A stretch of 64,000 nucleotides of DNA from Pseudomonas kribbensis (lineage in GTDB: Bacteria; Pseudomonadota; Gammaproteobacteria; Pseudomonadales; Pseudomonadaceae). Under the pieces are notes generated by a model. The model worked only from the letters and a program-made list of their open reading frames with translations. It was not told where the DNA came from and did not search any database. The stretch spans positions 2,108,001 through 2,172,000 of the forward strand of contig NZ_CP029608.1 in the NCBI RefSeq assembly GCF_003352185.1, given 5' to 3'. This document shows positions 1-64,000 of the stretch, piece after piece (the first letter of the stretch is position 1; every line of letters starts with the position of its first letter). A program made the translations under genes and the position numbers.

Positions 1-2206
1 CACCCACAGCCTTGGAGTGGAACACCGTGTCTTCCGGGTTCTTGCGGTTTTCCACCAGCTTCACCCGCAGATCCAGCGGCATGTCCGCCACGGCCGGGAT
101 CTTGTAGCTGGCCGGGCCGTTGGTCATCAGCTTGCCCTTGTTGTTCCACACCAGTTCTTCCATGGTCAGCCAGCCCATGCCTTGGACGAAACCGCCCTCG
201 ACCTGGCCAATGTCGATGGCCGGGTTCAGCGAGGCGCCGACGTCGTGCAGGATGTCGGTACGCAGCATCTTGTACTCGCCGGTCAGGGTGTCGACGATCA
301 CTTCGCAGCACGCCGCGCCGAAGGCGAAGTAGTAGAACGGCCGACCACGGGCCTGGCTGCGGTCGTAGTAGATTTTCGGGGTCTTGTAGAACCCGGTGCT
401 CGACAACGACACCTGATTGAAATACGCCAGCTGGATCAGCGCTTCGAAGGTCATGATGTGGTCGCGCACACGGACGTGGCCGTTGTGGAATTCCACGTCT
501 TCTTCGCTGACCTTGTAGTGCCGCGCGGCGAACTCGACGAGGCGCTGCTTGATGATTTCCGCCGCGTTCTGCGCGGCTTTACCGTTGAGGTCGGCACCGC
601 TGGACGCCGCCGTCGGCGAGGTGTTCGGCACCTTGTCGGTGTTGGTCGCGGTGATCTGCACGCGGTCCATTTCCACCTGGAACACTTCGGCCACGACTTG
701 CGCGACTTTGGTGTTCAGACCCTGACCCATTTCCGTGCCGCCATGGTTCAAATGGATGCTGCCGTCGGTGTAGACGTGCACCAGGGCGCCGGCCTGGTTG
801 AGGAAGCTGGCGGTAAAGGAAATGCCGAATTTCACCGGGGTCAGCGCCAGGCCTTTTTTCAGGATCGGGCTGTTGGCGTTGTAGCGACGGATCGCTTCGC
901 GGCGCTCGGCGTACTGGCTGCTTTCTTCCAGTTCGGCGGTCATTTCCTCGAGCATGTTGTGCTCGACGGTCTGGTAGTAATGGGTGACGTTACGCTCGGT
1001 CTTGCCGTAGTAGTTGGCCTTGCGCACGGCCAGCGGATCGAGGTTGAGGTGACGGGCGATGGCGTCCATCACTTCCTCGATCGCGACCATCCCTTGGGGG
1101 CCGCCGAAACCACGGTACGCAGTGTTCGACGCGGTGTTGGTCTTGCAGCGGTGACCGTTGATGGTGGCGTCACCGAGGTAGTACGAGTTGTCCGAGTGGA
1201 ACATCGCCCGGTCGACAATCGAGGCCGACAGGTCAGGCGAACAGCCGCAGTTACCGGCCAGATCCATCGCAATCCCGTGCAGGCGCCCGGTGCTGTCGAA
1301 GCCAACGTCGTACTCGACGTAGAACGGGTGACGCTTGCCGGTCATCAGCATGTCTTCGACCCGTGGCAGGCGCATCTTGGTCGGCTGGCCGGTGAGGTGT
1401 GCGACCACGGCGCACAGGCACGCCGGGCTTGCAGCCTGGGTCTCCTTGCCACCGAAACCACCGCCCATGCGGCGCATGTCGACGACGATTTTGTTCATCG
1501 AAACGTCGAGGACTTCAGCCACCAGTTTCTGCACTTCGGTGGGGTTCTGGGTCGAGCAGTAGACGATCATGCCGCCGTCTTCGGTCGGCATTACCGAGGA
1601 GATCTGGGTCTCCAGATAGAAGTGTTCCTGACCGCCAATGTGCAGCGTGCCTTGAATGCGATGCTCAGCGGTGGCCAACGCATTGGCCGAATCGCCGCGC
1701 TGGTGGGTGTGGCTGTCGAGCACGAAGTGGCGTTTGCGCAGGGCTTCGACCACGTCCAGCACCGGTTCCAGATCTTCGTATTCGATGATCGCGGCCATGG
1801 CGGCCTTGCGTGCGGTTTCCAGATCTTTCGCGGCCACGGCCAGCACCGGTTGACCGACGAACTGCACGTCATCGATGGCCAGCAGCGGATCGCCCGGCAG
1901 CAGCGGGCCGATGTCTTTCAGGCCCGGCACGTCTACGTGGGTGATGGCGATGCGCACGCCTTCGAAGGCGTAGCAGGGTTTGGTGTCGATGCTGATGATT
2001 TTCGCGTGGGCGCGATCCGACAACCGTGCGTAAACGTGCAACTGGTTGGGGAATTCGAGCCGGTCATCGATGTACTGCGCTTCGCCGGACACATGCTTGG
2101 CGGCGCTATCGTGCTTGACGCTGCGGCCGACACCGGTGGTCAGGTCTTTGGCGAACAGTTCAGCCAGTTCAGCTTGTGTTTTCTCTACGCCGTGATGGTT
2201 AGACAT
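1..2206 (-). CDS. xdhB: Xanthine dehydrogenase, molybdopterin-binding subunit (partial, 3' end outside window)
   Basis: Large subunit of bacterial xanthine dehydrogenase, which oxidises hypoxanthine and xanthine to urate in purine catabolism. I translated the minus strand from the ATG at 2206; the frame stays open to the left edge, giving about 735 residues of a protein usually near 800. The N-terminus reads MSNHHGVEKTQAELAELF and is followed by the aldehyde-oxidase/xanthine-dehydrogenase hammerhead domain (KHVSGEAQYIDD, then AAKDLETARKA). Further on is the molybdopterin-domain glycine loop RRMGGGFGGKE, encoded near 1450-1480. The start overlaps the xdhA stop by 8 bp, so the two are translationally coupled. 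The C-terminal Moco-binding segments lie outside the window, so completeness cannot be judged. The long plus-strand frame over the same DNA is a shadow. Confidence 0.93.
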   Translation of the reverse strand, partial: MSNHHGVEKTQAELAELFAKDLTTGVGRSVKHDSAAKHVSGEAQYIDDRLEFPNQLHVYARLSDRAHAKIISIDTKPCYAFEGVRIAITHVDVPGLKDIGPLLPGDPLLAIDDVQFVGQPVLAVAAKDLETARKAAMAAIIEYEDLEPVLDVVEALRKRHFVLDSHTHQRGDSANALATAEHRIQGTLHIGGQEHFYLETQISSVMPTEDGGMIVYCSTQNPTEVQKLVAEVLDVSMNKIVVDMRRMGGGFGGKETQAASPACLCAVVAHLTGQPTKMRLPRVEDMLMTGKRHPFYVEYDVGFDSTGRLHGIAMDLAGNCGCSPDLSASIVDRAMFHSDNSYYLGDATINGHRCKTNTASNTAYRGFGGPQGMVAIEEVMDAIARHLNLDPLAVRKANYYGKTERNVTHYYQTVEHNMLEEMTAELEESSQYAERREAIRRYNANSPILKKGLALTPVKFGISFTASFLNQAGALVHVYTDGSIHLNHGGTEMGQGLNTKVAQVVAEVFQVEMDRVQITATNTDKVPNTSPTAASSGADLNGKAAQNAAEIIKQRLVEFAARHYKVSEEDVEFHNGHVRVRDHIMTFEALIQLAYFNQVSLSSTGFYKTPKIYYDRSQARGRPFYYFAFGAACCEVIVDTLTGEYKMLRTDILHDVGASLNPAIDIGQVEGGFVQGMGWLTMEELVWNNKGKLMTNGPASYKIPAVADMPLDLRVKLVENRKNPEDTVFHSKAVG

Positions 2207-3653
2207 AAGCGGTCACCCGAGTCTCGATGTGCGGTGTTTGCAGTTCGATGAAGTATTTGCGCAGCAGGTTCTGCGCGCTGAGCAGGCGGTATTCCTTGCT
2301 GGCGCGGAAGTCCGAGAGCGGGGTGAAATCCTCGCCCAGTGCGGTGCAGGCACGTTCGACCACGGCGTTGTTGAACGGCTGGCCGAGCAGCACGGCTTCG
2401 CAGTGAGCGGCGCGTTTCGGGATTGCGGCCATGCCGCCGAAGGCGACGCGGGCGTCAGTGATCACACCGTTTTCGACGCGCAGGTTGAACGCGGCGCAGA
2501 CGGCGGAGATGTCATCGTCCAGACGCTTGGAGACTTTGTAGGCGCGGAAGCGCTGCTCGGTCGTGGCGCGAGGGACGATGATTTTCTCGATGAACTCGCT
2601 TTCCTGACGCGCGGTGACCCGGTAATCGATGAAGTAATCTTCCAGGTTCAGCGTACGGCGGGTCTCGCCCTTGCACAGCACGATTTGCGCGCCGAGGGCG
2701 ATCAGCAGGGGTGGCGAGTCACCAATCGGTGAGGCGTTGCCAATGTTGCCGCCGAGGGTGCCCTGGTTGCGGATCTGCAGCGAGGCGAAGCGGTGCAGCA
2801 GTTCGCCGAAATCCGGGTACTCGGCGTTCAACGCTTCGTAGCAGTCGGAGAGGGCGGTGGCGGCGCCGATTTCGATGCGGTCATCGAAGTGCTCGATGCG
2901 CTTCATTTCGGCGACGTTGCCGACGTAGATCATCACCGGCAGGGTGCGGTGGAACTGCGTGACTTCCAGCGCCAGATCGGTGCCGCCGGCCAGCAGCCGG
3001 GCTTGTGGATACGCGTCGTAGAGATCGGCCAGATCAGCCACGGTCAGCGGCACCAGGCAGCGTTTGTCGCCGCTGTTGAGTTCGCCGATCGAAGTCGGGG
3101 CAATGGCTTTGAGGCGGGCTATGGTTTCCGCTTCACGGGCGTCGAACTGGTCCGGCTGCTTGCCGCAGCAGGATTGCTCGGCAGCGGCCAGGATCGGCCG
3201 GTAGCCGGTGCAGCGGCAAAGGTTGCCGGCCAGCGCTTCGTGGGCCTTGGCATGATCCGGTGCATCACTGTTCTTTTGCAGGGCGAACAGCGACATCACG
3301 AAACCGGGGGTGCAGAAACCGCATTGCGAACCGTGGCATTCGACCATGGCTTTCTGCACGCTGTGCAGTTCGCCCTGGTGCTTGAGGTCTTCGACGCTGA
3401 TGAGTTGTTTGCCGTGCAGCGACGAAACGAACGTCAGGCACGAGTTGAGGCTGCGATAGCGAATGTGCTCGCGGCCGTCGTCATCCGTCTGCAACTCGCC
3501 GACCACCACCGTGCACGCGCCGCAGTCACCGCTGGCGCAGCCTTCTTTGGTGCCGGATTTGCCCACGTGTTCACGCAGGTAGTTGAGCACAGTCAGGTTC
3601 GGGTCCAGGGCGTGCTCGCTACGGAGTTCCTGGTTGAGTAAAAACTGGATCAC
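2199..3653 (-). CDS. xdhA: Xanthine dehydrogenase small subunit (2Fe-2S and FAD)
   Basis: 484-residue electron-transfer subunit of xanthine dehydrogenase. The plant-type ferredoxin domain is at the N-terminus with cluster ligands in CASGDCGACTVVV (about residues 39-51). The second 2Fe-2S domain carries CGFCTPGF and NLCRCTGYRP (about residues 110-155). The FAD domain follows, with LLAGGTDLALEV and GTLGGNIGNASPIGDSPP. Length and domain order match bacterial XdhA. It is the first gene of the xdhAB operon, with an 8-bp overlap into xdhB; xdhC would be expected beyond the left edge. A GntR/FCD regulator is divergent at 3920, and paired dyads in the shared upstream region suggest it controls this operon (inference). 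Confidence 0.96.
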   Translation of the reverse strand: MIQFLLNQELRSEHALDPNLTVLNYLREHVGKSGTKEGCASGDCGACTVVVGELQTDDDGREHIRYRSLNSCLTFVSSLHGKQLISVEDLKHQGELHSVQKAMVECHGSQCGFCTPGFVMSLFALQKNSDAPDHAKAHEALAGNLCRCTGYRPILAAAEQSCCGKQPDQFDAREAETIARLKAIAPTSIGELNSGDKRCLVPLTVADLADLYDAYPQARLLAGGTDLALEVTQFHRTLPVMIYVGNVAEMKRIEHFDDRIEIGAATALSDCYEALNAEYPDFGELLHRFASLQIRNQGTLGGNIGNASPIGDSPPLLIALGAQIVLCKGETRRTLNLEDYFIDYRVTARQESEFIEKIIVPRATTEQRFRAYKVSKRLDDDISAVCAAFNLRVENGVITDARVAFGGMAAIPKRAAHCEAVLLGQPFNNAVVERACTALGEDFTPLSDFRASKEYRLLSAQNLLRKYFIELQTPHIETRVTAYV

Positions 3654-3708
3654 GGAAGGCCTCGCAGACTCATTATTGTTGTTAAGCGACTTGAGCCGAA
3701 TTTAGCAG

Positions 3709-3754
3709 GTCTGACTTTTCGGTCAATGGTTTTCTGACTTAAAGGTCAGGAAAA
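3709..3754. promoter_or_regulatory. Tandem dyads in the xdhA/GntR divergent promoter region (candidate operator)
   Basis: Two imperfect inverted repeats share the half-site TCTGAC/GGTCA: 3709-3725 (GTCTGAC-TTTTC-GGTCA) and 3731-3754 (TTTCTGAC-TTAAA-GGTCAGGAAA). Their centres are about 23 bp apart, roughly two helical turns, and they sit 55-100 bp upstream of xdhA. GntR/FadR-type repressors usually bind such short palindromes next to their own gene. Binding is inferred. The rest of 3654-3919 shows no gene. Confidence 0.4.
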
Positions 3755-3919
3755 GCCGTTTTGTCGCTTTGCAACGTGTCTCTTCAGTATTGACCCTCAT
3801 TGGATCAACTGCTTTTTTGCGGGATTCGTGCCAAAAACCGCTGTGCGGGCACTCCGCCATGAACGCGCATTGCGCTACACTGCGCCGCTTGTGCAGATCG
3901 AAGAGTTTGAAGGACAACC

Positions 3920-4579
3920 ATGACGTTCAAGGCGCCGGACAGCCTCGCCGAGCAAATCGCTCACCACCTCGCCGAACGGATCATTCGCGGCGAAATGAAG
4001 CCGGGAGAGCGTATCCAGGAACAGAAGGTCACGCTGGCGCTGAACGTCAGCCGCGGCTCGGTCCGCGAGGCCTTGCTGATCCTCGAGCGCCGTCATCTGA
4101 TCGCGATCCTGCCGCGCCGCGGCGCCCACGTCACCGAGCTGACGGCGCACAAGGTGCAGAGCCTGTGCACGTTGATGAGCGAGCTGTACATCCTGCTCGG
4201 CAACGCAGTGGCCAATGGCTGGCAGGTCCAGGCTGATATGGCGCCGTTCGTGCAGATCCAGCAGCGCTTGACTGCCAGCTACGAGCGTCAGGACATCCGC
4301 ACCTTCGTCGACGACAGCTTCAACGTGATGCGCGCCGCGTACCCGTTCGCCAACAACCCGTACCTGCAGGAAACCGTCGAAAACCTGCAACCGGCCATGA
4401 GCCGTGCGTACTTCCTCGCGCTGGAGCAGCGCAAGGCCGAAATGAGCGAGTTCCTCGAACTGTTCGAGCGCTTGCTGGCCGCCGTCCTCGCCCGTGACCT
4501 GCCGCAGATCCGCATCGTGCTGACGGCTTACGCCCAGCGCAGCTGCGATCTGGTGGTGTCCGCCCTGACGGTTGCCTGA
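3920..4579 (+). CDS. GntR family transcriptional regulator (FCD subfamily)
   Basis: 219-residue cytoplasmic DNA-binding regulator. The N-terminal winged helix-turn-helix of the GntR family spans about residues 8-72, including LAERIIRGEMKPGERIQE and NVSRGSVREALLILERR. The rest is an all-helical FCD ligand-binding domain. The ATG at 3920 follows the ribosome site AAGGA. The gene is divergent from xdhAB and ends 2 bp before the smc start, so it may be co-transcribed with smc. The effector is unknown. A purine-catabolism signal is plausible from its neighbours, but the gene could regulate something else. Confidence 0.9.
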   Translation: MTFKAPDSLAEQIAHHLAERIIRGEMKPGERIQEQKVTLALNVSRGSVREALLILERRHLIAILPRRGAHVTELTAHKVQSLCTLMSELYILLGNAVANGWQVQADMAPFVQIQQRLTASYERQDIRTFVDDSFNVMRAAYPFANNPYLQETVENLQPAMSRAYFLALEQRKAEMSEFLELFERLLAAVLARDLPQIRIVLTAYAQRSCDLVVSALTVA

Positions 4580-4581
4580 CC

Positions 4582-7500
4582 TTGCGCCTCAAGTGCATCA
4601 AACTGGCGGGGTTCAAATCCTTCGTCGATCCGACCACGGTGAACTTCCCCAGCAACATGGCGGCGGTCGTCGGGCCGAACGGTTGCGGCAAGTCGAACAT
4701 CATCGACGCCGTGCGCTGGGTGATGGGCGAAAGCTCGGCCAAGAACCTGCGCGGCGAGTCGATGACCGACGTTATCTTCAACGGCTCGACCAGCCGAAAA
4801 CCGGTGAGCCAGGCCAGCATCGAACTGGTGTTCGACAACTCCGACGGCACGCTGCTGGGCGAGTGGGCGGCGTATGCGGAAATTTCGATCCGCCGTAAAG
4901 TGACCCGCGACAGCCAGACCACTTACTACCTCAACGGCGCCAAATGCCGTCGTCGTGACATCACCGACATCTTTCTCGGCACCGGCCTCGGCCCGCGCAG
5001 CTACTCGATCATCGAGCAGGGGATGATCTCCAAGCTGATCGAATCCAAGCCGGAAGACCTGCGCAACTTCATCGAAGAAGCTGCCGGTATCTCCAAGTAC
5101 AAGGAGCGCCGGCGCGAGACCGAAAACCGCATCCGCCGCACCCACGAAAACCTTGCCCGTCTGACCGACCTGCGCGAAGAGCTTGAGCGTCAGCTCGAAC
5201 GCTTGCACCGTCAGGCCGAAGCTGCGAGGAAATATCAGGAATTCAAGGCTGAAGAGCGTCAGCTCAAGGCGCAACTGTCGGCCCTGCGCTGGCAGGATCT
5301 GAACGATCAGGTCGGCCAGCGCGAGTCGATCATCGGCAACCAGGAAATCAGCTTCGAAGCGCTGGTCGCCGAGCAACGCAACGCCGACGCCGCCATTGAG
5401 CGCCTGCGCGACGGTCACCATGACCTGTCCGAGCGCTTCAATCTGGTGCAGGGGCGCTTCTATTCGGTCGGCGGTGACATCGCCCGGGTCGAGCAGAGCA
5501 TCCAGCACGGCCAGCAACGCTTGCGCCAGTTGCAAGACGACTTGAAGGAAGCCGAGCGCGCGCGCCTCGAAACCGAATCGCACCTGGGCCACGACCGCAC
5601 CTTGCTGCTGACCCTCGGCGAAGAACTCGATCAACTGACCCCCGAGCAGGAAATCACCAACGCCGCCGCCGAAGAAGCCGCCGCGGCGCTGGAAGATTCC
5701 GAAACCGTCATGCACGGCTGGCAGGAGCAGTGGGACGCCTTCAACCTGACCGCCGCCGAACCGCGCCGTCAGGCCGAAGTGCAGCAGTCGCGCATCCAGC
5801 AGCTGGAAACCAGCATGGAGCGTCTGGCCGATCGGCAAAAGCGTCTGGGCGAAGAGCGCGCGCTGCTCTCGGCCGATCCGGAAGACGCGGCGATCATGGA
5901 ACTCAGCGAGCAGCTCGCCGAGTCCGAAGCCACCCTTGAAGATCTGCAGACCAGTGAAGAAGCTCAGGTCGAAAAACTCGAGCAACTGCGTCAGGAATTG
6001 CAGCAGGCACTGACTGCACAGCAACAGGCGCAGGGCGATTTGCAGCGGCTCAACGGTCGCCTCGCGTCCCTCGAAGCCTTGCAGCAGGCCGCGCTCGATC
6101 CAGGCACCGGCACCGCCGAATGGCTGAAGGAACATAACCTCGCCGAGCGCCCGCGTCTGGCCGAAGGCCTGAAGGTCGAGGCCGGTTGGGAGCTGGCGGT
6201 GGAAACCGTGCTCGGCGCCGACCTGCAAGCGGTGTTGGTGGATGATTTCGCCGGTTTCGATCTGTCCGGTTTTGCCCAGGGCGATCTGCGTTTACTCAGC
6301 CCCGGCAATGACGGCGTGCGCGTGGCCGGCAGCCTGCTGGACAAGGTCGAGGCGCAGGTTGATCTGTCGCCATGGCTGGGTCAGGTCAAACCGGTCGACA
6401 GCCTTGAGCAGGCACTGGCATTGCGCGGCCAACTGGCTGCCGGGCAGAGCCTGATCAGTCGCGACGGCTACTGGGTCGGTCGGCACTTCCTGCGGGTACG
6501 CCGCGCCAGCGAGGCCGAAAGCGGCATGCTTGCGCGCGGCCAGGAAATCGAATCGCTGCATGCGGAACGCGAAGAACGCGAAGCCACGGTCGAAGCCATG
6601 GAAACCCGTCTGCAGACCCTGCGCGCGCAACAGCGTCAGCAGGAAAACGGTCGCGAACATTTGCGTCGTTTGCTGCAGGACGAAGCTCGTCAGCAAGGCG
6701 AATTGAAAGCTCAACTTTCAGCCGGCAAAGCCAAGGCCGAGCAGTTGACCCTGCGCCGTACCCGTCTCGACGAAGAGCTGGTCGAACTCGCCGAGCAGCG
6801 CGAACTGGAACACGAAAATATCGGCGAAGCGCGGATCCAGTTACAGGACGCCCTCGACGCCATGGCTCTCGACACCGAGCAGCGCGAATTGCTGCTGGCC
6901 CAGCGCGACAGCCTGCGCGAACGCCTCGACCGGGTGCGTCAGGAGGCTCGTCAGCACAAGGATCATGCCCATCAATTGGCCGTGCGTCTTGGCTCGCTGC
7001 GCGCACAACACGATTCGACCCGCCAGGCCCTTGAGCGTCTGGAAATGCAGGCCGAGCGCCTGACCGAAAAACGTGAGCAGCTCAGCCTGAATCTGGAGGA
7101 GGGCGAGGCGCCGCTGGAAGAGCTGCGCCTCAAACTTGAAGAGTTGCTCGACAAGCGCATGAGCGTCGACGACGAACTCAAGACCGCACAGATCGCCCTG
7201 GAAGACGCCGACCGCGAACTGCGCGACGCGGAAAAACGCCGGACCCAGGCCGAGCAGCAATCACAATTGATCCGCGGCCAGCTCGAACAGCAACGCATGG
7301 AATGGCAGGCCCTGACCGTGCGCCGCAAGGCCCTGCAGGATCAACTGCTGGAAGACGGCTACGATTTGCACGGCGTACTCAATACCTTGAGCGCCGAGGC
7401 CAGTGAGAAGGAGGCCGAAGAAGAACTGGAACGCATCGCCGCACGCATTCAGCGCCTGGGCGCGATCAACCTCGCGGCGATCGACGAATACACGCAACAA

Positions 7501-8070
7501 TCCGAGCGTAAACGTTATCTGGATGCCCAGGACGCCGATCTGGTGGAAGCACTGGAGACGCTGGAAAACGTCATCCGCAAGATCGACAAGGAAACCCGAA
7601 ACCGTTTCAAAGATACCTTTGATCAGATCAATGGCGGTTTACAGGCGCTTTTCCCGAAAGTTTTCGGTGGTGGACGCGCCTATTTGGAACTGACGGGCGA
7701 AGATCTACTCGATACAGGGGTGACGATCATGGCGCAGCCGCCCGGAAAGAAGAACAGCACCATCCATTTGCTTTCCGGCGGCGAAAAAGCCCTGACCGCA
7801 CTGGCACTGGTTTTTGCGATCTTCAAGTTGAATCCGGCGCCGTTCTGCATGCTCGATGAGGTTGACGCGCCACTGGATGACGCTAACGTTGGACGCTACG
7901 CACGCTTGGTCAAAGAGATGTCGCAGACCGTGCAGTTCATCTATATCACCCACAACAAGATCGCCATGGAAATGGCCGAGCAGTTGATGGGCGTGACGAT
8001 GCACGAGCCGGGATGTTCGCGACTGGTAGCCGTGGATGTCGAGGAGGCGATGGCGATGGTGGATGCCTGA
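4582..8070 (+). CDS. smc: Chromosome segregation protein SMC
   Basis: 1162-residue SMC ATPase, which organises the chromosome with ScpA and ScpB. The N-terminus FKSFVDPTTVNFP is followed by Walker A GPNGCGKSNIIDAVRW (about residues 32-47). Long coiled coils rich in E, Q, R and L flank a hinge domain near residues 505-660. The C-terminal half carries the ABC signature LSGGEKALTALAL and Walker B with D-loop, CMLDEVDAPLDD. The length is typical of bacterial SMC. The start is a TTG at 4582, 2 bp after the upstream stop; it puts the conserved start (MRLKCIKLAGFKSF) in place, and no better ATG exists. The scpAB genes are not in this window. Confidence 0.97.
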   Translation: MRLKCIKLAGFKSFVDPTTVNFPSNMAAVVGPNGCGKSNIIDAVRWVMGESSAKNLRGESMTDVIFNGSTSRKPVSQASIELVFDNSDGTLLGEWAAYAEISIRRKVTRDSQTTYYLNGAKCRRRDITDIFLGTGLGPRSYSIIEQGMISKLIESKPEDLRNFIEEAAGISKYKERRRETENRIRRTHENLARLTDLREELERQLERLHRQAEAARKYQEFKAEERQLKAQLSALRWQDLNDQVGQRESIIGNQEISFEALVAEQRNADAAIERLRDGHHDLSERFNLVQGRFYSVGGDIARVEQSIQHGQQRLRQLQDDLKEAERARLETESHLGHDRTLLLTLGEELDQLTPEQEITNAAAEEAAAALEDSETVMHGWQEQWDAFNLTAAEPRRQAEVQQSRIQQLETSMERLADRQKRLGEERALLSADPEDAAIMELSEQLAESEATLEDLQTSEEAQVEKLEQLRQELQQALTAQQQAQGDLQRLNGRLASLEALQQAALDPGTGTAEWLKEHNLAERPRLAEGLKVEAGWELAVETVLGADLQAVLVDDFAGFDLSGFAQGDLRLLSPGNDGVRVAGSLLDKVEAQVDLSPWLGQVKPVDSLEQALALRGQLAAGQSLISRDGYWVGRHFLRVRRASEAESGMLARGQEIESLHAEREEREATVEAMETRLQTLRAQQRQQENGREHLRRLLQDEARQQGELKAQLSAGKAKAEQLTLRRTRLDEELVELAEQRELEHENIGEARIQLQDALDAMALDTEQRELLLAQRDSLRERLDRVRQEARQHKDHAHQLAVRLGSLRAQHDSTRQALERLEMQAERLTEKREQLSLNLEEGEAPLEELRLKLEELLDKRMSVDDELKTAQIALEDADRELRDAEKRRTQAEQQSQLIRGQLEQQRMEWQALTVRRKALQDQLLEDGYDLHGVLNTLSAEASEKEAEEELERIAARIQRLGAINLAAIDEYTQQSERKRYLDAQDADLVEALETLENVIRKIDKETRNRFKDTFDQINGGLQALFPKVFGGGRAYLELTGEDLLDTGVTIMAQPPGKKNSTIHLLSGGEKALTALALVFAIFKLNPAPFCMLDEVDAPLDDANVGRYARLVKEMSQTVQFIYITHNKIAMEMAEQLMGVTMHEPGCSRLVAVDVEEAMAMVDA

Positions 8071-8328
8071 GCCGGCGCTGTCGGAAAAGGTATTTGTAGT
8101 CTGTAGGACATATTTACCGGCTTCGACTTGCTGGCCAATCGACATAATCGCGCAAGCCAATGAGACAGACGGTGTAAAGTTGTCTTTGGTCGTGCTAGTT
8201 TAATGTCAATTTTTCGTATACGTGGGCAAAACGCCTGTCAGAACATAGAGTTGGCGCCACGTTTTAAAGCGGTTTGCACAGTGTAAACCCCTTATTTTTC
8301 AGCATTTTTTATAGAGGCACGGGATTAC

Positions 8329-9195
8329 ATGGAAATCGGTCTGCGCGAGTGGCTGATCGTCATCGGCATCATTGTGATAGCCGGTATTCTTTTCGATGGC
8401 TGGCGCCGTATGCGCGGCGGCAAGGGAAAACTGAAATTCCGTCTTGACCGAAGTCTGTCCAACCTGCCGGACGAGGACACCAGCGCCGAGCTGTTGGGCC
8501 CGGCCCGCGTGCTGGATACCCATAAAGAGCCACAACTGGACGAACACGACCTGCCATCGGTGAGCATGCCGGCCCGCGAACCACGCGAGCCTCGCGAAAC
8601 CGGTTCCAAGCGCGGCAAGCGTGGCAACAACGGTCCGGCCCAGGGCGACCTGAACCTCGATCTGGACCTGGACGGCGGTCCGAGCTTCAGCAGCCGTGAC
8701 GATGACTTCATCGAGCCGGTCGCCAAGTCGTCGCCGGCCGTTGCCGACAAGGATCAGCCGCAAGCCGAAGAAGTCCTGGTGATCAGCGTGATCTGCCGCG
8801 ACCCGGCCGGCTTCAAGGGCCCGGCACTGTTGCAGAACATTCTGGAAAGCGGTCTGCGTTTCGGCGAGATGGACATTTTCCACCGTCACGAAAGCATGGC
8901 CGGCAACGGCGAAGTGCTGTTCTCCATGGCCAACGCGGTCAAGCCGGGCATCTTCGATCTGGACGACATCGACCATTTCAGCACCCCGGCGGTGAGCTTC
9001 TTCCTCGGCCTGCCAGGCCCGCGTCATCCGAAGCAGGCCTTCGACGTGATGGTGGCGGCAGCCCGCAAGCTGTCCCAGGAACTGAACGGCGAATTGAAAG
9101 ATGACCAGCGCAGCGTCCTGACCGCGCAAACCATCGAGCACTACCGTCAGCGCATCGTCGAATTCGAACGTCGCGCCCTGACCCAGAAGCGTTGA
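8329..9195 (+). CDS. zipA: Cell division protein ZipA
   Basis: 288-residue inner-membrane anchor that tethers FtsZ at the septum. A single N-terminal transmembrane segment (about residues 7-26, [19 protein letters not shown]) is followed by a basic stretch, a long charged Pro/Asp-rich linker, and the globular FtsZ-tail-binding domain from about residue 145 ([20 protein letters not shown] onward). The order smc-zipA-ligA is standard in pseudomonads. A GAGG ribosome site lies upstream of the ATG. A 258-bp AT-richer gap separates it from smc (promoter likely) and a hairpin follows at 9242. Confidence 0.95.
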
Positions 9196-9241
9196 TTGAA
9201 AAGGTTGCCTCGCAATACAGGGGCAATCGGCAAAATAGATT

Positions 9242-11640
<2,399 letters not shown>

Positions 11641-11708
11641 CGCAACGCGCGGGAACGATCGACTCGCAGGAATGATCTAGTCTTGGCTAGCCCCAGGGAG
11701 AGATCGCC

Positions 11709-12875
11709 ATGTACCGCTTTTTCGAGCAGCTCAGTTCCCGCATCGTCGCGCCGTTCATGGGCGAATCCTCGCGCAACAGCAAAGTCTGGCCGTGTCGCTG
11801 CGGCCAGTCGCTGTTCTTTCGCAACAGTCAGTGCCTGGCCTGCAACGCAGCACTGGGTTATCAACCGGAACACAGTCGGCTGACCTCGCTGCAACCGGGG
11901 CCGCAGGAAGGCACCTGGACGCTGGATGTCGATCCCGAGGCCGGACTGTTCCGGCGTTGCGCCAATCTCGATACCCCGGCCGCCTGCAACTGGCTGCTGC
12001 CCGCCAACGATCACGACACCCTGTGTGCTGCCTGCGATCTGAATCGCACCATCCCTGATCTGTCCGTCCCGGAAAACCCCGAGCGCTGGCGCAAGGTGGA
12101 AATCGCCAAGCGGCGACTGGTGGCTCAACTGATCAGCCTGGGTCTGCCGGTCATCCCGAAAACCGTGGATGAAGACACCGGTCTGGCGTTCGATTTCATC
12201 GGCGTCGATCTGGAAGGCAATGCTCCCATGACCGGCCACGCCAATGGCCTGATCACCCTCGACATCGCAGAAGCCGACGACGCCCACCGCGAACAGGTCC
12301 GGGCGCAGATGCACGAACCCTATCGCACATTGCTCGGGCATTTTCGCCATGAGGTCGGGCATTACTACTGGGATCGGTTGATCGCCAACGGCCCCTGGCT
12401 GGGTTCATTTCGCAACCTGTTCGGCGACGAACGCGCCAGTTATGCCGAGGCGCTGGAGCGGCATTATCAACAGGGCGCGCCGGCCGACTGGTCGCAGCAT
12501 TACGTCAGCGCCTACGCCACCATGCACCCGTGGGAAGACTGGGCGGAAACCTGGGCGCATTATCTGCACATGATGGATGCGGTAGACACAGCGCTGGGTT
12601 TCGGCATGAGTGCCCGGGAGATGGATCTCGATTACCAGCCGTTTCCATCAAGCACGTTGTACGACCCTGAACATCCCGGCGGCGCGGCGTTCCTGTCGTT
12701 CGTCAACGCGTGGATCGAACTGGCCGGCATGCTCAACGAACTGTCGCGCAGCATGGGCCAGCCGGATTTCTATCCTTTCGTCTTACCGCCTGCGGCAATC
12801 GCCAAGCTGCACTTCATTCATCTGGTAATCCAGCAAGAGGGCGGCCGTGCGGACGAGGTGCTGCAGGCGCAATAG
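11709..12875 (+). CDS. Zinc-ribbon putative metallopeptidase
   Basis: 388-residue protein of the uncharacterised zinc-binding metallopeptidase family (COG4307-like). Near the N-terminus two CxxC pairs, WPCRCGQ and QCLACN, form a zinc ribbon, and a third pair, LCAAC, follows. The predicted catalytic site is HEVGHYYWD with H214, E215 and H218, which fits the HExxH gluzincin pattern. A C-terminal helical region contains WEDWAETWAHYLHMMD, whose acidic residues may supply the third ligand. There is no signal peptide, so it is cytoplasmic. The ATG follows GGGAGAGA. The gene stands alone between ligA and the SRP RNA. The family is recognised from motifs; substrate unknown. Confidence 0.85.
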   Translation: MYRFFEQLSSRIVAPFMGESSRNSKVWPCRCGQSLFFRNSQCLACNAALGYQPEHSRLTSLQPGPQEGTWTLDVDPEAGLFRRCANLDTPAACNWLLPANDHDTLCAACDLNRTIPDLSVPENPERWRKVEIAKRRLVAQLISLGLPVIPKTVDEDTGLAFDFIGVDLEGNAPMTGHANGLITLDIAEADDAHREQVRAQMHEPYRTLLGHFRHEVGHYYWDRLIANGPWLGSFRNLFGDERASYAEALERHYQQGAPADWSQHYVSAYATMHPWEDWAETWAHYLHMMDAVDTALGFGMSAREMDLDYQPFPSSTLYDPEHPGGAAFLSFVNAWIELAGMLNELSRSMGQPDFYPFVLPPAAIAKLHFIHLVIQQEGGRADEVLQAQ

Positions 12876-12918
12876 CAAGTGCTTGAAGCCCTTCATATTT
12901 TTAATCTGCAACCAGCGG

Positions 12919-12946
12919 TTGTAACTTCGTCTCAGATAGGTACAAT
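12919..12946 (+). promoter_or_regulatory. Sigma-70 promoter of the SRP RNA
   Basis: The -35 TTGTAA (12919-12924) and -10 TACAAT (12941-12946) are separated by 16 bp. Predicted transcription starts near 12953, about 26 nt before the mature RNA, as expected for a trimmed precursor. Confidence 0.65.
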
Positions 12947-12978
12947 GGCGCGGCTCGCCGACAGGTGAGTGTCGTTAT

Positions 12979-13088
12979 GGTGACCCTATCGGTCCCCCCG
13001 CAACGATTACCCGTGAACCTGGTCAGAGCCGGAAGGCAGCAGCCACAGCGGGAACATTGTGTGCCGGGGTGTGGCTGGTAGGGTTACC
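12979..13088 (+). ncRNA. ffs: 4.5S signal recognition particle RNA
   Basis: Small bacterial SRP RNA that, with Ffh, targets nascent membrane proteins. The apical SRP-protein-binding segment GGTCAGAGCCGGAAGGCAGC (13021-13040), including the GGAA tetraloop and symmetric loop, is clear. The ends pair as GGTGACCCTA with TAGGGTTACC, containing one G-U, to form the closing helix. Length is about 110 nt. It has a good promoter at 12919 and a terminator near 13118. Ends may be off by a few bases. Confidence 0.93.
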
Positions 13089-13117
13089 ACCTTAACGAAC
13101 ATCGAACGCATCAACGC

Positions 13118-13152
13118 CGAACTGCATGGGTTTCGCCCACTGCGGTTTTTTT
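13118..13152 (+). terminator. Terminator of the SRP RNA
   Basis: Imperfect hairpin CTGCATGGG / CCCACTGCGG with a short TTTCG loop and one bulge, followed by a run of seven T (13146-13152). It lies about 30 nt past the RNA. Confidence 0.75.
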
Positions 13153-13315
13153 ATGCCTGCGATTTGGCGGTTCGTCCCCAAACCCTCTGCTAGCAACGGC
13201 GTCGACGCGGGGTAATCATTTCCCTTGCGATCCCGCATACTCGCCACAACCGAAATAAATGAAGAGTCTGGCCAGGATCGACCTTGTAAGGTCTGGGCCC
13301 TGGCCGCGAGGTTTT

Positions 13316-15274
13316 ATGCTCCCGGAACATTCCGATCTATCCAGCCCCGTGTTCTTGCCCGTCACGGATGAAACCTGCGCGAACCTGTTGCAGGCGGGTG
13401 GCAACAAAGCCCTCGAAGCCCTGACCGACCCAGAGTTGGCGGCAGTGCTGGTCATCCAGAATCTGGTGCAGACGACAGAGCAGGATCTCGGCGCCGTGGC
13501 GGCAGAAAAGATTCTGGCCAAGCTCTTGTCCTGGGCTGCCGAAAAGCGGCAGTCAACAACGGCGGGCCTACTGTCCGAGGCACAACGGCTGTTCGACCCG
13601 CGCAAACTGTATTTCGGCCTCAAGGTTCTCAAGCCGCTGAACCTGCGTTTCCTGCTGGCTGAAGAAGTGTCGGCACGCGACTATTTATTGCCCGATGGTC
13701 AGTGGGATTTCGAATACAAAGTCCGGCGCCATCGCAGCCATGACCCGTTCAGCCAGCCGATCGTGACGCCCCGGCAGCGCGAGCGCTGGTTGAGCCCGGC
13801 GCAGGACAAGCTGGTCAGAACCTTCCGCGCCAATCTGGACGAAGACCTGCACGTTCAAGGCTACGCAGGGATTGGCAAAAGCCATCTGCTGGTGGCGTTA
13901 CTGGAGCATTTGCGGCCGGAAAAGACCCTGTTGCTGGCGCGCACCCCGGCCAAGCTCGAAGTCCTTCGCCAGCGCATGGTGGGGCCGAGCGAGAAGAAGG
14001 CCGGCAAGACCTTCCTGGCGTTTGCACAGTCGCTGATGCTCGGTCGCCGGCCTCAGCCGGAAGGGGCTGCTCGAATCCCGAGCCGGCAGGCGCTGGCACA
14101 GGAGCTGAATATCTTCGGTTTCCGCCACCACGACGGGCAGGCGACCCTTGAACTCTGCCTCAAAGTGATCGAGCGCTACTGCCGTTTCCGCGATCACACT
14201 TTTTCCGCGAAGCATCTGCCGCATTTCAACCAGCCGCTCTCCAGCGTGGACGCGCAAGTGTTGCTGGAGTATTCGAGTCGGCTGTGGGGCTACCTCGAGC
14301 TCAATCCGGCGTGGGGCAACCAGACCGGTTTCGAAGCGCTGCTGATGATCAAGCGCGCATGCATTGCCGGTTGCGTGGTGCCGGCGCGCTACACCCACGT
14401 GCTGATCGACGAGAGCCAGGACATTCCCGGCTCGCTGTTGCAGATCATCGAACGCGGCCGTCAGGTGCTGATCACCCTCGGCGATGAGTATCAACAGGCC
14501 AGCGGCGTGCCGGTCAAGCGTCACCGTGAAGTTCGCCAAAGCGATATCAGCTATTCCGTGCGTTCGGGCCGCAACGTCGAGCGGCTGGTCAACCCGCTGA
14601 TCGCCCGGCACTCGCAGAAGGGCAAGATTCCGTTCGAAGGCGCCAGTGACGCCGACGTCGTCATCAAGGAGTACCCGGAAGGCTTCGTGCCTTCCGAAGG
14701 TTGCGTGGTGCTGACGGCATCGCCGTGGGACAGCATGATCTGGGCCATCCACCTGCACGATTCCAACTGCAAATTCAGATTTCCGGACAAACGAACCCAG
14801 GATGATCTGAAGCATTTCATGGCCACCGCCATCGAACTGTTCAAGCCGGACTTCTACCGCTCGGAATTCAGCGAAAACGGCGTGCATCCGTACTTCAGCG
14901 ATCTGCCTGACTGGCAAGCGGTGTGCGACGCCAACCGGTTCGACGAATCGTTTCTGCAGGTCAAGGCCAAGCTGGAAAACGGCTTCATGATTGCCGACCT
15001 GACGCGTCTGAACCGAATGATCGACAGCACTGGCAACGGCTGCATGCTGATGCTGGCGGAAGAGGCAGGGGGCATGGAATTCGACAAGGTGCTGCTGACG
15101 CCGGGGCTGCTGACCAACGAGAAATTCAAGGATGCCTACGCGTTCGATCAGCGGATCTGCGCTGTGTACATCGCCATCTCCCGCGCCAGGCTGAAGCTTT
15201 ACGTGCCTTACGATGTGGTGGCGTGGGTCGAGTATCACGAATACCAGAAATTCCGTGATACGGCGGGGCATTGA
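13316..15274 (+). CDS. UvrD-like superfamily 1 helicase/ATPase, function unknown
   Basis: About 652-residue orphan ATPase. After a 180-residue N-terminal region without recognisable motif comes Walker A, GYAGIGKSHLL (residues about 183-193). Then follow Walker B VLIDESQD (about residue 362), a GDEYQQASG segment resembling motif III, and a C-terminal AISRARLKLYVPYD resembling SF1 motif VI. These place it in the UvrD/Rep helicase fold, but it lacks the canonical Q-motif start and is divergent. I chose the ATG at 13316, preceded by GCGAGG; an in-frame ATG at 13259 has no ribosome site. It stands alone, downstream of the ffs terminator, with neighbour-like GC content. It may act in DNA repair or phage defence; neither is shown. 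Confidence 0.8.
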   Translation: MLPEHSDLSSPVFLPVTDETCANLLQAGGNKALEALTDPELAAVLVIQNLVQTTEQDLGAVAAEKILAKLLSWAAEKRQSTTAGLLSEAQRLFDPRKLYFGLKVLKPLNLRFLLAEEVSARDYLLPDGQWDFEYKVRRHRSHDPFSQPIVTPRQRERWLSPAQDKLVRTFRANLDEDLHVQGYAGIGKSHLLVALLEHLRPEKTLLLARTPAKLEVLRQRMVGPSEKKAGKTFLAFAQSLMLGRRPQPEGAARIPSRQALAQELNIFGFRHHDGQATLELCLKVIERYCRFRDHTFSAKHLPHFNQPLSSVDAQVLLEYSSRLWGYLELNPAWGNQTGFEALLMIKRACIAGCVVPARYTHVLIDESQDIPGSLLQIIERGRQVLITLGDEYQQASGVPVKRHREVRQSDISYSVRSGRNVERLVNPLIARHSQKGKIPFEGASDADVVIKEYPEGFVPSEGCVVLTASPWDSMIWAIHLHDSNCKFRFPDKRTQDDLKHFMATAIELFKPDFYRSEFSENGVHPYFSDLPDWQAVCDANRFDESFLQVKAKLENGFMIADLTRLNRMIDSTGNGCMLMLAEEAGGMEFDKVLLTPGLLTNEKFKDAYAFDQRICAVYIAISRARLKLYVPYDVVAWVEYHEYQKFRDTAGH

Positions 15275-15291
15275 TCGAGCGATTCAAAGGC

Positions 15292-16041
15292 TCATGGGGC
15301 GCTTTCGGGGGTGCCGGTGTACAACCGGATAATGTCATCAATCTCCCCCGACATTTTCATCTGCAGCAGCGTCCTCAATATCCGCTGCACCGGAACATCC
15401 GGATCGTTGCGCACGTAGCAACCGACCTGCTGCTCCTGCAATACACCGACCCCTTGCAGTTGCTGCCCCGGCAGCAGGCGCTGGTTGAACCAGTCCAGCG
15501 TCCATTGATTGCTCACGGCGTAGCGATAACGGCCGGCCAGCAGCTTGTCCAGCACCTGTTCCTGATTGCGCGCGTCTTCGCGCCATAACCGGTCGGCGTC
15601 GAACAGCGGTTGCAGGGTGGGGTAGCTGTAACCGAGCACGGTGCCGATCGACTGGCGGGGCAGGTGGGCCGGATCGACGCTGGAGGGTTGATCCTGGCGG
15701 CTGATCAGCAGATCACGCTGAAAGAACAGCGGAATGCTCCAGATGTAATCGCCGGACTGGTTCGGCAGCCAGGATTGCGCGGCATAACAGCGCACGTCGA
15801 CTTCGCCGTGTTCCATGGCGCTCTGCACGCGGGTGCGGGGCAGGACGTGAAATTCTGCCGGTACGCCGACCTGGGTCGCGAGGCTGAGCATCATGTCGTA
15901 AAGAATGCCTTGGGTCGGGCGGCCATGTTCGTATTGCACCAGCGGCATCGCCCAGCTGTCGGCCATGGCAAAACGCAGCGGCGGCTGCGCGGCCATCACG
16001 TTCAGGCTGATTCCCAGTATTGCCCCCACGGCCCACCGCAT
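15292..16041 (-). CDS. Periplasmic solute-binding protein, family 3
   Basis: 249-residue secreted protein. A signal peptide with cleavage near ISLNVMA-AQ is followed by a family-3 extracellular solute-binding fold: LRFAMADSWAMPL, then ILYDMMLSLATQVGVPAEF, then a MEHGEVDVRC lobe. This family binds amino acids or other small polar solutes in the periplasm. No ABC permease or ATPase gene is adjacent, so it may be an orphan receptor or serve a transporter elsewhere. It converges tail-to-tail with the helicase-like gene (17-bp gap) and is divergent from dnaX. Ligand cannot be read from sequence. Confidence 0.82.
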   Translation of the reverse strand: MRWAVGAILGISLNVMAAQPPLRFAMADSWAMPLVQYEHGRPTQGILYDMMLSLATQVGVPAEFHVLPRTRVQSAMEHGEVDVRCYAAQSWLPNQSGDYIWSIPLFFQRDLLISRQDQPSSVDPAHLPRQSIGTVLGYSYPTLQPLFDADRLWREDARNQEQVLDKLLAGRYRYAVSNQWTLDWFNQRLLPGQQLQGVGVLQEQQVGCYVRNDPDVPVQRILRTLLQMKMSGEIDDIIRLYTGTPESAP

Positions 16042-16186
16042 AAATGCTCCGGTAATTCCCGTTCCCGTGCCGACAAAAGCCTCCGCCCATGCAGCTTAGC
16101 CAGAATAGAAGAGCGCACCGGATGCAATTTTGCCCTTGCTCCGCTAGCATTAGCCGCTTCTGCTTCCTTTGCCGCGACGGTTTTCG

Positions 16187-18271
16187 ATGAGTTATCAGGT
16201 TCTTGCACGTAAATGGCGTCCGCGCTCGTTCCGCGAAATGGTCGGCCAGACCCATGTGCTCAAGGCTCTGATCAATGCCTTGGACAGCCAGCGCCTGCAC
16301 CACGCCTACCTGTTCACCGGGACGCGGGGCGTCGGCAAGACGACGATTGCGCGGATCATCGCCAAATGTCTGAACTGTGAAACAGGTATCACTTCAAGCC
16401 CTTGTGGCGAGTGTTCGGTGTGCCGCGAGATCGATGAAGGCCGCTTCGTCGACCTGATCGAGATCGACGCCGCGAGCCGGACCAAGGTCGAGGACACCCG
16501 CGAACTGCTCGACAACGTGCAGTACGCCCCGAGCCGCGGGCGCTTCAAGGTCTACCTGATCGACGAAGTGCACATGCTTTCCAGCCATTCCTTCAATGCG
16601 CTGCTGAAAACCCTCGAAGAGCCGCCGCCCTACGTCAAATTCATCCTGGCGACCACCGACCCGCAGAAACTTCCGGCAACGATTTTGTCGCGATGCCTGC
16701 AGTTCTCCCTGAAGAACATGACGCCTGAGCGTGTGGTCGAGCATCTGACTCACGTCCTGACTGCCGAAAACGTACCGTTCGAAGACGACGCCCTGTGGCT
16801 GCTCGGCCGCGCGGCCGACGGTTCCATGCGCGACGCCATGAGCCTGACCGACCAGGCCATCGCCTTCGGTGAAGGCAAGGTGCTGGCCACCGACGTAAGG
16901 GCGATGCTCGGCACGCTGGACCACGGTCAGGTCTATGACGTATTGCATTCCTTGATCGAAGGCGACGCCAAGGCGTTGCTCGAAGCCGTACGCCACCTGG
17001 CCGAACAAGGGCCGGACTGGAACGGCGTACTCTCGGAAATTCTCAATGTGCTGCACCGCGTCGCCATCGCCCAGGCCTTGCCGGAAGGTGTCGACAACGG
17101 CCACGGCGACCGTGACCGGGTGCTGGCATTGGCCCGGGCCTTGCCGGCCGAAGACGTGCAGTTCTACTACCAGATGGGCCTGATCGGCCGCCGCGACTTG
17201 CCGCTGGCACCGGACCCGCGAGGCGGTTTCGAAATGGTGCTGCTGCGGATGCTGGCCTTCCGGCCGGCGGACACGGCGGATGCCCCGAGGCAACCGCTAA
17301 AGCCAGTGGGGATCAGCCAGGCCACAGTTGATTCCGCAAACTCAGTGGCTGCCGCGCCGAAACCTGCGCCGGTAGTTGCTGCGGCTGTTGCGCCCGCGCC
17401 AGCGCCGGTGGTTGCACCTGCGCCTGCTCCCGAGCCTGCACCGGTAGTCCCGGTGATTGCACCTGAACCCGTGCCTGAACCAGAGCCCGAACCGGTCGCT
17501 GTCGAAGAAGTCGTCGATCTGCCGTGGAATGACCCGGTAGAACCCGCTCCTGTGCAGCAGCCAGCGGTCGAGCCGGTGCTGGAAACGGCCGCCGAGCAGC
17601 CAGAGTTGCCACCAATGCCGCTGCCGACCCCGGACAGCGTCGTGCCGGATGCCCCTGAATGGGCCGCTGCGCCGATCCCTGAGCCGTCCGTGGCCGAAGT
17701 CGATGCCTTCACGCCGGGCATGGACATGGACGACGAGCCGCCGCTGGACGAGGACTACATCGAGTCGGACATGGATTCGGCCTACAGTTACCTCGATGAT
17801 CTGGCCAGCGAACACGCCGCAGAACCGGCCCCCGAACCCGAGCCGGAACCCGCCGCCGCGCCGGCCACCGGTCTGGCCCTGCAATGGCTGGAGCTGTTCC
17901 CGAAACTGCCGATTTCCGGCATGACCGGCAGCATCGCCGCCAACTGCACGCTGATCGCGGTCGATGGCGACAACTGGCTGATGCACCTGGACCCGGCCCA
18001 CAGCGCCTTGTTCAACGCCACTCAGCAGCGGCGTCTGAACGATGCCTTGAACCAGTACCATGGCCGCACGCTGAACCTGAGCATGGAGCTGATCAAGCCC
18101 GAGCAGGAAACCCCGGCCCAGGCCGCGTCCCGGCGCCGTGCCAACCGTCAGCGCGAAGCGGAGGAGTCAATCCACGGCGATCCGTTCATCCAGCAGATGG
18201 TCCAGCAGTTCGGTGCGGTCGTGCGACACGATACTATTGAACCTGTCGACGCCCTGATCAGTCAGGGCTAA
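16187..18271 (+). CDS. dnaX: DNA polymerase III subunits gamma/tau
   Basis: 694-residue clamp-loader subunit of the replicative polymerase. The N-terminus MSYQVLARKWRPRSF is canonical. Walker A is GTRGVGKTT (residues 45-53), a four-Cys zinc module follows (CLNC ... CGECSVC), then the DEVHML Walker B and an arginine-finger SRC. A low-complexity Pro/Ala/Glu linker spans about residues 380-560, followed by the tau-specific C-terminal domains that contact DnaB and the polymerase. I chose the ATG at 16187 over a TTG at 16169. I saw no A-AAA-AAG slippery heptamer of the E. coli kind, so how a short gamma form would arise is unclear. ybaB and recR follow, the usual cluster. Confidence 0.96.
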   Translation: MSYQVLARKWRPRSFREMVGQTHVLKALINALDSQRLHHAYLFTGTRGVGKTTIARIIAKCLNCETGITSSPCGECSVCREIDEGRFVDLIEIDAASRTKVEDTRELLDNVQYAPSRGRFKVYLIDEVHMLSSHSFNALLKTLEEPPPYVKFILATTDPQKLPATILSRCLQFSLKNMTPERVVEHLTHVLTAENVPFEDDALWLLGRAADGSMRDAMSLTDQAIAFGEGKVLATDVRAMLGTLDHGQVYDVLHSLIEGDAKALLEAVRHLAEQGPDWNGVLSEILNVLHRVAIAQALPEGVDNGHGDRDRVLALARALPAEDVQFYYQMGLIGRRDLPLAPDPRGGFEMVLLRMLAFRPADTADAPRQPLKPVGISQATVDSANSVAAAPKPAPVVAAAVAPAPAPVVAPAPAPEPAPVVPVIAPEPVPEPEPEPVAVEEVVDLPWNDPVEPAPVQQPAVEPVLETAAEQPELPPMPLPTPDSVVPDAPEWAAAPIPEPSVAEVDAFTPGMDMDDEPPLDEDYIESDMDSAYSYLDDLASEHAAEPAPEPEPEPAAAPATGLALQWLELFPKLPISGMTGSIAANCTLIAVDGDNWLMHLDPAHSALFNATQQRRLNDALNQYHGRTLNLSMELIKPEQETPAQAASRRRANRQREAEESIHGDPFIQQMVQQFGAVVRHDTIEPVDALISQG

Positions 18272-18338
18272 TAACTGAAGGCGTTCGGCGTAAGTCGCCG
18301 GGCGCTGTATTGATCCAAGTACTTTTGAGGTAATTACC

Positions 18339-18677
18339 ATGATGAAAGGTGGCATGGGCAACCTGGTGAAGCAGGCGCAGCTGATGCAGGAAAAAATGGC
18401 CAAGATGCAGGAAGAGCTGGCCAATGCAGAAGTCACCGGCAAGGCCGGCGGCGATCTGGTCACCGTGGTGATGACCGGCCGTCATGACGTGAAAAAAGTC
18501 AGCATCGACCCGAGCGTACTGCCGGGCCTGGACGAAGATGACCGTGAAGTGGTCGAGGATCTGGTAGCTGCTGCCGTCAACGCCGCCGTGCGTCAGATCG
18601 AAGCCAACAGCCAGGCGAAAATGGGCAGTTTGACCGCTGGCATGAACCTGCCGGGCGGGATGAAACTGCCGTTCTGA
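18339..18677 (+). CDS. ybaB: YbaB/EbfC family nucleoid-associated protein
   Basis: 112-residue DNA-binding protein of the YbaB/EbfC family, which forms dimeric tweezers on DNA. Recognisable segments are [21 protein letters not shown] at the N-terminus and [11 protein letters not shown] in the sheet region. It sits 67 bp after dnaX with a TGAGG ribosome site, as in most gammaproteobacteria (dnaX-ybaB-recR). Here an oxidoreductase gene is inserted between ybaB and recR. Confidence 0.95.
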
Positions 18678-18704
18678 TTCGCCTTGGCGGGTTGGATGAG
18701 CTAC

Positions 18705-18738
18705 AAAAAATGCCAGGCATCGCGCCTGGCATTTTTAT
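18705..18738 (+). terminator. Rho-independent terminator after ybaB
   Basis: Hairpin with stem ATGCCAGGC/GCCTGGCAT, loop ATCGC, T-tract TTTTTAT on the plus side and an A-tract in front. It separates dnaX-ybaB from the following gene. Confidence 0.9.
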
Positions 18739-18825
18739 TTCCGGCTGACGAAACATCGAACGCGCAATAGCTGCAACGGTCTGCTCCCTATACCGACGAA
18801 TTCACTATTCACAGGAGACGCTGAC

Positions 18826-19860
18826 ATGTCCGACCCTCTGACTCTCAACCAACGCTTCGTGCTGGCCTCGCGGCCGGTAGGCGCGCCGACACCCGAGAAC
18901 TTTCGTCTGGAGCGCGAAGCGCTGCCGGATCTTGAAGACGGCCAGTTGCTGCTCAAGACCCTTTACTTGTCGCTCGATCCCTACATGCGCGGACGCATGA
19001 GTGACGCGCCGTCCTACGCGGCGCCGGTACAAATCGGTGAGGTGATGACCGGTGGTGCTGTCAGCCGGGTCGAGCAATCGCGTCATCCGAAATTCCAGGT
19101 CGGCGATCTGGTGGTCGGCGCTACGGGCTGGCAAAGCCACAGCCTCAGCGACGGTCGCAACATCATCCCGATCCCGTCGGGGCTGCCGAGCCCGTCGATG
19201 GCCCTCGGTGTGCTGGGCATGCCGGGCATGACCGCTTACATGGGGCTGATGGACATTGGTCAGCCGAAGGCGGGTGAAACACTGGTTGTCGCTGCGGCTT
19301 CCGGCGCAGTGGGTTCGGTGGTCGGTCAGGTGGCGAAGATCAAAGGCCTGCGCGCCGTCGGCGTGGCCGGTGGTGCCGAGAAATGCAAATACGTGGTCGA
19401 GGAACTGGGCTTTGACGCCTGCATCGATCACAAGGCGCCTGACTTTGCCGAACAACTGGCCAAGGCCTGCCCGAAAGGCATCGACATTTATTACGAAAAC
19501 GTCGGCGGTCATGTCTTTGATGCGGTCGTCCCGCTGCTCAATCCCAAGGCACGGATCCCGCTGTGCGGCCTGATTGCCGGCTACAACGCCACGGAAGCGC
19601 CGAAAGGCCCGGATCGCTTGCCTGCCTTGCAACGCACCCTGCTGACCAAGCGTGTACGCATTCAGGGCTTCATCGTGTTCGACGACTACGGCGACCGCCA
19701 GCCGGAATTCATCAGCGCCATGGTGCCGTGGGTGCGCGAGGGCAAGGTGAAATTCCGCGAAGACGTGGTCGACGGCCTGGAGCAGGCGCCGCAAGCGTTT
19801 ATCGGTCTGCTGGAGGGGCGCAACTTCGGCAAACTGGTGGTGCGGGTCGCCCAGGACTGA
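18826..19860 (+). CDS. NADP-dependent oxidoreductase (CurA / leukotriene B4 dehydrogenase-like MDR)
   Basis: 344-residue zinc-free medium-chain reductase. Features are LSLDPYMRGRM near residue 50, the Rossmann motif AASGAVGSVVGQVAK (about residues 154-168), and VENVGG-like IYYENVGGHVFDAV typical of the PTGR/CurA group that reduces alpha,beta-unsaturated ketones and aldehydes with NADPH. Catalytic zinc cysteines are absent, as expected. The gene starts at an ATG after ACAGGAGACG, has its own promoter region after the ybaB terminator, and lies between ybaB and recR. Physiological substrate unknown; detoxification of reactive enones is a fair inference. Confidence 0.88.
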   Translation: MSDPLTLNQRFVLASRPVGAPTPENFRLEREALPDLEDGQLLLKTLYLSLDPYMRGRMSDAPSYAAPVQIGEVMTGGAVSRVEQSRHPKFQVGDLVVGATGWQSHSLSDGRNIIPIPSGLPSPSMALGVLGMPGMTAYMGLMDIGQPKAGETLVVAAASGAVGSVVGQVAKIKGLRAVGVAGGAEKCKYVVEELGFDACIDHKAPDFAEQLAKACPKGIDIYYENVGGHVFDAVVPLLNPKARIPLCGLIAGYNATEAPKGPDRLPALQRTLLTKRVRIQGFIVFDDYGDRQPEFISAMVPWVREGKVKFREDVVDGLEQAPQAFIGLLEGRNFGKLVVRVAQD

Positions 19861-19926
19861 GGATTTGACGCTGGCCGGAGGCGCGGGTATAAACCGCGTC
19901 TCGTTGTTTTGTCGGACTTTTTCACC

Positions 19927-20529
19927 ATGAGCTTCAGCCCTTTGATTCGCCAACTGATCGACGCCCTGCGAATTCTGCCGGGCGTGGGTCAGAAAACTGC
20001 CCAGCGTATGGCGTTGCAGTTGCTCGAACGTGATCGCAGCGGCGGCACACGCCTGGCCCAGGCCTTGAGCCAGGCCATGGAAGGGGTCGGACACTGCCGT
20101 CAATGCCGCACGCTGACCGAAGACGATCTGTGCCCGCAATGCGCCGACACCCGCCGCGACGACACGCTGCTGTGCGTGGTGGAAGGGCCGATGGATGTGT
20201 ACGCGGTCGAGCAGACCGGATTCCGTGGTCGCTACTTCGTGCTCAAGGGGCACCTGTCGCCGCTGGACGGCTTGGGCCCGGAAGCCATCGGCATTCCGCA
20301 ACTGATGGCGCGGATCGAAGAGGCGGGCACCTTCACCGAAGTCATCCTTGCCACCAACCCGACCGTGGAAGGTGAAGCGACTGCGCATTACATCGCCCAG
20401 TTGCTGCAGAACAAAGGCTTGATCGCCTCGCGTATCGCTCACGGCGTGCCATTGGGTGGCGAACTGGAACTGGTGGACGGCGGCACGCTGGCGCACTCGT
20501 TTGCCGGGCGCAAGCCGATTTCCCTCTGA
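19927..20529 (+). CDS. recR: Recombination protein RecR
   Basis: 200-residue RecFOR-pathway protein that loads RecA at gaps. It has the helix-hairpin-helix [12 protein letters not shown] (about residues 18-29), the Cys4 zinc finger [16 protein letters not shown] (about residues 58-73), and a Toprim domain ([12 protein letters not shown] ... [15 protein letters not shown]). The ATG at 19927 gives the standard [14 protein letters not shown] start; the in-frame TTG at 19909 is less likely. It follows the oxidoreductase by 66 bp. Confidence 0.95.
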
Positions 20530-20600
20530 GCCACACAATCCTGTTGAAAACCAAGCAAGCGCTCGGTTAAGTTCGGCGAACCCTTCCATGGAGTTCGCCG

Positions 20601-21749
20601 ATGCCCGCCTTCCAGGAATACTTCGACCCCAGCCACCAAATGGTCCGCGACAGCGTCAGACGTTTCGTCGAGCGCGAGGTCCTGCCGGACATCGATGCGT
20701 GGGAAGAAGCCGAAAGCTTCCCTCGTGAGCTATACCTCAAGGCCGGCGCGGCCGGCATCCTCGGCATCGGTTATCCCGAAGCGCTGGGCGGCAGTCACGA
20801 AGGTGACCTGTTCGCCAAGATCGCCGCCAGCGAAGAACTCATGCGTTGTGGCTCCGGCGGACTGGTCGCCGGGCTTGGTTCGCTGGATATCGGCTTGCCG
20901 CCCATCGTCAAATGGGCCAAGCCCGAAGTACGGGATCGCGTTGTGCCTCTGGTGCTCAGCGGCGAGAAGGTCAGTGCGCTGGCGGTGACCGAGCCGGGCG
21001 GTGGCTCCGACGTCGCCAGCCTGCAGACCCGCGCTGTACGCGATGGCGATCACTATCGGGTCAGCGGCAGTAAAACCTTCATCACCAGTGGCGTACGCGC
21101 GGATTACTACACCGTCGCGGTGCGCACCGGCGCGCCCGGTTTTGGCGGCATCAGCCTGCTGCTGATCGAGAAGGGCACACCGGGTTTCACCGTCGGCCGG
21201 CAACTGAAGAAAATGGGCTGGTGGGCGTCGGACACGGCTGAATTGTTCTTCGACGATTGCCGGGTGCCTGTGGGAAACCTGATCGGTTCGGAGAACATGG
21301 GCTTTGCCTGCATCATGGGCAACTTCCAGAGCGAGCGTCTGGCGTTGGCGCTGATGGCCAACATGACCGCGCAACTGGCGCTGGAAGAGAGCCTGAAATG
21401 GGCGCGGGAGCGTCAGGCGTTCGGCAAACCCATTGGCAAGTTCCAGGTGATCAAGCATCGCCTCGCGGAGATGGCCACGGCGCTCGAAGTCTCACGGGAG
21501 TTCACCTACCGGCAGGCGACGAAGATGGCGGCGGGGCAGAGCGTGATCAAGGAAATCTCCATGGCCAAGAACTTCGCCACGGACACTTCGGACCGCATCA
21601 CCAACGAAGCGGTGCAGATTCTCGGCGGGCTCGGTTATATGCGCGAAAGCCTGGTGGAGCGGCTGTACCGGGATAACCGCATCCTGTCGATTGGCGGCGG
21701 GACGCGGGAAGTGATGAACGAGATCATCAGCAAGCAGATGGGGCTTTAG
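20601..21749 (+). CDS. Acyl-CoA dehydrogenase
   Basis: 382-residue FAD-dependent acyl-CoA dehydrogenase of fatty acid or branched-chain catabolism. The FAD/substrate motif ALAVTEPGGGSDVASL, the SGSKTFITSGVRAD strand and the C-terminal QILGGLGYMRESLVERLYRD are all present. At the usual MCAD catalytic Glu site (YEGT) this protein has GGGT. A Glu instead lies in helix G (LALEESLKWARERQAFGK, E262/E263), the arrangement known for long-chain and isovaleryl-CoA dehydrogenases. It therefore probably acts on long-chain or branched acyl-CoA. The gene stands alone after recR and ends with a REP-type palindrome. Confidence 0.92.
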   Translation: MPAFQEYFDPSHQMVRDSVRRFVEREVLPDIDAWEEAESFPRELYLKAGAAGILGIGYPEALGGSHEGDLFAKIAASEELMRCGSGGLVAGLGSLDIGLPPIVKWAKPEVRDRVVPLVLSGEKVSALAVTEPGGGSDVASLQTRAVRDGDHYRVSGSKTFITSGVRADYYTVAVRTGAPGFGGISLLLIEKGTPGFTVGRQLKKMGWWASDTAELFFDDCRVPVGNLIGSENMGFACIMGNFQSERLALALMANMTAQLALEESLKWARERQAFGKPIGKFQVIKHRLAEMATALEVSREFTYRQATKMAAGQSVIKEISMAKNFATDTSDRITNEAVQILGGLGYMRESLVERLYRDNRILSIGGGTREVMNEIISKQMGL

Positions 21750-21753
21750 ATTT

Positions 21754-21784
21754 GATCGCTCCCACGCAGAGCGTGGGAGCGATC
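21754..21784. repeat. Perfect 14-bp inverted repeat (REP-like), convergent gene end
   Basis: GATCGCTCCCACGC and its exact complement are separated by a 3-nt AGA loop, between the convergent acyl-CoA dehydrogenase and apt genes. The GCTCCCACGC core is a common Pseudomonas extragenic palindrome. It has no T-tract. Confidence 0.75.
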
Positions 21785-21800
21785 GGAAGCGCGGGGCTGA

Positions 21801-22349
21801 TTACTTGTCAGTCAACGCAAACTGCGTCAGGCAGAACGTAGGAATCCCCATGTCTTCCAGACGCTGCGAACCACCCAGCTCCGGCAGATCGATGATCGCC
21901 GCCGCTTCATGAACGCGGGCGCCCATACGGCGGATCAGGTTGGCCGCCGCGATCAGCGTGCCGCCAGTGGCGATCAGGTCATCGAACATCACCACCGAAT
22001 CGCCTTCGCACAGGCTGTCGGCGTGCACTTCGAGGAACGCTTCGCCGTATTCGGTCGCGTAGCCTTCAGCCAGCACGTCCGCCGGCAGTTTGCCTTGCTT
22101 GCGGAACAGCACCAGCGGCTTGTTCAACTGATAGGCCAGCACCGAACCGATCAGAAAACCACGCGCGTCCATCGCGCCGATGTGCGTGAAGTCGGCTTCC
22201 ACATAGCGGTGGGCGAAGCTGTCCATCACCAGGCGCAGGGCCTTGGGCGACTGGAACAGCGGGGTGATGTCGCGAAAGATCACGCCCGGTTTCGGGAAAT
22301 CGATCACAGGGCGGATCAGGGATTTGATGTCGAAGGAGTCGAAGACCAT
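21801..22349 (-). CDS. apt: Adenine phosphoribosyltransferase
   Basis: 182-residue purine salvage enzyme making AMP from adenine and PRPP. The PRPP-binding loop [20 protein letters not shown] (about residues 124-143) is diagnostic. The N-terminal [16 protein letters not shown] and [12 protein letters not shown] segments match APRT. I chose the ATG at 22349 ([12 protein letters not shown]); the frame is open upstream but lacks a better start. It follows anr on the same strand with a 78-bp gap containing a 9-bp GC-rich stem. Confidence 0.95.
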
Positions 22350-22388
22350 CGTCGAGGTGTCCTGGCAGGGCTGCAAACGGCGCAGTAT

Positions 22389-22422
22389 ACCCGCGGCTGA
22401 AACGATACGCTCGGCCGCGGGT
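22389..22422 (-). terminator. GC-rich stem-loop after anr
   Basis: 9-bp perfect stem ACCCGCGGC/GCCGCGGGT with a 16-nt loop, just past the anr stop and 40 bp before apt. It lacks a T-tract, so it may be a weak or Rho-assisted terminator, or an RNA-stability element. Confidence 0.4.
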
Positions 22423-22427
22423 CGAGA

Positions 22428-23162
22428 TCAGACTTCGAGCGAGCCGCCAGCCAGGGCGCAGAGCTGGATCGGGTCGAGGATATGGATTTCCTTGCCCTCG
22501 GCGGCGATCAGTTCGTTCTGCTGGAAGCGGGTGAAGACCCGGGACACGGTTTCCACCGCCAGCCCCAGATAGTTGCCGATTTCATTGCGCGACATGCTCA
22601 GGCGGAACTGGTTGGCCGAGAAGCCGCGAGCGCGGAAACGCGCCGACAGGTTGACCAGAAACGTGGCGATGCGCTCGTCGGCAGTCTTCTTCGACAGCAG
22701 CAGCATCATTTGCTGGTCGTCGCGGATTTCCCGGCTCATCACGCGCATCAACTGACGGCGCAGTTGTGGCAGTTGCAGGGCCAGTTCGTCGAGGCGTTCG
22801 AACGGAATTTCGCACACCGAGGTGGTTTCCAGGGCCTGGGCGGAAACCGGGTGCTTCTCGGTGTCCATGCCGGACAGGCCGACCAGTTCGCTCGGCAAGT
22901 GGAAACCGGTCAGTTGTTCTTCGCCGGTATCGCTCAGGCTGAAGGTCTTCAGGGCGCCGGAGCGTACTGCATAAACGGAATCGAAGGTGTCGCCCTGGCG
23001 GAACAGGAACTCACCCTTTTTCAACGGGCGGCCACGTTTAACGATTTCGTCCAGCGCATCCATGTCTTCCAGATTCAGCGAAAGTGGCAGGCAGAGAGGG
23101 GCCAGGCTGCAATCCTTGCAATTAGCCTGGTTATGAGCGCGCAGTTTAACTGGCTCGGACAT
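22428..23162 (-). CDS. anr: Oxygen-sensing Crp/Fnr family regulator Anr
   Basis: 244-residue oxygen-labile [4Fe-4S] transcription factor that activates low-oxygen genes in Pseudomonas. Cluster cysteines C15, C18, C24 and C117 keep exactly the E. coli FNR spacing (3, 6 and 93 residues). The cAMP-like sensor domain is followed by a dimer helix and a C-terminal HTH with the recognition segment [17 protein letters not shown], whose E..SR residues read TTGAT half-sites. The location next to hemN and the cbb3 genes is the standard Pseudomonas arrangement. Likely targets in this window are hemN, ccoG and the second ccoNOQP operon, each with a matching box. Confidence 0.97.
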
Positions 23163-23317
23163 TTCTTAAATCCTTGTGGGAAAACACACATAAGGCGTAA
23201 GGGTAACCCAGGGGAGGACATTCAGGCCAGCCTGTGGCGAGATTGCCTCCACGGCATAAAGCCGCAGGGATGACGGCCGATAAACAGGTATCTGACGGCA
23301 TGCAAGGAACCGCTTCG

Positions 23318-23800
23318 ATGACTGCTATTGGCACGCTGACCCCCGGTAACAGTGGCGTTGCGTCGTTGCTGGAAAGTGCTGAAACCTCCGTTGACGATGA
23401 GTCAGGCACAGGCGCGGCATCGTTGGGAACCCCGACCTTGGTCGAGGGCGTCAAAGTGTCGCTGTCCGGTGCCGCCATTGCAAAATCCGCCGGTGTCGGC
23501 GGGAAAAACAGCGATATCGATGAAAGCGGCTTGCCGGAAAACGTCCAGCAATTGCTGAAGATGATTCGCAAGTTGCGCCAGCAGATCGCCGAAAAGAACG
23601 CCCAGATCAACGCGCTGATGGCTAACAAGACCCTCTCCAACGAAGAACGATTCGCCAAGATCGCGGCCCTCAAAGGCGCCATTTCTGCCCTCAACAACGG
23701 TCTGATTACCGCCAACCTGTCCCTGGCCAAGGTCATCGACCAATCGGGCCTGACCGCGGACCAGAACCTGAAAACCAATACCTTGCTGATGAAGAGCTAG
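23318..23800 (+). CDS. Small hypothetical protein between anr and hemN
   Basis: About 160 residues, not recognised as a named family. The first half is Ser/Gly/Ala-rich and probably disordered. Residues from about 85 form a strongly heptad-like segment (LPENVQQLLKMIRKLRQQ, then IAEKNAQINALMANK), probably a coiled coil, with no membrane segment. I chose the ATG at 23318 because AAGGAA precedes it; in-frame ATGs exist at 23270 and 23300. It converges on hemN and the two share a CTAG, so their stop codons overlap by 3 bp. I recall a hypothetical gene at the same place in PAO1. Function unknown. Confidence 0.75.
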   Translation: MTAIGTLTPGNSGVASLLESAETSVDDESGTGAASLGTPTLVEGVKVSLSGAAIAKSAGVGGKNSDIDESGLPENVQQLLKMIRKLRQQIAEKNAQINALMANKTLSNEERFAKIAALKGAISALNNGLITANLSLAKVIDQSGLTADQNLKTNTLLMKS

Positions 23801-25179
23801 ATCACCCGCGAGAAACGCTGGCGGTTCTGCTGTTCCAGATACGCGTCGAACACCATGCACACCGAGCGCACCAGCAGGCGCCCGGCAGGCAGCACATTGA
23901 TTCGTTCGCGATCCAGTTCGATCAAGCCGTCCTTTGCCATGCCTTGCAACTGCGGCCAGAGCGCGCAGAAGTAGCCCTGAAAATCAATGTTGAACTCGCG
24001 CTCGATCTCGGCGAAATCCAGGCTGAAATTGCAGATCAGTTGCTGAATCACTGCGCGGCGCAAGCGATCATCAGCGTTGCACACCAGGCCACGGCTGGTG
24101 GCCAGTTGCGCGCTGGCGAGGGTGTTCTGGTAGTGATTGAGGTCGCTGCTGTTCTGGCAGTACAAGTCGCCGATCTGGCTGATGGCCGACACGCCCAGAC
24201 CGATCAGGTCGCAATGACCATGGGTGGTGTAGCCCTGGAAGTTGCGTTGCAGGGTCGATTCTTCCTGGGCAATCGCCAGTTCATCGTCGGGCAGGGCGAA
24301 GTGGTCCATGCCGATGTAGCGGTAGCCGGCGGCGGTCAGTTGTTCGATGGTGCGTTGCAGCATTTCCAGCTTTTGCGTCGGGCTCGGCAGTTCGTTGCCG
24401 TTGATCCGCCGCTGCGGCATGAAGCGTTCCGGCAGGTGCGCGTAGTTGAACACCGAGAGCCGGTCCGGTTGCAGGCTGATGACTTCCTCGACGGTGCGGG
24501 CGAAATTGTCCGGGGTCTGCTTGGGCAGGCCGTAGATCAGGTCGATGTTGATCGAGCGAAATTGCAGGGTGCGCGCCGCGTCGATCACCGCGCGGGTTTC
24601 TTCCAGGCTTTGCAGGCGATTGACTGCGCGTTGCACCGCCGGGTCGAGATCTTGCAGGCCGATGCTGACCCGGTTGAAGCCCAGCTCTCGCAGCAGGCCC
24701 ATGGTCGACCAGTCGGCTTCGCGCGGGTCAATCTCGATGCCGTAATCGCCGGAGTCGTCATCCAGCAAATTGAAATGCTTGCGCAGATGCGCCATCAACT
24801 GCCGCAACTCGTCATGGCTGAGAAAGGTCGGGGTGCCGCCGCCGAAGTGCAGTTGCTCGACTTTCTGCGCCGGGTCGAGGTGGCAGGCGATCAACTGGAT
24901 TTCCTGCTCGAGCCGTTGCAGGTACGGCAGGGCGCGGCCGCGGTCCTTGGTGATGACCTTGTTGCAGGCGCAGTAGTAACAGATATTCGCGCAGAACGGC
25001 ACATGCACATACAGCGACAGAGGGCGCAGCGCCTTGCGGCTGTCGCGCAGGGCGTGGAACAGGTCGAAGGTGCCGACCTGACTGTTGAATTGCACGGCCG
25101 TCGGGTACGAGGTGTAGCGCGGCCCCGCCAGGTCGTAGCGGCGGATCAAATCGGTGTCCCAACGAATGGCGTCGAGCAT
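23797..25179 (-). CDS. hemN: Oxygen-independent coproporphyrinogen III oxidase
   Basis: 460-residue radical SAM enzyme that converts coproporphyrinogen III to protoporphyrinogen IX without oxygen, supplying haem to the nearby cbb3 oxidases. The cluster motif is CANICYYC (C63, C67, C70) followed by ACN; GGGTPTFL and NIDLIYGLPKQT are HemN hallmarks, as is the C-terminal HemN domain. The ATG at 25179 follows GGGGGAA. A perfect Anr box sits 65 bp upstream with a suitable -10, indicating direct oxygen-limited induction. Confidence 0.97.
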   Translation of the reverse strand: MLDAIRWDTDLIRRYDLAGPRYTSYPTAVQFNSQVGTFDLFHALRDSRKALRPLSLYVHVPFCANICYYCACNKVITKDRGRALPYLQRLEQEIQLIACHLDPAQKVEQLHFGGGTPTFLSHDELRQLMAHLRKHFNLLDDDSGDYGIEIDPREADWSTMGLLRELGFNRVSIGLQDLDPAVQRAVNRLQSLEETRAVIDAARTLQFRSINIDLIYGLPKQTPDNFARTVEEVISLQPDRLSVFNYAHLPERFMPQRRINGNELPSPTQKLEMLQRTIEQLTAAGYRYIGMDHFALPDDELAIAQEESTLQRNFQGYTTHGHCDLIGLGVSAISQIGDLYCQNSSDLNHYQNTLASAQLATSRGLVCNADDRLRRAVIQQLICNFSLDFAEIEREFNIDFQGYFCALWPQLQGMAKDGLIELDRERINVLPAGRLLVRSVCMVFDAYLEQQNRQRFSRVI

Positions 25180-25215
25180 GCGGGCATTCCCCCGGATAGG
25201 CTGGCAGTGTGAGCG

Positions 25216-25257
25216 AGTCTAGGGGAGGGCGCGGCGGGGCATCTTGATTTGTATCAA
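25216..25257 (-). promoter_or_regulatory. Anr-dependent promoter of hemN
   Basis: The palindrome TTGATTTGTATCAA (25244-25257) is a perfect match to TTGAT-N4-ATCAA, the Fnr/Anr consensus. On the minus strand a -10-like TAGACT lies at 25221-25216. It predicts a start near 25209, so the box is centred at about -41.5, the classical class II activator position. Confidence 0.85.
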
Positions 25258-25286
25258 CGGGGAGGATTTGTATAAGTCATGCGGCC

Positions 25287-25365
25287 CCATCGCGAGCAGG
25301 CTCGCTCCCACAGGAGATTTTTGGTGTTCACTCGATCAATGTGGGAGCGAGCTTGCTCGCGAAGG
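25287..25365. repeat. Pair of inverted REP palindromes (BIME)
   Basis: Two Pseudomonas REP units face each other: 25287-25312 (CGCGAGCAGGCTCGCTCCCA core) and 25340-25365 (TGGGAGCGAGCTTGCTCGCG core), separated by about 27 bp. They lie between the hemN promoter and the end of the TauE/SafE-like gene, a typical intergenic site. Confidence 0.9.
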
Positions 25366-25378
25366 CCGCACCGCCGAT

Positions 25379-26062
25379 TTAATGCCCCATCAGCCAGTGC
25401 TGGTGCGGCCCCGGCAGGGTCCAGATACCGAACAGGATCACCAGCAGACCGCCGGCCATGCGCACGCTGCGTTTGCGCAACAGCGCCGTGACCCGCTCGG
25501 CTGCCAACCCGGTGGCGAGTAAAACCGGCCAGGTGCCGAGCCCGAAGGCGAGCATCAGCAAGGCACTGTCCAGCGCATTGCCCTGACTGGCCGACCACAG
25601 CAACGTGCTGTAAACCAGCCCGCACGGCAGCCAGCCCCACAGCGCGCCGAGCAGCAAGGCCCGGGACAGGCTCGACACCGGCAACAAGCGGTTGGCCATT
25701 GGTTGAATGTAGCGCCAGAGTCCGCGACCGAGGCTTTCAATGCGGGTCAGGCCGCTCCACCATCCGGCCAGGTACAAGCCCATGGCGATCAGCAGCAACC
25801 CGGCGAGTACGCGCATGAACAACGCCGCCGGACTGTTGGCCACTGCCCATCCCGCCAGCCCGATCAGCAATCCCGCCGTGGCATAACTGAGAATCCGTCC
25901 GAGGTTGTACGCCAGCAGCAGTCGAAAGCGTCGGCTGCGTTGTTCCTTGGGAATCGCCAAGGTCAGCGCGCCCATCAACCCGCCGCACATGCCCAGACAA
26001 TGCCCGCCGCCGAGCAGGCCGAGAATCAGCGCAGACACCAGCAGCGGCGCCAGTTCAAGCAT
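25379..26062 (-). CDS. Sulfite exporter TauE/SafE family membrane protein (cbb3 gene cluster)
   Basis: 227-residue polytopic membrane protein with about six hydrophobic segments. The N-terminal GLLGGGHCLGMCGGLMGAL motif with H and two Cys is typical of the TauE/SafE/CcoA-neighbour family that often follows ccoS. The His/Cys pattern suggests a metal, possibly copper, but this is inference. The start at 26062 overlaps the ccoS stop by 8 bp, so it is the last gene of the ccoGHIS operon. In PAO1 the equivalent position is, from memory, PA1547. Confidence 0.85.
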   Translation of the reverse strand: MLELAPLLVSALILGLLGGGHCLGMCGGLMGALTLAIPKEQRSRRFRLLLAYNLGRILSYATAGLLIGLAGWAVANSPAALFMRVLAGLLLIAMGLYLAGWWSGLTRIESLGRGLWRYIQPMANRLLPVSSLSRALLLGALWGWLPCGLVYSTLLWSASQGNALDSALLMLAFGLGTWPVLLATGLAAERVTALLRKRSVRMAGGLLVILFGIWTLPGPHQHWLMGH

Positions 26063-26267
26063 GGGGTGGCGCCTTGTCGTCCGGTTTTGTCGGGTTGGCT
26101 TCGTCCACGGCGGCGGTGTGCTTCGGGTCCTGGTCATCGAACAGGATGCTGTGGGCCGGGCCGTCGAGGTCGTCGTACTGACCACTGTCCACCGCCCAGA
26201 AGAAGATGTAGACGGCGATGGCCACGATCAGCAGCGCGGCCGGAATCATCACGTAGAGAGCTGGCAT
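26055..26267 (-). CDS. ccoS: cbb3-type cytochrome oxidase assembly protein CcoS
   Basis: 70-residue protein with one N-terminal transmembrane helix (MPALYVMIPAALLIVAIAVY) and then FFWAVDSGQYDDLDGPAHSI, the diagnostic CcoS motif in which an acidic stretch follows the membrane segment. It is needed to mature the haem/copper cofactors of cbb3 oxidase. I chose the ATG at 26267; the frame is open upstream but the family starts here. It overlaps its downstream neighbour by 8 bp and lies 22 bp after ccoI. Confidence 0.93.
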   Translation of the reverse strand: MPALYVMIPAALLIVAIAVYIFFWAVDSGQYDDLDGPAHSILFDDQDPKHTAAVDEANPTKPDDKAPPHA

Positions 26268-26289
26268 CTGTACTCCATGTCCGCGCGGC

Positions 26290-28740
26290 TCAGGCCGGCA
26301 GCGGGCGGGTTTCTGACGAGGCGTTGACGGCCGGCGCACTCGGCAGGCGAGTCAGGCGCAGGGCGTTGAGCACCACGGTCAGCGAACTGATCGACATGCC
26401 GACGGCGGCCCATACCGGAGTGATCCAGCCGAGGGCGGCGAACGGCAACATGAGGCCATTGTACAGCGCGGCCCACAACAGGTTCTCGATGATCACCCGG
26501 CGTGTGCGGCGGGCGAGCGTGAAGGCTTGCACCAGCGCGTCGAGCCGGTTGGACAGCAGCACCGCGTCGGCACTGGTTTTCGCCAGATCCGTGGCCGAGC
26601 CCATGGCCACGCTGATGTCCGCAGCGGCCAGCACCGGCACGTCGTTGACCCCGTCGCCGAGCATCAACACCTTGCGGCCATCCTTGTGCAGTTGTTGCAG
26701 CACTTGCAGCTTGTCGTCCGGGCGCAGGCCGCCCCGGGCCTCGTCGATGCCCAGTTCGGCGGCGACACTGGCGACCATCGGCGAACTGTCACCCGACAGC
26801 AGCAACGTGTGCCAGCCGCGGGCCTTGCACGCGGCGAGCAGGGCCGGAGCGTCGTCGCGCAGACGGTCGTCGAGGGCGAACCAGGCCAGCGGTCCATTGC
26901 TGTCGCCGAGCAACAACCATTGGCCCGGTTCGTCGGGCATCTTCGGGACGGGAACACTGCTGAGATCACAGACAAATTCCGCCTGGCCAATACGCAAGCG
27001 CTGTTCGCCGACCAGACCTTCAAGGCCCAGTCCCGGCGTACTGTGAACCTCTTCGGCGGCCAGCGGCGCCCGGCCAAAGGCGCGGGCAATCGGGTGTTCC
27101 GAACGATTCTCCAGCGCGGCGGCGAGGCTCAGGCACTGATCGCTGTCGAGGGCGCCGAGCGGGCGGATCGAGCGCAGCACCAGTCGGCCTTCGGTAAGGG
27201 TGCCGGTCTTGTCGAAGATCACCGTGTCGATCTGGTTCAGGCCTTCCAGCACATGGCCACGGGTCAGCAGCAGGCCGAGTTTGTGCAGGGTGCCGGTGGC
27301 GGCGGTGAGGGCGGTCGGCGTCGCCAGTGACAGTGCGCACGGGCAAGTGGCGACCAACATGGCGAGAACGATCCAGAACGCCCGCGAAGAATCCAGCTCC
27401 CACCACAGCAGCCCGATGGCGGCCGCCGCGATCAACGACAGCAACAGAAACCATTGAGCGGCGCGGTCGGCGATTTCCGCCAGTCGTGGTTTTTCCGCCT
27501 GGGCGCGATCCAGCAGGCGAACGATGGCCGACAACCGCGTGTCCTGACCCAGCGCCTGCACTTCGACGGTCAGCGCACCTTCCACATTCAGCGTGCCGGC
27601 GGTGACGGCATCGCCCATCGTGCGTGGTTGCGGCAGGTATTCGCCGGTCAGCAGCGATTCATCAATGCTCGACTGGCCGTCGAGGATCTTGCCGTCCGCC
27701 GGCAGCACAGAACCCGGTTGAACCAGCACCCGGTCGCCAAGGCGCAGTTCGCTGAGCAGAATGCGCTCGCTCTGGCCGGCGTCGTCGAGGCGCAAGCACG
27801 AGGCGGGCAACAGATTGACCAGTTGCGCGGTGGCAGCGGCGGTGCGTTCCCGGGCGCGGCGTTCCAGATAGCGCCCCGCCAAGAGGAACAGCGCAAACAT
27901 GCCCACCGCGTCGAAATACAGCTCGCCGACCCCGGTGATCGAGGTCCAGATCCCGGCGACATACGCCGCGCCGATCGCCAGCGATACCGAAACGTCCATC
28001 GTCAGGTGGCGAGTACGCAAGTCGCGCATCGCACCTTTGAAAAACGGCGCGCAGCTGTAGAACACAATCGGCGTGGTGAGGAACAGCGCGACCCAGCGCA
28101 GGATGGTGTGCAGCTCGGGGCTGAGGTCGATGTTGAATTCCGGCCAGGTGGCCATGGTCGCCATCATCGCCTGGAACCACAGCAGTCCGGCGACGCCGAG
28201 TTGGCGCAAGGCGAGGCGGTTTTCGCTGGCCAGTTGTTCGCTGGCGCGGTCGGCCTGATACGGGTGCGCGGCGTAGCCGATGTGGCGCAGTTCGCCGAGG
28301 ATCTGGCTCAGCGGCAGTTGGGCGTCAGCCCAGCGTACGTGCAAGCGATGGTTGGACAGGTTCAGCCGCGCCTCGGCCACGGCGGGCAGCGTGCGCAGGT
28401 GTTTTTCGATCAGCCAGCCGCACGCGGCGCAACTGATGCCTTCCATCAACAGCGTGGTTTCGGCCAGTTCGCCTTCGTGGCGCACGAAAGGTTGCTGCAC
28501 GTCGGCGCGGTCATACAGCGCCAGTTCGTCCACCAGTTGCACCGGCAGCGCCTCGGGGTTGGCCGAGGCTTCGCTGCGATGCTGGTAATAGCTTTCGAGC
28601 CCGCCGGCGACGATGGCTTCGGCCACGGCCTGACAGCCCGGGCAGCAGAACTCGCGGGACTCCCCGAGCACGACAGCGGTGAAACGGCTGCCCGTCGGAA
28701 CGGGCAGGGCGCAGTGGTAACAGGGGAGTGGGGTGGTCAT
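26290..28740 (-). CDS. ccoI: Copper-transporting P-type ATPase CcoI
   Basis: 816-residue P1B ATPase that exports copper for cbb3 oxidase assembly. The N-terminal putative metal-binding domain has CYHC and CCPGC motifs, followed by an HMA domain with GISCAACGW. The ion-channel CPC motif is in TCPCALSLATP, the phosphorylated Asp is in DKTGTLTEG, and GDGVNDVPVL is the hinge. There are about eight transmembrane helices. It lies between ccoH and ccoS in the accessory operon. The length and double N-terminal cysteine domain are typical of FixI/CcoI rather than CopA. Confidence 0.95.
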   Translation of the reverse strand: MTTPLPCYHCALPVPTGSRFTAVVLGESREFCCPGCQAVAEAIVAGGLESYYQHRSEASANPEALPVQLVDELALYDRADVQQPFVRHEGELAETTLLMEGISCAACGWLIEKHLRTLPAVAEARLNLSNHRLHVRWADAQLPLSQILGELRHIGYAAHPYQADRASEQLASENRLALRQLGVAGLLWFQAMMATMATWPEFNIDLSPELHTILRWVALFLTTPIVFYSCAPFFKGAMRDLRTRHLTMDVSVSLAIGAAYVAGIWTSITGVGELYFDAVGMFALFLLAGRYLERRARERTAAATAQLVNLLPASCLRLDDAGQSERILLSELRLGDRVLVQPGSVLPADGKILDGQSSIDESLLTGEYLPQPRTMGDAVTAGTLNVEGALTVEVQALGQDTRLSAIVRLLDRAQAEKPRLAEIADRAAQWFLLLSLIAAAAIGLLWWELDSSRAFWIVLAMLVATCPCALSLATPTALTAATGTLHKLGLLLTRGHVLEGLNQIDTVIFDKTGTLTEGRLVLRSIRPLGALDSDQCLSLAAALENRSEHPIARAFGRAPLAAEEVHSTPGLGLEGLVGEQRLRIGQAEFVCDLSSVPVPKMPDEPGQWLLLGDSNGPLAWFALDDRLRDDAPALLAACKARGWHTLLLSGDSSPMVASVAAELGIDEARGGLRPDDKLQVLQQLHKDGRKVLMLGDGVNDVPVLAAADISVAMGSATDLAKTSADAVLLSNRLDALVQAFTLARRTRRVIIENLLWAALYNGLMLPFAALGWITPVWAAVGMSISSLTVVLNALRLTRLPSAPAVNASSETRPLPA

Positions 28741-28752
28741 CAGGAGAGTTGC

Positions 28753-29292
28753 TTACTTGTCCAGGTCTTCCGCGCCTTGCAGTGGTTCGTCACCGAGCAG
28801 CAGATCCTTGTCATGGCTGACCACTTCTTCCTCGAACATGCGCCACACCTGGTCACCCTGCGAACCGAGCAACTCGACAAAACGCCGGCCTTCAACCTTG
28901 TCGTTCACCTGGCCAATGTAACGGCCCTGCTCGGTTTCGCTGCGGGTCAGGACAATCTTGCGATCCTTGTCCGGCTGGGTCGGCGAGATCAGGTTCAGTT
29001 CCAGGGTTTTCGGCTGGCTGTCGCCACTCAGGCGCAGATCAACTTCACCGGTCACGTCATCCAGATGCACGTTGGCGCGCATCTTCAGGTTCTGCGCGAG
29101 CATTTCACGGTCCAGCGAACGGTTGATGCCCTTGCCGGCCTCGTAGTAGTTGTCGTTGACCAGGTTGTCCGGGTTGTTCACCGCGATGGTCACCATGGAC
29201 AGCGTCAGGGTCACCGAGCAAGCGAGGATTCCGATGATGATCCACGGCCAGAGATGCTTGTACCAGGGGCTTGCGGCGTTTGCTGCGGGCAT
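28753..29292 (-). CDS. ccoH: cbb3 oxidase assembly protein CcoH (FixH)
   Basis: 179-residue protein with one N-terminal transmembrane helix (WPWIIIGILACSVTLTLSMV) and a periplasmic FixH domain (NPDNLVNDNYYEAGKGINR). FixH/CcoH stabilises the cbb3 complex during assembly. I chose the ATG at 29292 (MPAANAAS, with GAGA upstream) over an in-frame TTG at 29307 that would overlap ccoG. It lies between ccoG and ccoI. Confidence 0.92.
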   Translation of the reverse strand: MPAANAASPWYKHLWPWIIIGILACSVTLTLSMVTIAVNNPDNLVNDNYYEAGKGINRSLDREMLAQNLKMRANVHLDDVTGEVDLRLSGDSQPKTLELNLISPTQPDKDRKIVLTRSETEQGRYIGQVNDKVEGRRFVELLGSQGDQVWRMFEEEVVSHDKDLLLGDEPLQGAEDLDK

Positions 29293-29303
29293 GTTCAGTT
29301 CTC

Positions 29304-30722
29304 TCAACGATTTTGTGGGCCGATGAACCGGCTCTTGGCTTCTACGTGGACGCTGTCGTCATCGGCATCCTTGAGGATGAATTTCACCTCGTTGGTGCTC
29401 GACGGCAGTTGTTCGGGGGCGCTCGACAGCTCGACCGGCATGCTGAAGATTTCCCCGGCGGGCACCTTGATCTCGCGTCTGCCTTGCAGGCGCAGATCCG
29501 GCAATCCGGCGGCTTCCAGCACGTAGGTGTGGTCGCGCTGATCCTTGTTCATGATCTTCAGGCTGTAGACGTTTTCGATCCGGCCTTCAGCGTTTTCGCG
29601 GTACAGCACCCGGTCCTTGCTGACGTCGAAACCCACCAGCGAACGCATGAAGAAGGCCGTCACCAACAGGCTGATCATCGCCAGCAGCACCACGGCATAA
29701 CCGATCAGGCGCGGACGCAGTTTATGGGTTTTCTGCCCGGACAGGTTGTGTTCGGTGGTGTAGCTGATCAGCCCGCGCGGGTAGTCCATCTTGTCCATGA
29801 TGCTGTCGCAGGCATCGATGCACGCGGCGCAGCCGATACACTCGATCTGCAGGCCGTCGCGGATGTCGATGCCGGTCGGGCACACCTGAACGCACATGGT
29901 GCAGTCGATGCAGTCGCCCAGGCCCTGAGCCTTGTAATCGACGCCTTTCTTGCGCGGGCCACGGCTTTCGCCGCGACGCGGATCATAGGAAACGATCAGC
30001 GTGTCCTTGTCGAACATCACGCTCTGGAAGCGCGCATACGGGCACATGTAGATGCACACCTGCTCACGCAGCCAGCCGGCGTTGCCGTAGGTGGCGAGGG
30101 TGAAGAAGCCGACCCAGAAATACGACCAGCCATCGGCCTGGCCTGTGAAGAAGTCGAACACCAGCTCGCGGATCGGCGAGAAGTAGCCGACGAAGGTCAT
30201 GCCGGTGACGAAACCGATCAGCAGCCACATGGCGTGCTTGGCGAACTTGCGCAGAAACTTGTTGGCGCTCATCGGCGCCTTGTCGAGCTTGATGCGCTGG
30301 TTGCGGTCGCCTTCGGTGACCTTCTCGCACCACATGAAAATCCATGTCCACACGCTTTGCGGACAGGTGTAGCCACACCAGACCCGGCCGGCGTACACCG
30401 TGATGAAGAACAGGCCGAACGCGGCAATGATCAGCAGGCCCGAAAGCAGAATGAAATCCTGGGGCCAGAAGGTGGCGCCAAAGATGAAGAACTTGCGTTC
30501 CGGCAGGTTCCACCACACGGCCTGATGACCGCCCCAGTTCAACCACACGGTACCGAAATACAGCAGGAACAGCGCCGTGCCGCCCATCATCCGCAGATTG
30601 CGGAATAGGCCGGTGAAAGCACGGGTGTAGATTTTTTCTCGAGAGGCGTAAAGGTCGACGCTGTTGTTCGCGTTCTTGTTGGGGGGCGTGACGTCGTGTA
30701 CCGGAATCTGATTACTCATCAT
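29304..30722 (-). CDS. ccoG: cbb3 oxidase accessory protein CcoG (4Fe-4S ferredoxin-like, copper reductase)
   Basis: 472-residue membrane ferredoxin. Several transmembrane helices surround cysteine motifs VWCGYTCPQSVWT and VCIYMCPYARFQ. Two 4Fe-4S ferredoxin motifs follow, CIDCTMCVQVCPTG and CIGCAACIDACDS, then a C-terminal periplasmic Ig-like FixG domain. CcoG is reported to reduce Cu(II) for CcoN maturation. It starts at a double ATG at 30722 and heads the ccoGHIS-TauE operon. An Anr-type box lies about 165 bp upstream. Confidence 0.95.
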   Translation of the reverse strand: MMSNQIPVHDVTPPNKNANNSVDLYASREKIYTRAFTGLFRNLRMMGGTALFLLYFGTVWLNWGGHQAVWWNLPERKFFIFGATFWPQDFILLSGLLIIAAFGLFFITVYAGRVWCGYTCPQSVWTWIFMWCEKVTEGDRNQRIKLDKAPMSANKFLRKFAKHAMWLLIGFVTGMTFVGYFSPIRELVFDFFTGQADGWSYFWVGFFTLATYGNAGWLREQVCIYMCPYARFQSVMFDKDTLIVSYDPRRGESRGPRKKGVDYKAQGLGDCIDCTMCVQVCPTGIDIRDGLQIECIGCAACIDACDSIMDKMDYPRGLISYTTEHNLSGQKTHKLRPRLIGYAVVLLAMISLLVTAFFMRSLVGFDVSKDRVLYRENAEGRIENVYSLKIMNKDQRDHTYVLEAAGLPDLRLQGRREIKVPAGEIFSMPVELSSAPEQLPSSTNEVKFILKDADDDSVHVEAKSRFIGPQNR

Positions 30723-30885
30723 TGCATCCCACGGCAGTGGAAAAATGCCTCGGTCGATACGTGCCGGCCGGGGTCAGAAAGGGTGTTGCAGTGGCGCAAT
30801 GATACGCCTGTGATGCCGACGAACGGGTGCGACCTTTGGTCGCGTTGGGGAAAAAACCTGAATGGTGTAGCGAATTTAACAAAGC

Positions 30886-30899
30886 ATGATGCAGATCAA
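30886..30899 (-). promoter_or_regulatory. Anr box upstream of ccoG
   Basis: On the minus strand this reads TTGATCTGCATCAT, matching TTGAT-N4-ATCAA in 9 of 10 positions. It lies about 165 bp upstream of ccoG. It implies Anr induction of the assembly operon; I could not place a convincing -10. Confidence 0.7.
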
Positions 30900-30958
30900 T
30901 TGACTATAGACGATCCCTGATCCTGCTTTGGCGAACGGCTTCCCCGGATCGCGCGACA

Positions 30959-31135
30959 TCAAACCAGTTTTCCGCCTCCGAGGCTGTCCAGCCCGCTGTT
31001 TTTCTCCTTCCCGGTTCGCTCGACGGTTTTCCTGTTGTCGTTGCCGGGATCTTCTGCTGGTGAGTCTTCAATATCCGGATAGGTGTAAATGAAATCATCA
31101 CGGGGTTGCACGCAGTCGTGATCGGATTCTCGCAT
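30959..31135 (-). CDS. Possible small acidic protein (58 aa)
   Basis: A minus-strand ORF starts at ATG 31135 with a good GGAAG ribosome site and encodes a polar, acidic, Pro/Asp-rich peptide beginning MRESDHDCVQPRDDFIYTYP and ending SLGGGKLV. There is no membrane segment or known motif. A longer frame in another register overlaps it but has poor composition. It lies just downstream of the ccoP1 terminator on the same strand. Expression is not shown. Confidence 0.35.
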   Translation of the reverse strand: MRESDHDCVQPRDDFIYTYPDIEDSPAEDPGNDNRKTVERTGKEKNSGLDSLGGGKLV

Positions 31136-31268
31136 CGGTTTTCTTCCTTGAATTGAGTGTGTCGAACGATGTTCCTGAGGTCTTCCGTCAGGCAGAACAG
31201 CAAGCTACAGGGCACATCATCAATCGTCTATCGAGCATTCGTCGCAAATCATGAAGGTGCCGGAATGC

Positions 31269-31303
31269 AAAAGGCCCCGCCGGTTCTCACTGGCGGGGCC
31301 TTT
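31269..31303 (-). terminator. Terminator of the first ccoNOQP operon
   Basis: Strong hairpin AAAGGCCCCGCC/GGCGGGGCCTTT with a 10-nt loop, flanked by A and T tracts, so it can act on both strands. It lies 20 bp past the ccoP1 stop. Confidence 0.92.
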
Positions 31304-31323
31304 GTTTGCTTCAAGCGTTGGCC

Positions 31324-32307
31324 TTACTGGGCCTCGGCTTCCGGTGCTTTTTCACCATGGGACAGGCTGTAAACATAAGCCGCCAGCAGGTGAACCTTGT
31401 CGTTGCCTTGCAGCTGTTCCTGAGCAGGCATCTGGCCCTGACGGCCGTAACGGATGGTCTGCTGCAGTTGCGCGAAGCTCGAACCGTAGATGAACGCAGC
31501 CGGGTGAGTCAGGTTGGGTGCGCCCATTGCTGGCGTACCTTTGCCTTCCGGACCGTGGCAGGCTACGCAGTTGGCGGCGAACAGTTTCTGGCCGTTGGCC
31601 GGATCTGCCTTGGTGCCTTCCGGCAGCTTGCGGCCATCGAGGTTGGTCAGCACGAAGGCCGCCACGTCGGCCACGCCTTGTTCACCGATCACTTCAGCCC
31701 AGGCCGGCATCACCGCGTGACGACCGCCCATGATGGTGGTCTTGATGGTTTCCGGCTCGCCGCCCCAGCGCCAGTCGGCGTCGGTCAGGTTAGGGAAACC
31801 ATAAGCGCCCTTGGCGTCGGAACCGTGACAGACCGAGCAGTTGGAGGCGAACAGACGGCCGCCCATCTTCAGGGCTTGCGGATCCTTCGCGACTTCCTCG
31901 ATTGGCATCGCAGCGAACTTGGCGAAGATCGGACCGAACTTGGCGTCCGAGCGAGCCATTTCCTTTTCCCACTCGTGAACGCCGGTCCAGCCGGTCTGGC
32001 CGTTGGCGAACGGGGTCTGCTTTTCGTTATCGAGGTAGTTGTAGCCCGGCAGCAGACCTTTCCAGCTGCCCAGGCCCGGGTACAGCACCAGATAACCCAG
32101 AGCGAACACGATGGTGCCCACGAACAGCATGAACCACCATTTCGGCAGCGGGTTGTCGTACTCCTCGATCCCGTCGAAGGAGTGGCCGACCGTCTCGTCG
32201 GTCTGCTCGGTGCGCTGGCCCTTGCGGGTCGACAGCAACAGCCAGGTCAGGGAAAAGATCGTACCGAGACTGAGGACTGTGACGTACAGACTCCAGAATG
32301 TAGTCAT
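31324..32307 (-). CDS. ccoP: cbb3 cytochrome c oxidase subunit III (dihaem), copy 1
   Basis: 327-residue membrane-anchored dihaem cytochrome c that passes electrons from periplasmic cytochrome c to the CcoN core. An N-terminal helix pair and the [18 protein letters not shown] signature precede two haem motifs, CSVCH and CVACH, each followed by a distal Met (MPAW, MPAQ). Compared with the second copy at 35027 it carries an extra 13-residue segment around [15 protein letters not shown]. It overlaps ccoQ by 4 bp (ATGA) and is the last gene of operon 1. Confidence 0.96.
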
Positions 32308-32489
32308 TCTTTGTTACTCCTAGAAGCTTGCTCGACGTGCTTGATGGCTTCGGGATCATCCGCGAAGGGCAGCAAGGTCGCGTCTTCAAACTCCGACTTG
32401 CGCTTGGGGCTGAACACCCACAACGCCAGGCCGATGAAGGCAACCATCACGACAACGGTGCCCAGGCCTCGAATCATCCCGATATCCAT
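32304..32489 (-). CDS. ccoQ: cbb3 oxidase subunit IV CcoQ, copy 1
   Basis: 61-residue subunit with one transmembrane helix ([19 protein letters not shown]) and a short polar tail ([18 protein letters not shown]). It stabilises the interaction of CcoP with the core and protects it from oxygen. It lies 5 bp after ccoO and overlaps ccoP by 4 bp. Confidence 0.94.
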
Positions 32490-32494
32490 CTAGA

Positions 32495-33103
32495 TCACCG
32501 TTTGCTTTTGATGATGGTGCCCAGGCCTTGCAGATAGGCCACCAGCGCGTCCATTTCGGTTTTACCCTTCACAGCGTCTTTTGCACCGGCAATGTCTTCG
32601 TCGGTGTAAGGGACGCCGAGCGTGCGCAACACTTCCATTTTCTTGGCCGTGTCTTTGCCGTCGAGCTTGTTTTCCACGAGGAACGGGTAAGCCGGCATTT
32701 TCGACTCAGGCACGACGTTGCGCGGGTTGTACAAGTGCGCACGTTGCCAGTCATCGGAGTAACGACCGCCGACACGGGCCAGGTCCGGGCCGGTACGTTT
32801 GGAACCCCACAGGAACGGGTGATCCCAGACGCTTTCACCGGCGACCGAGTAGTGGCCGTAGCGTTCGGTTTCGGCACGGAACGGACGGATCATCTGCGAG
32901 TGGCAGCCGACACAGCCGTTGGCGATGTAAACGTCGCGGCCTTCCAGTTCAAGGGCGGTACGCGGCTTCATGCCTTCGACCGGCTTGTTGGTGACGTCCT
33001 GGAAGAACAGCGGAACGATTTGGGTCAGGCCACCGACGCTGACGGCGATGACCATGAAGAAGGCCAGCAGGCCAATATTCTTCTCGACAGCTTCATGCTT
33101 CAT
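32495..33103 (-). CDS. ccoO: cbb3 cytochrome c oxidase subunit II (monohaem), copy 1
   Basis: 202-residue membrane-anchored cytochrome c. One N-terminal helix, then the haem c motif CVGCH (about residues 64-68) in [24 protein letters not shown], and distal ligand MPAYPFLV. The start ATG shares its last base region with the ccoN stop (1-bp overlap). The sequence is about 85 percent like the second copy by eye. Confidence 0.96.
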
Positions 33104-34545
33104 CAGTGAGCTCCAACTACGGCGATCTTGGCGGCGGCTTCAGCTTCAGCCGGGTCCGAGGCGCGAACGGTGCGCCACACGTTGTAGGCCATCAGGAACA
33201 TGCCGCTGGCGAAGAACGCACCGCCCAGGGCACGAACGATGTAGCCAGGGTGGCTGGCCTGCAGCGCTTCGACGAACGAGTAGGTGAGGGTGCCGTCGTC
33301 GTTGATTGCACGCCACATCAGGCCTTGGGTGATGCCGTTGACCCACATCGAAGCGATGTACAGAACCGTACCGATGGTCGCGAGCCAGAAGTGCGCGTTG
33401 ATCAGACCCACGCTGTGCATCTGCGCACGGCCGAACAGTTTCGGGATCATGTGGTAGATAGCGCCGATCGAGATCATCGCTACCCAGCCCAGAGCGCCGG
33501 CGTGTACGTGGCCGATGGTCCAGTCGGTGTAGTGCGAGAGCGAGTTGACGGTCTTGATCGCCATCATCGGACCTTCGAAGGTCGACATGCCGTAGAACGC
33601 CAGCGATACCACGAGGAAACGCAGGATCGGGTCGGTGCGCAGCTTATGCCAGGCGCCCGACAGGGTCATCATGCCGTTGATCATGCCGCCCCAGCTTGGC
33701 GCCAGCAGGATGATCGACATGGCCATGCCCAGCGATTGGGCCCAGTCCGGCAGTGCGGTGTAGTGCAGGTGGTGCGGGCCGGCCCAGATGTACAGGGTGA
33801 TCAGTGCCCAGAAGTGCACGATCGACAGGCGATAGGAGTAGATCGGACGTTCGGCCTGTTTCGGCACGAAGTAGTACATCATCCCCAGGAAGCCGGTGGT
33901 CAGGAAGAAACCCACGGCGTTGTGGCCGTACCACCACTGGATCATCGCGTCGGTCGCACCGGCGTAGGCCGAGTAGGACTTGAAGAAGCTGACCGGCAGC
34001 GAGGCGTGGTTGACGATGTGCAGCATCGCCGTCACGACGATGAACGCGCCGTAGAACCAGTTACCGACGTAGATGTGTTTGGTCTTGCGCTTGGTGATGG
34101 TGCCGAAGAACACCAGACCGTAGGTGACCCAGACAATGGCCAGCAAAATGGCGAGGGGCCATTCCAGTTCCGCGTATTCCTTGGTGGTGGTGTAACCCAG
34201 CGGCAAGGTAATGATCGCGCCGACGATGACCGCTTGCCATCCCCAGAAGGTGAAGGCCGCGAGGCTGTCGGAAATCAGTCGCGTCTGGCAGGTTCGCTGC
34301 ACGACATAGTAGGAAGTGGCAAACAGTGCACAACCACCGAAGGCGAAAATCACCAGGTTTGTGTGCAACGGGCGCAGGCGTCCAAAGCTCGTCCACGGCA
34401 GACCGAAGTTCAACTCCGGCCAGACCAGTTGCGAGGCAATGAAGACACCGAGCCCCATGCCAAGGATCCCCCAGACCACCGTCATGATGGCGAACTGGCG
34501 GACTACCTTATAGTTATAAGCAGTCGGACTGATTGCTGTGCTCAT
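33103..34545 (-). CDS. ccoN: cbb3 cytochrome c oxidase subunit I, copy 1
   Basis: 480-residue catalytic core with 12 transmembrane helices, haem b and the haem b3-CuB site. Haem and copper ligand regions are clear: [32 protein letters not shown] (with the CuB/Tyr helix YGHNAVGF) and [16 protein letters not shown]. It heads operon 1 (ccoNOQP), the one nearest ccoG, which in PAO1 corresponds to cco1 and is expressed in air as well. Only a poor Anr-like match lies upstream (34630-34643), which fits that. Confidence 0.96.
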
Positions 34546-35026
34546 TCTAAGGTTCCACGGTTTGGGTGTTTTATTAGGATTAAAATCGGCCGCAAGTATG
34601 TAGAAAGCAGGGGGTCAATGCAACGCGCCATGACCTGGGTCAATGCTTTCCAACGCTGATTCTGCGGCCTTTCCATGCGCCGCGTAAGGACAAAATTGCC
34701 CTCGGGCAAAATGTCGCAGCGGACGAAAAAAGCGAGGGGTTCCGGTCGGATGTAACGGGGTGTGTTCGAACGCTCGGTTCGGGTGACGGACGGTAATCGG
34801 CACGACAGCCGGTATCTACCGGCCTTTGCGGCCATGTCAGTCAGCCGATTCGTTCAACGCCTCGCTCGGGGTCGACCTGGAACCGGCACGGGCCAGTCCG
34901 CATCGAGCAAGCGTAGACCCGAATCCGGGGAACCGAAAGGAGAGGGCAAGAAGGGGTGCGACAATGCGTCGCAAAGAGGCTGGAAACTGCCGCACTGGAA
35001 ACGTGCGGCAGTGTTGTGCTCAATGA
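34546..35026. other. 480-bp intergenic region between the two cco operons
   Basis: Holds the promoter region of ccoN1 and the 3' end of operon 2. Two CATTGACCC repeats lie on the minus strand (34610-34620 and 34635-34645). A 10-bp stem ACTGCCGCAC/GTGCGGCAGT (34986-35012) probably ends operon 2. ORFs in this stretch have poor composition and no good start, so I call no gene. Confidence 0.6.
34986..35012 (-). terminator. Hairpin after the second ccoNOQP operon
   Basis: 10-bp perfect stem ACTGCCGCAC/GTGCGGCAGT with a 7-nt loop, followed on the minus strand only by TTTCC. It lies 15 bp past the ccoP2 stop. Confidence 0.65.
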
Positions 35027-35980
35027 CTACTGTTTGTTGTCTTCAGTAATCAGTTTTTCTGTATTCAATCCATGGCTCAAGCTGTACACATAAGCGGCCA
35101 GCAATTGCACTTTATCGTTGCCCAGCAGCTCGTTCTGAGCCGGCATGTGGCCCTGACGACCATGGCGAATGGTCTGCTCAAGCTGGGTCAGGCTGGTGCC
35201 ATAGATAAATCCGGCCGGGTGCGTCAGATTCGGCGCACCCATGGCTTCAGTGCCCTGGCCGGTTGCCCCATGACAGGCTACGCACATGGTGCTGAACGTC
35301 TGCTGTCCGGCTTGCAGGTCGGCATTGTTGTCCGCCGGCAGTGGCAGCCCGGCCAGCTCGTGACGCACGTAGGCGGCGACGTTTTTCACGCCCGCCTCAC
35401 CGAGTGACTCGCCCCAGGCCGGCATTGCCGCGATCCGGCCACCCATGATGGTGGTCTTGATCGTCTCGGCACTGCCGCCCCAACGCCAGTCCTGGTCGGC
35501 GAGGTTAGGGAAGCCGAAGGCGCCCTTGGCGTCCGAACCGTGGCACACCGAGCAGTTGGAGGCGAACAGACGGCCACCCATTTTCAGCGCCTGCGGATCC
35601 TTCGCCACTTCTTCCACCGGCATGGCGGCGAATTTGGCGAAGATCGGCCCGAATTTGGCGTCAGCCTTGCTCATTTCCTTTTCCCACTCGTGGACGCCGG
35701 TCCAGCCGTCCTCGTAGCCGGGCAGGATGCCTTTCCAGTTGCCCAGACCCGGGTAGAGGATCAGATAGCCCACGGAAAACACCAGCGTGCCGGCGAACAG
35801 CATGAACCACCACTGCGGCAGCGGGTTGTCGTACTCCTCGATGCCGTCGAAGCTGTGGCCCATGGTCTGGTCGACGCTGCCCTTGGTCTCGCCCCGACGG
35901 GTGCCGACCAGCAGCCAGGTCAGGCCGATCAGGCTGCCGATGGTCAGTACGCAGATCCACGTACTCCAGAAGGTGGTCAT
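35027..35980 (-). CDS. ccoP: cbb3 cytochrome c oxidase subunit III (dihaem), copy 2
   Basis: 317-residue dihaem cytochrome c, last gene of operon 2. The same signature [18 protein letters not shown] and haem motifs CSVCH and CVACH are present. It lacks the 13-residue segment of copy 1, joining [16 protein letters not shown] directly, and has a different C-terminal tail ([14 protein letters not shown]). It overlaps ccoQ2 by 4 bp. Confidence 0.96.
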
Positions 35981-36171
35981 GGCCGGGTACTCCTTGTTTC
36001 AGATGCTTGGGTTGGGTCGGGTTGCGGCTCGTCGGCAAACGGCAGCAGGCGCGCTTCGGCGAATTCCGGCGTGCGCTTGCGGTTGAACACCCACAGGGTC
36101 AGGCCGACGAAGGCCACGAACACCACGACCGTGCCGAGGCCGCGAATCAGCCCCGCGCTCATTTCTAAGGC
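35977..36171 (-). CDS. ccoQ: cbb3 oxidase subunit IV CcoQ, copy 2
   Basis: 64-residue single-helix subunit ([19 protein letters not shown], then [18 protein letters not shown]). I chose the ATG at 36171, which has AGAGG 8 bp upstream. A GTG at 36183 overlapping the ccoO2 stop is possible and would add four residues. It overlaps ccoP2 by 4 bp. Confidence 0.92.
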
Positions 36172-36179
36172 CATCTCGA

Positions 36180-36788
36180 TCACCTCTTGCTCTTGATCGC
36201 AGTGCCGAGCACTTGCAGGTAGGAGACGAGGGCGTCCATTTCGGTCTTGCCCTTGAGGCTGGCCACCGCGCCGCTGATGTCGTCATCGGTGTACGGCACG
36301 CCGAGGGTGCGCATGACCTTGAGCTTGGTTTCGGTGTGGCTGCTGTCGACCGGTTGGGTGACCAGCCATGGGTAGGCCGGCATTTTCGATTCCGGTACGA
36401 CGTTGCGCGGGTTGTACAAGTGCGCGCGATGCCAGTCATCCGAGTAACGCGAACCGACCCGGGCCAGGTCCGGACCGGTACGTTTCGAGCCCCACAGGAA
36501 CGGGTGATCCCACACGCTCTCGCCGGCTACCGAGTAGTGGCCGTAGCGTTCGGTTTCGGCGCGGAACGGACGGATCATCTGCGAGTGGCAACCGACGCAG
36601 CCTTCGCGGATGTAGATGTCGCGGCCTTCCAGTTGCAGCGCGGTGTAGGGCTTCATGCCTTCCACCGGTTTGTTGGTCACGTCCTGGAAGAACAGCGGGA
36701 CGATCTGGGTCAGGCCGCCGATGCTCACGGCAAACACCATCAGCAGCATCAGCAGGCCGACGTTCTTTTCAATCGTTTCGTGTTTCAT
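36180..36788 (-). CDS. ccoO: cbb3 cytochrome c oxidase subunit II (monohaem), copy 2
   Basis: 202-residue membrane-anchored cytochrome c with haem motif CVGCH in [21 protein letters not shown] and one N-terminal helix. The ATG at 36788 ([11 protein letters not shown]) aligns with copy 1. It lies 10 bp after ccoN2 with a GGAG ribosome site. Confidence 0.96.
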
Positions 36789-36798
36789 GGCGGACTCC

Positions 36799-38223
36799 TC
36801 AGGCCATCTGCGCGGCAGCAACGACGTCAGCAGGCTGCGAGGCCCGCACGGTGCGCCAGGTGTTGTAAGCCATCAGGAACATGCCGCTGAGGAAGATCGC
36901 CCCGCCAATCAGCCGCACGACGAAGCCAGGGTGGCTGGCCACCAGGGTTTCGACGAAGGAGTAGGTCAGCGTGCCGTCCTCGTTCACCGCACGCCACATC
37001 AGGCCCTGGGCGATACCGTTGACCCACATCGAGGCGATGTAGAGCACGGTGCCGATGGTCGCGAGCCAGAAGTGCGCGTTGATCAGGCCGATGCTGTGCA
37101 TCTGCTCTTTGCCGAAGACTTTCGGGATCATGTGGTACAGCGCGCCGATGGAAATCATCGCCACCCAGCCGAGCGCGCCGGCGTGTACGTGGCCGATGGT
37201 CCAGTCGGTGTAGTGGGAGAGGGCGTTCACCGTCTTGATCGCCATCATCGGACCTTCGAAGGTCGACATGCCGTAGAACGCCAGCGACACCACAAGGAAG
37301 CGCAGGATCGGGTCGCTGCGCAACTTATGCCAGGCGCCCGAGAGGGTCATCATGCCGTTGATCATGCCGCCCCAGCTCGGTGCCAGCAGTACCAGCGACA
37401 TCACCATGCCCAGCGACTGCGCCCAGTCCGGCAGCGCGGTGTAGTGCAAGTGGTGCGGGCCGGCCCAGATGTACAGGGTGATCAGCGCCCAAAAGTGCAC
37501 GATCGACAGGCGATACGAATACACCGGACGTTCGGCCTGTTTCGGCACGAAGTAGTACATCATCCCGAGGAAACCGGCGGTGAGGAAAAAGCCTACGGCG
37601 TTGTGGCCGTACCACCATTGCACCATCGCGTCGGTTGCACCGGCGTACACCGAGTAGGATTTGGTGAAGCTCACCGGCAGCTCAAGGTTGTTGACGATGT
37701 GCAGGATCGCCACGGTGATGATGAACGCGCCGAAGAACCAGTTGCCCACATAAATGTGCTTGGTCTTGCGCTGCATGATCGTGCCGAAGAACACGATGGC
37801 GTAGGCGACCCAGACGATGGTGATCAGGATGTCGATCGGCCATTCCAGCTCGGCGTATTCCTTGGAGCTGGTGTAACCCAGCGGCAGGCTGATGGCTGCC
37901 AGCAGGATCACCAGTTGCCAGCCCCAGAAGCAGAAGGCGGCGATTTTCGGCGCAAACAATTGCGTCTGGCAGGTGCGCTGCACCGAGTAGAACGAACTGG
38001 CGAACAAGGCACAGCCGCCGAACGCGAAGATCACCGCGTTGGTGTGCAACGGGCGCAGGCGTCCGAAGCTGGTCCACGGCAGGTTGAAGTTGAGTTCGGG
38101 CCAGACCAATTGAGCCGCGAGAAAAACCCCGAGCCCCATGCCGACGATGCCCCACACCACCGTCATAATGGCGAATTGGCGGACCACCTTGTAGTTGTAG
38201 GCGGTACTGATAGAAGTGTTCAT
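36799..38223 (-). CDS. ccoN: cbb3 cytochrome c oxidase subunit I, copy 2
   Basis: 474-residue catalytic subunit, very similar along its length to copy 1 (same YGHNAVGF and [16 protein letters not shown] helices); the N-terminal 30 and central loop residues vary most. It heads operon 2, corresponding to the Anr-induced cco2 of PAO1. A clear Anr box lies about 120 bp upstream, at 38344-38357, within the divergent hydrolase gene. Confidence 0.96.
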
Positions 38224-38318
38224 GGTTCCCCATCCACGGTTCAGCCGAAGTGAGCGCGCGCAGAAAACGCCGCGAATCCTTCGCCTGGAGTTATAGGCAG
38301 ACTAAAAGCGAGGCAAGC

Positions 38319-38999
38319 ATGGACAAACAGCACAAGGCCAGTATTGACGGGGATCAATGGGCGCAGTGCCTGCGGGATCACGGGTGGCTTTGGGATGCGG
38401 CTGTTGGGGAGGCTTCGGCGACGCTCATTCTCGCGCATGGTGCCGGGGCGCCGATGGATAGCGACTGGATGAACGATATGGCTGGGCGCCTTGCTGGGCT
38501 TGGTATCAACGTGTTGCGGTTTGAGTTTCCTTATATGGCGCAGCGGCGGGTTGATGGCAGCAAGCGGCCGCCGAATCCGGCGCCTAAATTGCTCGAATGT
38601 TGGCGTGAGGTTTATGGCTTGGTGCGACTTCATGTCGCTGGGGTTTTGGCGGTTGGCGGGAAGTCGATGGGGGGGCGGATGGCGAGTTTGCTTGCCGATG
38701 AGCTTGGTGCTGATGCTTTGGTTTGCCTGGGTTATCCGTTTTATGCGGTTGGGAAACCGGAGAAGCCTCGGGTTGAGCATTTGGCTGGGTTGAAGACTCG
38801 GACGTTGATCGTGCAAGGCGAGCGGGATGCGCTTGGCAATCGGGAGGCGGGTGAGGCTTACACCTTGTCACCGAGTATTGAGGTGACTTGGCTAGCGGCC
38901 GGCGATCATGACCTCAAGCCATTGAAGGTTTCCGGGTTTACCCATGATCAGCATTTGGCCAGCGCCGCGCAGAAAGTGGCTGCGTTTCTCAAGCACTGA
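38319..38999 (+). CDS. Alpha/beta hydrolase (KANL3/Tex30-like)
   Basis: 226-residue cytoplasmic hydrolase. The N-terminal LILAHGAGAPMDSDW oxyanion-hole segment, nucleophile S116 in AVGGKSMGGRM, the acid in VQGERDALG and a late His in AAGDHDLKPL form the expected triad. I chose the ATG at 38319, with GCGAGG 5 bp upstream; the frame is open back to 38250. It is divergent from the second cco operon, and its first codons contain that operon's Anr box. Its third codon positions are visibly richer in T and G than those of its neighbours. Substrate unknown. Confidence 0.85.
   Translation: MDKQHKASIDGDQWAQCLRDHGWLWDAAVGEASATLILAHGAGAPMDSDWMNDMAGRLAGLGINVLRFEFPYMAQRRVDGSKRPPNPAPKLLECWREVYGLVRLHVAGVLAVGGKSMGGRMASLLADELGADALVCLGYPFYAVGKPEKPRVEHLAGLKTRTLIVQGERDALGNREAGEAYTLSPSIEVTWLAAGDHDLKPLKVSGFTHDQHLASAAQKVAAFLKH
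38344..38357 (-). promoter_or_regulatory. Anr box of the second ccoNOQP operon, inside the divergent hydrolase gene
   Basis: On the minus strand this reads TTGATCCCCGTCAA, matching TTGAT-N4-ATCAA in 9 of 10 positions. A class II spacing of -41.5 puts transcription start near 38309 and leaves an 86-nt leader before ccoN2; the -10 (CATGCT) is weak. The box overlaps codons 9-13 of the plus-strand hydrolase. Confidence 0.8.
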
Positions 39000-39021
39000 T
39001 CGAGATTTTGAACCGCGTGAA

Positions 39022-39080
39022 GATCGGCTCCCTTTCCCCTCGCCCCCTTGGGGGAGAGGGCTGGGGTGAGGGGGTAGATC
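39022..39080. repeat. GC-rich palindromic intergenic repeat
   Basis: CCCTCGCCCCC and GGGGGAGAGGG face each other around TT, bounded by the outer AGATCGG/TAGATC. This CCCTCTCCC-type palindrome recurs between genes in many proteobacteria. Copy number here is not known. Confidence 0.6.
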
Positions 39081-39129
39081 TTGAACGCGACACATTTTTC
39101 GATCTGTGTGCATATCCGTTTCTGCGGTA

Positions 39130-39400
39130 ACGGCCACCTAGGGTTTCGCCCTGACGGCGACTCACTTTTTTTACAAACGCCTAAAAAAAGTAAGCAAAAA
39201 AACGCTTGCTCCTACGTCCGGCCCACTCGCTAAAGCTCGGGGTTCCTTCGCTCCGGGATTCATCCGGGGGGCATCGCCTACGGTTTGCTTCGCTGCACCT
39301 CCTCTCGATGTGTTTGGCTTCGCCAAACGGTCGCTGCGCTCCCACCCCCGGATAAATCCCTCCACTCAGCCTTCCGACGTCGCCCGAAGATCAAAAGCGG
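39130..39400. repeat. Probable dispersed intergenic repeat block
   Basis: It is rich in small hairpins, such as GTTTGGC-TTC-GCCAAAC (39313-39329), and in A/T tracts (39166-39210). I recall closely similar blocks in fluorescent Pseudomonas genomes, but I could not check copies. It does not look coding. Confidence 0.4.
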
Positions 39401-39462
39401 TACTCGAGCTAACGCTCATCGTGTTGAGTGGTGAGAAGCGGATGCGGGCTGCTTTTGCTTTC

Positions 39463-39493
39463 TGTGGGAGCCAGCCTGCTGGCGATGGCGGCC
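39463..39493. repeat. Single REP element
   Basis: TGTGGGAGCCAGCCTGCTGG is followed by CGATGGCGGCC, the Pseudomonas REP head and tail. A truncated copy (TGTGGGAGCGAA) lies at 39532-39543. Confidence 0.75.
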
Positions 39494-39699
39494 TGACAGC
39501 CGACCAGTTCTTGCAGACTGCATGCAATCTCTGTGGGAGCGAAATGCCCGGCCGTTTTTTGCACATAAACGTAATCCAGCAACCATGTTTAAAGTACACG
39601 AACCGTTACGCCATAAGGGCTACAACACCTTGCGTCGTTGCCTACGCGTACGCCAGAATCCGCCGGCTTACGCGGCTTGGAGAGGGCTATATCGTTTCC

Positions 39700-39900
39700 C
39701 TGTCACTGAAAAACAGTGATCGGGTTTGGTAGCTCGTTTTCTTGACAGCTGTGTGGCGTCACCTTATGCAGTCTCATTTTTTGGGCTGCGTTTTATATGG
39801 TGGCCATGCGTGGGGCTCCTTCGGGGGCGCCGGGGGTTTCTCTGTCTTGACCGGTCTACCAACCCACGTGTGGCCGCCACCCTTCGTTTGGTAGCGAAAG
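39700..39900 (+). ncRNA. Candidate structured leader RNA upstream of the DUF6124-like gene
   Basis: Three elements are seen. First, a stem TCACTG-AAAAA-CAGTGA at 39703-39719. Second, a 17-bp helix pairing 39798-39814 with 39863-39879 (all positions pair, with three G-U wobbles). Third, two copies of GTTTGGTAGC (39724-39733 and 39886-39895) that can each pair with CTACCAAC (39856-39863), which overlaps the helix arm. The alternative pairings resemble a switch or attenuator. The gene starts at 39938. Function is inferred; no known Rfam family is recognised. Confidence 0.45.
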
Positions 39901-39937
39901 TGACGGCTCTTCAATTCTTTCAAGATGGAGAGTCCTT

Positions 39938-40297
39938 ATGTTCAAAATCACGCCCAACCCACCAGAAACCGATCCAACCACCAACGACCCCGCGCTCGAA
40001 TCCCAAAAGACAAAAGAAGCCGCCGACCGCGCACTCGACTTTTACCTCGGCCCCGAAATCCCGAAGTACTTCCCACCCAAGGCTCGCCCCATCTACATGG
40101 TCGATCCCACGCTTGATGACGAAACGCTGCTTGTCGAAGCCAGTGAATCGCTGTCGTCGGCCAACGCCATGGCCGGCAATATCGCCAATTCGGTGAAAGG
40201 CCCGGAGCGCAAACCGCTGCTGGCGCTGCAACAGCTGATCATGTTGAACGAGTTGCTGGTGAATCGGTTGCTGGACAAGCTTCGGTTGCCGCAATAG
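39938..40297 (+). CDS. DUF6124/DUF3077-type small Pseudomonas protein
   Basis: 119-residue soluble protein. A Pro-rich start MFKITPNPPETDP is followed by EAADRALDFYLG, then DETLLVEASESLSSANAMAGNIA and a helix PLLALQQLIMLNELLVNRLLDKL. This layout matches a family of short paralogous Pseudomonas proteins of unknown function, often several per genome, which I recall as DUF6124. The ribosome site GGAGAG precedes the ATG. A long structured region lies upstream and a bidirectional terminator downstream. Function unknown. Confidence 0.8.
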   Translation: MFKITPNPPETDPTTNDPALESQKTKEAADRALDFYLGPEIPKYFPPKARPIYMVDPTLDDETLLVEASESLSSANAMAGNIANSVKGPERKPLLALQQLIMLNELLVNRLLDKLRLPQ

Positions 40298-40322
40298 TCG
40301 TCAATCGCAGGAAATAACAAAC

Positions 40323-40360
40323 AAAAACCCCGGAAGCTTTCGCTGTCCGGGGTTCCTTTA
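40323..40360. terminator. Bidirectional terminator between convergent genes
   Basis: Stem AACCCCGGA/TCCGGGGTT with an 11-nt loop, A-tract before and TTCCTTTATT after. It serves the DUF6124-like gene and aer, which converge here. Confidence 0.88.
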
Positions 40361-40372
40361 TTGCCAGAGCAA

Positions 40373-41938
40373 TCAACGGTTAAACCGCTCCACCAACGAA
40401 TACTGCGTATTAGCCGTCTTGGTCAGCTCTTCACTCAGCAACGCCGAGTTATGCGCCTGTTCCGAGGTCTGGTCCGCCAGTTCCGAGATGTTGCTGATGT
40501 TGCGGCTGATTTCTTCAGCCACGGCACTTTGCTCTTCGGTCGCGGCGGCGATCTGGGTGGTCATGTCGGTGATGTTGGCCACCGCTTCGCTGATGCCCAC
40601 CAGTGCCTGATCCGCTTCCAGCACCCGTGCGACACCTTCTTCCGCCTGGCGATGGCCGGCTTCCATGGTTTGTACGGCGCTGGATGCGGTCTGTTGCAGC
40701 TTGGCGATCAGGGCGTGGATCTGCCCGGTGGATTCGCTGGTGCGTTGTGCCAGTTGGCGGACTTCGTCGGCGACCACGGCAAAACCACGGCCCATCTCGC
40801 CGGCCCGCGCTGCTTCAATCGCGGCGTTGAGTGCGAGCAGGTTGGTCTGGTCGGCGATGCCTTTGATCACGTCGACCACGCCGCCGATTTCGTCGCTGTC
40901 CTTGGCCAGTTGGGTCACGGTCAGGCCGGTTTCACCCACGACTACGGACAGACGCTGGATGGCTTCGCGGGTTTCGCCGGCGATGTCGCGGCCGCGGCCG
41001 GTCAGGCGGTTGGCTTCCTGGGTGGCGTCGGCGGTGCGTTGCACGTGGCTCGCCACTTCTTGCGTGGTGGCGGCCATCTGGTTGACGGCGGTGGCGACCT
41101 GTTCGGTTTCCACACGCTGACGTTCCAGACCGCTGGAGCTGTTGTGCGCCAGGGCGTCGGACTGTTTGGCCTGATCGGTCAGGTGCTCGGCGGTGTCCTG
41201 CAGACGGGTCAGGCAGGTTTTCAGGCGGGCTTCCTGGCTGAGGATCGACATTTCCAGACGCGCCTGGGCGCCACGGCTGTCGGTGTACATTTGCGCGATC
41301 AACGGGTCGGACGTGGTCTGCTCGGCCAGACGCAGCAGGCGCTTGAGCCCGCGTTGTTGCCATTGCAGGCCCAGCAGGCCCAGCGGCACCGACAGGCCGG
41401 CGGCGAGGGCGAAGCCCCACTGCGAGTTCAGGGTGGCGCCGATCATGAAGCTCAACTGGCTGACCAGAATGAACGGCAGCCAGTCCTGCACGATCGGCAG
41501 CCATTTGTCGCTCGAAGGGATCGCCGACTTGCCCTGGTTGATGCGTTGGTAGAGCGCTTCGGCACGGCGGATCTGTTCGGCGGACGGCTTGACCCGCACC
41601 GACTCGTAACCGACCACCTGACTGCCATCGAACACCGGCGTTACATAGGCGTTCACCCAGTAATGATCACCGGTCTTGCAGCGATTCTTGACAATGCCCA
41701 TCCATGGCAAGCCTTGTTTCAGTGTGCCCCACATGTGCGAAAACACCGCAGCCGGGACGTCGGGGTGACGAACCAGGTTGTGCGGCGCACGGATCAGTTC
41801 CTCACGCGAAAACCCGCTGATTTCGACGAAAGCGTCGTTGCAGTAAGTGATCACGCCTTTGGCGTCGGTTGTGGAAATCAACCGTTGCTGAGCCGGGAAA
41901 GTCCGTTCGCGTTGTGTAATGGGCTGGTTATTACGCAT
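40373..41938 (-). CDS. aer: Aerotaxis receptor Aer (PAS-containing methyl-accepting chemotaxis protein)
   Basis: 521-residue energy/oxygen taxis receptor. The N-terminal PAS domain (residues about 15-110: [20 protein letters not shown], then [20 protein letters not shown]) is the FAD-binding type of Aer. Two close hydrophobic segments (about 150-190) form the membrane anchor without a large periplasmic domain. The C-terminal signalling hairpin has [20 protein letters not shown]. In PAO1 aer lies in the same neighbourhood downstream of cco2. A sigma-28-like promoter precedes it. It would steer cells to oxygen levels suited to the cbb3 oxidases. Confidence 0.93.
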
Positions 41939-41967
41939 GGTTTTTCAATCCGCAAGGCTTTGAAAGG

Positions 41968-41994
41968 TTGTCGGCGGGGTCGGCGATTTGTTGA
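41968..41994 (-). promoter_or_regulatory. Sigma-28 (FliA) type promoter of aer
   Basis: On the minus strand TCAAC (41994-41990), a 14-bp spacer, then GCCGACAA (41975-41968). The FliA consensus is TAAAG-N14-GCCGATAA, so the -10 matches 7 of 8 and the spacing is exact. Transcription would start about 22 nt before the aer ATG. Confidence 0.65.
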
Positions 41995-42040
41995 AGTTTT
42001 TTTTCATTTATAAGTACGGCGTCGCAAAACGGGGCTTGCC

Positions 42041-42832
42041 TCAGCCCGCAAGCATCGGATAAGTGAACAGGCCGAAATGCAGCAGGTTCAGACCAAAGTG
42101 CGTGGCGATCGCTGCAGCAAGCCCGCCAAACCGGTAGGCCAGACCATAGCCGACACCCGCCAGGCCCGCCAGCAACACCCATTGCCAGCCGGCGCCCACA
42201 TGCACCAGGCCGAACAGCAGGGACGCCAGCAACAGCGCGAGATTTTCGCCGTAGGGCAGGTGTTTGAATTGCCGACTCAAGCCGCCCTGTATATAGCCGC
42301 GAAACAGCGCTTCTTCGACCAGCGTCACCAGCAGCAGGTTGTTCAGTACCCACAGCCACGCCTGATCCGGCCATTTCGGCGCCCAGGTGATCATGCCCAG
42401 CAACACCGCGCCGCCCAGCGCCAGAATCACGCTCAACGTCAGTGCCAGCGCGGTGGCGTACACGGTCAGGCGCAACGAGCGCCGCGCGACAATCCACGGG
42501 CAGACCAGCAACAGCCAGAAGCCGATCAGTGGTTTGTCCAGATTCACGAACATCGAGAACGGCACGGCATTGTCGGTGAAGCGCTGCGCCGGGATGGCCC
42601 GGCCGTTGTAGAAGCCTGGCAGCCAGTGCATGGCCAGCGCCACGGCCAGCACGATAAACAGGCCATGACCGAGAAAACGCCCGACCGGCACGGTTTGCTG
42701 GCGCACGGCGTAACCGGCGAAAACCAGCAGTGCAATGGAGATCAGCGCCAGCCAGCCGAGCTGTCCGAAACTCAGCGCCAATCCGTAACCAAGGCTGAGA
42801 AGCCCGAGATAGAGCCATGGCAGAGCTGTCAT
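42041..42832 (-). CDS. CPBP family intramembrane metalloprotease
   Basis: 263-residue polytopic membrane protein with about eight hydrophobic segments. CPBP (Abi/CAAX-like) motifs are present: VEEALFRGYIQGGL (motif 1, EExxxR), FGLVHVGAG (motif 2) and ATHFGLNLLHF (motif 3, HxxxN). These supply the metal site. No N-terminal signal beyond the first helix. It lies 100 bp upstream of aer on the same strand. Substrate unknown. Confidence 0.87.
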   Translation of the reverse strand: MTALPWLYLGLLSLGYGLALSFGQLGWLALISIALLVFAGYAVRQQTVPVGRFLGHGLFIVLAVALAMHWLPGFYNGRAIPAQRFTDNAVPFSMFVNLDKPLIGFWLLLVCPWIVARRSLRLTVYATALALTLSVILALGGAVLLGMITWAPKWPDQAWLWVLNNLLLVTLVEEALFRGYIQGGLSRQFKHLPYGENLALLLASLLFGLVHVGAGWQWVLLAGLAGVGYGLAYRFGGLAAAIATHFGLNLLHFGLFTYPMLAG

Positions 42833-42955
42833 GGAAAGTCCTTGTGCACGATTTGTGGACAGGCTTTCTACACGGGTGGGGGCGAGGGGACAAGTGAAGG
42901 TGTAGGGGAAGTCAGGGACAGCGCCAATCCGTGGTGAAGGAGGGCAAGTAACCCA

Positions 42956-43043
42956 TGTGGGAGCGAGCCTGCTCGCGATGGCGGTGGGTCAGTTGCACAA
43001 AAATTAACTGACACGCCTTCATCGCGAGCAGGCTCGCTCCCAC
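42956..43043. repeat. Inverted REP pair (BIME) with nested palindrome
   Basis: REP units at 42956-42984 and 43015-43043 face each other, sharing the GAGCGAGCCTGCTCGCGATG core. Between them GTCAGTT/AACTGAC (42988-42994 and 43006-43012) forms an inner stem. The whole can fold as one long cruciform of about 88 bp. Confidence 0.9.
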
Positions 43044-43067
43044 GGGGCTTTGTGTTTGGCTGGAATG

Positions 43068-43754
43068 TCAGCGCAGGTTGAGCTTCGCCGCCGCGCGTTC
43101 GGTTATTTCAGTGCGCAGCTTCAACGACGGCGCTGCACGCTTGCGGGCTTCTTCAACAACCGCACTCGGTGCCGTCTCCGGGCTACCGGAATCAAACGGC
43201 GGCGCCGGCGCATATTCCAGCTGCAACTGCACCAGTTGCGCCGTGTCGGCACCGACCAGTTCCTGCGCCAGTGTCAGGGCAAAATCGATCCCGGCCGTGA
43301 TGCCGCCCCCGGTAAACAGATTGCCGTCACGCACCACCCGATCCTTCACCGGAATCGCGCCGAGGGTCGACAGTAACTCGTGATAAGCCCAGTGCGTGGT
43401 AGCCCGTTTGCCCTGCAACAGACCCGCCGCGCCGAGCACCAGCGAACCGGTGCAAACCGACGTAACGTACCGAGCCTGTGCCGCTTGCGACCTGATGAAG
43501 TCCAGCGTCTGCTCATCCTCCATCAACGGTCCGACCCCGGCGCCGCCGGGCACGCAGATCACGTCCAGATCAGGACAATCCTCGAAGGTTGTGGTCGGTT
43601 TCAGCAGCAGCCCGGTGCTGGAAGTCACCGGCACCAGATCCTTCCAGACCAGATGCACCTGCACGTCCGGCAACGAGGCCAGCACGTCATACGGGCCGGT
43701 CAGGTCGAGTTGCTGCACCTGGGGAAACAACAGAAAACCGATCTGCAACGCCAT
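43068..43754 (-). CDS. inhA: Isonitrile hydratase (DJ-1/PfpI superfamily)
   Basis: 228-residue enzyme that hydrates isonitriles to N-substituted formamides. It closely resembles the Pseudomonas isocyanide hydratase known by structure: MALQIGFLLFPQVQQLDLTGP at the N-terminus, catalytic C101 in TSVCTGSLVLGAAGLLQGKR, partner D17, and the same 228-residue length. The ATG follows GGAG. It is divergent from a GlxA-type AraC regulator (88-bp gap), which probably controls it. Confidence 0.93.
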   Translation of the reverse strand: MALQIGFLLFPQVQQLDLTGPYDVLASLPDVQVHLVWKDLVPVTSSTGLLLKPTTTFEDCPDLDVICVPGGAGVGPLMEDEQTLDFIRSQAAQARYVTSVCTGSLVLGAAGLLQGKRATTHWAYHELLSTLGAIPVKDRVVRDGNLFTGGGITAGIDFALTLAQELVGADTAQLVQLQLEYAPAPPFDSGSPETAPSAVVEEARKRAAPSLKLRTEITERAAAKLNLR

Positions 43755-43842
43755 GATTCATCTCCGTGAAAAGGGGTGGACGGCTTCACTGTAGGCGCGT
43801 AGGTTTTGGCGCATACGCCAATCAGCCCTCGAATTACGCCAA

Positions 43843-44826
43843 ATGCCGAAAACCATCCACGTCCTCGCGTTCGCCAATGTGCAACTGCTCGACGTTACCG
43901 GGCCGTTGCAAGTCTTCGCCTCGGCCAACGACATAGCCCGTCAGCAGGGTTTGCCTGCGCCGTACGCGCCAACGGTCATCGCCAGCGGCGGCGGGGCGGT
44001 GAACTCTTCTGCCGGGTTGGCGATGCTGGCCGAACCGCTGCCAAAACAGCCCAGCGATACCCTGATCATCGCCGGCGGCTGGGGCGTGTATGCGGCCTCC
44101 GAAGATGTCGAGTTGGTGAGTTGGGTGCGCGAACATGCCAGCGGCTGCCGGCGCGTGGCCTCGGTTTGCACCGGTGCATTTCTGCTGGCCGCCAGCGGCT
44201 GGCTCGACGGTCGCCGGGTCGTCACCCACTGGACCCGCTGCGAACAACTGGCGAAGCAGCACCCGCGCTTACAGGTCGAACCGAATCCGATCTTCATCAA
44301 CGACGGCCCGGTCTGGACCTCGGCGGGCGTCACCGCCGGCATCGACCTGGCGCTGGCCATGGTCGAAGACGACCTCGGTCGCGACATGGCCCTGGACGTC
44401 GCCCGGCAACTGGTGGTGTTCCTCAAGCGACCGGGCGGGCAGTCGCAATTCAGCGTGACGCTGTCACTGCAAAAACAGGGCAACCGCTTCGACGACCTGC
44501 ACGCGTGGATCGCCGAACACCTGACCTGCGATCTGGGCATCCCGACCCTCGCCGAACAGGCCGGCATGAGCGAACGCAGTTTCGTGCGCCACTACCGCGC
44601 CGACACCGGCCAGACCCCGGCGCGGGCCATCGAATTGATCCGCGTGGAAACGGCGCGCCGGCTGCTGAGTGACACCGGACTGCCGATCAAACGGGTCGCG
44701 GCCAATTGTGGATTTGGCAGTGAAGAAACCTTGAGACGCAGTTTCCTGCGGGCCATGGGTGTGACGCCGCAGGCGTATCGGGAGCGGTTTTCGGTCAGCG
44801 CCGGAGCAGATCCAGTAATGCCTTGA
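43843..44826 (+). CDS. GlxA family AraC-type transcriptional regulator
   Basis: 327-residue regulator. The N-terminal DJ-1/PfpI-like (class I amidotransferase fold) domain reads PKTIHVLAFANVQLLDVTGPL with the nucleophile-elbow VASVCTGAFLLAASGWLDGRR. The C-terminal AraC double HTH runs from about residue 215 (PTLAEQAGMSERSFVRHYRA, then PIKRVAANCGFGSEETLRRSF). The sensor half is related to the divergent inhA product, a typical GlxA arrangement. Its 3' end overlaps the convergent hydrolase gene by 32 bp. Effector unknown; an isonitrile is plausible. Confidence 0.92.
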   Translation: MPKTIHVLAFANVQLLDVTGPLQVFASANDIARQQGLPAPYAPTVIASGGGAVNSSAGLAMLAEPLPKQPSDTLIIAGGWGVYAASEDVELVSWVREHASGCRRVASVCTGAFLLAASGWLDGRRVVTHWTRCEQLAKQHPRLQVEPNPIFINDGPVWTSAGVTAGIDLALAMVEDDLGRDMALDVARQLVVFLKRPGGQSQFSVTLSLQKQGNRFDDLHAWIAEHLTCDLGIPTLAEQAGMSERSFVRHYRADTGQTPARAIELIRVETARRLLSDTGLPIKRVAANCGFGSEETLRRSFLRAMGVTPQAYRERFSVSAGADPVMP

Positions 44827-45694
44827 GTGTTTCATCCGGCGCCTCTTCCGGAATGTTATGCCCGACACCGGCCAGCACCCGCCGCTCGTAAATCCCGGTG
44901 AAGTGGTGCGCATCTTCATCGTCTTCGGGTGCCGGTCCGACACCATCATCGGCACCGCACAGCGAAATCGTCGGAACGCTGATCGCCGGTTGTTTCTCCA
45001 GCGCCTGCTCCATCCACTCCAGCGCCGGATCGCCCGGCGCATACATGAAGCGATGGCGATAAGAGTGAATCACCACGTCAACAAAATCCGGGTTTTCGAA
45101 CGCCGGTGCGCTCAGAGGAAAACGCTCGGCGTTCCGCGCCCAGGTCGGCGACCACAACTGCCAGAGCAACTCGCACAGCGCCCGGCGATTCTGCGTCAGC
45201 CCTTCAACGCCACGGGGCGTGTGGAAGTAATACTGATACCAGAAGCGATGCTCGGTCTCGGGATCCAGCGGCTGGATCGAATGCGGAATGTCCTGAAGGT
45301 TATAGCCATCGCCCGTCACCAACCCGCGCACGCGCTCCGGGAACAACGCCGCCACAATGCACGCCGCCCGACCACCCCAGTCGTAACCGCACAACGTCGC
45401 TTGCTCGATACGCAATGCGTCCATCAGATCCAACAAATCCTGAGCCAGCGCCGCCTGCTGGCCGGAACGCAACGTGTCCGGGCTGTTGAAACGGGTCGGC
45501 CCGTAACCGCGCAGGTACGGCACGATTACCCGGTAACCCTTGGCGGCGAGGGGCGGGGCGATTTCGTCGTAGGCGCGAGGAGAGTAGGGGAAGCCGTGAA
45601 GCAGGATGACCGGCGTGCCGTTTTCCGGGCCGTGATGCTCATAGGCAAGTTCGAGTACGGCCGTTTTTGCTATTTTTTGAAGACACTTGGACAT
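44795..45694 (-). CDS. Alpha/beta hydrolase with Asp nucleophile (epoxide hydrolase/dehalogenase-like)
   Basis: 299-residue soluble hydrolase. Oxyanion-hole HGFPYSPRAYDE and PYLRGYGPT follow the epoxide hydrolase/haloalkane dehalogenase pattern. The nucleophile is D105 in CGYDWGGRAA rather than Ser. The catalytic His is in AGVGHNIPEEAP (about residue 279), with the acid near GADDGVG. The lid region has no clear halide-binding Trp pair, so epoxide hydrolysis is my preferred guess. It overlaps glxA by 32 bp tail-to-tail. Confidence 0.82.
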   Translation of the reverse strand: MSKCLQKIAKTAVLELAYEHHGPENGTPVILLHGFPYSPRAYDEIAPPLAAKGYRVIVPYLRGYGPTRFNSPDTLRSGQQAALAQDLLDLMDALRIEQATLCGYDWGGRAACIVAALFPERVRGLVTGDGYNLQDIPHSIQPLDPETEHRFWYQYYFHTPRGVEGLTQNRRALCELLWQLWSPTWARNAERFPLSAPAFENPDFVDVVIHSYRHRFMYAPGDPALEWMEQALEKQPAISVPTISLCGADDGVGPAPEDDEDAHHFTGIYERRVLAGVGHNIPEEAPDETLKALLDLLRR

Positions 45695-45755
45695 AATCGG
45701 TTCCAGAACGCATTGGCATTCTGGAACTCTAGACTACGTTCAGTGGGATTACGGT

Positions 45756-46838
45756 TTACCCTTCCTTCTCAGTTTCTTTCTTTTTCTCATTTTGGGAAGG
45801 AGAGTTAAAGTCAAATGATTTGTACGAGATGATCTTTATGTCTTTTTTGTCAATTTGATATTTGATATTTTTTATCATGATCAAAGCGGCGTCCTCGCCT
45901 TTCCAAAGTATCCATGGGTTTGTCAGTGAGCATGTCTGTGGTGTGATTGTTTTAATTTGTTTTTCGTCGAGCTTTTTAAAATAGTCGCATAGTTCATTTT
46001 TCATGACTATTTCTTCGGCTCGGAAGCTTCCAAGACCCAGTATGTGCATTACACCTTTAGGTATGGTTGCCAGGCTTTGCGTTGCAACAAAAATTACGAA
46101 CAGCAAGCCTAAGGCACTCAATGTCGTTTCTATCGCGCCGGTTTTCTTGAAGGATGCAAAAAAGACATTGATAGCTAGAATAATTAATAGACTGAAAAAT
46201 ACGTACATGCGAGCCGTCGTTTCTTTTACTTCCGCATCGCCAATGTTTTCAACACCGTGCAAGGCAATATTGATGACCATCAAGGTGCAAATGCTCATGA
46301 CAAAGGTATTAAGTAGCAGGGCTATGGTGTTTCTCAGCGGTTTCTCCCCTTTAGAAAATATGATCAGAAACCAAAGCAGCCCGGTGGCCACAAGGGCAAT
46401 GATGAAATAGGTTCGATATTCGCTGTATAACGCGGCGCCCAAGGCCAGGTTGATAAGGAAGAATAATGCTATACCCTGATTTATAAATATATATTTCAGT
46501 CGCTTCGGTTGTTCGTCAGGCAGATCTTTTTCCAACAAATCTTTCCAGGCTAAAGAAGGAAGTATAAATAATCCGGCAACTACAAGTGAGAATCCCACGC
46601 CGATTATTAGTGCGGAGAATAGCAGAATTACGGAGTCAGTTAGAGAGATGCGTGGTGTGTAGTTTATGTGGGAGAAGTATATGAAATAAATCAACAGGCC
46701 GGTAATGGTGCTCATCGCGTAGTAAGCTTTTCTCTTTTCTTCAGAGAATAGCGACTTCATGAATTCACGTATTTGTTGTTTGACTGTTTCGAGCGAGTCT
46801 GTCGATTGGTTTGAAGCGTCTTGTATCGGGGCGTTCAT
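45756..46838 (-). CDS. AT-rich orphan multi-pass membrane protein
   Basis: 360-residue protein not recognised as any family. An N-terminal polar cytoplasmic region (about 45 residues) is followed by seven to eight hydrophobic segments (about residues 45-270: ITGLLIYFIYFSHI, ILLFSALIIGVGFSL and so on). A soluble, Lys-rich C-terminal domain follows with a CDYFKK...PQTCSL cysteine pair, ending in EKKKETEKEG. Its GC content is well below that of the neighbours (about 40 versus 60 percent by eye), which suggests recent transfer. The ATG follows GGAAG. No mobile gene is adjacent. Confidence 0.8.
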   Translation of the reverse strand: MNAPIQDASNQSTDSLETVKQQIREFMKSLFSEEKRKAYYAMSTITGLLIYFIYFSHINYTPRISLTDSVILLFSALIIGVGFSLVVAGLFILPSLAWKDLLEKDLPDEQPKRLKYIFINQGIALFFLINLALGAALYSEYRTYFIIALVATGLLWFLIIFSKGEKPLRNTIALLLNTFVMSICTLMVINIALHGVENIGDAEVKETTARMYVFFSLLIILAINVFFASFKKTGAIETTLSALGLLFVIFVATQSLATIPKGVMHILGLGSFRAEEIVMKNELCDYFKKLDEKQIKTITPQTCSLTNPWILWKGEDAALIMIKNIKYQIDKKDIKIISYKSFDFNSPSQNEKKKETEKEG

Positions 46839-46911
46839 TGCTTAACTTCCGTGTTGGGCTGAGGGGATTTCGGTTTGTTAGGTATGAGAGTTGAAAAAAT
46901 TAATGCTTGGT

Positions 46912-47301
46912 TCAAGCCTCGGCTTCCGCCACCTGATTGAAATACTTGCTGCGATCCGGCGTAAACGTCACCACCATTTTCGTTCGCGAGCAGGTCATGA
47001 CTCGCTCGGAACCCAGATCAATATCCAGATCTTCCCCACGCAACCCCTGCCATTGGGCCAGGTATTTCAGCGATCCGTATTTTTCATTCTTCTTCAGGCT
47101 GCGGCTGACGCCACCTTTCCAGCCCAGCACCGGCAGTTCATCGGCACTGCGGCGTTGGGCGAGGTCGGGGAAGCGGGCGGCGCGCTGGCGGCCGATTTCC
47201 CAGCATTTGATCAGGCCCTTGTCGGCGGCTTCCCACAGCTCGTCGCGGGTCAGGCCCGTGCGCAGTGGGGAATCGATGGGGCGGTGGATGCGTTGGCTCA
47301 T
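46912..47301 (-). CDS. Conserved-looking hypothetical protein (129 aa)
   Basis: 129 residues, no known family. Features: a basic N-terminal helix (LTRDELWEAADKGLIKCWEIG), a GWKGGVSRSLKKNEKYGS segment, and an acidic stretch LRGEDLDIDLGSERVMTC; no signal or membrane segment. The ATG at 47301 follows AAGGAACC and a sigma-70 promoter lies upstream at 47358-47386. It stands alone after the AT-rich gene. Function unknown. Confidence 0.75.
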   Translation of the reverse strand: MSQRIHRPIDSPLRTGLTRDELWEAADKGLIKCWEIGRQRAARFPDLAQRRSADELPVLGWKGGVSRSLKKNEKYGSLKYLAQWQGLRGEDLDIDLGSERVMTCSRTKMVVTFTPDRSKYFNQVAEAEA

Positions 47302-47609
47302 TCTGGTTCCTTGAATCGGGTTTTTATTGGACAGCTCCGCTGTGCCCGTTGCGGTGGATGGTAGGGGGGGATGTAACCGCTGGCAACAAGGTATTTCGGG
47401 GTGTAAGTGCGAGTTGCGGGCCAAGCGTTACACGGGGTTGGCAGGTTTTTGTAGGCCGTGCCATCAACAAGTTGTATCGAAAGGAATCGATTGTGTGGGC
47501 CATCCCTTCAACCGCAAGGCTCGGGGGTGTTTGCCGCTCGTAGGTTGGCATCCTACAAGCAGCGATTGGAGTTGAGATCTTTCTTACAGGCTCTGGCGAA
47601 TAAGGATGA
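47302..47609. other. 308-bp gap between the 129-aa gene and the GH15 gene
   Basis: Holds the promoter at 47358-47386 and a hairpin GTAGG-TTGGCAT-CCTAC (47541-47557) near the end of the GH15 gene. A 104-codon minus-strand ORF overlaps but has poor composition. I see no other gene. Confidence 0.55.
47358..47386 (-). promoter_or_regulatory. Sigma-70 promoter of the 129-aa protein gene
   Basis: On the minus strand TTGCCA (47386-47381), 17-bp spacer, TACCAT (47363-47358). Transcription would start near 47351, 50 nt before the ATG. Confidence 0.6.
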
Positions 47610-49436
47610 CTACGGCTGCCAGTAATTCTTCTCCCCACTCAACTTGCGATCCAGAAAACTCGCCGCGCTGATCAGCGCCAGATGGGTCAATGCCTGGGGC
47701 GTGTTGCCCAGATGCCGGCCACGGTTGTCGAATTCCTCCGCGTACAACCCCAGCGGATTGGCGTAACGCAGCAATTGCTCGAACTCCAGATGGGCCTTTT
47801 CCACTTGCCCGGCGCGGGCCAGGCATTCCACGTACCAGAACGAGCACGCGGCGAAGGCGCCTTCGGTGCCGGACAAACCGTCGATCCCCGAATCGTCATT
47901 GCGATAGCGGTAAACCATGCCGTCGCGCACCAGATGTTTTTCGATGGCTTCCAGTGTCGCGAGCCAGCGCGGGTCCTTGGCACTGACGAAGCGCACCAGC
48001 GGCATCAGCAACATCGAACCGTCCAGCGCGGTGCCGCCCTGGTACTGCACGAAATGCCCTCGCTCCGGGTTCCAGAAGTTGTCCCAGATGTCGGCGTGGA
48101 TTGCCTGGCGGGTCTGGTCCCAGCGGGCGAAGGGCGCCGGCAGCGAGCGTTTCGAGGCCAGGCGGATCGCGCGGTCCAGCGCCACCCAGCACATCAGCCG
48201 TGAATGCAGGAAGTGATGTTGCTCACCGCGCATTTCCCAGATGCCTACATCCTTGGTCTGCCAGGTCTCACAGACCTGATCGACCACTTCCATCACATGT
48301 TTCCAACCTTCGTGGGAAATCGCGTCGCCGTACTTGTTGACCAGATAAACGGCGTCCATCAGTTCGCCGAAGATATCCAGTTGAATCTGGTCGTAGGCGC
48401 CATTGCCGATGCGCACCGGTTTCGCGCCGCCGTGGCCTGACAAGTGCGTGAGTTCGGTTTCCGGCAGTTCCTGACGACCGTCGATGGCGTAGAGGATGTT
48501 CAGCTTCATCGGTTGGCCGCTGCAATCACTGACCCGCCCGCGCAACCAGCGCATGTAGCCGTTAGCTTCGTCGACAAAACCCAGGCGCATGAAGGCGTAA
48601 ACGGTGAACGAGGCATCGCGGATCCAGGTGTAGCGATAGTCCCAGTTGCGTTCGCCACCGGGGGTTTCCGGCAGACCGAAGGTGGCGGCGGCGAGGATTG
48701 CGCCGTGCTGGCGCGAGGTCAGCAGCTTCAGGGCGAGGGCAGAACGGTTGACCATTTCCCGCCAGCGCCCGCGATAGTTGGACTGGCCGATCCAGTCGCG
48801 CCAGAACTTCAGCGTGCGCTCGATGCACAGCTTGGCGGCTCCTTCGGCAAAACGCGGATCGTCGCTGGCGCCGAGCATGAACGCTGCCGTTTCATCCTGC
48901 TTGAGGGTGAATTGCCCGACTGCCGCATCGTGATCGACGCTCAAGGCTTGATCCGAGGCCAGCCGCAATGTCGGCTGCCCGCTGGCGCTGAACAGCACAT
49001 CCTTCTTGTCGATGGCGGCGCGAGTTTCAGCGCGGGCGTAGTCATGCCGGACGGCGCAGCGCAGATGAAACGTTGCCTGCCCGCTGACCACCCGAACCCG
49101 GCGGATCAAAACCGGTAACGCCTCATCGTTGTCGCCAATGGGCAGCAGATCGGTGATTTCCACCACGGCGTGATCGCTGAGCCAGCGGGTCTGCAGGACG
49201 TTGGTATCCGGCAGGTAGATCTGCTCGCGGCGGGCGTCGGGCAGGACCGGGGCCAACTGGAAAATCCCGGCGTCGGGCGTGTCCAGCAGCGAACAGAAGA
49301 TCGACGGGCTGTCGAACTCCGGCCAGCAGAAGAAATCCACGCTGCCCTTGTCATTGACCAGCGCGGCACTGCGCATGTCGCCAATGATGCCGTGGGCGTC
49401 GATGGGGCTTTGTCGTTCGGAAGGATGCTCAGCCAT
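47610..49436 (-). CDS. Glycoside hydrolase family 15 protein (glucoamylase/trehalase-like)
   Basis: 608-residue protein. The N-terminal beta-sandwich (IGDMRSAALVNDKGSVDFFCWPEFDSPSIFC) and C-terminal (alpha/alpha)6 barrel of GH15 are clear: PETPGGERNWDYRYTWIRDASFTVYAF, the general-acid region DVGIWEMRGEQHHFLHSR and the base region LYAEEFD. No signal peptide, so it acts inside the cell, where trehalase-like GH15 enzymes occur in bacteria. The ATG at 49436 overlaps the SDR stop by 8 bp; a GTG at 49442 is possible. The pair probably form one operon, maybe in sugar or osmolyte metabolism. Confidence 0.88.
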   Translation of the reverse strand: MAEHPSERQSPIDAHGIIGDMRSAALVNDKGSVDFFCWPEFDSPSIFCSLLDTPDAGIFQLAPVLPDARREQIYLPDTNVLQTRWLSDHAVVEITDLLPIGDNDEALPVLIRRVRVVSGQATFHLRCAVRHDYARAETRAAIDKKDVLFSASGQPTLRLASDQALSVDHDAAVGQFTLKQDETAAFMLGASDDPRFAEGAAKLCIERTLKFWRDWIGQSNYRGRWREMVNRSALALKLLTSRQHGAILAAATFGLPETPGGERNWDYRYTWIRDASFTVYAFMRLGFVDEANGYMRWLRGRVSDCSGQPMKLNILYAIDGRQELPETELTHLSGHGGAKPVRIGNGAYDQIQLDIFGELMDAVYLVNKYGDAISHEGWKHVMEVVDQVCETWQTKDVGIWEMRGEQHHFLHSRLMCWVALDRAIRLASKRSLPAPFARWDQTRQAIHADIWDNFWNPERGHFVQYQGGTALDGSMLLMPLVRFVSAKDPRWLATLEAIEKHLVRDGMVYRYRNDDSGIDGLSGTEGAFAACSFWYVECLARAGQVEKAHLEFEQLLRYANPLGLYAEEFDNRGRHLGNTPQALTHLALISAASFLDRKLSGEKNYWQP

Positions 49437-50229
49437 TGCCACGGAACTCCGGATAGAGGCTCATGCCGCCGTCGATGAACAGGGTGGTGCCGACGATGTA
49501 GTCCGAGGCATCGGAGGCGAGGAACACCACCGCGTTGGCCACGTCCTCGACATCGCCGATGCGCCCGTAAGGGATGAGTTTGAGCAGGGCCTGGCCGGCG
49601 TCGCCTTCGGTGGCATCCTTATTGATCGCCGTGCGGATTGCTCCCGGCGCGATGCCGTTGATGCGGATACGCTGGTGGCTGACCTCCTGGGCCAGGGTCT
49701 GCATCAATTGATCGACGCCACCCTTGGACGCCGCGTAATTGACGTGCCCGGCCCACGGAATGCGCTGGTGCACCGAGCTCATATGGATGATTTTGCCGGC
49801 GGCCCGGGACACGCCCTCGCGCACGCCCTGGCGATTGAAGATCCGCAGCGCGGCGCGGGCGCAGAGGAACTGGCCGGTGAGGTTGACGCCGATCACCGTG
49901 TTCCAATCCGCCAGCGACATATCCACAGCCGCCGCGTCTTTTTGCAGGCCGGAATTGGCCACCAGAATGTCCAGCGTGCCGAAGGCGTCGAGGGTCTGCC
50001 GGAACAGTCGCTCCACGTCCTCTTCCTTCGAAACATCGGCACCGATGGCGATGGCCTGACCACCGTCGGCGACGATCTGCCGGGCCAGCGTTTCGGCGGG
50101 TTCGGCCTGACGGTTGTAGTTGATGACCACGGCGGCACCGGCCGCGGCCAGGGCTTTGGCGGCGCCGTGGCCGATGCCGGAACTGGCGCCGGTGACAAGA
50201 GCAACTTGGCGGGCGAGGGAAATCTGCAT
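49429..50229 (-). CDS. SDR family oxidoreductase (glucose 1-dehydrogenase-like)
   Basis: 266-residue short-chain dehydrogenase. NAD(P) motif TGASSGIGHGAA is at residues 14-25. In the usual NAG position it reads VANSG. The catalytic Ser-Tyr-Lys is in HMSSVHQRIPWAGHVNYAASKG. The C-terminal SDYIVGTTLFIDGGMSLYPE is typical of bacterial glucose 1-dehydrogenases. It is translationally coupled to the GH15 gene. Together they could release and oxidise glucose, but this is inference. Confidence 0.87.
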   Translation of the reverse strand: MQISLARQVALVTGASSGIGHGAAKALAAAGAAVVINYNRQAEPAETLARQIVADGGQAIAIGADVSKEEDVERLFRQTLDAFGTLDILVANSGLQKDAAAVDMSLADWNTVIGVNLTGQFLCARAALRIFNRQGVREGVSRAAGKIIHMSSVHQRIPWAGHVNYAASKGGVDQLMQTLAQEVSHQRIRINGIAPGAIRTAINKDATEGDAGQALLKLIPYGRIGDVEDVANAVVFLASDASDYIVGTTLFIDGGMSLYPEFRGNG

Positions 50230-50437
50230 GCAGGGTCGCGCCTTGGGTTGAGGGCTTATTTAGCTGACTGATGGCTGGCGACGAGAGTTCATCCGCAGAC
50301 ATGAAAAGATCGACAGCTTCGTGCCACAGCGATTGGCCCTGCACACCACAGGGACTTCACATTCCACCAACAATTCCTCGCTTTCCCGCCCGTCAGGCTT
50401 TGTGGCAAGTTGGCCGCCCCTGATGAGGCAACAACCG

Positions 50438-51610
50438 ATGGCAAACCCTTACCGCGAACTGTTCAACGCCCCCGGCGCCCGGGCCTTTGTGATGGCCGGG
50501 ATGATCGCGCGCATGCCGATTTCCATGACCGGCATCGGTGTGATCACCATGCTTTCGCAGTTGACCGGCGGCTATGCGCTGGCCGGTGGCGTGGCGGCAA
50601 CCTTCGCGTTGGCCACCGCATTCTGTGCGCCGCAGGTGTCGCGGCTGGTGGACCGTTACGGTCAGGGGCGGATCTTGCCGGTGTCGGCGCTGATCGGTGG
50701 TGGGGCGTTGCTGATGTTGTTGCTGTGCACCCGTTTGCAGGCGCCGAACTGGACGTTGTTCGTCTGCGCCGCGCTGGCCGGTTGCATGCCGAGCATGTCG
50801 GCGATGGTGCGGGCGCGCTGGACGGAAATCTATCGCGGCCAACCGCAATTGCAGACCGCTTATGCGCTGGAATCGGTGCTCGACGAAGTCTGCTTCATTG
50901 TCGGGCCACCGCTGTCGGTGGGGCTGTGCGTCGGCGTGTTTCCCGAGGCCGGGCCACTGGCAGCGCTGATAATGCTGGCCATCGGCGTGACGGCATTCGT
51001 TGCACAGCGCGGCACCGAGCCGCCGGTGCATCCTCATGAATCGCATCATCAGGGTTCGATCATTCGTTCCACCGACGTGCAATGGCTGCTGCTGTTGATG
51101 GTCGCCATGGGCATGATCGTCGGCGTGGTCGATGTGGTCAGCGTCGCGTTCGCCCAGCAGCAGGGGCAACCGGCGGCGGCGAGCATCGTGTTGTCGGTGT
51201 ATGCCATCGGCTCCTGCCTGGCCGGCATCGCGTTCGGGGCGATGCGCTCGAAGCTGCCGTTGCCGCGTCTGTTTCTTTACGGCGGTCTGGCGACCGCAGT
51301 GACCACGCTGCCGCTGTTGCTGGCGACCAACATCTTCGGTTTGGCCTTGGCGGTGTTCATTGCCGGACTGTTCTTCTCGCCGACCCTGATCGTGGCGATG
51401 GCGTTGATCGAACGCATCGTGCCGCCGGCCAAACTCACCGAAGGCCTGACCTGGCTGGTGACCGGCCTGAGCATCGGCGTGGCCATCGGCGCTGCCGGTT
51501 CCGGTGCGCTGGTGGATGCGTTCGGCGCCCGCAGCGGATTCTGGCTGGCGATAGTGGCCGGGGCGGTGGTGCTGGCGTCGGCGGTGCAGAGTTTCCGTCA
51601 CTTGAAGTGA
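50438..51610 (+). CDS. MFS transporter
   Basis: 390-residue major facilitator with about 12 transmembrane helices in two halves separated by a short charged loop (PPVHPHESHHQGSIIRSTD). The N-terminal half carries VDRYGQGRILPVSAL, similar to the MFS loop 2-3 signature. I chose the ATG at 50438 (MANPYRELFNAPGARAF); upstream ATGs at 50423 and 50321 have poorer context. It lies just upstream of the siderophore genes but is separated from them by an iron-starvation promoter. Export of siderophore is possible but not indicated. Confidence 0.85.
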   Translation: MANPYRELFNAPGARAFVMAGMIARMPISMTGIGVITMLSQLTGGYALAGGVAATFALATAFCAPQVSRLVDRYGQGRILPVSALIGGGALLMLLLCTRLQAPNWTLFVCAALAGCMPSMSAMVRARWTEIYRGQPQLQTAYALESVLDEVCFIVGPPLSVGLCVGVFPEAGPLAALIMLAIGVTAFVAQRGTEPPVHPHESHHQGSIIRSTDVQWLLLLMVAMGMIVGVVDVVSVAFAQQQGQPAAASIVLSVYAIGSCLAGIAFGAMRSKLPLPRLFLYGGLATAVTTLPLLLATNIFGLALAVFIAGLFFSPTLIVAMALIERIVPPAKLTEGLTWLVTGLSIGVAIGAAGSGALVDAFGARSGFWLAIVAGAVVLASAVQSFRHLK

Positions 51611-51624
51611 TCGACGCAGCGGAC

Positions 51625-51648
51625 TAATTCCCGTCGTACCTCATCCGT
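51625..51648 (+). promoter_or_regulatory. PvdS-type iron-starvation promoter before the thioesterase gene
   Basis: CTAATTCCC followed by CGT: TAATT (51625-51629), 16-bp spacer, CGT (51646-51648). The PvdS consensus is TAAAT-N16-CGT, with CTAAATCCC a common extended form, so this differs by one base. It lies 35 bp upstream of the GTG start. Confidence 0.75.
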
Positions 51649-51682
51649 TCTCTTTTACAGATAACCCATTGAGGTAAACGCG

Positions 51683-52423
51683 GTGACAAAGCTGACACTG
51701 CTGTGCCTGCCCTATTCGGGCGCCAGCGCCATGGTTTACAGCCGCTGGCGGCGCCAGTTGCCGTCGTGGATGCAACTGCAACCGGTGGAGTTGCCCGGGC
51801 GCGGCGCGCGCTACGACGAACCCCTGCAAATCGACATGCGGGCGCTGGCCCGGCAACTGGCCCGTGAGCTCAAACCCACATTGCAAACGCCGTACGCGTT
51901 GTTCGGGCATAGCCTGGGCGCGCTGCTGGCGTGCGAGCTGGCCCATGCCTTTCGCGATCTGGGCGCGCCCGAAGCGGTGGCGCTGTTTGCGTCCGGCACA
52001 GCGGCCCCGAGCATGCGCAGCGATTACGACCGTGGTTTTGCCGAGGCGCGCAGCGACGAGGAATTGATCGACCAGTTGCGCACCTTTCAGGGCACCAGCG
52101 AAGAAGTGCTGGCTAACCAGGAACTGATGAGCCTGACCCTGCCGGTGTTGCGTGCCGATTTCATGATGTGCGGCCGCTTCACACCGGTCGAACGGCCGCT
52201 GCTCAATTGCCCGGTGCATGTGCTGGGCGGCAAGGAAGACCGGGCGACCACCGAACAATTGATCGGTTGGAGCAAAGAGACCCTTGGCAGCTTCTCGGTG
52301 GACATGATGACCGGTGGGCACTTCTTCATTCATGAACATGAAGCCCGGGTCATCCGCACGCTCAAGAGTCACCTGGAAGTCCATCACCGGCGCCATGCGC
52401 TGTCGGCGGCACCGGCGTTGTGA
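51683..52423 (+). CDS. Type II thioesterase of a siderophore NRPS
   Basis: 246-residue editing thioesterase that clears misprimed carrier proteins. The alpha/beta fold has CLPYSGASAMVYSRW at the N-terminus, catalytic S77 in FGHSLGALLACELA, acid in GGKEDRAT and His in MTGGHFFIHEHE. It starts with GTG at 51683, 8 bp after GAGG. A PvdS-type promoter precedes it and the hydroxylase gene follows at 40 bp. In pyoverdine clusters this role is played by PvdG; orthology is not proved here. Confidence 0.92.
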   Translation: MTKLTLLCLPYSGASAMVYSRWRRQLPSWMQLQPVELPGRGARYDEPLQIDMRALARQLARELKPTLQTPYALFGHSLGALLACELAHAFRDLGAPEAVALFASGTAAPSMRSDYDRGFAEARSDEELIDQLRTFQGTSEEVLANQELMSLTLPVLRADFMMCGRFTPVERPLLNCPVHVLGGKEDRATTEQLIGWSKETLGSFSVDMMTGGHFFIHEHEARVIRTLKSHLEVHHRRHALSAAPAL

Positions 52424-52462
52424 GGCGCGGTTCACCTATCGAGTGTTTTGAGGAGGCCAGTC

Positions 52463-53446
52463 ATGGCTGTTGCTGAGGGATTTTCCGTCCGTCCGTTGTT
52501 GCCGCAACGCGGTCGCCTGCCGCTGCTGGTGGAGGCGAGCGATGCCGATACGGATCTGCTGGCGGTGTTCGATGAACTGAAAGAGCTGGTGGATGAGCAT
52601 TTGCTGCGCGATGGCGGCCTGCTGTTTCGCGGGTTCCGTCTGGACGGTGCAGAACGCTTTCGCGAATTCGCGGCGAGCTTCGGCCATCCGCTGTTGAACT
52701 ACGAGTTTGGCTCCACGCCACGCACCAACGTGACCCAGGGTGTGTACACCTCCACCGAATACCCGGCGCACCAGAGTATTCCGCTGCACAACGAGCAGGC
52801 CTACTCCCGGGACTGGCCGATGAAGATCTGGTTCTACAGCATGATCGCGGCCAGATCCGGCGGCGAAACGCCGATTGCCGACAGTCGCGAAGTGTATCGG
52901 CGGATTCCGGTAGCGATCCGCGAACGTTTCGTCAGCAAGGGGCTGATGTACGTGCGCAATTTCGGCAACGGGCTGGATGTGGCCTGGGAGGATGTGTTCA
53001 ACACCGATGACCAGGCTGAAGTCGAAGCCTATTGCCAGGCCCACGGCATCATTTGCGAGTGGAAGGACGACGGAGAACTGCGCACTCGCCAGACCTGTCA
53101 GGCCGTGGCGCAGCATCCGGTCACTGGGGACATGGTCTGGTTCAATCAGGCGCACCTGTTCCACATTTCCAACCTGCAGCCGGAGGTGCGCGAGAGTCTG
53201 CTGGACATCGTCGATGAAGAGGACTTGCCGCGTAACGTCTATTACGGCGATGGCTCGCCCATCGAGGATGAGGTCCTGAGCCAGATCCGCGCGGTACTCG
53301 ATGAGTGCACCATCAGTTTTCCGTGGCAGGAGGGCGATGTGCTGATGCTCGACAACATGCTGTCGGCTCATGCCCGCTCGCCGTTCGAAGGCCCGCGCAA
53401 GGTCATCGTCGCCATGGCCGAGGGGCATTCGCAGGACGCGCTCTGA
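52463..53446 (+). CDS. SyrP-like Fe(II)/2-oxoglutarate aspartate beta-hydroxylase
   Basis: 327-residue TauD/SyrP-family dioxygenase. The iron site is H109 and E111 in PLHNEQAYSRDWP, with distal H303 and 2-oxoglutarate-binding R312 in SAHARSPFEGPRK. SyrP hydroxylates Asp while bound to an NRPS carrier. Here the next NRPS gene has an A-domain with an Asp code, so this enzyme probably makes beta-hydroxyaspartate, an iron ligand in many pyoverdines. The ATG at 52463 follows GAGGAGG. Co-transcribed with the thioesterase; a terminator follows. Confidence 0.9.
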   Translation: MAVAEGFSVRPLLPQRGRLPLLVEASDADTDLLAVFDELKELVDEHLLRDGGLLFRGFRLDGAERFREFAASFGHPLLNYEFGSTPRTNVTQGVYTSTEYPAHQSIPLHNEQAYSRDWPMKIWFYSMIAARSGGETPIADSREVYRRIPVAIRERFVSKGLMYVRNFGNGLDVAWEDVFNTDDQAEVEAYCQAHGIICEWKDDGELRTRQTCQAVAQHPVTGDMVWFNQAHLFHISNLQPEVRESLLDIVDEEDLPRNVYYGDGSPIEDEVLSQIRAVLDECTISFPWQEGDVLMLDNMLSAHARSPFEGPRKVIVAMAEGHSQDAL

Positions 53447-53472
53447 GCGGTCGCGCCGCTTGAGTGACAGGG

Positions 53473-53510
53473 TGCCGAAGCCGGTTCTGTGCCGGCTTCG
53501 GCATTTGTGT
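53473..53510 (+). terminator. Terminator after the hydroxylase gene
   Basis: 12-bp perfect stem TGCCGAAGCCGG/CCGGCTTCGGCA with a 7-nt loop and a T-rich tail (TTTGTGTG). It ends the thioesterase-hydroxylase operon, 27 bp past the stop. Confidence 0.85.
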
Positions 53511-53552
53511 GTCGATCCCTCTGGTTGTCGCCCGGGGATTGCCCGGCCCCGC

Positions 53553-53576
53553 TAAATCGTTGCGTTTGTCATTCGT
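53553..53576 (+). promoter_or_regulatory. PvdS-type iron-starvation promoter before the NRPS genes
   Basis: Exact match: TAAAT (53553-53557), 16-bp spacer, CGT (53574-53576). It lies 58 bp upstream of the first NRPS start. PvdS is the ECF sigma factor for pyoverdine genes under iron limitation. Confidence 0.85.
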
Positions 53577-53633
53577 TCTTGTTGATACGACCGGGCCTCC
53601 TGGTCACGCCGCCGATCAGCAAGGACCCAATGC

Positions 53634-56600
53634 ATGAATGCCGCAGACGCACAGAAACTAGCCCGCCGCTTTATCGAATTGCCTCAGGACAAACGCCGTT
53701 TGTTCCTCGCCGGCATGGCCCGTGAAGGGATCAATTTTGCGCAGCTGCCCATGACCGCCTGCATCGGGGTCGCCGAGCGCGACGGCCTGTCCTATGCCCA
53801 GCAGCGGATGTGGTTTCTCTGGCAGATGGACCCGCAAAGTGCCGCCTACAACCTGCCGATGGCCGTGCGCCTGAGCGGTGAGTTGCAGCCCGAGGCGCTG
53901 GAGCAGGCGTTCAGTCGGTTGGTGGCGCGGCATGAGTGCCTGCGCACGACGTTCGGGCAGGAAGGCGAACAGGCCTTCCAGAAAGTCGCCGAACCGCAGC
54001 CCGTCAAATTGACCCTCACTGACCTGAGCGTGTTGCCCGAGGATCAGCGCTGGCCGCTGGCCCGGCAGCACATGATGGCCGAGGCCACGCAAGCCTTCGA
54101 TCTGGAGAACGGGCCGTTGCTGAGCCTGCGCCTGCTGCGGCTGGATGCGCAGGAACACGTGCTGTTGCTGACGCTGCACCACATCATCGCCGACGGCTGG
54201 TCGATGAACATTCTCATCGATGAATTCATGCGCACCTACGCAGCGCTGGTGGCGGGAACGGAGCCGCAATTGCCGCCGATCACCGTGCACTACCGCGACT
54301 ACGCGCTGTGGCAACGCAGTTGGCTGGAGGCGGGTGAGGGCGAGCGTCAGCTCGACTACTGGCGTACGCAACTGGGTGACGAACACCCGGTGCTTGAACT
54401 GCCGACCGATCGTGCCTACCCGGCCCAGGCCAGTCATCGTGGCGCGCGTCTGGAAACGGTGATCGACGCCGACCTGCGGCAGGAGCTGAAAAACCTCGCA
54501 CAACGTCAGGGCGTGACCCTGTTCGTGGTCTTGCTGGCGGCGTTCAAGACCTTGTTGCATCGCTACAGTGGCCAGACCGACATCCGGGTCGGCGGCCTGA
54601 TTGCCAACCGTACCCGCAGTGAAACCGAAGGCCTGATCGGCTTCTTCGTCAATACGCAGATCCTGCGCAGCGTGGTCACCGCCAATACCCGCTTTGCCGA
54701 TCTGTTGCAGAGCGTGCGCCAGGCCGCTGCCGGCGCGCAGTCCCATCAGGATCTGCCGTTCGATGCCTTGATCGAAGCCTTGCAACCGGCCCGCAGCCAG
54801 AGTCACAACCCGCTGTTCCAGGTGATGTTCAACCATCAGCCGCTGGTGACCGATTTGCAGCAGGCGCAGCTGACGGCCGGCTTGCAGGTCGGTTACCTGA
54901 CCGAAGAACAACTGACCGGCAGCGGTCGTGAGCACGCGGCCACCAGCGACCTGATGCTCGATACCCGGGAAGAGGGCGAGCAACTGTTCGCCGCGTTCAC
55001 CTACGCCACCGACATTTTCGACGCGTCCACCATTGCCGCGCTGGCCGGGCACTGGCGCAACGTGCTGGTCTCGGTCTGCCGCGATCCGCAGCAGTTGATC
55101 GGCGAGGTTTCGATGCTGGCCGCTGCCGAACGCGAAGGCCTGATTCAGGTCGCCGAAACCAGCCCTCCACAGGCCAGCATTCAGGCCCTGTTCGAAGCCC
55201 AGGTGGCGCGTACACCCGAGGCATTGGCGGTGGTTCTGGCGAACGAGGCGGCGCCTTCGATCAGCTATGCCGAACTGAACCGGCGCAGCAATCGTCTGGC
55301 CCACCAACTGCGTGCGCAGGGTGTCGGCCCGGACGTGCTGGTCGGCGTGGCGCTGGGGCGTTCGCTGGAACTGGCGGTCGCCTTGCTCGGCGTGCTCAAG
55401 GCCGGCGGCGCCTATGTGCCGCTGGATCCGCAAACCCCGCCCGAGCGCTTGCGCCACGTGCTCGACGACAGTGGCTTGAAACTGTTGTTGACCGACCGCC
55501 AGACACTGGCCGCTCTGCCAACCCTCGACGGCGTCGAGAGCCTGTGCCTGGACACGCTGCCGGACAGCGGCGCCAGTGACAATCTGCCGGTGACCGTCGC
55601 GCCGCAAAACCTGGCTTACGTGATCTACACCTCCGGTTCGACCGGGCGGCCCAAAGGCGTGGCGATCAGTCACGCCGCCCTGAGCGAGTTCATCGAGCGC
55701 GCCATCGACTACAGCGACCTGCGCGAAGGCGACCGGGTGCTGCAGTTCGCGACCAGCAGTTTCGACGGGTTTGTCGAGCAGTTCTTCCCGCCGCTGTGCC
55801 ACGGTGCCGGCGTGGTGCTGCGCGACGCGCGTCTGTGGGACAGCGCGACGTTGCATCAAGCCATCCTCGAGCACGGCATCACCCTGGCCGACTTGCCAGC
55901 GGCGTACTGGTACTGGCTGGTGCAGGAATACGCGGCCAATCCGCCGGCGCATTTCGGTGCGCTGCGCCAGATTCACGTGGGTGGCGAGGCCATGGCGGTG
56001 GACGGTCTGCGTCTGTGGCAACAGGCCGGGCTGGGTCATGTGCGCCTGCTCAACACCTACGGGCCGACCGAGGCCACGGTCGTATCGACCATCCATGACT
56101 GCTCGACGCTCACCGCAGACGCTGTGTCGTGGCGTGGCATTCCGATTGGCCATGGCCTGGCTGGCCGTCGCCTGTACGTGCTGGACGATGATTTGAACCT
56201 GCTGCCGCAAGGCGCGGTGGGCGAGCTGTACATCGGCGGCCCGGGCCTGGCGCGGGGTTATCACCGCCAGCCGATGCTGAGCGCCGAACGTTTCATCGCC
56301 GATCCGTTTGCCCGTGGCGAACGCCTGTATCGCACCGGGGATCGTGCCCGTTTGCGCGCCGACGGTGCCGTGGAATACGTCGGTCGTGTCGACCATCAGG
56401 TGAAGATCCGCGGTTTCCGGATCGAGCTGGGCGAGATCGAGTCACGCCTGCAGCAATGCCCGGGTGTTCGCGAAGCGGTGGTGCTGGCCTTGCCGCTGAA
56501 CGGCAGTCAGCAATTGGTGGCGTATCTGGTGGTCGATCAGGACGTGCTGGAGGGCGTGGCCGGGCAGTCGGCGTTCCGTCAGCAGATCAGGACGGCGCTG

Positions 56601-57035
56601 CAAGCCAGGCTGCCGGACTACATGGTGCCGGGTCATCTGCTGCTGTTGGCGCAATTGCCGCTGACCCCGAGCGGCAAGCTCGACCGCAAGGCGTTGCCGG
56701 CGCCGGACGTGGACCAATTGCAGGTCGACTACCGGGCCCCGCAATCGGACATCGAACAAGCCCTGGCGCAGATCTGGGCGGATGTCCTGCAAGTGCCCCG
56801 GGTCGGGCTGGACGATCACTTCTTCGAACTCGGCGGCCATTCGCTGCTGGCGGCCCAGGTGATCGGCCGCATCAAGAAACAACTGAACGTGGTGTTGCCG
56901 CTGCGCAACCTGTTCGAACAACCGTTGCTCGGCGATCTGGCTCAGGCGGTGGCACAGCTGGCCGAGGGTGCAACGGATAACGACTGGTCCGACATGGACC
57001 TGTTCATGAATGAATTGGAAGGAGAAGAAGTATGA
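53634..57035 (+). CDS. Nonribosomal peptide synthetase, single module C-A-T (Lys-type code)
   Basis: 1133-residue one-module NRPS. A short N-terminal docking-like segment is followed by a condensation domain of the LCL type (LSYAQQRMWFLWQM, active HHIIADGWS at residue 182). The adenylation domain has YVIYTSGSTGRPKG, NTYGPTE and PSGKLDRKALP, and the carrier domain has S1070 in LGGHSLL. Pocket residues read against GrsA are D-G-E-D-H-G-T-V-V-K: acidic at 239 and 278, as in Lys/Orn-activating domains. There is no epimerase, so an L-residue is expected. The C-terminal MNELEGEEV tail resembles a docking helix. The stop overlaps the next start (ATGA). By position it is PvdI-like. Confidence 0.92.
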   Translation: MNAADAQKLARRFIELPQDKRRLFLAGMAREGINFAQLPMTACIGVAERDGLSYAQQRMWFLWQMDPQSAAYNLPMAVRLSGELQPEALEQAFSRLVARHECLRTTFGQEGEQAFQKVAEPQPVKLTLTDLSVLPEDQRWPLARQHMMAEATQAFDLENGPLLSLRLLRLDAQEHVLLLTLHHIIADGWSMNILIDEFMRTYAALVAGTEPQLPPITVHYRDYALWQRSWLEAGEGERQLDYWRTQLGDEHPVLELPTDRAYPAQASHRGARLETVIDADLRQELKNLAQRQGVTLFVVLLAAFKTLLHRYSGQTDIRVGGLIANRTRSETEGLIGFFVNTQILRSVVTANTRFADLLQSVRQAAAGAQSHQDLPFDALIEALQPARSQSHNPLFQVMFNHQPLVTDLQQAQLTAGLQVGYLTEEQLTGSGREHAATSDLMLDTREEGEQLFAAFTYATDIFDASTIAALAGHWRNVLVSVCRDPQQLIGEVSMLAAAEREGLIQVAETSPPQASIQALFEAQVARTPEALAVVLANEAAPSISYAELNRRSNRLAHQLRAQGVGPDVLVGVALGRSLELAVALLGVLKAGGAYVPLDPQTPPERLRHVLDDSGLKLLLTDRQTLAALPTLDGVESLCLDTLPDSGASDNLPVTVAPQNLAYVIYTSGSTGRPKGVAISHAALSEFIERAIDYSDLREGDRVLQFATSSFDGFVEQFFPPLCHGAGVVLRDARLWDSATLHQAILEHGITLADLPAAYWYWLVQEYAANPPAHFGALRQIHVGGEAMAVDGLRLWQQAGLGHVRLLNTYGPTEATVVSTIHDCSTLTADAVSWRGIPIGHGLAGRRLYVLDDDLNLLPQGAVGELYIGGPGLARGYHRQPMLSAERFIADPFARGERLYRTGDRARLRADGAVEYVGRVDHQVKIRGFRIELGEIESRLQQCPGVREAVVLALPLNGSQQLVAYLVVDQDVLEGVAGQSAFRQQIRTALQARLPDYMVPGHLLLLAQLPLTPSGKLDRKALPAPDVDQLQVDYRAPQSDIEQALAQIWADVLQVPRVGLDDHFFELGGHSLLAAQVIGRIKKQLNVVLPLRNLFEQPLLGDLAQAVAQLAEGATDNDWSDMDLFMNELEGEEV

Positions 57036-60000
57036 GCGGCAACATGGCGGAGCGTATCGCTAAAAGGTTCGTCGGTTTGCCGCTTGAGCAGCGCCGGCAG
57101 TTTCTGGCCAGGTTGCGCGATGAAGGCAAGGACTTCAGCCTGTTGCCGCTGCCGGTCAGTCGTCACGATTGTGCGCAGATCCCGTTGTCGTTCGCCCAGC
57201 AGCGTCTGTTGTTTCTCTGGCAGCTCGAACCGCAGAGCACCGCGTACAACATGGCCGCCGGCCTGCGCCTGAAAGGGCGGCTGGATGAGTCGGCGCTGAC
57301 CCGCTCGCTGGATCATCTGATGGCGCGTCATGAAGTGCTGCGCACGGTGTTTCGCACCGACGGTGACCAGCCGCATCAGGTGATTCTCGAATCCCAGGGT
57401 GTCGCGCTGGAACGCATCGATTTGACCGGTGTTGCCGCGCAGGAACGTGAGCAGGCCCTGGCCGAGCAAGTGCAGAAGGTGACCGCGCAGCCGTTCGATC
57501 TGCGTCATGGTCCGCTGTTGCGCGCCAGTCTGTTTTGCCTGGCCGACGATGAGTTCGTGCTGGTGGTGAGCATGCATCACATCGTCTCCGACGGCTGGTC
57601 GATGGACGTGATGGTCAAGGAATTCGTGCAGTGCTACCAGGCGTTCAGCCTGGAACGCGAGCCGCAATTGCCGGAACTGGCCTTGCAATACGCCGACTAC
57701 GCCATCTGGCAGCGGCGCTGGCTGGAAGCGGGCGAGGGCGAGCGTCAGCTCGATTACTGGCGCCGGCAACTGGGCGAGGAACATCCGCTGCTGGAAGTCG
57801 CCCCGGACTTTGCCCGGCCGCTGACTCAAAGTTTTGAAGGCCGGACCCTGAGTTTCGATTTCGGCGCGGACCTGTCGCGTCAGCTCAACGGCTTCGCCCG
57901 TGCGCAAGGCATCAGCCTGTTCATGCTGGTGCTCGCCGGTTTCTCGCTGTTCCTGTCGCGTCAGGCTGGGGAGCGTGACATCCGCGTCGGCGTGCCCAAT
58001 GCCAACCGCAGCCGCGCCGAAGTCGAAGGGCTGATCGGCTTCTTCGTCAACACCCAGGTGCTGCGCTGCGAGGTGGACGAGCGGGGCAGTTTCGAGGACC
58101 TGCTGGCGCGGGTGCGTGAGGCATCGTTTGGCGCCCAGGCCCATCAGGAACTGCCGTTCGAACAACTGGTGGACGAACTGATCGCCGAACGCACCCTGGG
58201 ACATAACCCGTTGTTCCAGGCCAAGTTCAACCAGAACGTCGGCATGCAGAAGCAACGCTCGATGGCGCTGCCGGGCCTGAGCGTGGCGGAATACCCGCTG
58301 GACAAGGACGGCACCCACTTCGATCTGGCGCTGGACATCACCGACGACGGCACGCTGATCCATGGGCAGATGACCTACGCCAGCGACCTCTATCAGCACG
58401 CGACTGTCGAAGGCTTCGTCCCGGCGTTGCTCGGGTTGTTCGGCGCATTGCTGAAGGCGCCGCAAGCGCCGTTGCACACGGTGGCAACGGTTACGCCAAA
58501 CGCTCTGGCGGCACCGTGCGAACCGGCACCGTCGGTGCTGCAGCACTGGGCGCGCGAAGTTGCGCGCCAGCCGCAGGCAATGGCCGCCCGTGACCTGAAC
58601 GGCGGGCTGAGCTTTCAGGCACTGGATCAGGCTGCAAATCGTCTTGCGCATCATCTGCTGGCCCAAGGCGCAGTTGTCGGTCAACCGGTGGCGGTGTTGA
58701 TGGAGCGTTCGCTGGACTGGCTGACCTGCGTGCTGGCGATCTTCAAGGCCGGAGCGGTGTACATGCCGCTGGACGTCAAGGCCCCGACGGCACGCTTGCA
58801 GCAGATGCTCGGCGCTGCCAAGGCTCGGGTAGTGGTGTGTGCCGAGGGGGATTCGCGGGTTTCGGAACTTACGGTCGCCGGTTGTCAGGGGCTGGCGTTC
58901 GATGCGACGCAATGGCAACAGCAGTCAGTGACGGCCCCGGTCTGCGAGTTGTCGGCGCAATCCCCGGCCTATGTGATTCACACCTCCGGCTCCACCGGCC
59001 AGCCCAAGGGGGTTCTGGTCAGCCACGGTGCGTTGGCCAGCTATGTGCGCGGGGTGCTCGAGCGTCTCGAACCGACGCCGGACACCAGCATGGCGCTGGT
59101 GTCCACCGTCGCGGCGGACCTGGGTTTCACCGTGCTGTTCGGCGCGTTGTGTTCCGGCCGCTTGCTGCATGTGTTGCCGGAAGAACTGGGCTTCGATCCG
59201 GACCGTTTCGCCGAGTACATGGCCAGCCATCGGGTGGGCATGCTGAAGATTGTTCCGGGGCATCTCGCTGCGTTGCTGCAGGCATCCCGCGCGGCAGATG
59301 TGCTGCCGGAGCAGGCGCTGATCGTCGGCGGCGAAGCCTGTTCGCCGGCGCTGGTGGAGCGTGTGCGGCAACTCAAGCCGGGCTGCCGGATCATCAACCA
59401 CTACGGCCCGAGTGAAACCACCGTGGGCGTGCTGGCCCATGAAGTCGGCTCGCTGGAAACCGGTGTGCGCAGCGTGCCGGTCGGCACGGCGCTGGCCGGG
59501 GCCCATGTGTATGTGCTCGACGATGTGCTCAACAGCGTGGCCGATCAGGTTGCGGGTGAGCTGTACATCGGCGGTGACAGTGTCGCCCTCGGCTATCTCG
59601 GTCAACCGGGGCTGACGGCCGAACGTTTCGTGCCTGATCCGTTCGGGGCGGCCGGTGCGCGGGTGTATCGCAGCGGCGACCGGGTGCGCCGCAATCGCCG
59701 GCAGGCGGTGGAATTCATCGGTCGCGCCGACGATCAGGTCAAGGTGCGCGGCTATCGGGTGGAGCCGGCGGAAGTCGCCCGGGTGCTGCTGGGGCAGGAC
59801 GGTGTCAGCGAAGCGGCGGTGCTTGCACTGGCGATGGATGACGACCCGACACGCCTGCAACTGGTGGCCTGGTGCGTGCCGGCGGCGGGTGCTGCGTTGA
59901 AGCCCGAAAACCTGCGCGAACAACTGCAAGCCTGTCTGCCGGATTACATGGTGCCGGCGCAGATTGTCGTGCTGGAGCAATTGCCGCTGACGGCCAACGG

Positions 60001-63000
60001 CAAACTGGACAAGCGCGCCTTGCCGGTGCCGGGTGTGGTGACGCAGCGTTATGTTGCGCCGGTAGGCGAGGTGGAGGAAAAGCTCGCGGCAATCTGGGCC
60101 GATGTGCTCAAGCTCGAGCGTGTGGGCAGCACCGACAACTTCTTCGAATTGGGCGGGGACTCGATCCTCAGCCTGCAAATCATTGCCCGGGCCAAGCGTC
60201 AGGGCATCAAGCTGAGCCCCAAGCAACTGTTCGAGAAACAGACCGTCGGCCAACTGGCGGCGGTGGCCAAGCTGGTCGAAGCCAAACCCGTGGCGGCAGC
60301 GCCGAAGAAAGTCGGCGGGCAACTGGCATTGCTGCCGATTCAGGCACGCTTCTTTGAAACCCCGATTGCCCGGCGCGAGCACTGGAACCAGTCGTTGATG
60401 CTGCAACCGCAGGTGCCGCTCGATGCCGGACATTTGCAAGCCGCCCTGGCGGCCGTGGTCGAGCAGCATGATGCGCTGACCTTGAATTTCCAGGCGTCGG
60501 GTGATGGGTGGCAGGCCACCTTCCAGACGCAACGCGACCCCGAACGGCTGTGGGTGCGCGAGCTGGACAACCTGGAGCAACTGACCGAGCTGGCGGATCT
60601 GGCGCAGCGCAGTCTGGATCTGCAGCAAGGGCGATTACTGCGTGCGGTGCTGGCGAATCTGCCGGGCGGTGAGCAACGCTTGTTGCTGGTGATCCATCAC
60701 CTGGTGGTCGATGGCGTGTCCTGGCGCATCCTGCTGGAAGATCTGCAATCCGCTTACACCGCACTGGCCGCCGGCCAACCGCTGGTGTGGCCGGGCAAGA
60801 GCAGCTCGCTGCAGAGCTGGGCCGAGCATCTGCATCGTTACGGGCAGAGTGAAGCGCTGAACGCGGAGCGCGCGTACTGGCTGAAAACCCTGAGCGACGG
60901 CGACGCCGAGTTGCCACGGGACTTTGCGCAAGATGTGCAGACTCAGGAGCAGGCGCAACGCGTCAGTTCACGCCTGAGCCAGGCGCTGACTCACAAACTG
61001 CTCAAGGTGGCTCCGTCCGCCTATCGCACGCAGATCAATGATCTGTTGCTCACTGCGCTGGCAAGGGTGTTGTGCGACTGGAGCCGGCAGCCGTCGGTGC
61101 TGATCCAGCTGGAAGGGCATGGTCGCGAAGACCTGTTCGACGATCTCGATCTGAGCCGTACTGTGGGCTGGTTCAGCAGCCTGTTCCCGGTACGCCTGAC
61201 GCCACAGACGACGCCGGGCGAATCGCTGTGCGCGATCAAGGAGCAACTGCGCGCCGTGCCGGGCAAAGGCATCGGCTACGGCGTGCTGCGTTACTTGAGT
61301 GACGCGACCGAGCTGCGTTCGCTGGCGCCGCCACGAGTGACGTTCAACTATCTGGGGCAGTTCGACGGCGATTTCAACGCCGCCGAGGGTGCGCTGTTCG
61401 TGCCGTCCGGTGACAGCACCGGGGCCAATCAGGACGCTGCGGCGCCATTGGGCAACTGGCTGAGCATTGACGGTCAGGTGTACGGCGGCGAGCTGGAACT
61501 GACCTGGACGTTCGGTGCAGACATGTACCGCGTCGAAACGATGCAGGCGCTGGCCGACGCTTACCGGATCGAGCTGGAGCGCTTGATCGAGCACTGCTGT
61601 GACAGCAGCCACGCTGGCGTCACGCCGTCGGATTTCAGTCTGGCTACCCTGACTCAGGCGCAACTCTCGGCACTGCCGATCCCGGCCCGGGAAATCAGCG
61701 ACCTGTATCCGTTGTCGCCGATGCAGCAAGGCATTCTGTTCCACAGTCTCAACGATCCCGACAGCCCGGCGTACATCAACCAGTTGCGGGTCGACGTGCA
61801 GCATCTGCAGATCGAGCGTTTCCGTCAGGCCTGGCAGCAGACCCTCGACGCCCACGACATTCTGCGCACGGCGTTTGTCTGGCCGGGCGATGCCGCCGCG
61901 GCGGTGCAAGTGGTTCGCCAGAACGTGCAGATGCCATGGAGCGTGCAGGACTGGCGTGGCCGCAACGACCTCGACAGTGCACTGGAGCAACTGGCCGGTG
62001 ACGATCTGGCCAACGGTTTCGAGCTGAGCGGTGCGCCGCTGTTGCGGGTTGCCCTGGTGCGTACGGACGAGTCGACGCATCACCTGATCTACACCTGTCA
62101 TCACATCCTGATGGACGGCTGGAGTACTTCGCAGTTGTTCGGCGAGGTGTTGCAGCGGTATGCGGGTATGACCCCGGCCAGCGCTCAGGGGCGTTACCGC
62201 GATTACATCGAATGGTTGGGCCAGCGTGATCAGCCTGCCAGCCAGGCGTTCTGGAAACAGGCGCTGGCCGAGCTTGAAGAGCCGACGCGACTGGCCAGTG
62301 CCGTGCCTGCGCCGCTGACCGGCGCTGGCGGTTATGCCGACCACCAGCATGTGTTCAGCGAGCAACTGACGGCGGATCTGAACCGCTTCGCACGGGAGCA
62401 GAAAGTCACCTTCAACACCCTGGTGCAAGCGGCGTGGCTGGTGCTGTTGCAGCGTTATACCGGTCAGGATCACGTGGCCTTCGGTGCCACGGTCGCCGGT
62501 CGCCCGACCGATTTGCCCGGCGTCGAGCAGCAGATCGGCCTGTTCATCAATACCTTGCCGGTGGTGGCCGCGCCGTCCGCCGACTTGTCGGTGGAACAGT
62601 GGTTGCAGCACGTGCAGGGCCTCAACCTGGCGCTGCGTGAACACGAACACACGCCGCTGTATGACATTCAGCGCTGGGCCGGACTCGGCGCCGGGGCGTT
62701 GTTCGACAGCATTCTGGTGTTCGAGAACTATCCGATGGCCGAAGCCCTGCAACAGGGGCCGGATACCGGTCTGGTGTTCTCGGCGATCCGTCGACAGGAG
62801 CAGACCAACTACCCGTTGACGCTGGTGGCGGTCACCGGTCGTGAGTTGAGCCTGGGCGTCAGTTACGATCAGGCCTGTTTCTCGGCCTCGACCATTGTCG
62901 ATCTGGGCCGACAGCTCGAACGCCTGCTGCGCCAGTTCCTCGACAACGCCACGCAAGCGCTGGGCGCGTTGCAATTGCTCGACGAGCCGCAGCGCGGGCA

Positions 63001-64000
63001 AGCGATTGCCTGGGGCAAGGCGGAAGTCACGGCGCTGGCGCCGCGCACGGTACTGGAATTTATCGAAGAACGTGTCGCGCAACGACCTGACGCACCGGCG
63101 GTGGTGTATGCCGAACAGCAGATCGACTATCGCGCGCTCGACCAGCGGGCCAATCGTCTGGCGTACAAGCTGCAGGCGCTGGGCGTGGGGGTGGAAGTGC
63201 GGGTCGGCGTGTGCATGCGCCGCACCCCGGACATGCTGGTGGCGCTGCTGGCGATCCTCAAGGCCGGTGGCGCCTATGTGCCGCTGGACCCGGACTACCC
63301 GCAGGAACGTTTGCTGCACATGCTCGACGACAGCCGTGCGGCGGTGCTGCTGACCGAGCCGGCGGCGCAGGCGATGCTGCCCGAGACATTGAGTGCCCGG
63401 GTGGTGCTGGTGGAGGCGGGCGAGCAGTGGCTGGCCGGTTATCCTTCCACCGCGCCGGTGGCCGGTATCACCGGGCAGAACCTGGCCTATGTCATCTACA
63501 CCTCGGGTTCCACCGGCAAGCCGAAAGGCGTCGCCATCAGCCACGCCAACCTCTCGGCGTTGATCCAGTGGTCGCAAGGGGTCTACCGCGAGGAACAATT
63601 GCGCGGCGTGCTGGCGTCGACTTCTATCTGCTTCGACCTGTCGGTGTGGGAGATCTTTGTCACCCTGGCCAGCGGCGGCTGCATGGTGCTGGCGGACAAC
63701 GCGCTGGCCCTGGCGGACTTGCCGGCCCGGGAACGGGTCACGCTGATCAACACCGTGCCGTCGGCGATTGCCGCGCTGCAACGGGCAGAGCAGATTCCGG
63801 CATCGGTCACGACCATCAACCTGGCCGGTGAACCGCTGAAGCAGAGCCTGGTGGACACCCTGTATGCGACCACGGCGGTCCGGCAGGTCTACGACCTGTA
63901 CGGGCCATCGGAAGACACGACCTATTCGACGTTCACCCTGCGCACTGCGCAAGGTCAGGCCAATATCGGCCGGCCGCTGGCCAACACCGTGGCGTACCTG
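57032..64000 (+). CDS. Nonribosomal peptide synthetase, C-A-T-E-C-A... (Asp, then Ala-like; 3' end outside window)
   Basis: At least 2323 residues, open at the right edge. Module 1: LCL-type C domain (HHIVSDGWS); A domain with pocket D-L-T-K-I-G-H-V-G-K, nearly the classic Asp code DLTKVGHIGK; carrier S1044 in LGGDSILS; and an epimerisation domain (HHLVVDGVSW at residue 1222). Module 2: DCL-type C domain (YPLSPMQQGILFHS; HHILMDGWS at residue 1690), as expected after an epimerase, then an A domain with pocket D-L-W-N-N-A-L-T-Y, closest in my memory to Ala codes. The sequence ends in this A domain. Product order is therefore D-Asp (probably beta-hydroxylated in trans) then an Ala-like residue. 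More modules must follow. Confidence 0.93.
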   Translation, partial: MSGNMAERIAKRFVGLPLEQRRQFLARLRDEGKDFSLLPLPVSRHDCAQIPLSFAQQRLLFLWQLEPQSTAYNMAAGLRLKGRLDESALTRSLDHLMARHEVLRTVFRTDGDQPHQVILESQGVALERIDLTGVAAQEREQALAEQVQKVTAQPFDLRHGPLLRASLFCLADDEFVLVVSMHHIVSDGWSMDVMVKEFVQCYQAFSLEREPQLPELALQYADYAIWQRRWLEAGEGERQLDYWRRQLGEEHPLLEVAPDFARPLTQSFEGRTLSFDFGADLSRQLNGFARAQGISLFMLVLAGFSLFLSRQAGERDIRVGVPNANRSRAEVEGLIGFFVNTQVLRCEVDERGSFEDLLARVREASFGAQAHQELPFEQLVDELIAERTLGHNPLFQAKFNQNVGMQKQRSMALPGLSVAEYPLDKDGTHFDLALDITDDGTLIHGQMTYASDLYQHATVEGFVPALLGLFGALLKAPQAPLHTVATVTPNALAAPCEPAPSVLQHWAREVARQPQAMAARDLNGGLSFQALDQAANRLAHHLLAQGAVVGQPVAVLMERSLDWLTCVLAIFKAGAVYMPLDVKAPTARLQQMLGAAKARVVVCAEGDSRVSELTVAGCQGLAFDATQWQQQSVTAPVCELSAQSPAYVIHTSGSTGQPKGVLVSHGALASYVRGVLERLEPTPDTSMALVSTVAADLGFTVLFGALCSGRLLHVLPEELGFDPDRFAEYMASHRVGMLKIVPGHLAALLQASRAADVLPEQALIVGGEACSPALVERVRQLKPGCRIINHYGPSETTVGVLAHEVGSLETGVRSVPVGTALAGAHVYVLDDVLNSVADQVAGELYIGGDSVALGYLGQPGLTAERFVPDPFGAAGARVYRSGDRVRRNRRQAVEFIGRADDQVKVRGYRVEPAEVARVLLGQDGVSEAAVLALAMDDDPTRLQLVAWCVPAAGAALKPENLREQLQACLPDYMVPAQIVVLEQLPLTANGKLDKRALPVPGVVTQRYVAPVGEVEEKLAAIWADVLKLERVGSTDNFFELGGDSILSLQIIARAKRQGIKLSPKQLFEKQTVGQLAAVAKLVEAKPVAAAPKKVGGQLALLPIQARFFETPIARREHWNQSLMLQPQVPLDAGHLQAALAAVVEQHDALTLNFQASGDGWQATFQTQRDPERLWVRELDNLEQLTELADLAQRSLDLQQGRLLRAVLANLPGGEQRLLLVIHHLVVDGVSWRILLEDLQSAYTALAAGQPLVWPGKSSSLQSWAEHLHRYGQSEALNAERAYWLKTLSDGDAELPRDFAQDVQTQEQAQRVSSRLSQALTHKLLKVAPSAYRTQINDLLLTALARVLCDWSRQPSVLIQLEGHGREDLFDDLDLSRTVGWFSSLFPVRLTPQTTPGESLCAIKEQLRAVPGKGIGYGVLRYLSDATELRSLAPPRVTFNYLGQFDGDFNAAEGALFVPSGDSTGANQDAAAPLGNWLSIDGQVYGGELELTWTFGADMYRVETMQALADAYRIELERLIEHCCDSSHAGVTPSDFSLATLTQAQLSALPIPAREISDLYPLSPMQQGILFHSLNDPDSPAYINQLRVDVQHLQIERFRQAWQQTLDAHDILRTAFVWPGDAAAAVQVVRQNVQMPWSVQDWRGRNDLDSALEQLAGDDLANGFELSGAPLLRVALVRTDESTHHLIYTCHHILMDGWSTSQLFGEVLQRYAGMTPASAQGRYRDYIEWLGQRDQPASQAFWKQALAELEEPTRLASAVPAPLTGAGGYADHQHVFSEQLTADLNRFAREQKVTFNTLVQAAWLVLLQRYTGQDHVAFGATVAGRPTDLPGVEQQIGLFINTLPVVAAPSADLSVEQWLQHVQGLNLALREHEHTPLYDIQRWAGLGAGALFDSILVFENYPMAEALQQGPDTGLVFSAIRRQEQTNYPLTLVAVTGRELSLGVSYDQACFSASTIVDLGRQLERLLRQFLDNATQALGALQLLDEPQRGQAIAWGKAEVTALAPRTVLEFIEERVAQRPDAPAVVYAEQQIDYRALDQRANRLAYKLQALGVGVEVRVGVCMRRTPDMLVALLAILKAGGAYVPLDPDYPQERLLHMLDDSRAAVLLTEPAAQAMLPETLSARVVLVEAGEQWLAGYPSTAPVAGITGQNLAYVIYTSGSTGKPKGVAISHANLSALIQWSQGVYREEQLRGVLASTSICFDLSVWEIFVTLASGGCMVLADNALALADLPARERVTLINTVPSAIAALQRAEQIPASVTTINLAGEPLKQSLVDTLYATTAVRQVYDLYGPSEDTTYSTFTLRTAQGQANIGRPLANTVAYL

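Follow-up and report, generated by a model that had tools for sequence, protein, structure and literature searches.

The locus at the 3′ end of this stretch raises the question of how a pyoverdine peptide leaves a nonribosomal peptide synthetase (NRPS) line that ends in an epimerization (E) domain and carries no thioesterase (TE) domain. The window, by which we mean the whole stretch of 64,000 nucleotides, corresponds to bases 2108001-2172000 of a 6.32-Mb genome in one contig. Its last 10 kb contain two + strand NRPS genes, the second truncated by the window end, and the next 33 kb 3′ of the window were also analysed. The genes that matter here are the following (C, A and T are condensation, adenylation and carrier domains; positions up to five digits are numbered along the window).

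50321..51610, + strand: MFS transporter gene (PF07690, E 4.8e-30); this is the longest frame, and the true start is probably further in.
51683..52423, + strand: stand-alone type II thioesterase, PvdG-like (PF00975, E 5.2e-41).
52463..53446, + strand: SyrP-type aspartate beta-hydroxylase, TauD family (PF02668, E 3.9e-51).
53553..53576, + strand: PvdS-type iron-starvation promoter box, TAAAT-N16-CGT, 57 bases 5′ of the first NRPS start codon.
53634..57035, + strand: NRPS 1, module 1, C-A(Lys, DGEDHGTVV)-T, 1133 aa.
57032-64867 (G000:C1:2165032-2172867), + strand: NRPS 2, modules 2-3, C-A-T-E-C-A-T, 2611 aa; the window holds 57032..64000, and the last 867 bases lie beyond it.
G000:C1:2172881-2185207 (64881-77207 if the window numbering is continued), + strand: NRPS 3, modules 4-6, ending in E with no TE, 4108 aa.
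G000:C1:2185283-2186239, + strand: alpha/beta hydrolase, 318 aa (PF07859).
2186305-2188785, − strand: FpvA-like receptor.
2188899-2190548, − strand: PvdE-type exporter.
2190660-2191547, − strand: PvdO, passing the NCBIfam equivalog cut-off.
2191585-2192958, − strand: PvdN, passing the NCBIfam equivalog cut-off.
2192868-2194532, − strand: PvdM-like protein.
2194434-2196080, + strand: PvdP, passing the NCBIfam equivalog cut-off.
2196139-2200825, − strand: efflux genes.
2201476-2202957 (L024:16476-17957), + strand: ornithine N5-oxygenase (PF13434).
G000:C1:4348006-4361142, − strand: PvdL-like protein, 4379 aa.

Because chance alone would give a loose form of the promoter-box pattern (N15-18) 1.85 times in each window, it is solely the position of the box that supports it; a box of this type is also named for P. 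putida GB-1 in the part of PMC4019867 consulted.

Realignment of the A domains gave the pocket residues that the earlier note had read from the window: DGEDHGTVV in module 1 (C-A-T), DLTKIGHVG in module 2 (C-A-T-E) and DLWNNALTY in module 3 (C-A-T). Since the A10 motif and its lysine are present in six of six modules, the ten-letter codes given in that note stand. As would be expected of the DCL type, module 3 has a C domain that sits in a clade with all 23 C domains in the tree known to follow an E domain, a clade that also includes 28 C domains that do not; the aspartate hydroxylase described as adjacent to the NRPS genes is the TauD-family protein listed above. The Thr module with its E domain, the Ala module and the hydroxyornithine (OH-Orn) module forecast for the DNA downstream all lie in the next gene, NRPS 3, which reads C-A(DFWNVGMVH, Thr)-T-E, C-A(DLWNNALTY, Ala)-T and C-A(DGECCGGVT, hydroxyornithine type)-T-E. 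Module 5 shares its pocket with module 3 and has no E domain, and the last module has an E domain of its own, as D-OH-Orn demands. The assertion that only the Asp module carries an epimerase holds inside the window and fails for the whole line, where modules 2, 4 and 6 each have one.

Judged from pockets and E domains, all six positions agree with pseudobactin B10 in residue order and in predicted L/D pattern, as the earlier note had proposed. That peptide is L-Lys, D-threo-OH-Asp, L-Ala, D-allo-Thr, L-Ala, D-N5-OH-Orn; it has reportedly been known since 1981, and a crystal structure of the ferric complex is said to date from the same year. Table 2 of PMC4219678 gives it as epsilon-Lys-OHAsp-Ala-aThr-Ala-cOHOrn, 989 Da, with a cyclic hydroxyornithine (cOHOrn) at the end. 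In our locus the A domains stand in the order Lys-Asp-Ala-Thr-Ala-OHOrn (the Ala and OH-Orn pockets being assigned by code family), E domains occur only at residues 2, 4 and 6, as for D-OHAsp, D-aThr and D-OHOrn, and both the Asp beta-hydroxylase and the Orn N5-oxygenase are encoded in the cluster. Modules in this order, occupying long uninterrupted reading frames and matched by Pfam over whole domains, lie far beyond chance.

Individual pockets can be set beside published ones. Those for Lys and Asp also occur in modules 1923 and 1924 of P. syringae 1448a (PMC3207962, Table 2), a strain whose modules are stated to agree with a structure inferred from MS/MS (PMC3207962, Conclusions); the Thr pocket is one letter off DFWNIGMV(HK), a Thr code in the portions consulted of PMC3207962 and PMC12283262; and DGEACGGVTK is listed among the Orn-derivative codes of PMC12283262. 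Neither DGECCGGVT nor DLWNNALTY was found in the open-licence papers searched. The predicted OH-Orn specificity of the former derives from similarity and from where it stands in the line, and the latter we take to be an Ala code by way of the DLFNNALTYK code family. This assignment leaves some room for a product that is merely a close relative of B10, with one pocket misread (DLWNNALTY might load another small residue, for example), and the Lys and Orn pockets are called indistinguishable in the text consulted of PMC11444679. Such a misreading is nonetheless very improbable: both DLWNNALTY modules fall exactly at B10's two Ala positions, and the other four residues, with all the E domains, match B10. 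We regard it as very likely that the locus encodes a side-chain synthetase whose predicted product has the B10 residue order. The likeness embraces six residues in the same order, the predicted L/D pattern and the D-OH-Orn end; it is a comparison with the structure of the peptide from Pseudomonas sp. B10, not with the sequence of the B10 synthetase, and the product here is predicted from genes. On this reading the genome supplies the synthetase for a well-known, classic peptide structure.

In module 5 the carrier domain is fused directly to a C domain whose closest company is the D-donor C domains. The spacing from T to C is 209 residues, compared with about 650 when an E domain lies between them. 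By motif this carrier domain is presumably of the E-associated type, and loss of an E domain would seem to account for the L-Ala predicted at position 5.

The end of the line is less conventional. The terminal E-domain match of NRPS 3 ends at 2185204, immediately 5′ of the stop codon, and a profile search with PF00975 found no TE match in NRPS 1-3, so that NRPS 3 lacks the C-terminal TE of the PvdD type; the PvdG-like gene is the sole cluster-proximal one of nine PF00975 matches in the genome. Inspected by eye, the terminal E domain retains EGHGRE and other motifs, and its HHxxxDG motif reads HHLVVDT. The absence of a TE is not an artefact of where the frame ends, since what follows is a separate gene after a stop codon and the same end is found in 38 genomes, and we also rejected a dual E/C identity for the last C domain, which by eye has an N-terminus with motifs of the ordinary DCL kind. 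It is highly probable, on the evidence of these domains, that the line is TE-less and ends in D-OH-Orn. The P. syringae 1448a line resembles this one in cluster type, in its PvdL head, its SyrP-like hydroxylase and its Lys and Asp modules; its last synthetase, however, like PvdD of P. aeruginosa PAO1, ends in a TE, whereas NRPS 3 ends in E and has a hydrolase gene next to it.

That hydrolase gene starts 75 bases after NRPS 3, with a weak terminator-like hairpin between the two. Its product belongs to the bacterial hormone-sensitive-lipase (Abhydrolase_3) family, scoring 232.5 bits against PF07859, for which the cut-off is 25, and it has the HGGG oxyanion motif, the GxSxG serine and the catalytic Asp and His of that family. 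H88-G91, S162, D260 and H290 are invariant among 31 sequences; across 114 homologues H88, S162 and D260 are present in every one and H290 in 113, the exception being genome G034, in which the hydrolase frame behind an E-ended NRPS breaks before the catalytic His. The AlphaFold model has a mean pLDDT of 92, and the solved relatives by sequence include EH1AB1 (6i8d, E 1.2e-65), a serine hydrolase (1evq, E 1.4e-57), EST2 (1qz3, E 4.2e-57) and LAE6. No NCBIfam model reached its cut-off for the four hydrolases tried, the best being LipP1 with 302 of 350 bits. The esterases EST2, EH1AB1 and Est8 share with the protein its family by sequence and the HGGG and GDS[AV]G motifs, but they are general esterases, whereas this hydrolase sits among pyoverdine genes in the 114 genomes examined. 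There is no obvious signal peptide by eye, so the protein is expected to act in the cytoplasm, the site of peptide assembly.

The company that the hydrolase keeps across the genus is informative. In a survey of 298 Pseudomonas genomes, our own included, a strict homologue (E<=1e-80, scored among the best seven or fewer first-look candidates per genome) was found in 114, and the neighbourhood was read for all of them. In 105 the hydrolase lies immediately downstream of an NRPS, which ends in E in 38 cases and in TE in 67. The last A domain of all 105 has the code DGE[CA]CGG[VI]T (103 read by script; G091 and G142 by eye, a motif variant having hidden the last domain from the script). Eight of the remaining nine hydrolases adjoin PvdN and one, at a contig edge, adjoins an FpvA-like gene, which disposes of the suspicion that cases without an NRPS upstream are unrelated esterases; elsewhere, each of these nine genomes carries a DGECCGGVT-T-TE terminus. 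The OH-Orn code is therefore carried by a terminal module in 114 of 114 hydrolase-positive genomes. TE-ended OH-Orn lines such as L100, L102, L105 and L113 resemble ours in their terminal DGE[CA]CGGVT code and in the hydrolase of the same family directly behind, and differ in keeping the TE, in having no terminal E and in hydrolases that fall off the E-linked branch described below.

A scan of contigs for the hydrolase returned at least 80 loci, and 20 of the 80 listed had NRPS similarity. Codes were read in ten of these, all Pseudomonas loci, and among those listed the named loci agree with the association in ten of ten, some of them probably being the same strains as numbered genomes. Three of these matches are E-ended (P. 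entomophila 6C6, P. dryadis and P. folii) and seven TE-ended; for P. entomophila L48, another strain than 6C6, a cOHOrn end is given in the part of PMC4219678 consulted. The notion that the hydrolase is exclusive to TE-less lines, which the 30 top loci (30 of 30 E-ended) had invited, was discarded, the weaker matches being mostly TE-ended. Weak matches in G013, G027 and G135, with no pyoverdine gene in their 1.5-kb flanks, were left out of the counts.

As controls we took 100 genomes from the 184 that gave no strict match. All hydrolase candidates were scored in the first 20, where PvdL was also sought, and in the next 80, where a query for the OH-Orn-T-TE end was scored on the best 12 or fewer candidates per genome. 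Six of the first 20 have a clear PvdL (at least 76% identity), and in these six no hydrolase lies beside the TE-ended terminus (defined as the last module beside the FpvA-like gene), the code being Ser in five and in one DILQLGVIW, which we take to be Gly-like. A weaker hydrolase is present in five of the 100 controls, each time right behind a TE terminus, and the OH-Orn code is found at four of the four such termini that can be read. One of the five, G023, is among the first 20 and has its hydrolase behind a DGEACGGVT-TE end. Among the next 80, the query matched at 54% or more through the TE in G053, G067 and G117 (all DGEACGGVT) and in G076, where the terminus lies at a contig edge, the code is unreadable and the hydrolase is broken into two frames; the weaker hydrolase lies directly behind the match in exactly those four. 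Other matched OH-Orn modules in these 80 genomes continue into further NRPS domains or into the next NRPS gene. Three TE-ended termini, those of G045 and G077 (DGECTGGIT) and of G071 (DGEGSGGVT), have no hydrolase at E<=1e-55, and those of G071 and G045 adjoin an FpvA-like gene; both codes appear among the Orn-derivative codes in the part of PMC12283262 consulted, and if they load OH-Orn for cyclisation these three genomes are exceptions to the association. The nine hydrolase-negative control termini comprise five Ser, one Gly-like and three other Orn-type codes, and DGE[CA]CGG[VI]T is present in 118 of 118 readable hydrolase-positive genomes versus 0 of 9 hydrolase-negative termini (Fisher p 6e-14, a value that overstates the evidence, given the common descent of the rows and the selection of 114 of them via the hydrolase).

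The hydrolase sequence also follows the kind of end that precedes it. In a tree of 85 hydrolases (69 of 70 contexts, L035 being left out for its broken frame, plus 16 named loci; 44 of the 114 hydrolase genomes are outside the tree), all 37 E-linked hydrolases fall on one side of one branch (support 56), and 35 of the 37 form one clade (support 98). None of 500 label shuffles gave an E/TE split as low as that observed, and 13 positions part the 38 E-linked from the 76 other hydrolases almost completely. The tree includes five of the eight PvdN-side hydrolases; each groups with the TE-linked sequences, in keeping with its own distant, TE-ended NRPS. This grouping fits a matching of hydrolase to substrate; common descent would explain the E/TE grouping equally well, since the split is a single switch on the tree and adjacent genes travel together.

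We suggest that the hydrolase is probably a factor for the C-terminal cyclic hydroxyornithine, and the releasing or cyclising enzyme where the TE is absent. A PvdL-like protein would start the chain, and the side-chain line would add L-Lys, D-threo-OH-Asp, L-Ala, D-allo-Thr, L-Ala and D-N5-OH-Orn, the last E domain making the D-OH-Orn. The cytoplasmic alpha/beta hydrolase would then take over (or activate) the peptidyl thioester, whose carbonyl would be attacked by the N5-hydroxylamine of OH-Orn; this would free the peptide as a six-membered, iron-binding cyclic hydroxamate. Taken as a whole, this account of a B10-type, TE-less line in which a hydrolase takes over or activates the thioester for cOHOrn release is the one we moderately favour; that the hydrolase itself catalyses release or cyclisation is, by our estimate, an evenly balanced prediction, drawn from genomic association and the tree. 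Since TE-ended lines carry the gene just as regularly (67 adjacent and nine detached), it is not simply a substitute for a TE, and it may have a common role other than release. There is a partial precedent in coelichelin, whose synthetase CchH is a TE-less hydroxamate-siderophore NRPS and whose peptide is proposed to be released by a separate esterase, CchJ. The two systems share a TE-less hydroxamate NRPS and a separate alpha/beta hydrolase; CchJ, however, is of another esterase family, and coelichelin is not a pyoverdine and is not known to end in cOHOrn.

It is also possible that no enzyme is needed, the N5-hydroxylamine attacking its own thioester to close the six-membered ring, with the hydrolase serving some other task common to cOHOrn lines, such as clearing mis-acylated or stalled carrier proteins. 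A nucleophilic hydroxylamine readily closes a six-membered ring, the hydrolase occurs as regularly behind the TE-ended (67) as behind the E-ended (38) of the 105 lines, and the broken frame of the E-ended G034, unless it is a sequencing error, speaks for spontaneous release and against a releasing role. We nevertheless hold spontaneous release to be rather unlikely. The hydrolase accompanies 118 of the 118 readable DGE[CA]CGG[VI]T termini counted (114 of them found via the hydrolase), it is missing beside the six Ser- or Gly-like-ended clusters, and its sequence varies with the release domain, suggesting that it touches the C-terminal residue. Release in trans by the PvdG-like type II thioesterase is more doubtful still. 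No other free thioesterase is encoded nearer than this one, at the cluster's head; but hydrolysis is the usual reaction of type II thioesterases and would leave a linear acid in place of cOHOrn, and PAO1 has PvdG though its last NRPS carries its own TE, so that PvdG does not track the missing TE. Hydrolase-assisted release thus stays our preferred reading, with one case that sits awkwardly beside it: P. putida GB-1 makes a cOHOrn pyoverdine, and the part of PMC4019867 consulted names a TonB receptor, not a hydrolase, downstream of the last NRPS. By analogy with the eight detached cases beside PvdN, a hydrolase may lie elsewhere in the GB-1 genome.

More tentatively, and with somewhat less conviction than we attach to the locus at hand, we speculate that a stereochemically matched hydrolase forms the C-terminal cOHOrn in trans in every cOHOrn line, the TE having become dispensable in about one-third of them (38 of 105). 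The peptide is already known; for TE-less pyoverdine release and for the hydrolase we found no description in the open-licence papers searched, which is weak evidence of absence. In the parts of the literature consulted, a recent (2024) genus-wide survey uses the thioesterase as the end marker of a pyoverdine line and states that its pipeline, like any other, cannot distinguish formyl-, acetyl- and cyclic OH-Orn (PMC11444679), and a 2025 paper ascribes closure of the OH-Orn ring to the TE domain (PMC12283262, section 11). TE-less lines with a terminal E domain conflict with both the marker and the assignment. The hydrolase gene may serve as a simple marker for cOHOrn ends. If our reading is correct, a dedicated hydrolase would be a missing enzyme of pyoverdine biosynthesis, with the chain leaving an E-ended NRPS as D-cOHOrn, and a testable question arises as to how the hydroxamate ring at the C-terminus, which provides one of three ligands for iron, is formed.

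The alpha/beta hydrolase gene that lies directly behind NRPS 3, the last side-chain synthetase of the predicted pyoverdine line, was not found at a cut-off of E<=1e-55 with three TE-ended lines from other Pseudomonas genomes, whose loci and terminal codes are as follows.

TE-ended lines in which the hydrolase was not found
L322 (genome G045): terminal code DGECTGGIT; adjoins an FpvA-like (pyoverdine receptor) gene
L323 (genome G077): terminal code DGECTGGIT
L334 (genome G071): terminal code DGEGSGGVT; adjoins an FpvA-like gene

The genome of P. kribbensis itself (G000) encodes two further NRPS clusters.

G000:C1:2529720-2566786: NRPS cluster, lipopeptide-like, with two consecutive TE matches at its end
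G000:C1:2625499-2645443: NRPS cluster

Outside Pseudomonas, a relative of the hydrolase with 46% identity is encoded in Bradyrhizobium sp. 190 (L142, 10001-10936), where an NRPS-like match ends about 0.9 kb upstream of it; among the matches listed, at least nine other non-Pseudomonas loci carry NRPS similarity somewhere in the stretch. The hydrolase frame is disrupted in two genomes, G034 (L035) and G076 (L347 / L339), and these breaks represent either sequencing errors or broken genes. A weak terminator-like hairpin with a T run is present between NRPS 3 and the hydrolase gene at locus L023 (13236-13250); hairpins were no more numerous than in shuffled sequences.

In the terminal E domain of NRPS 3 (window-numbered about 76283-76312), the HHxxxDG motif takes the form HHLVVDT; its end is DA or DG in some of the other terminal E domains. 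The carrier domain of module 5 is, by its motif (LGGDSIISIQLVSRARQ), of the E-associated type. It is fused straight to a C domain of the DCL lineage, which groups with those that take D donors, with no E domain in between (window-numbered about 72470-73160, NRPS 3 residues about 2530-2760). Five relatives (L177, L179, L180, L181 and L183) share this junction, and two close relatives, L178 and L182, have an E domain at the corresponding place. It seems that, once the E domain was lost, the DCL-type C domain came to accept an L donor.
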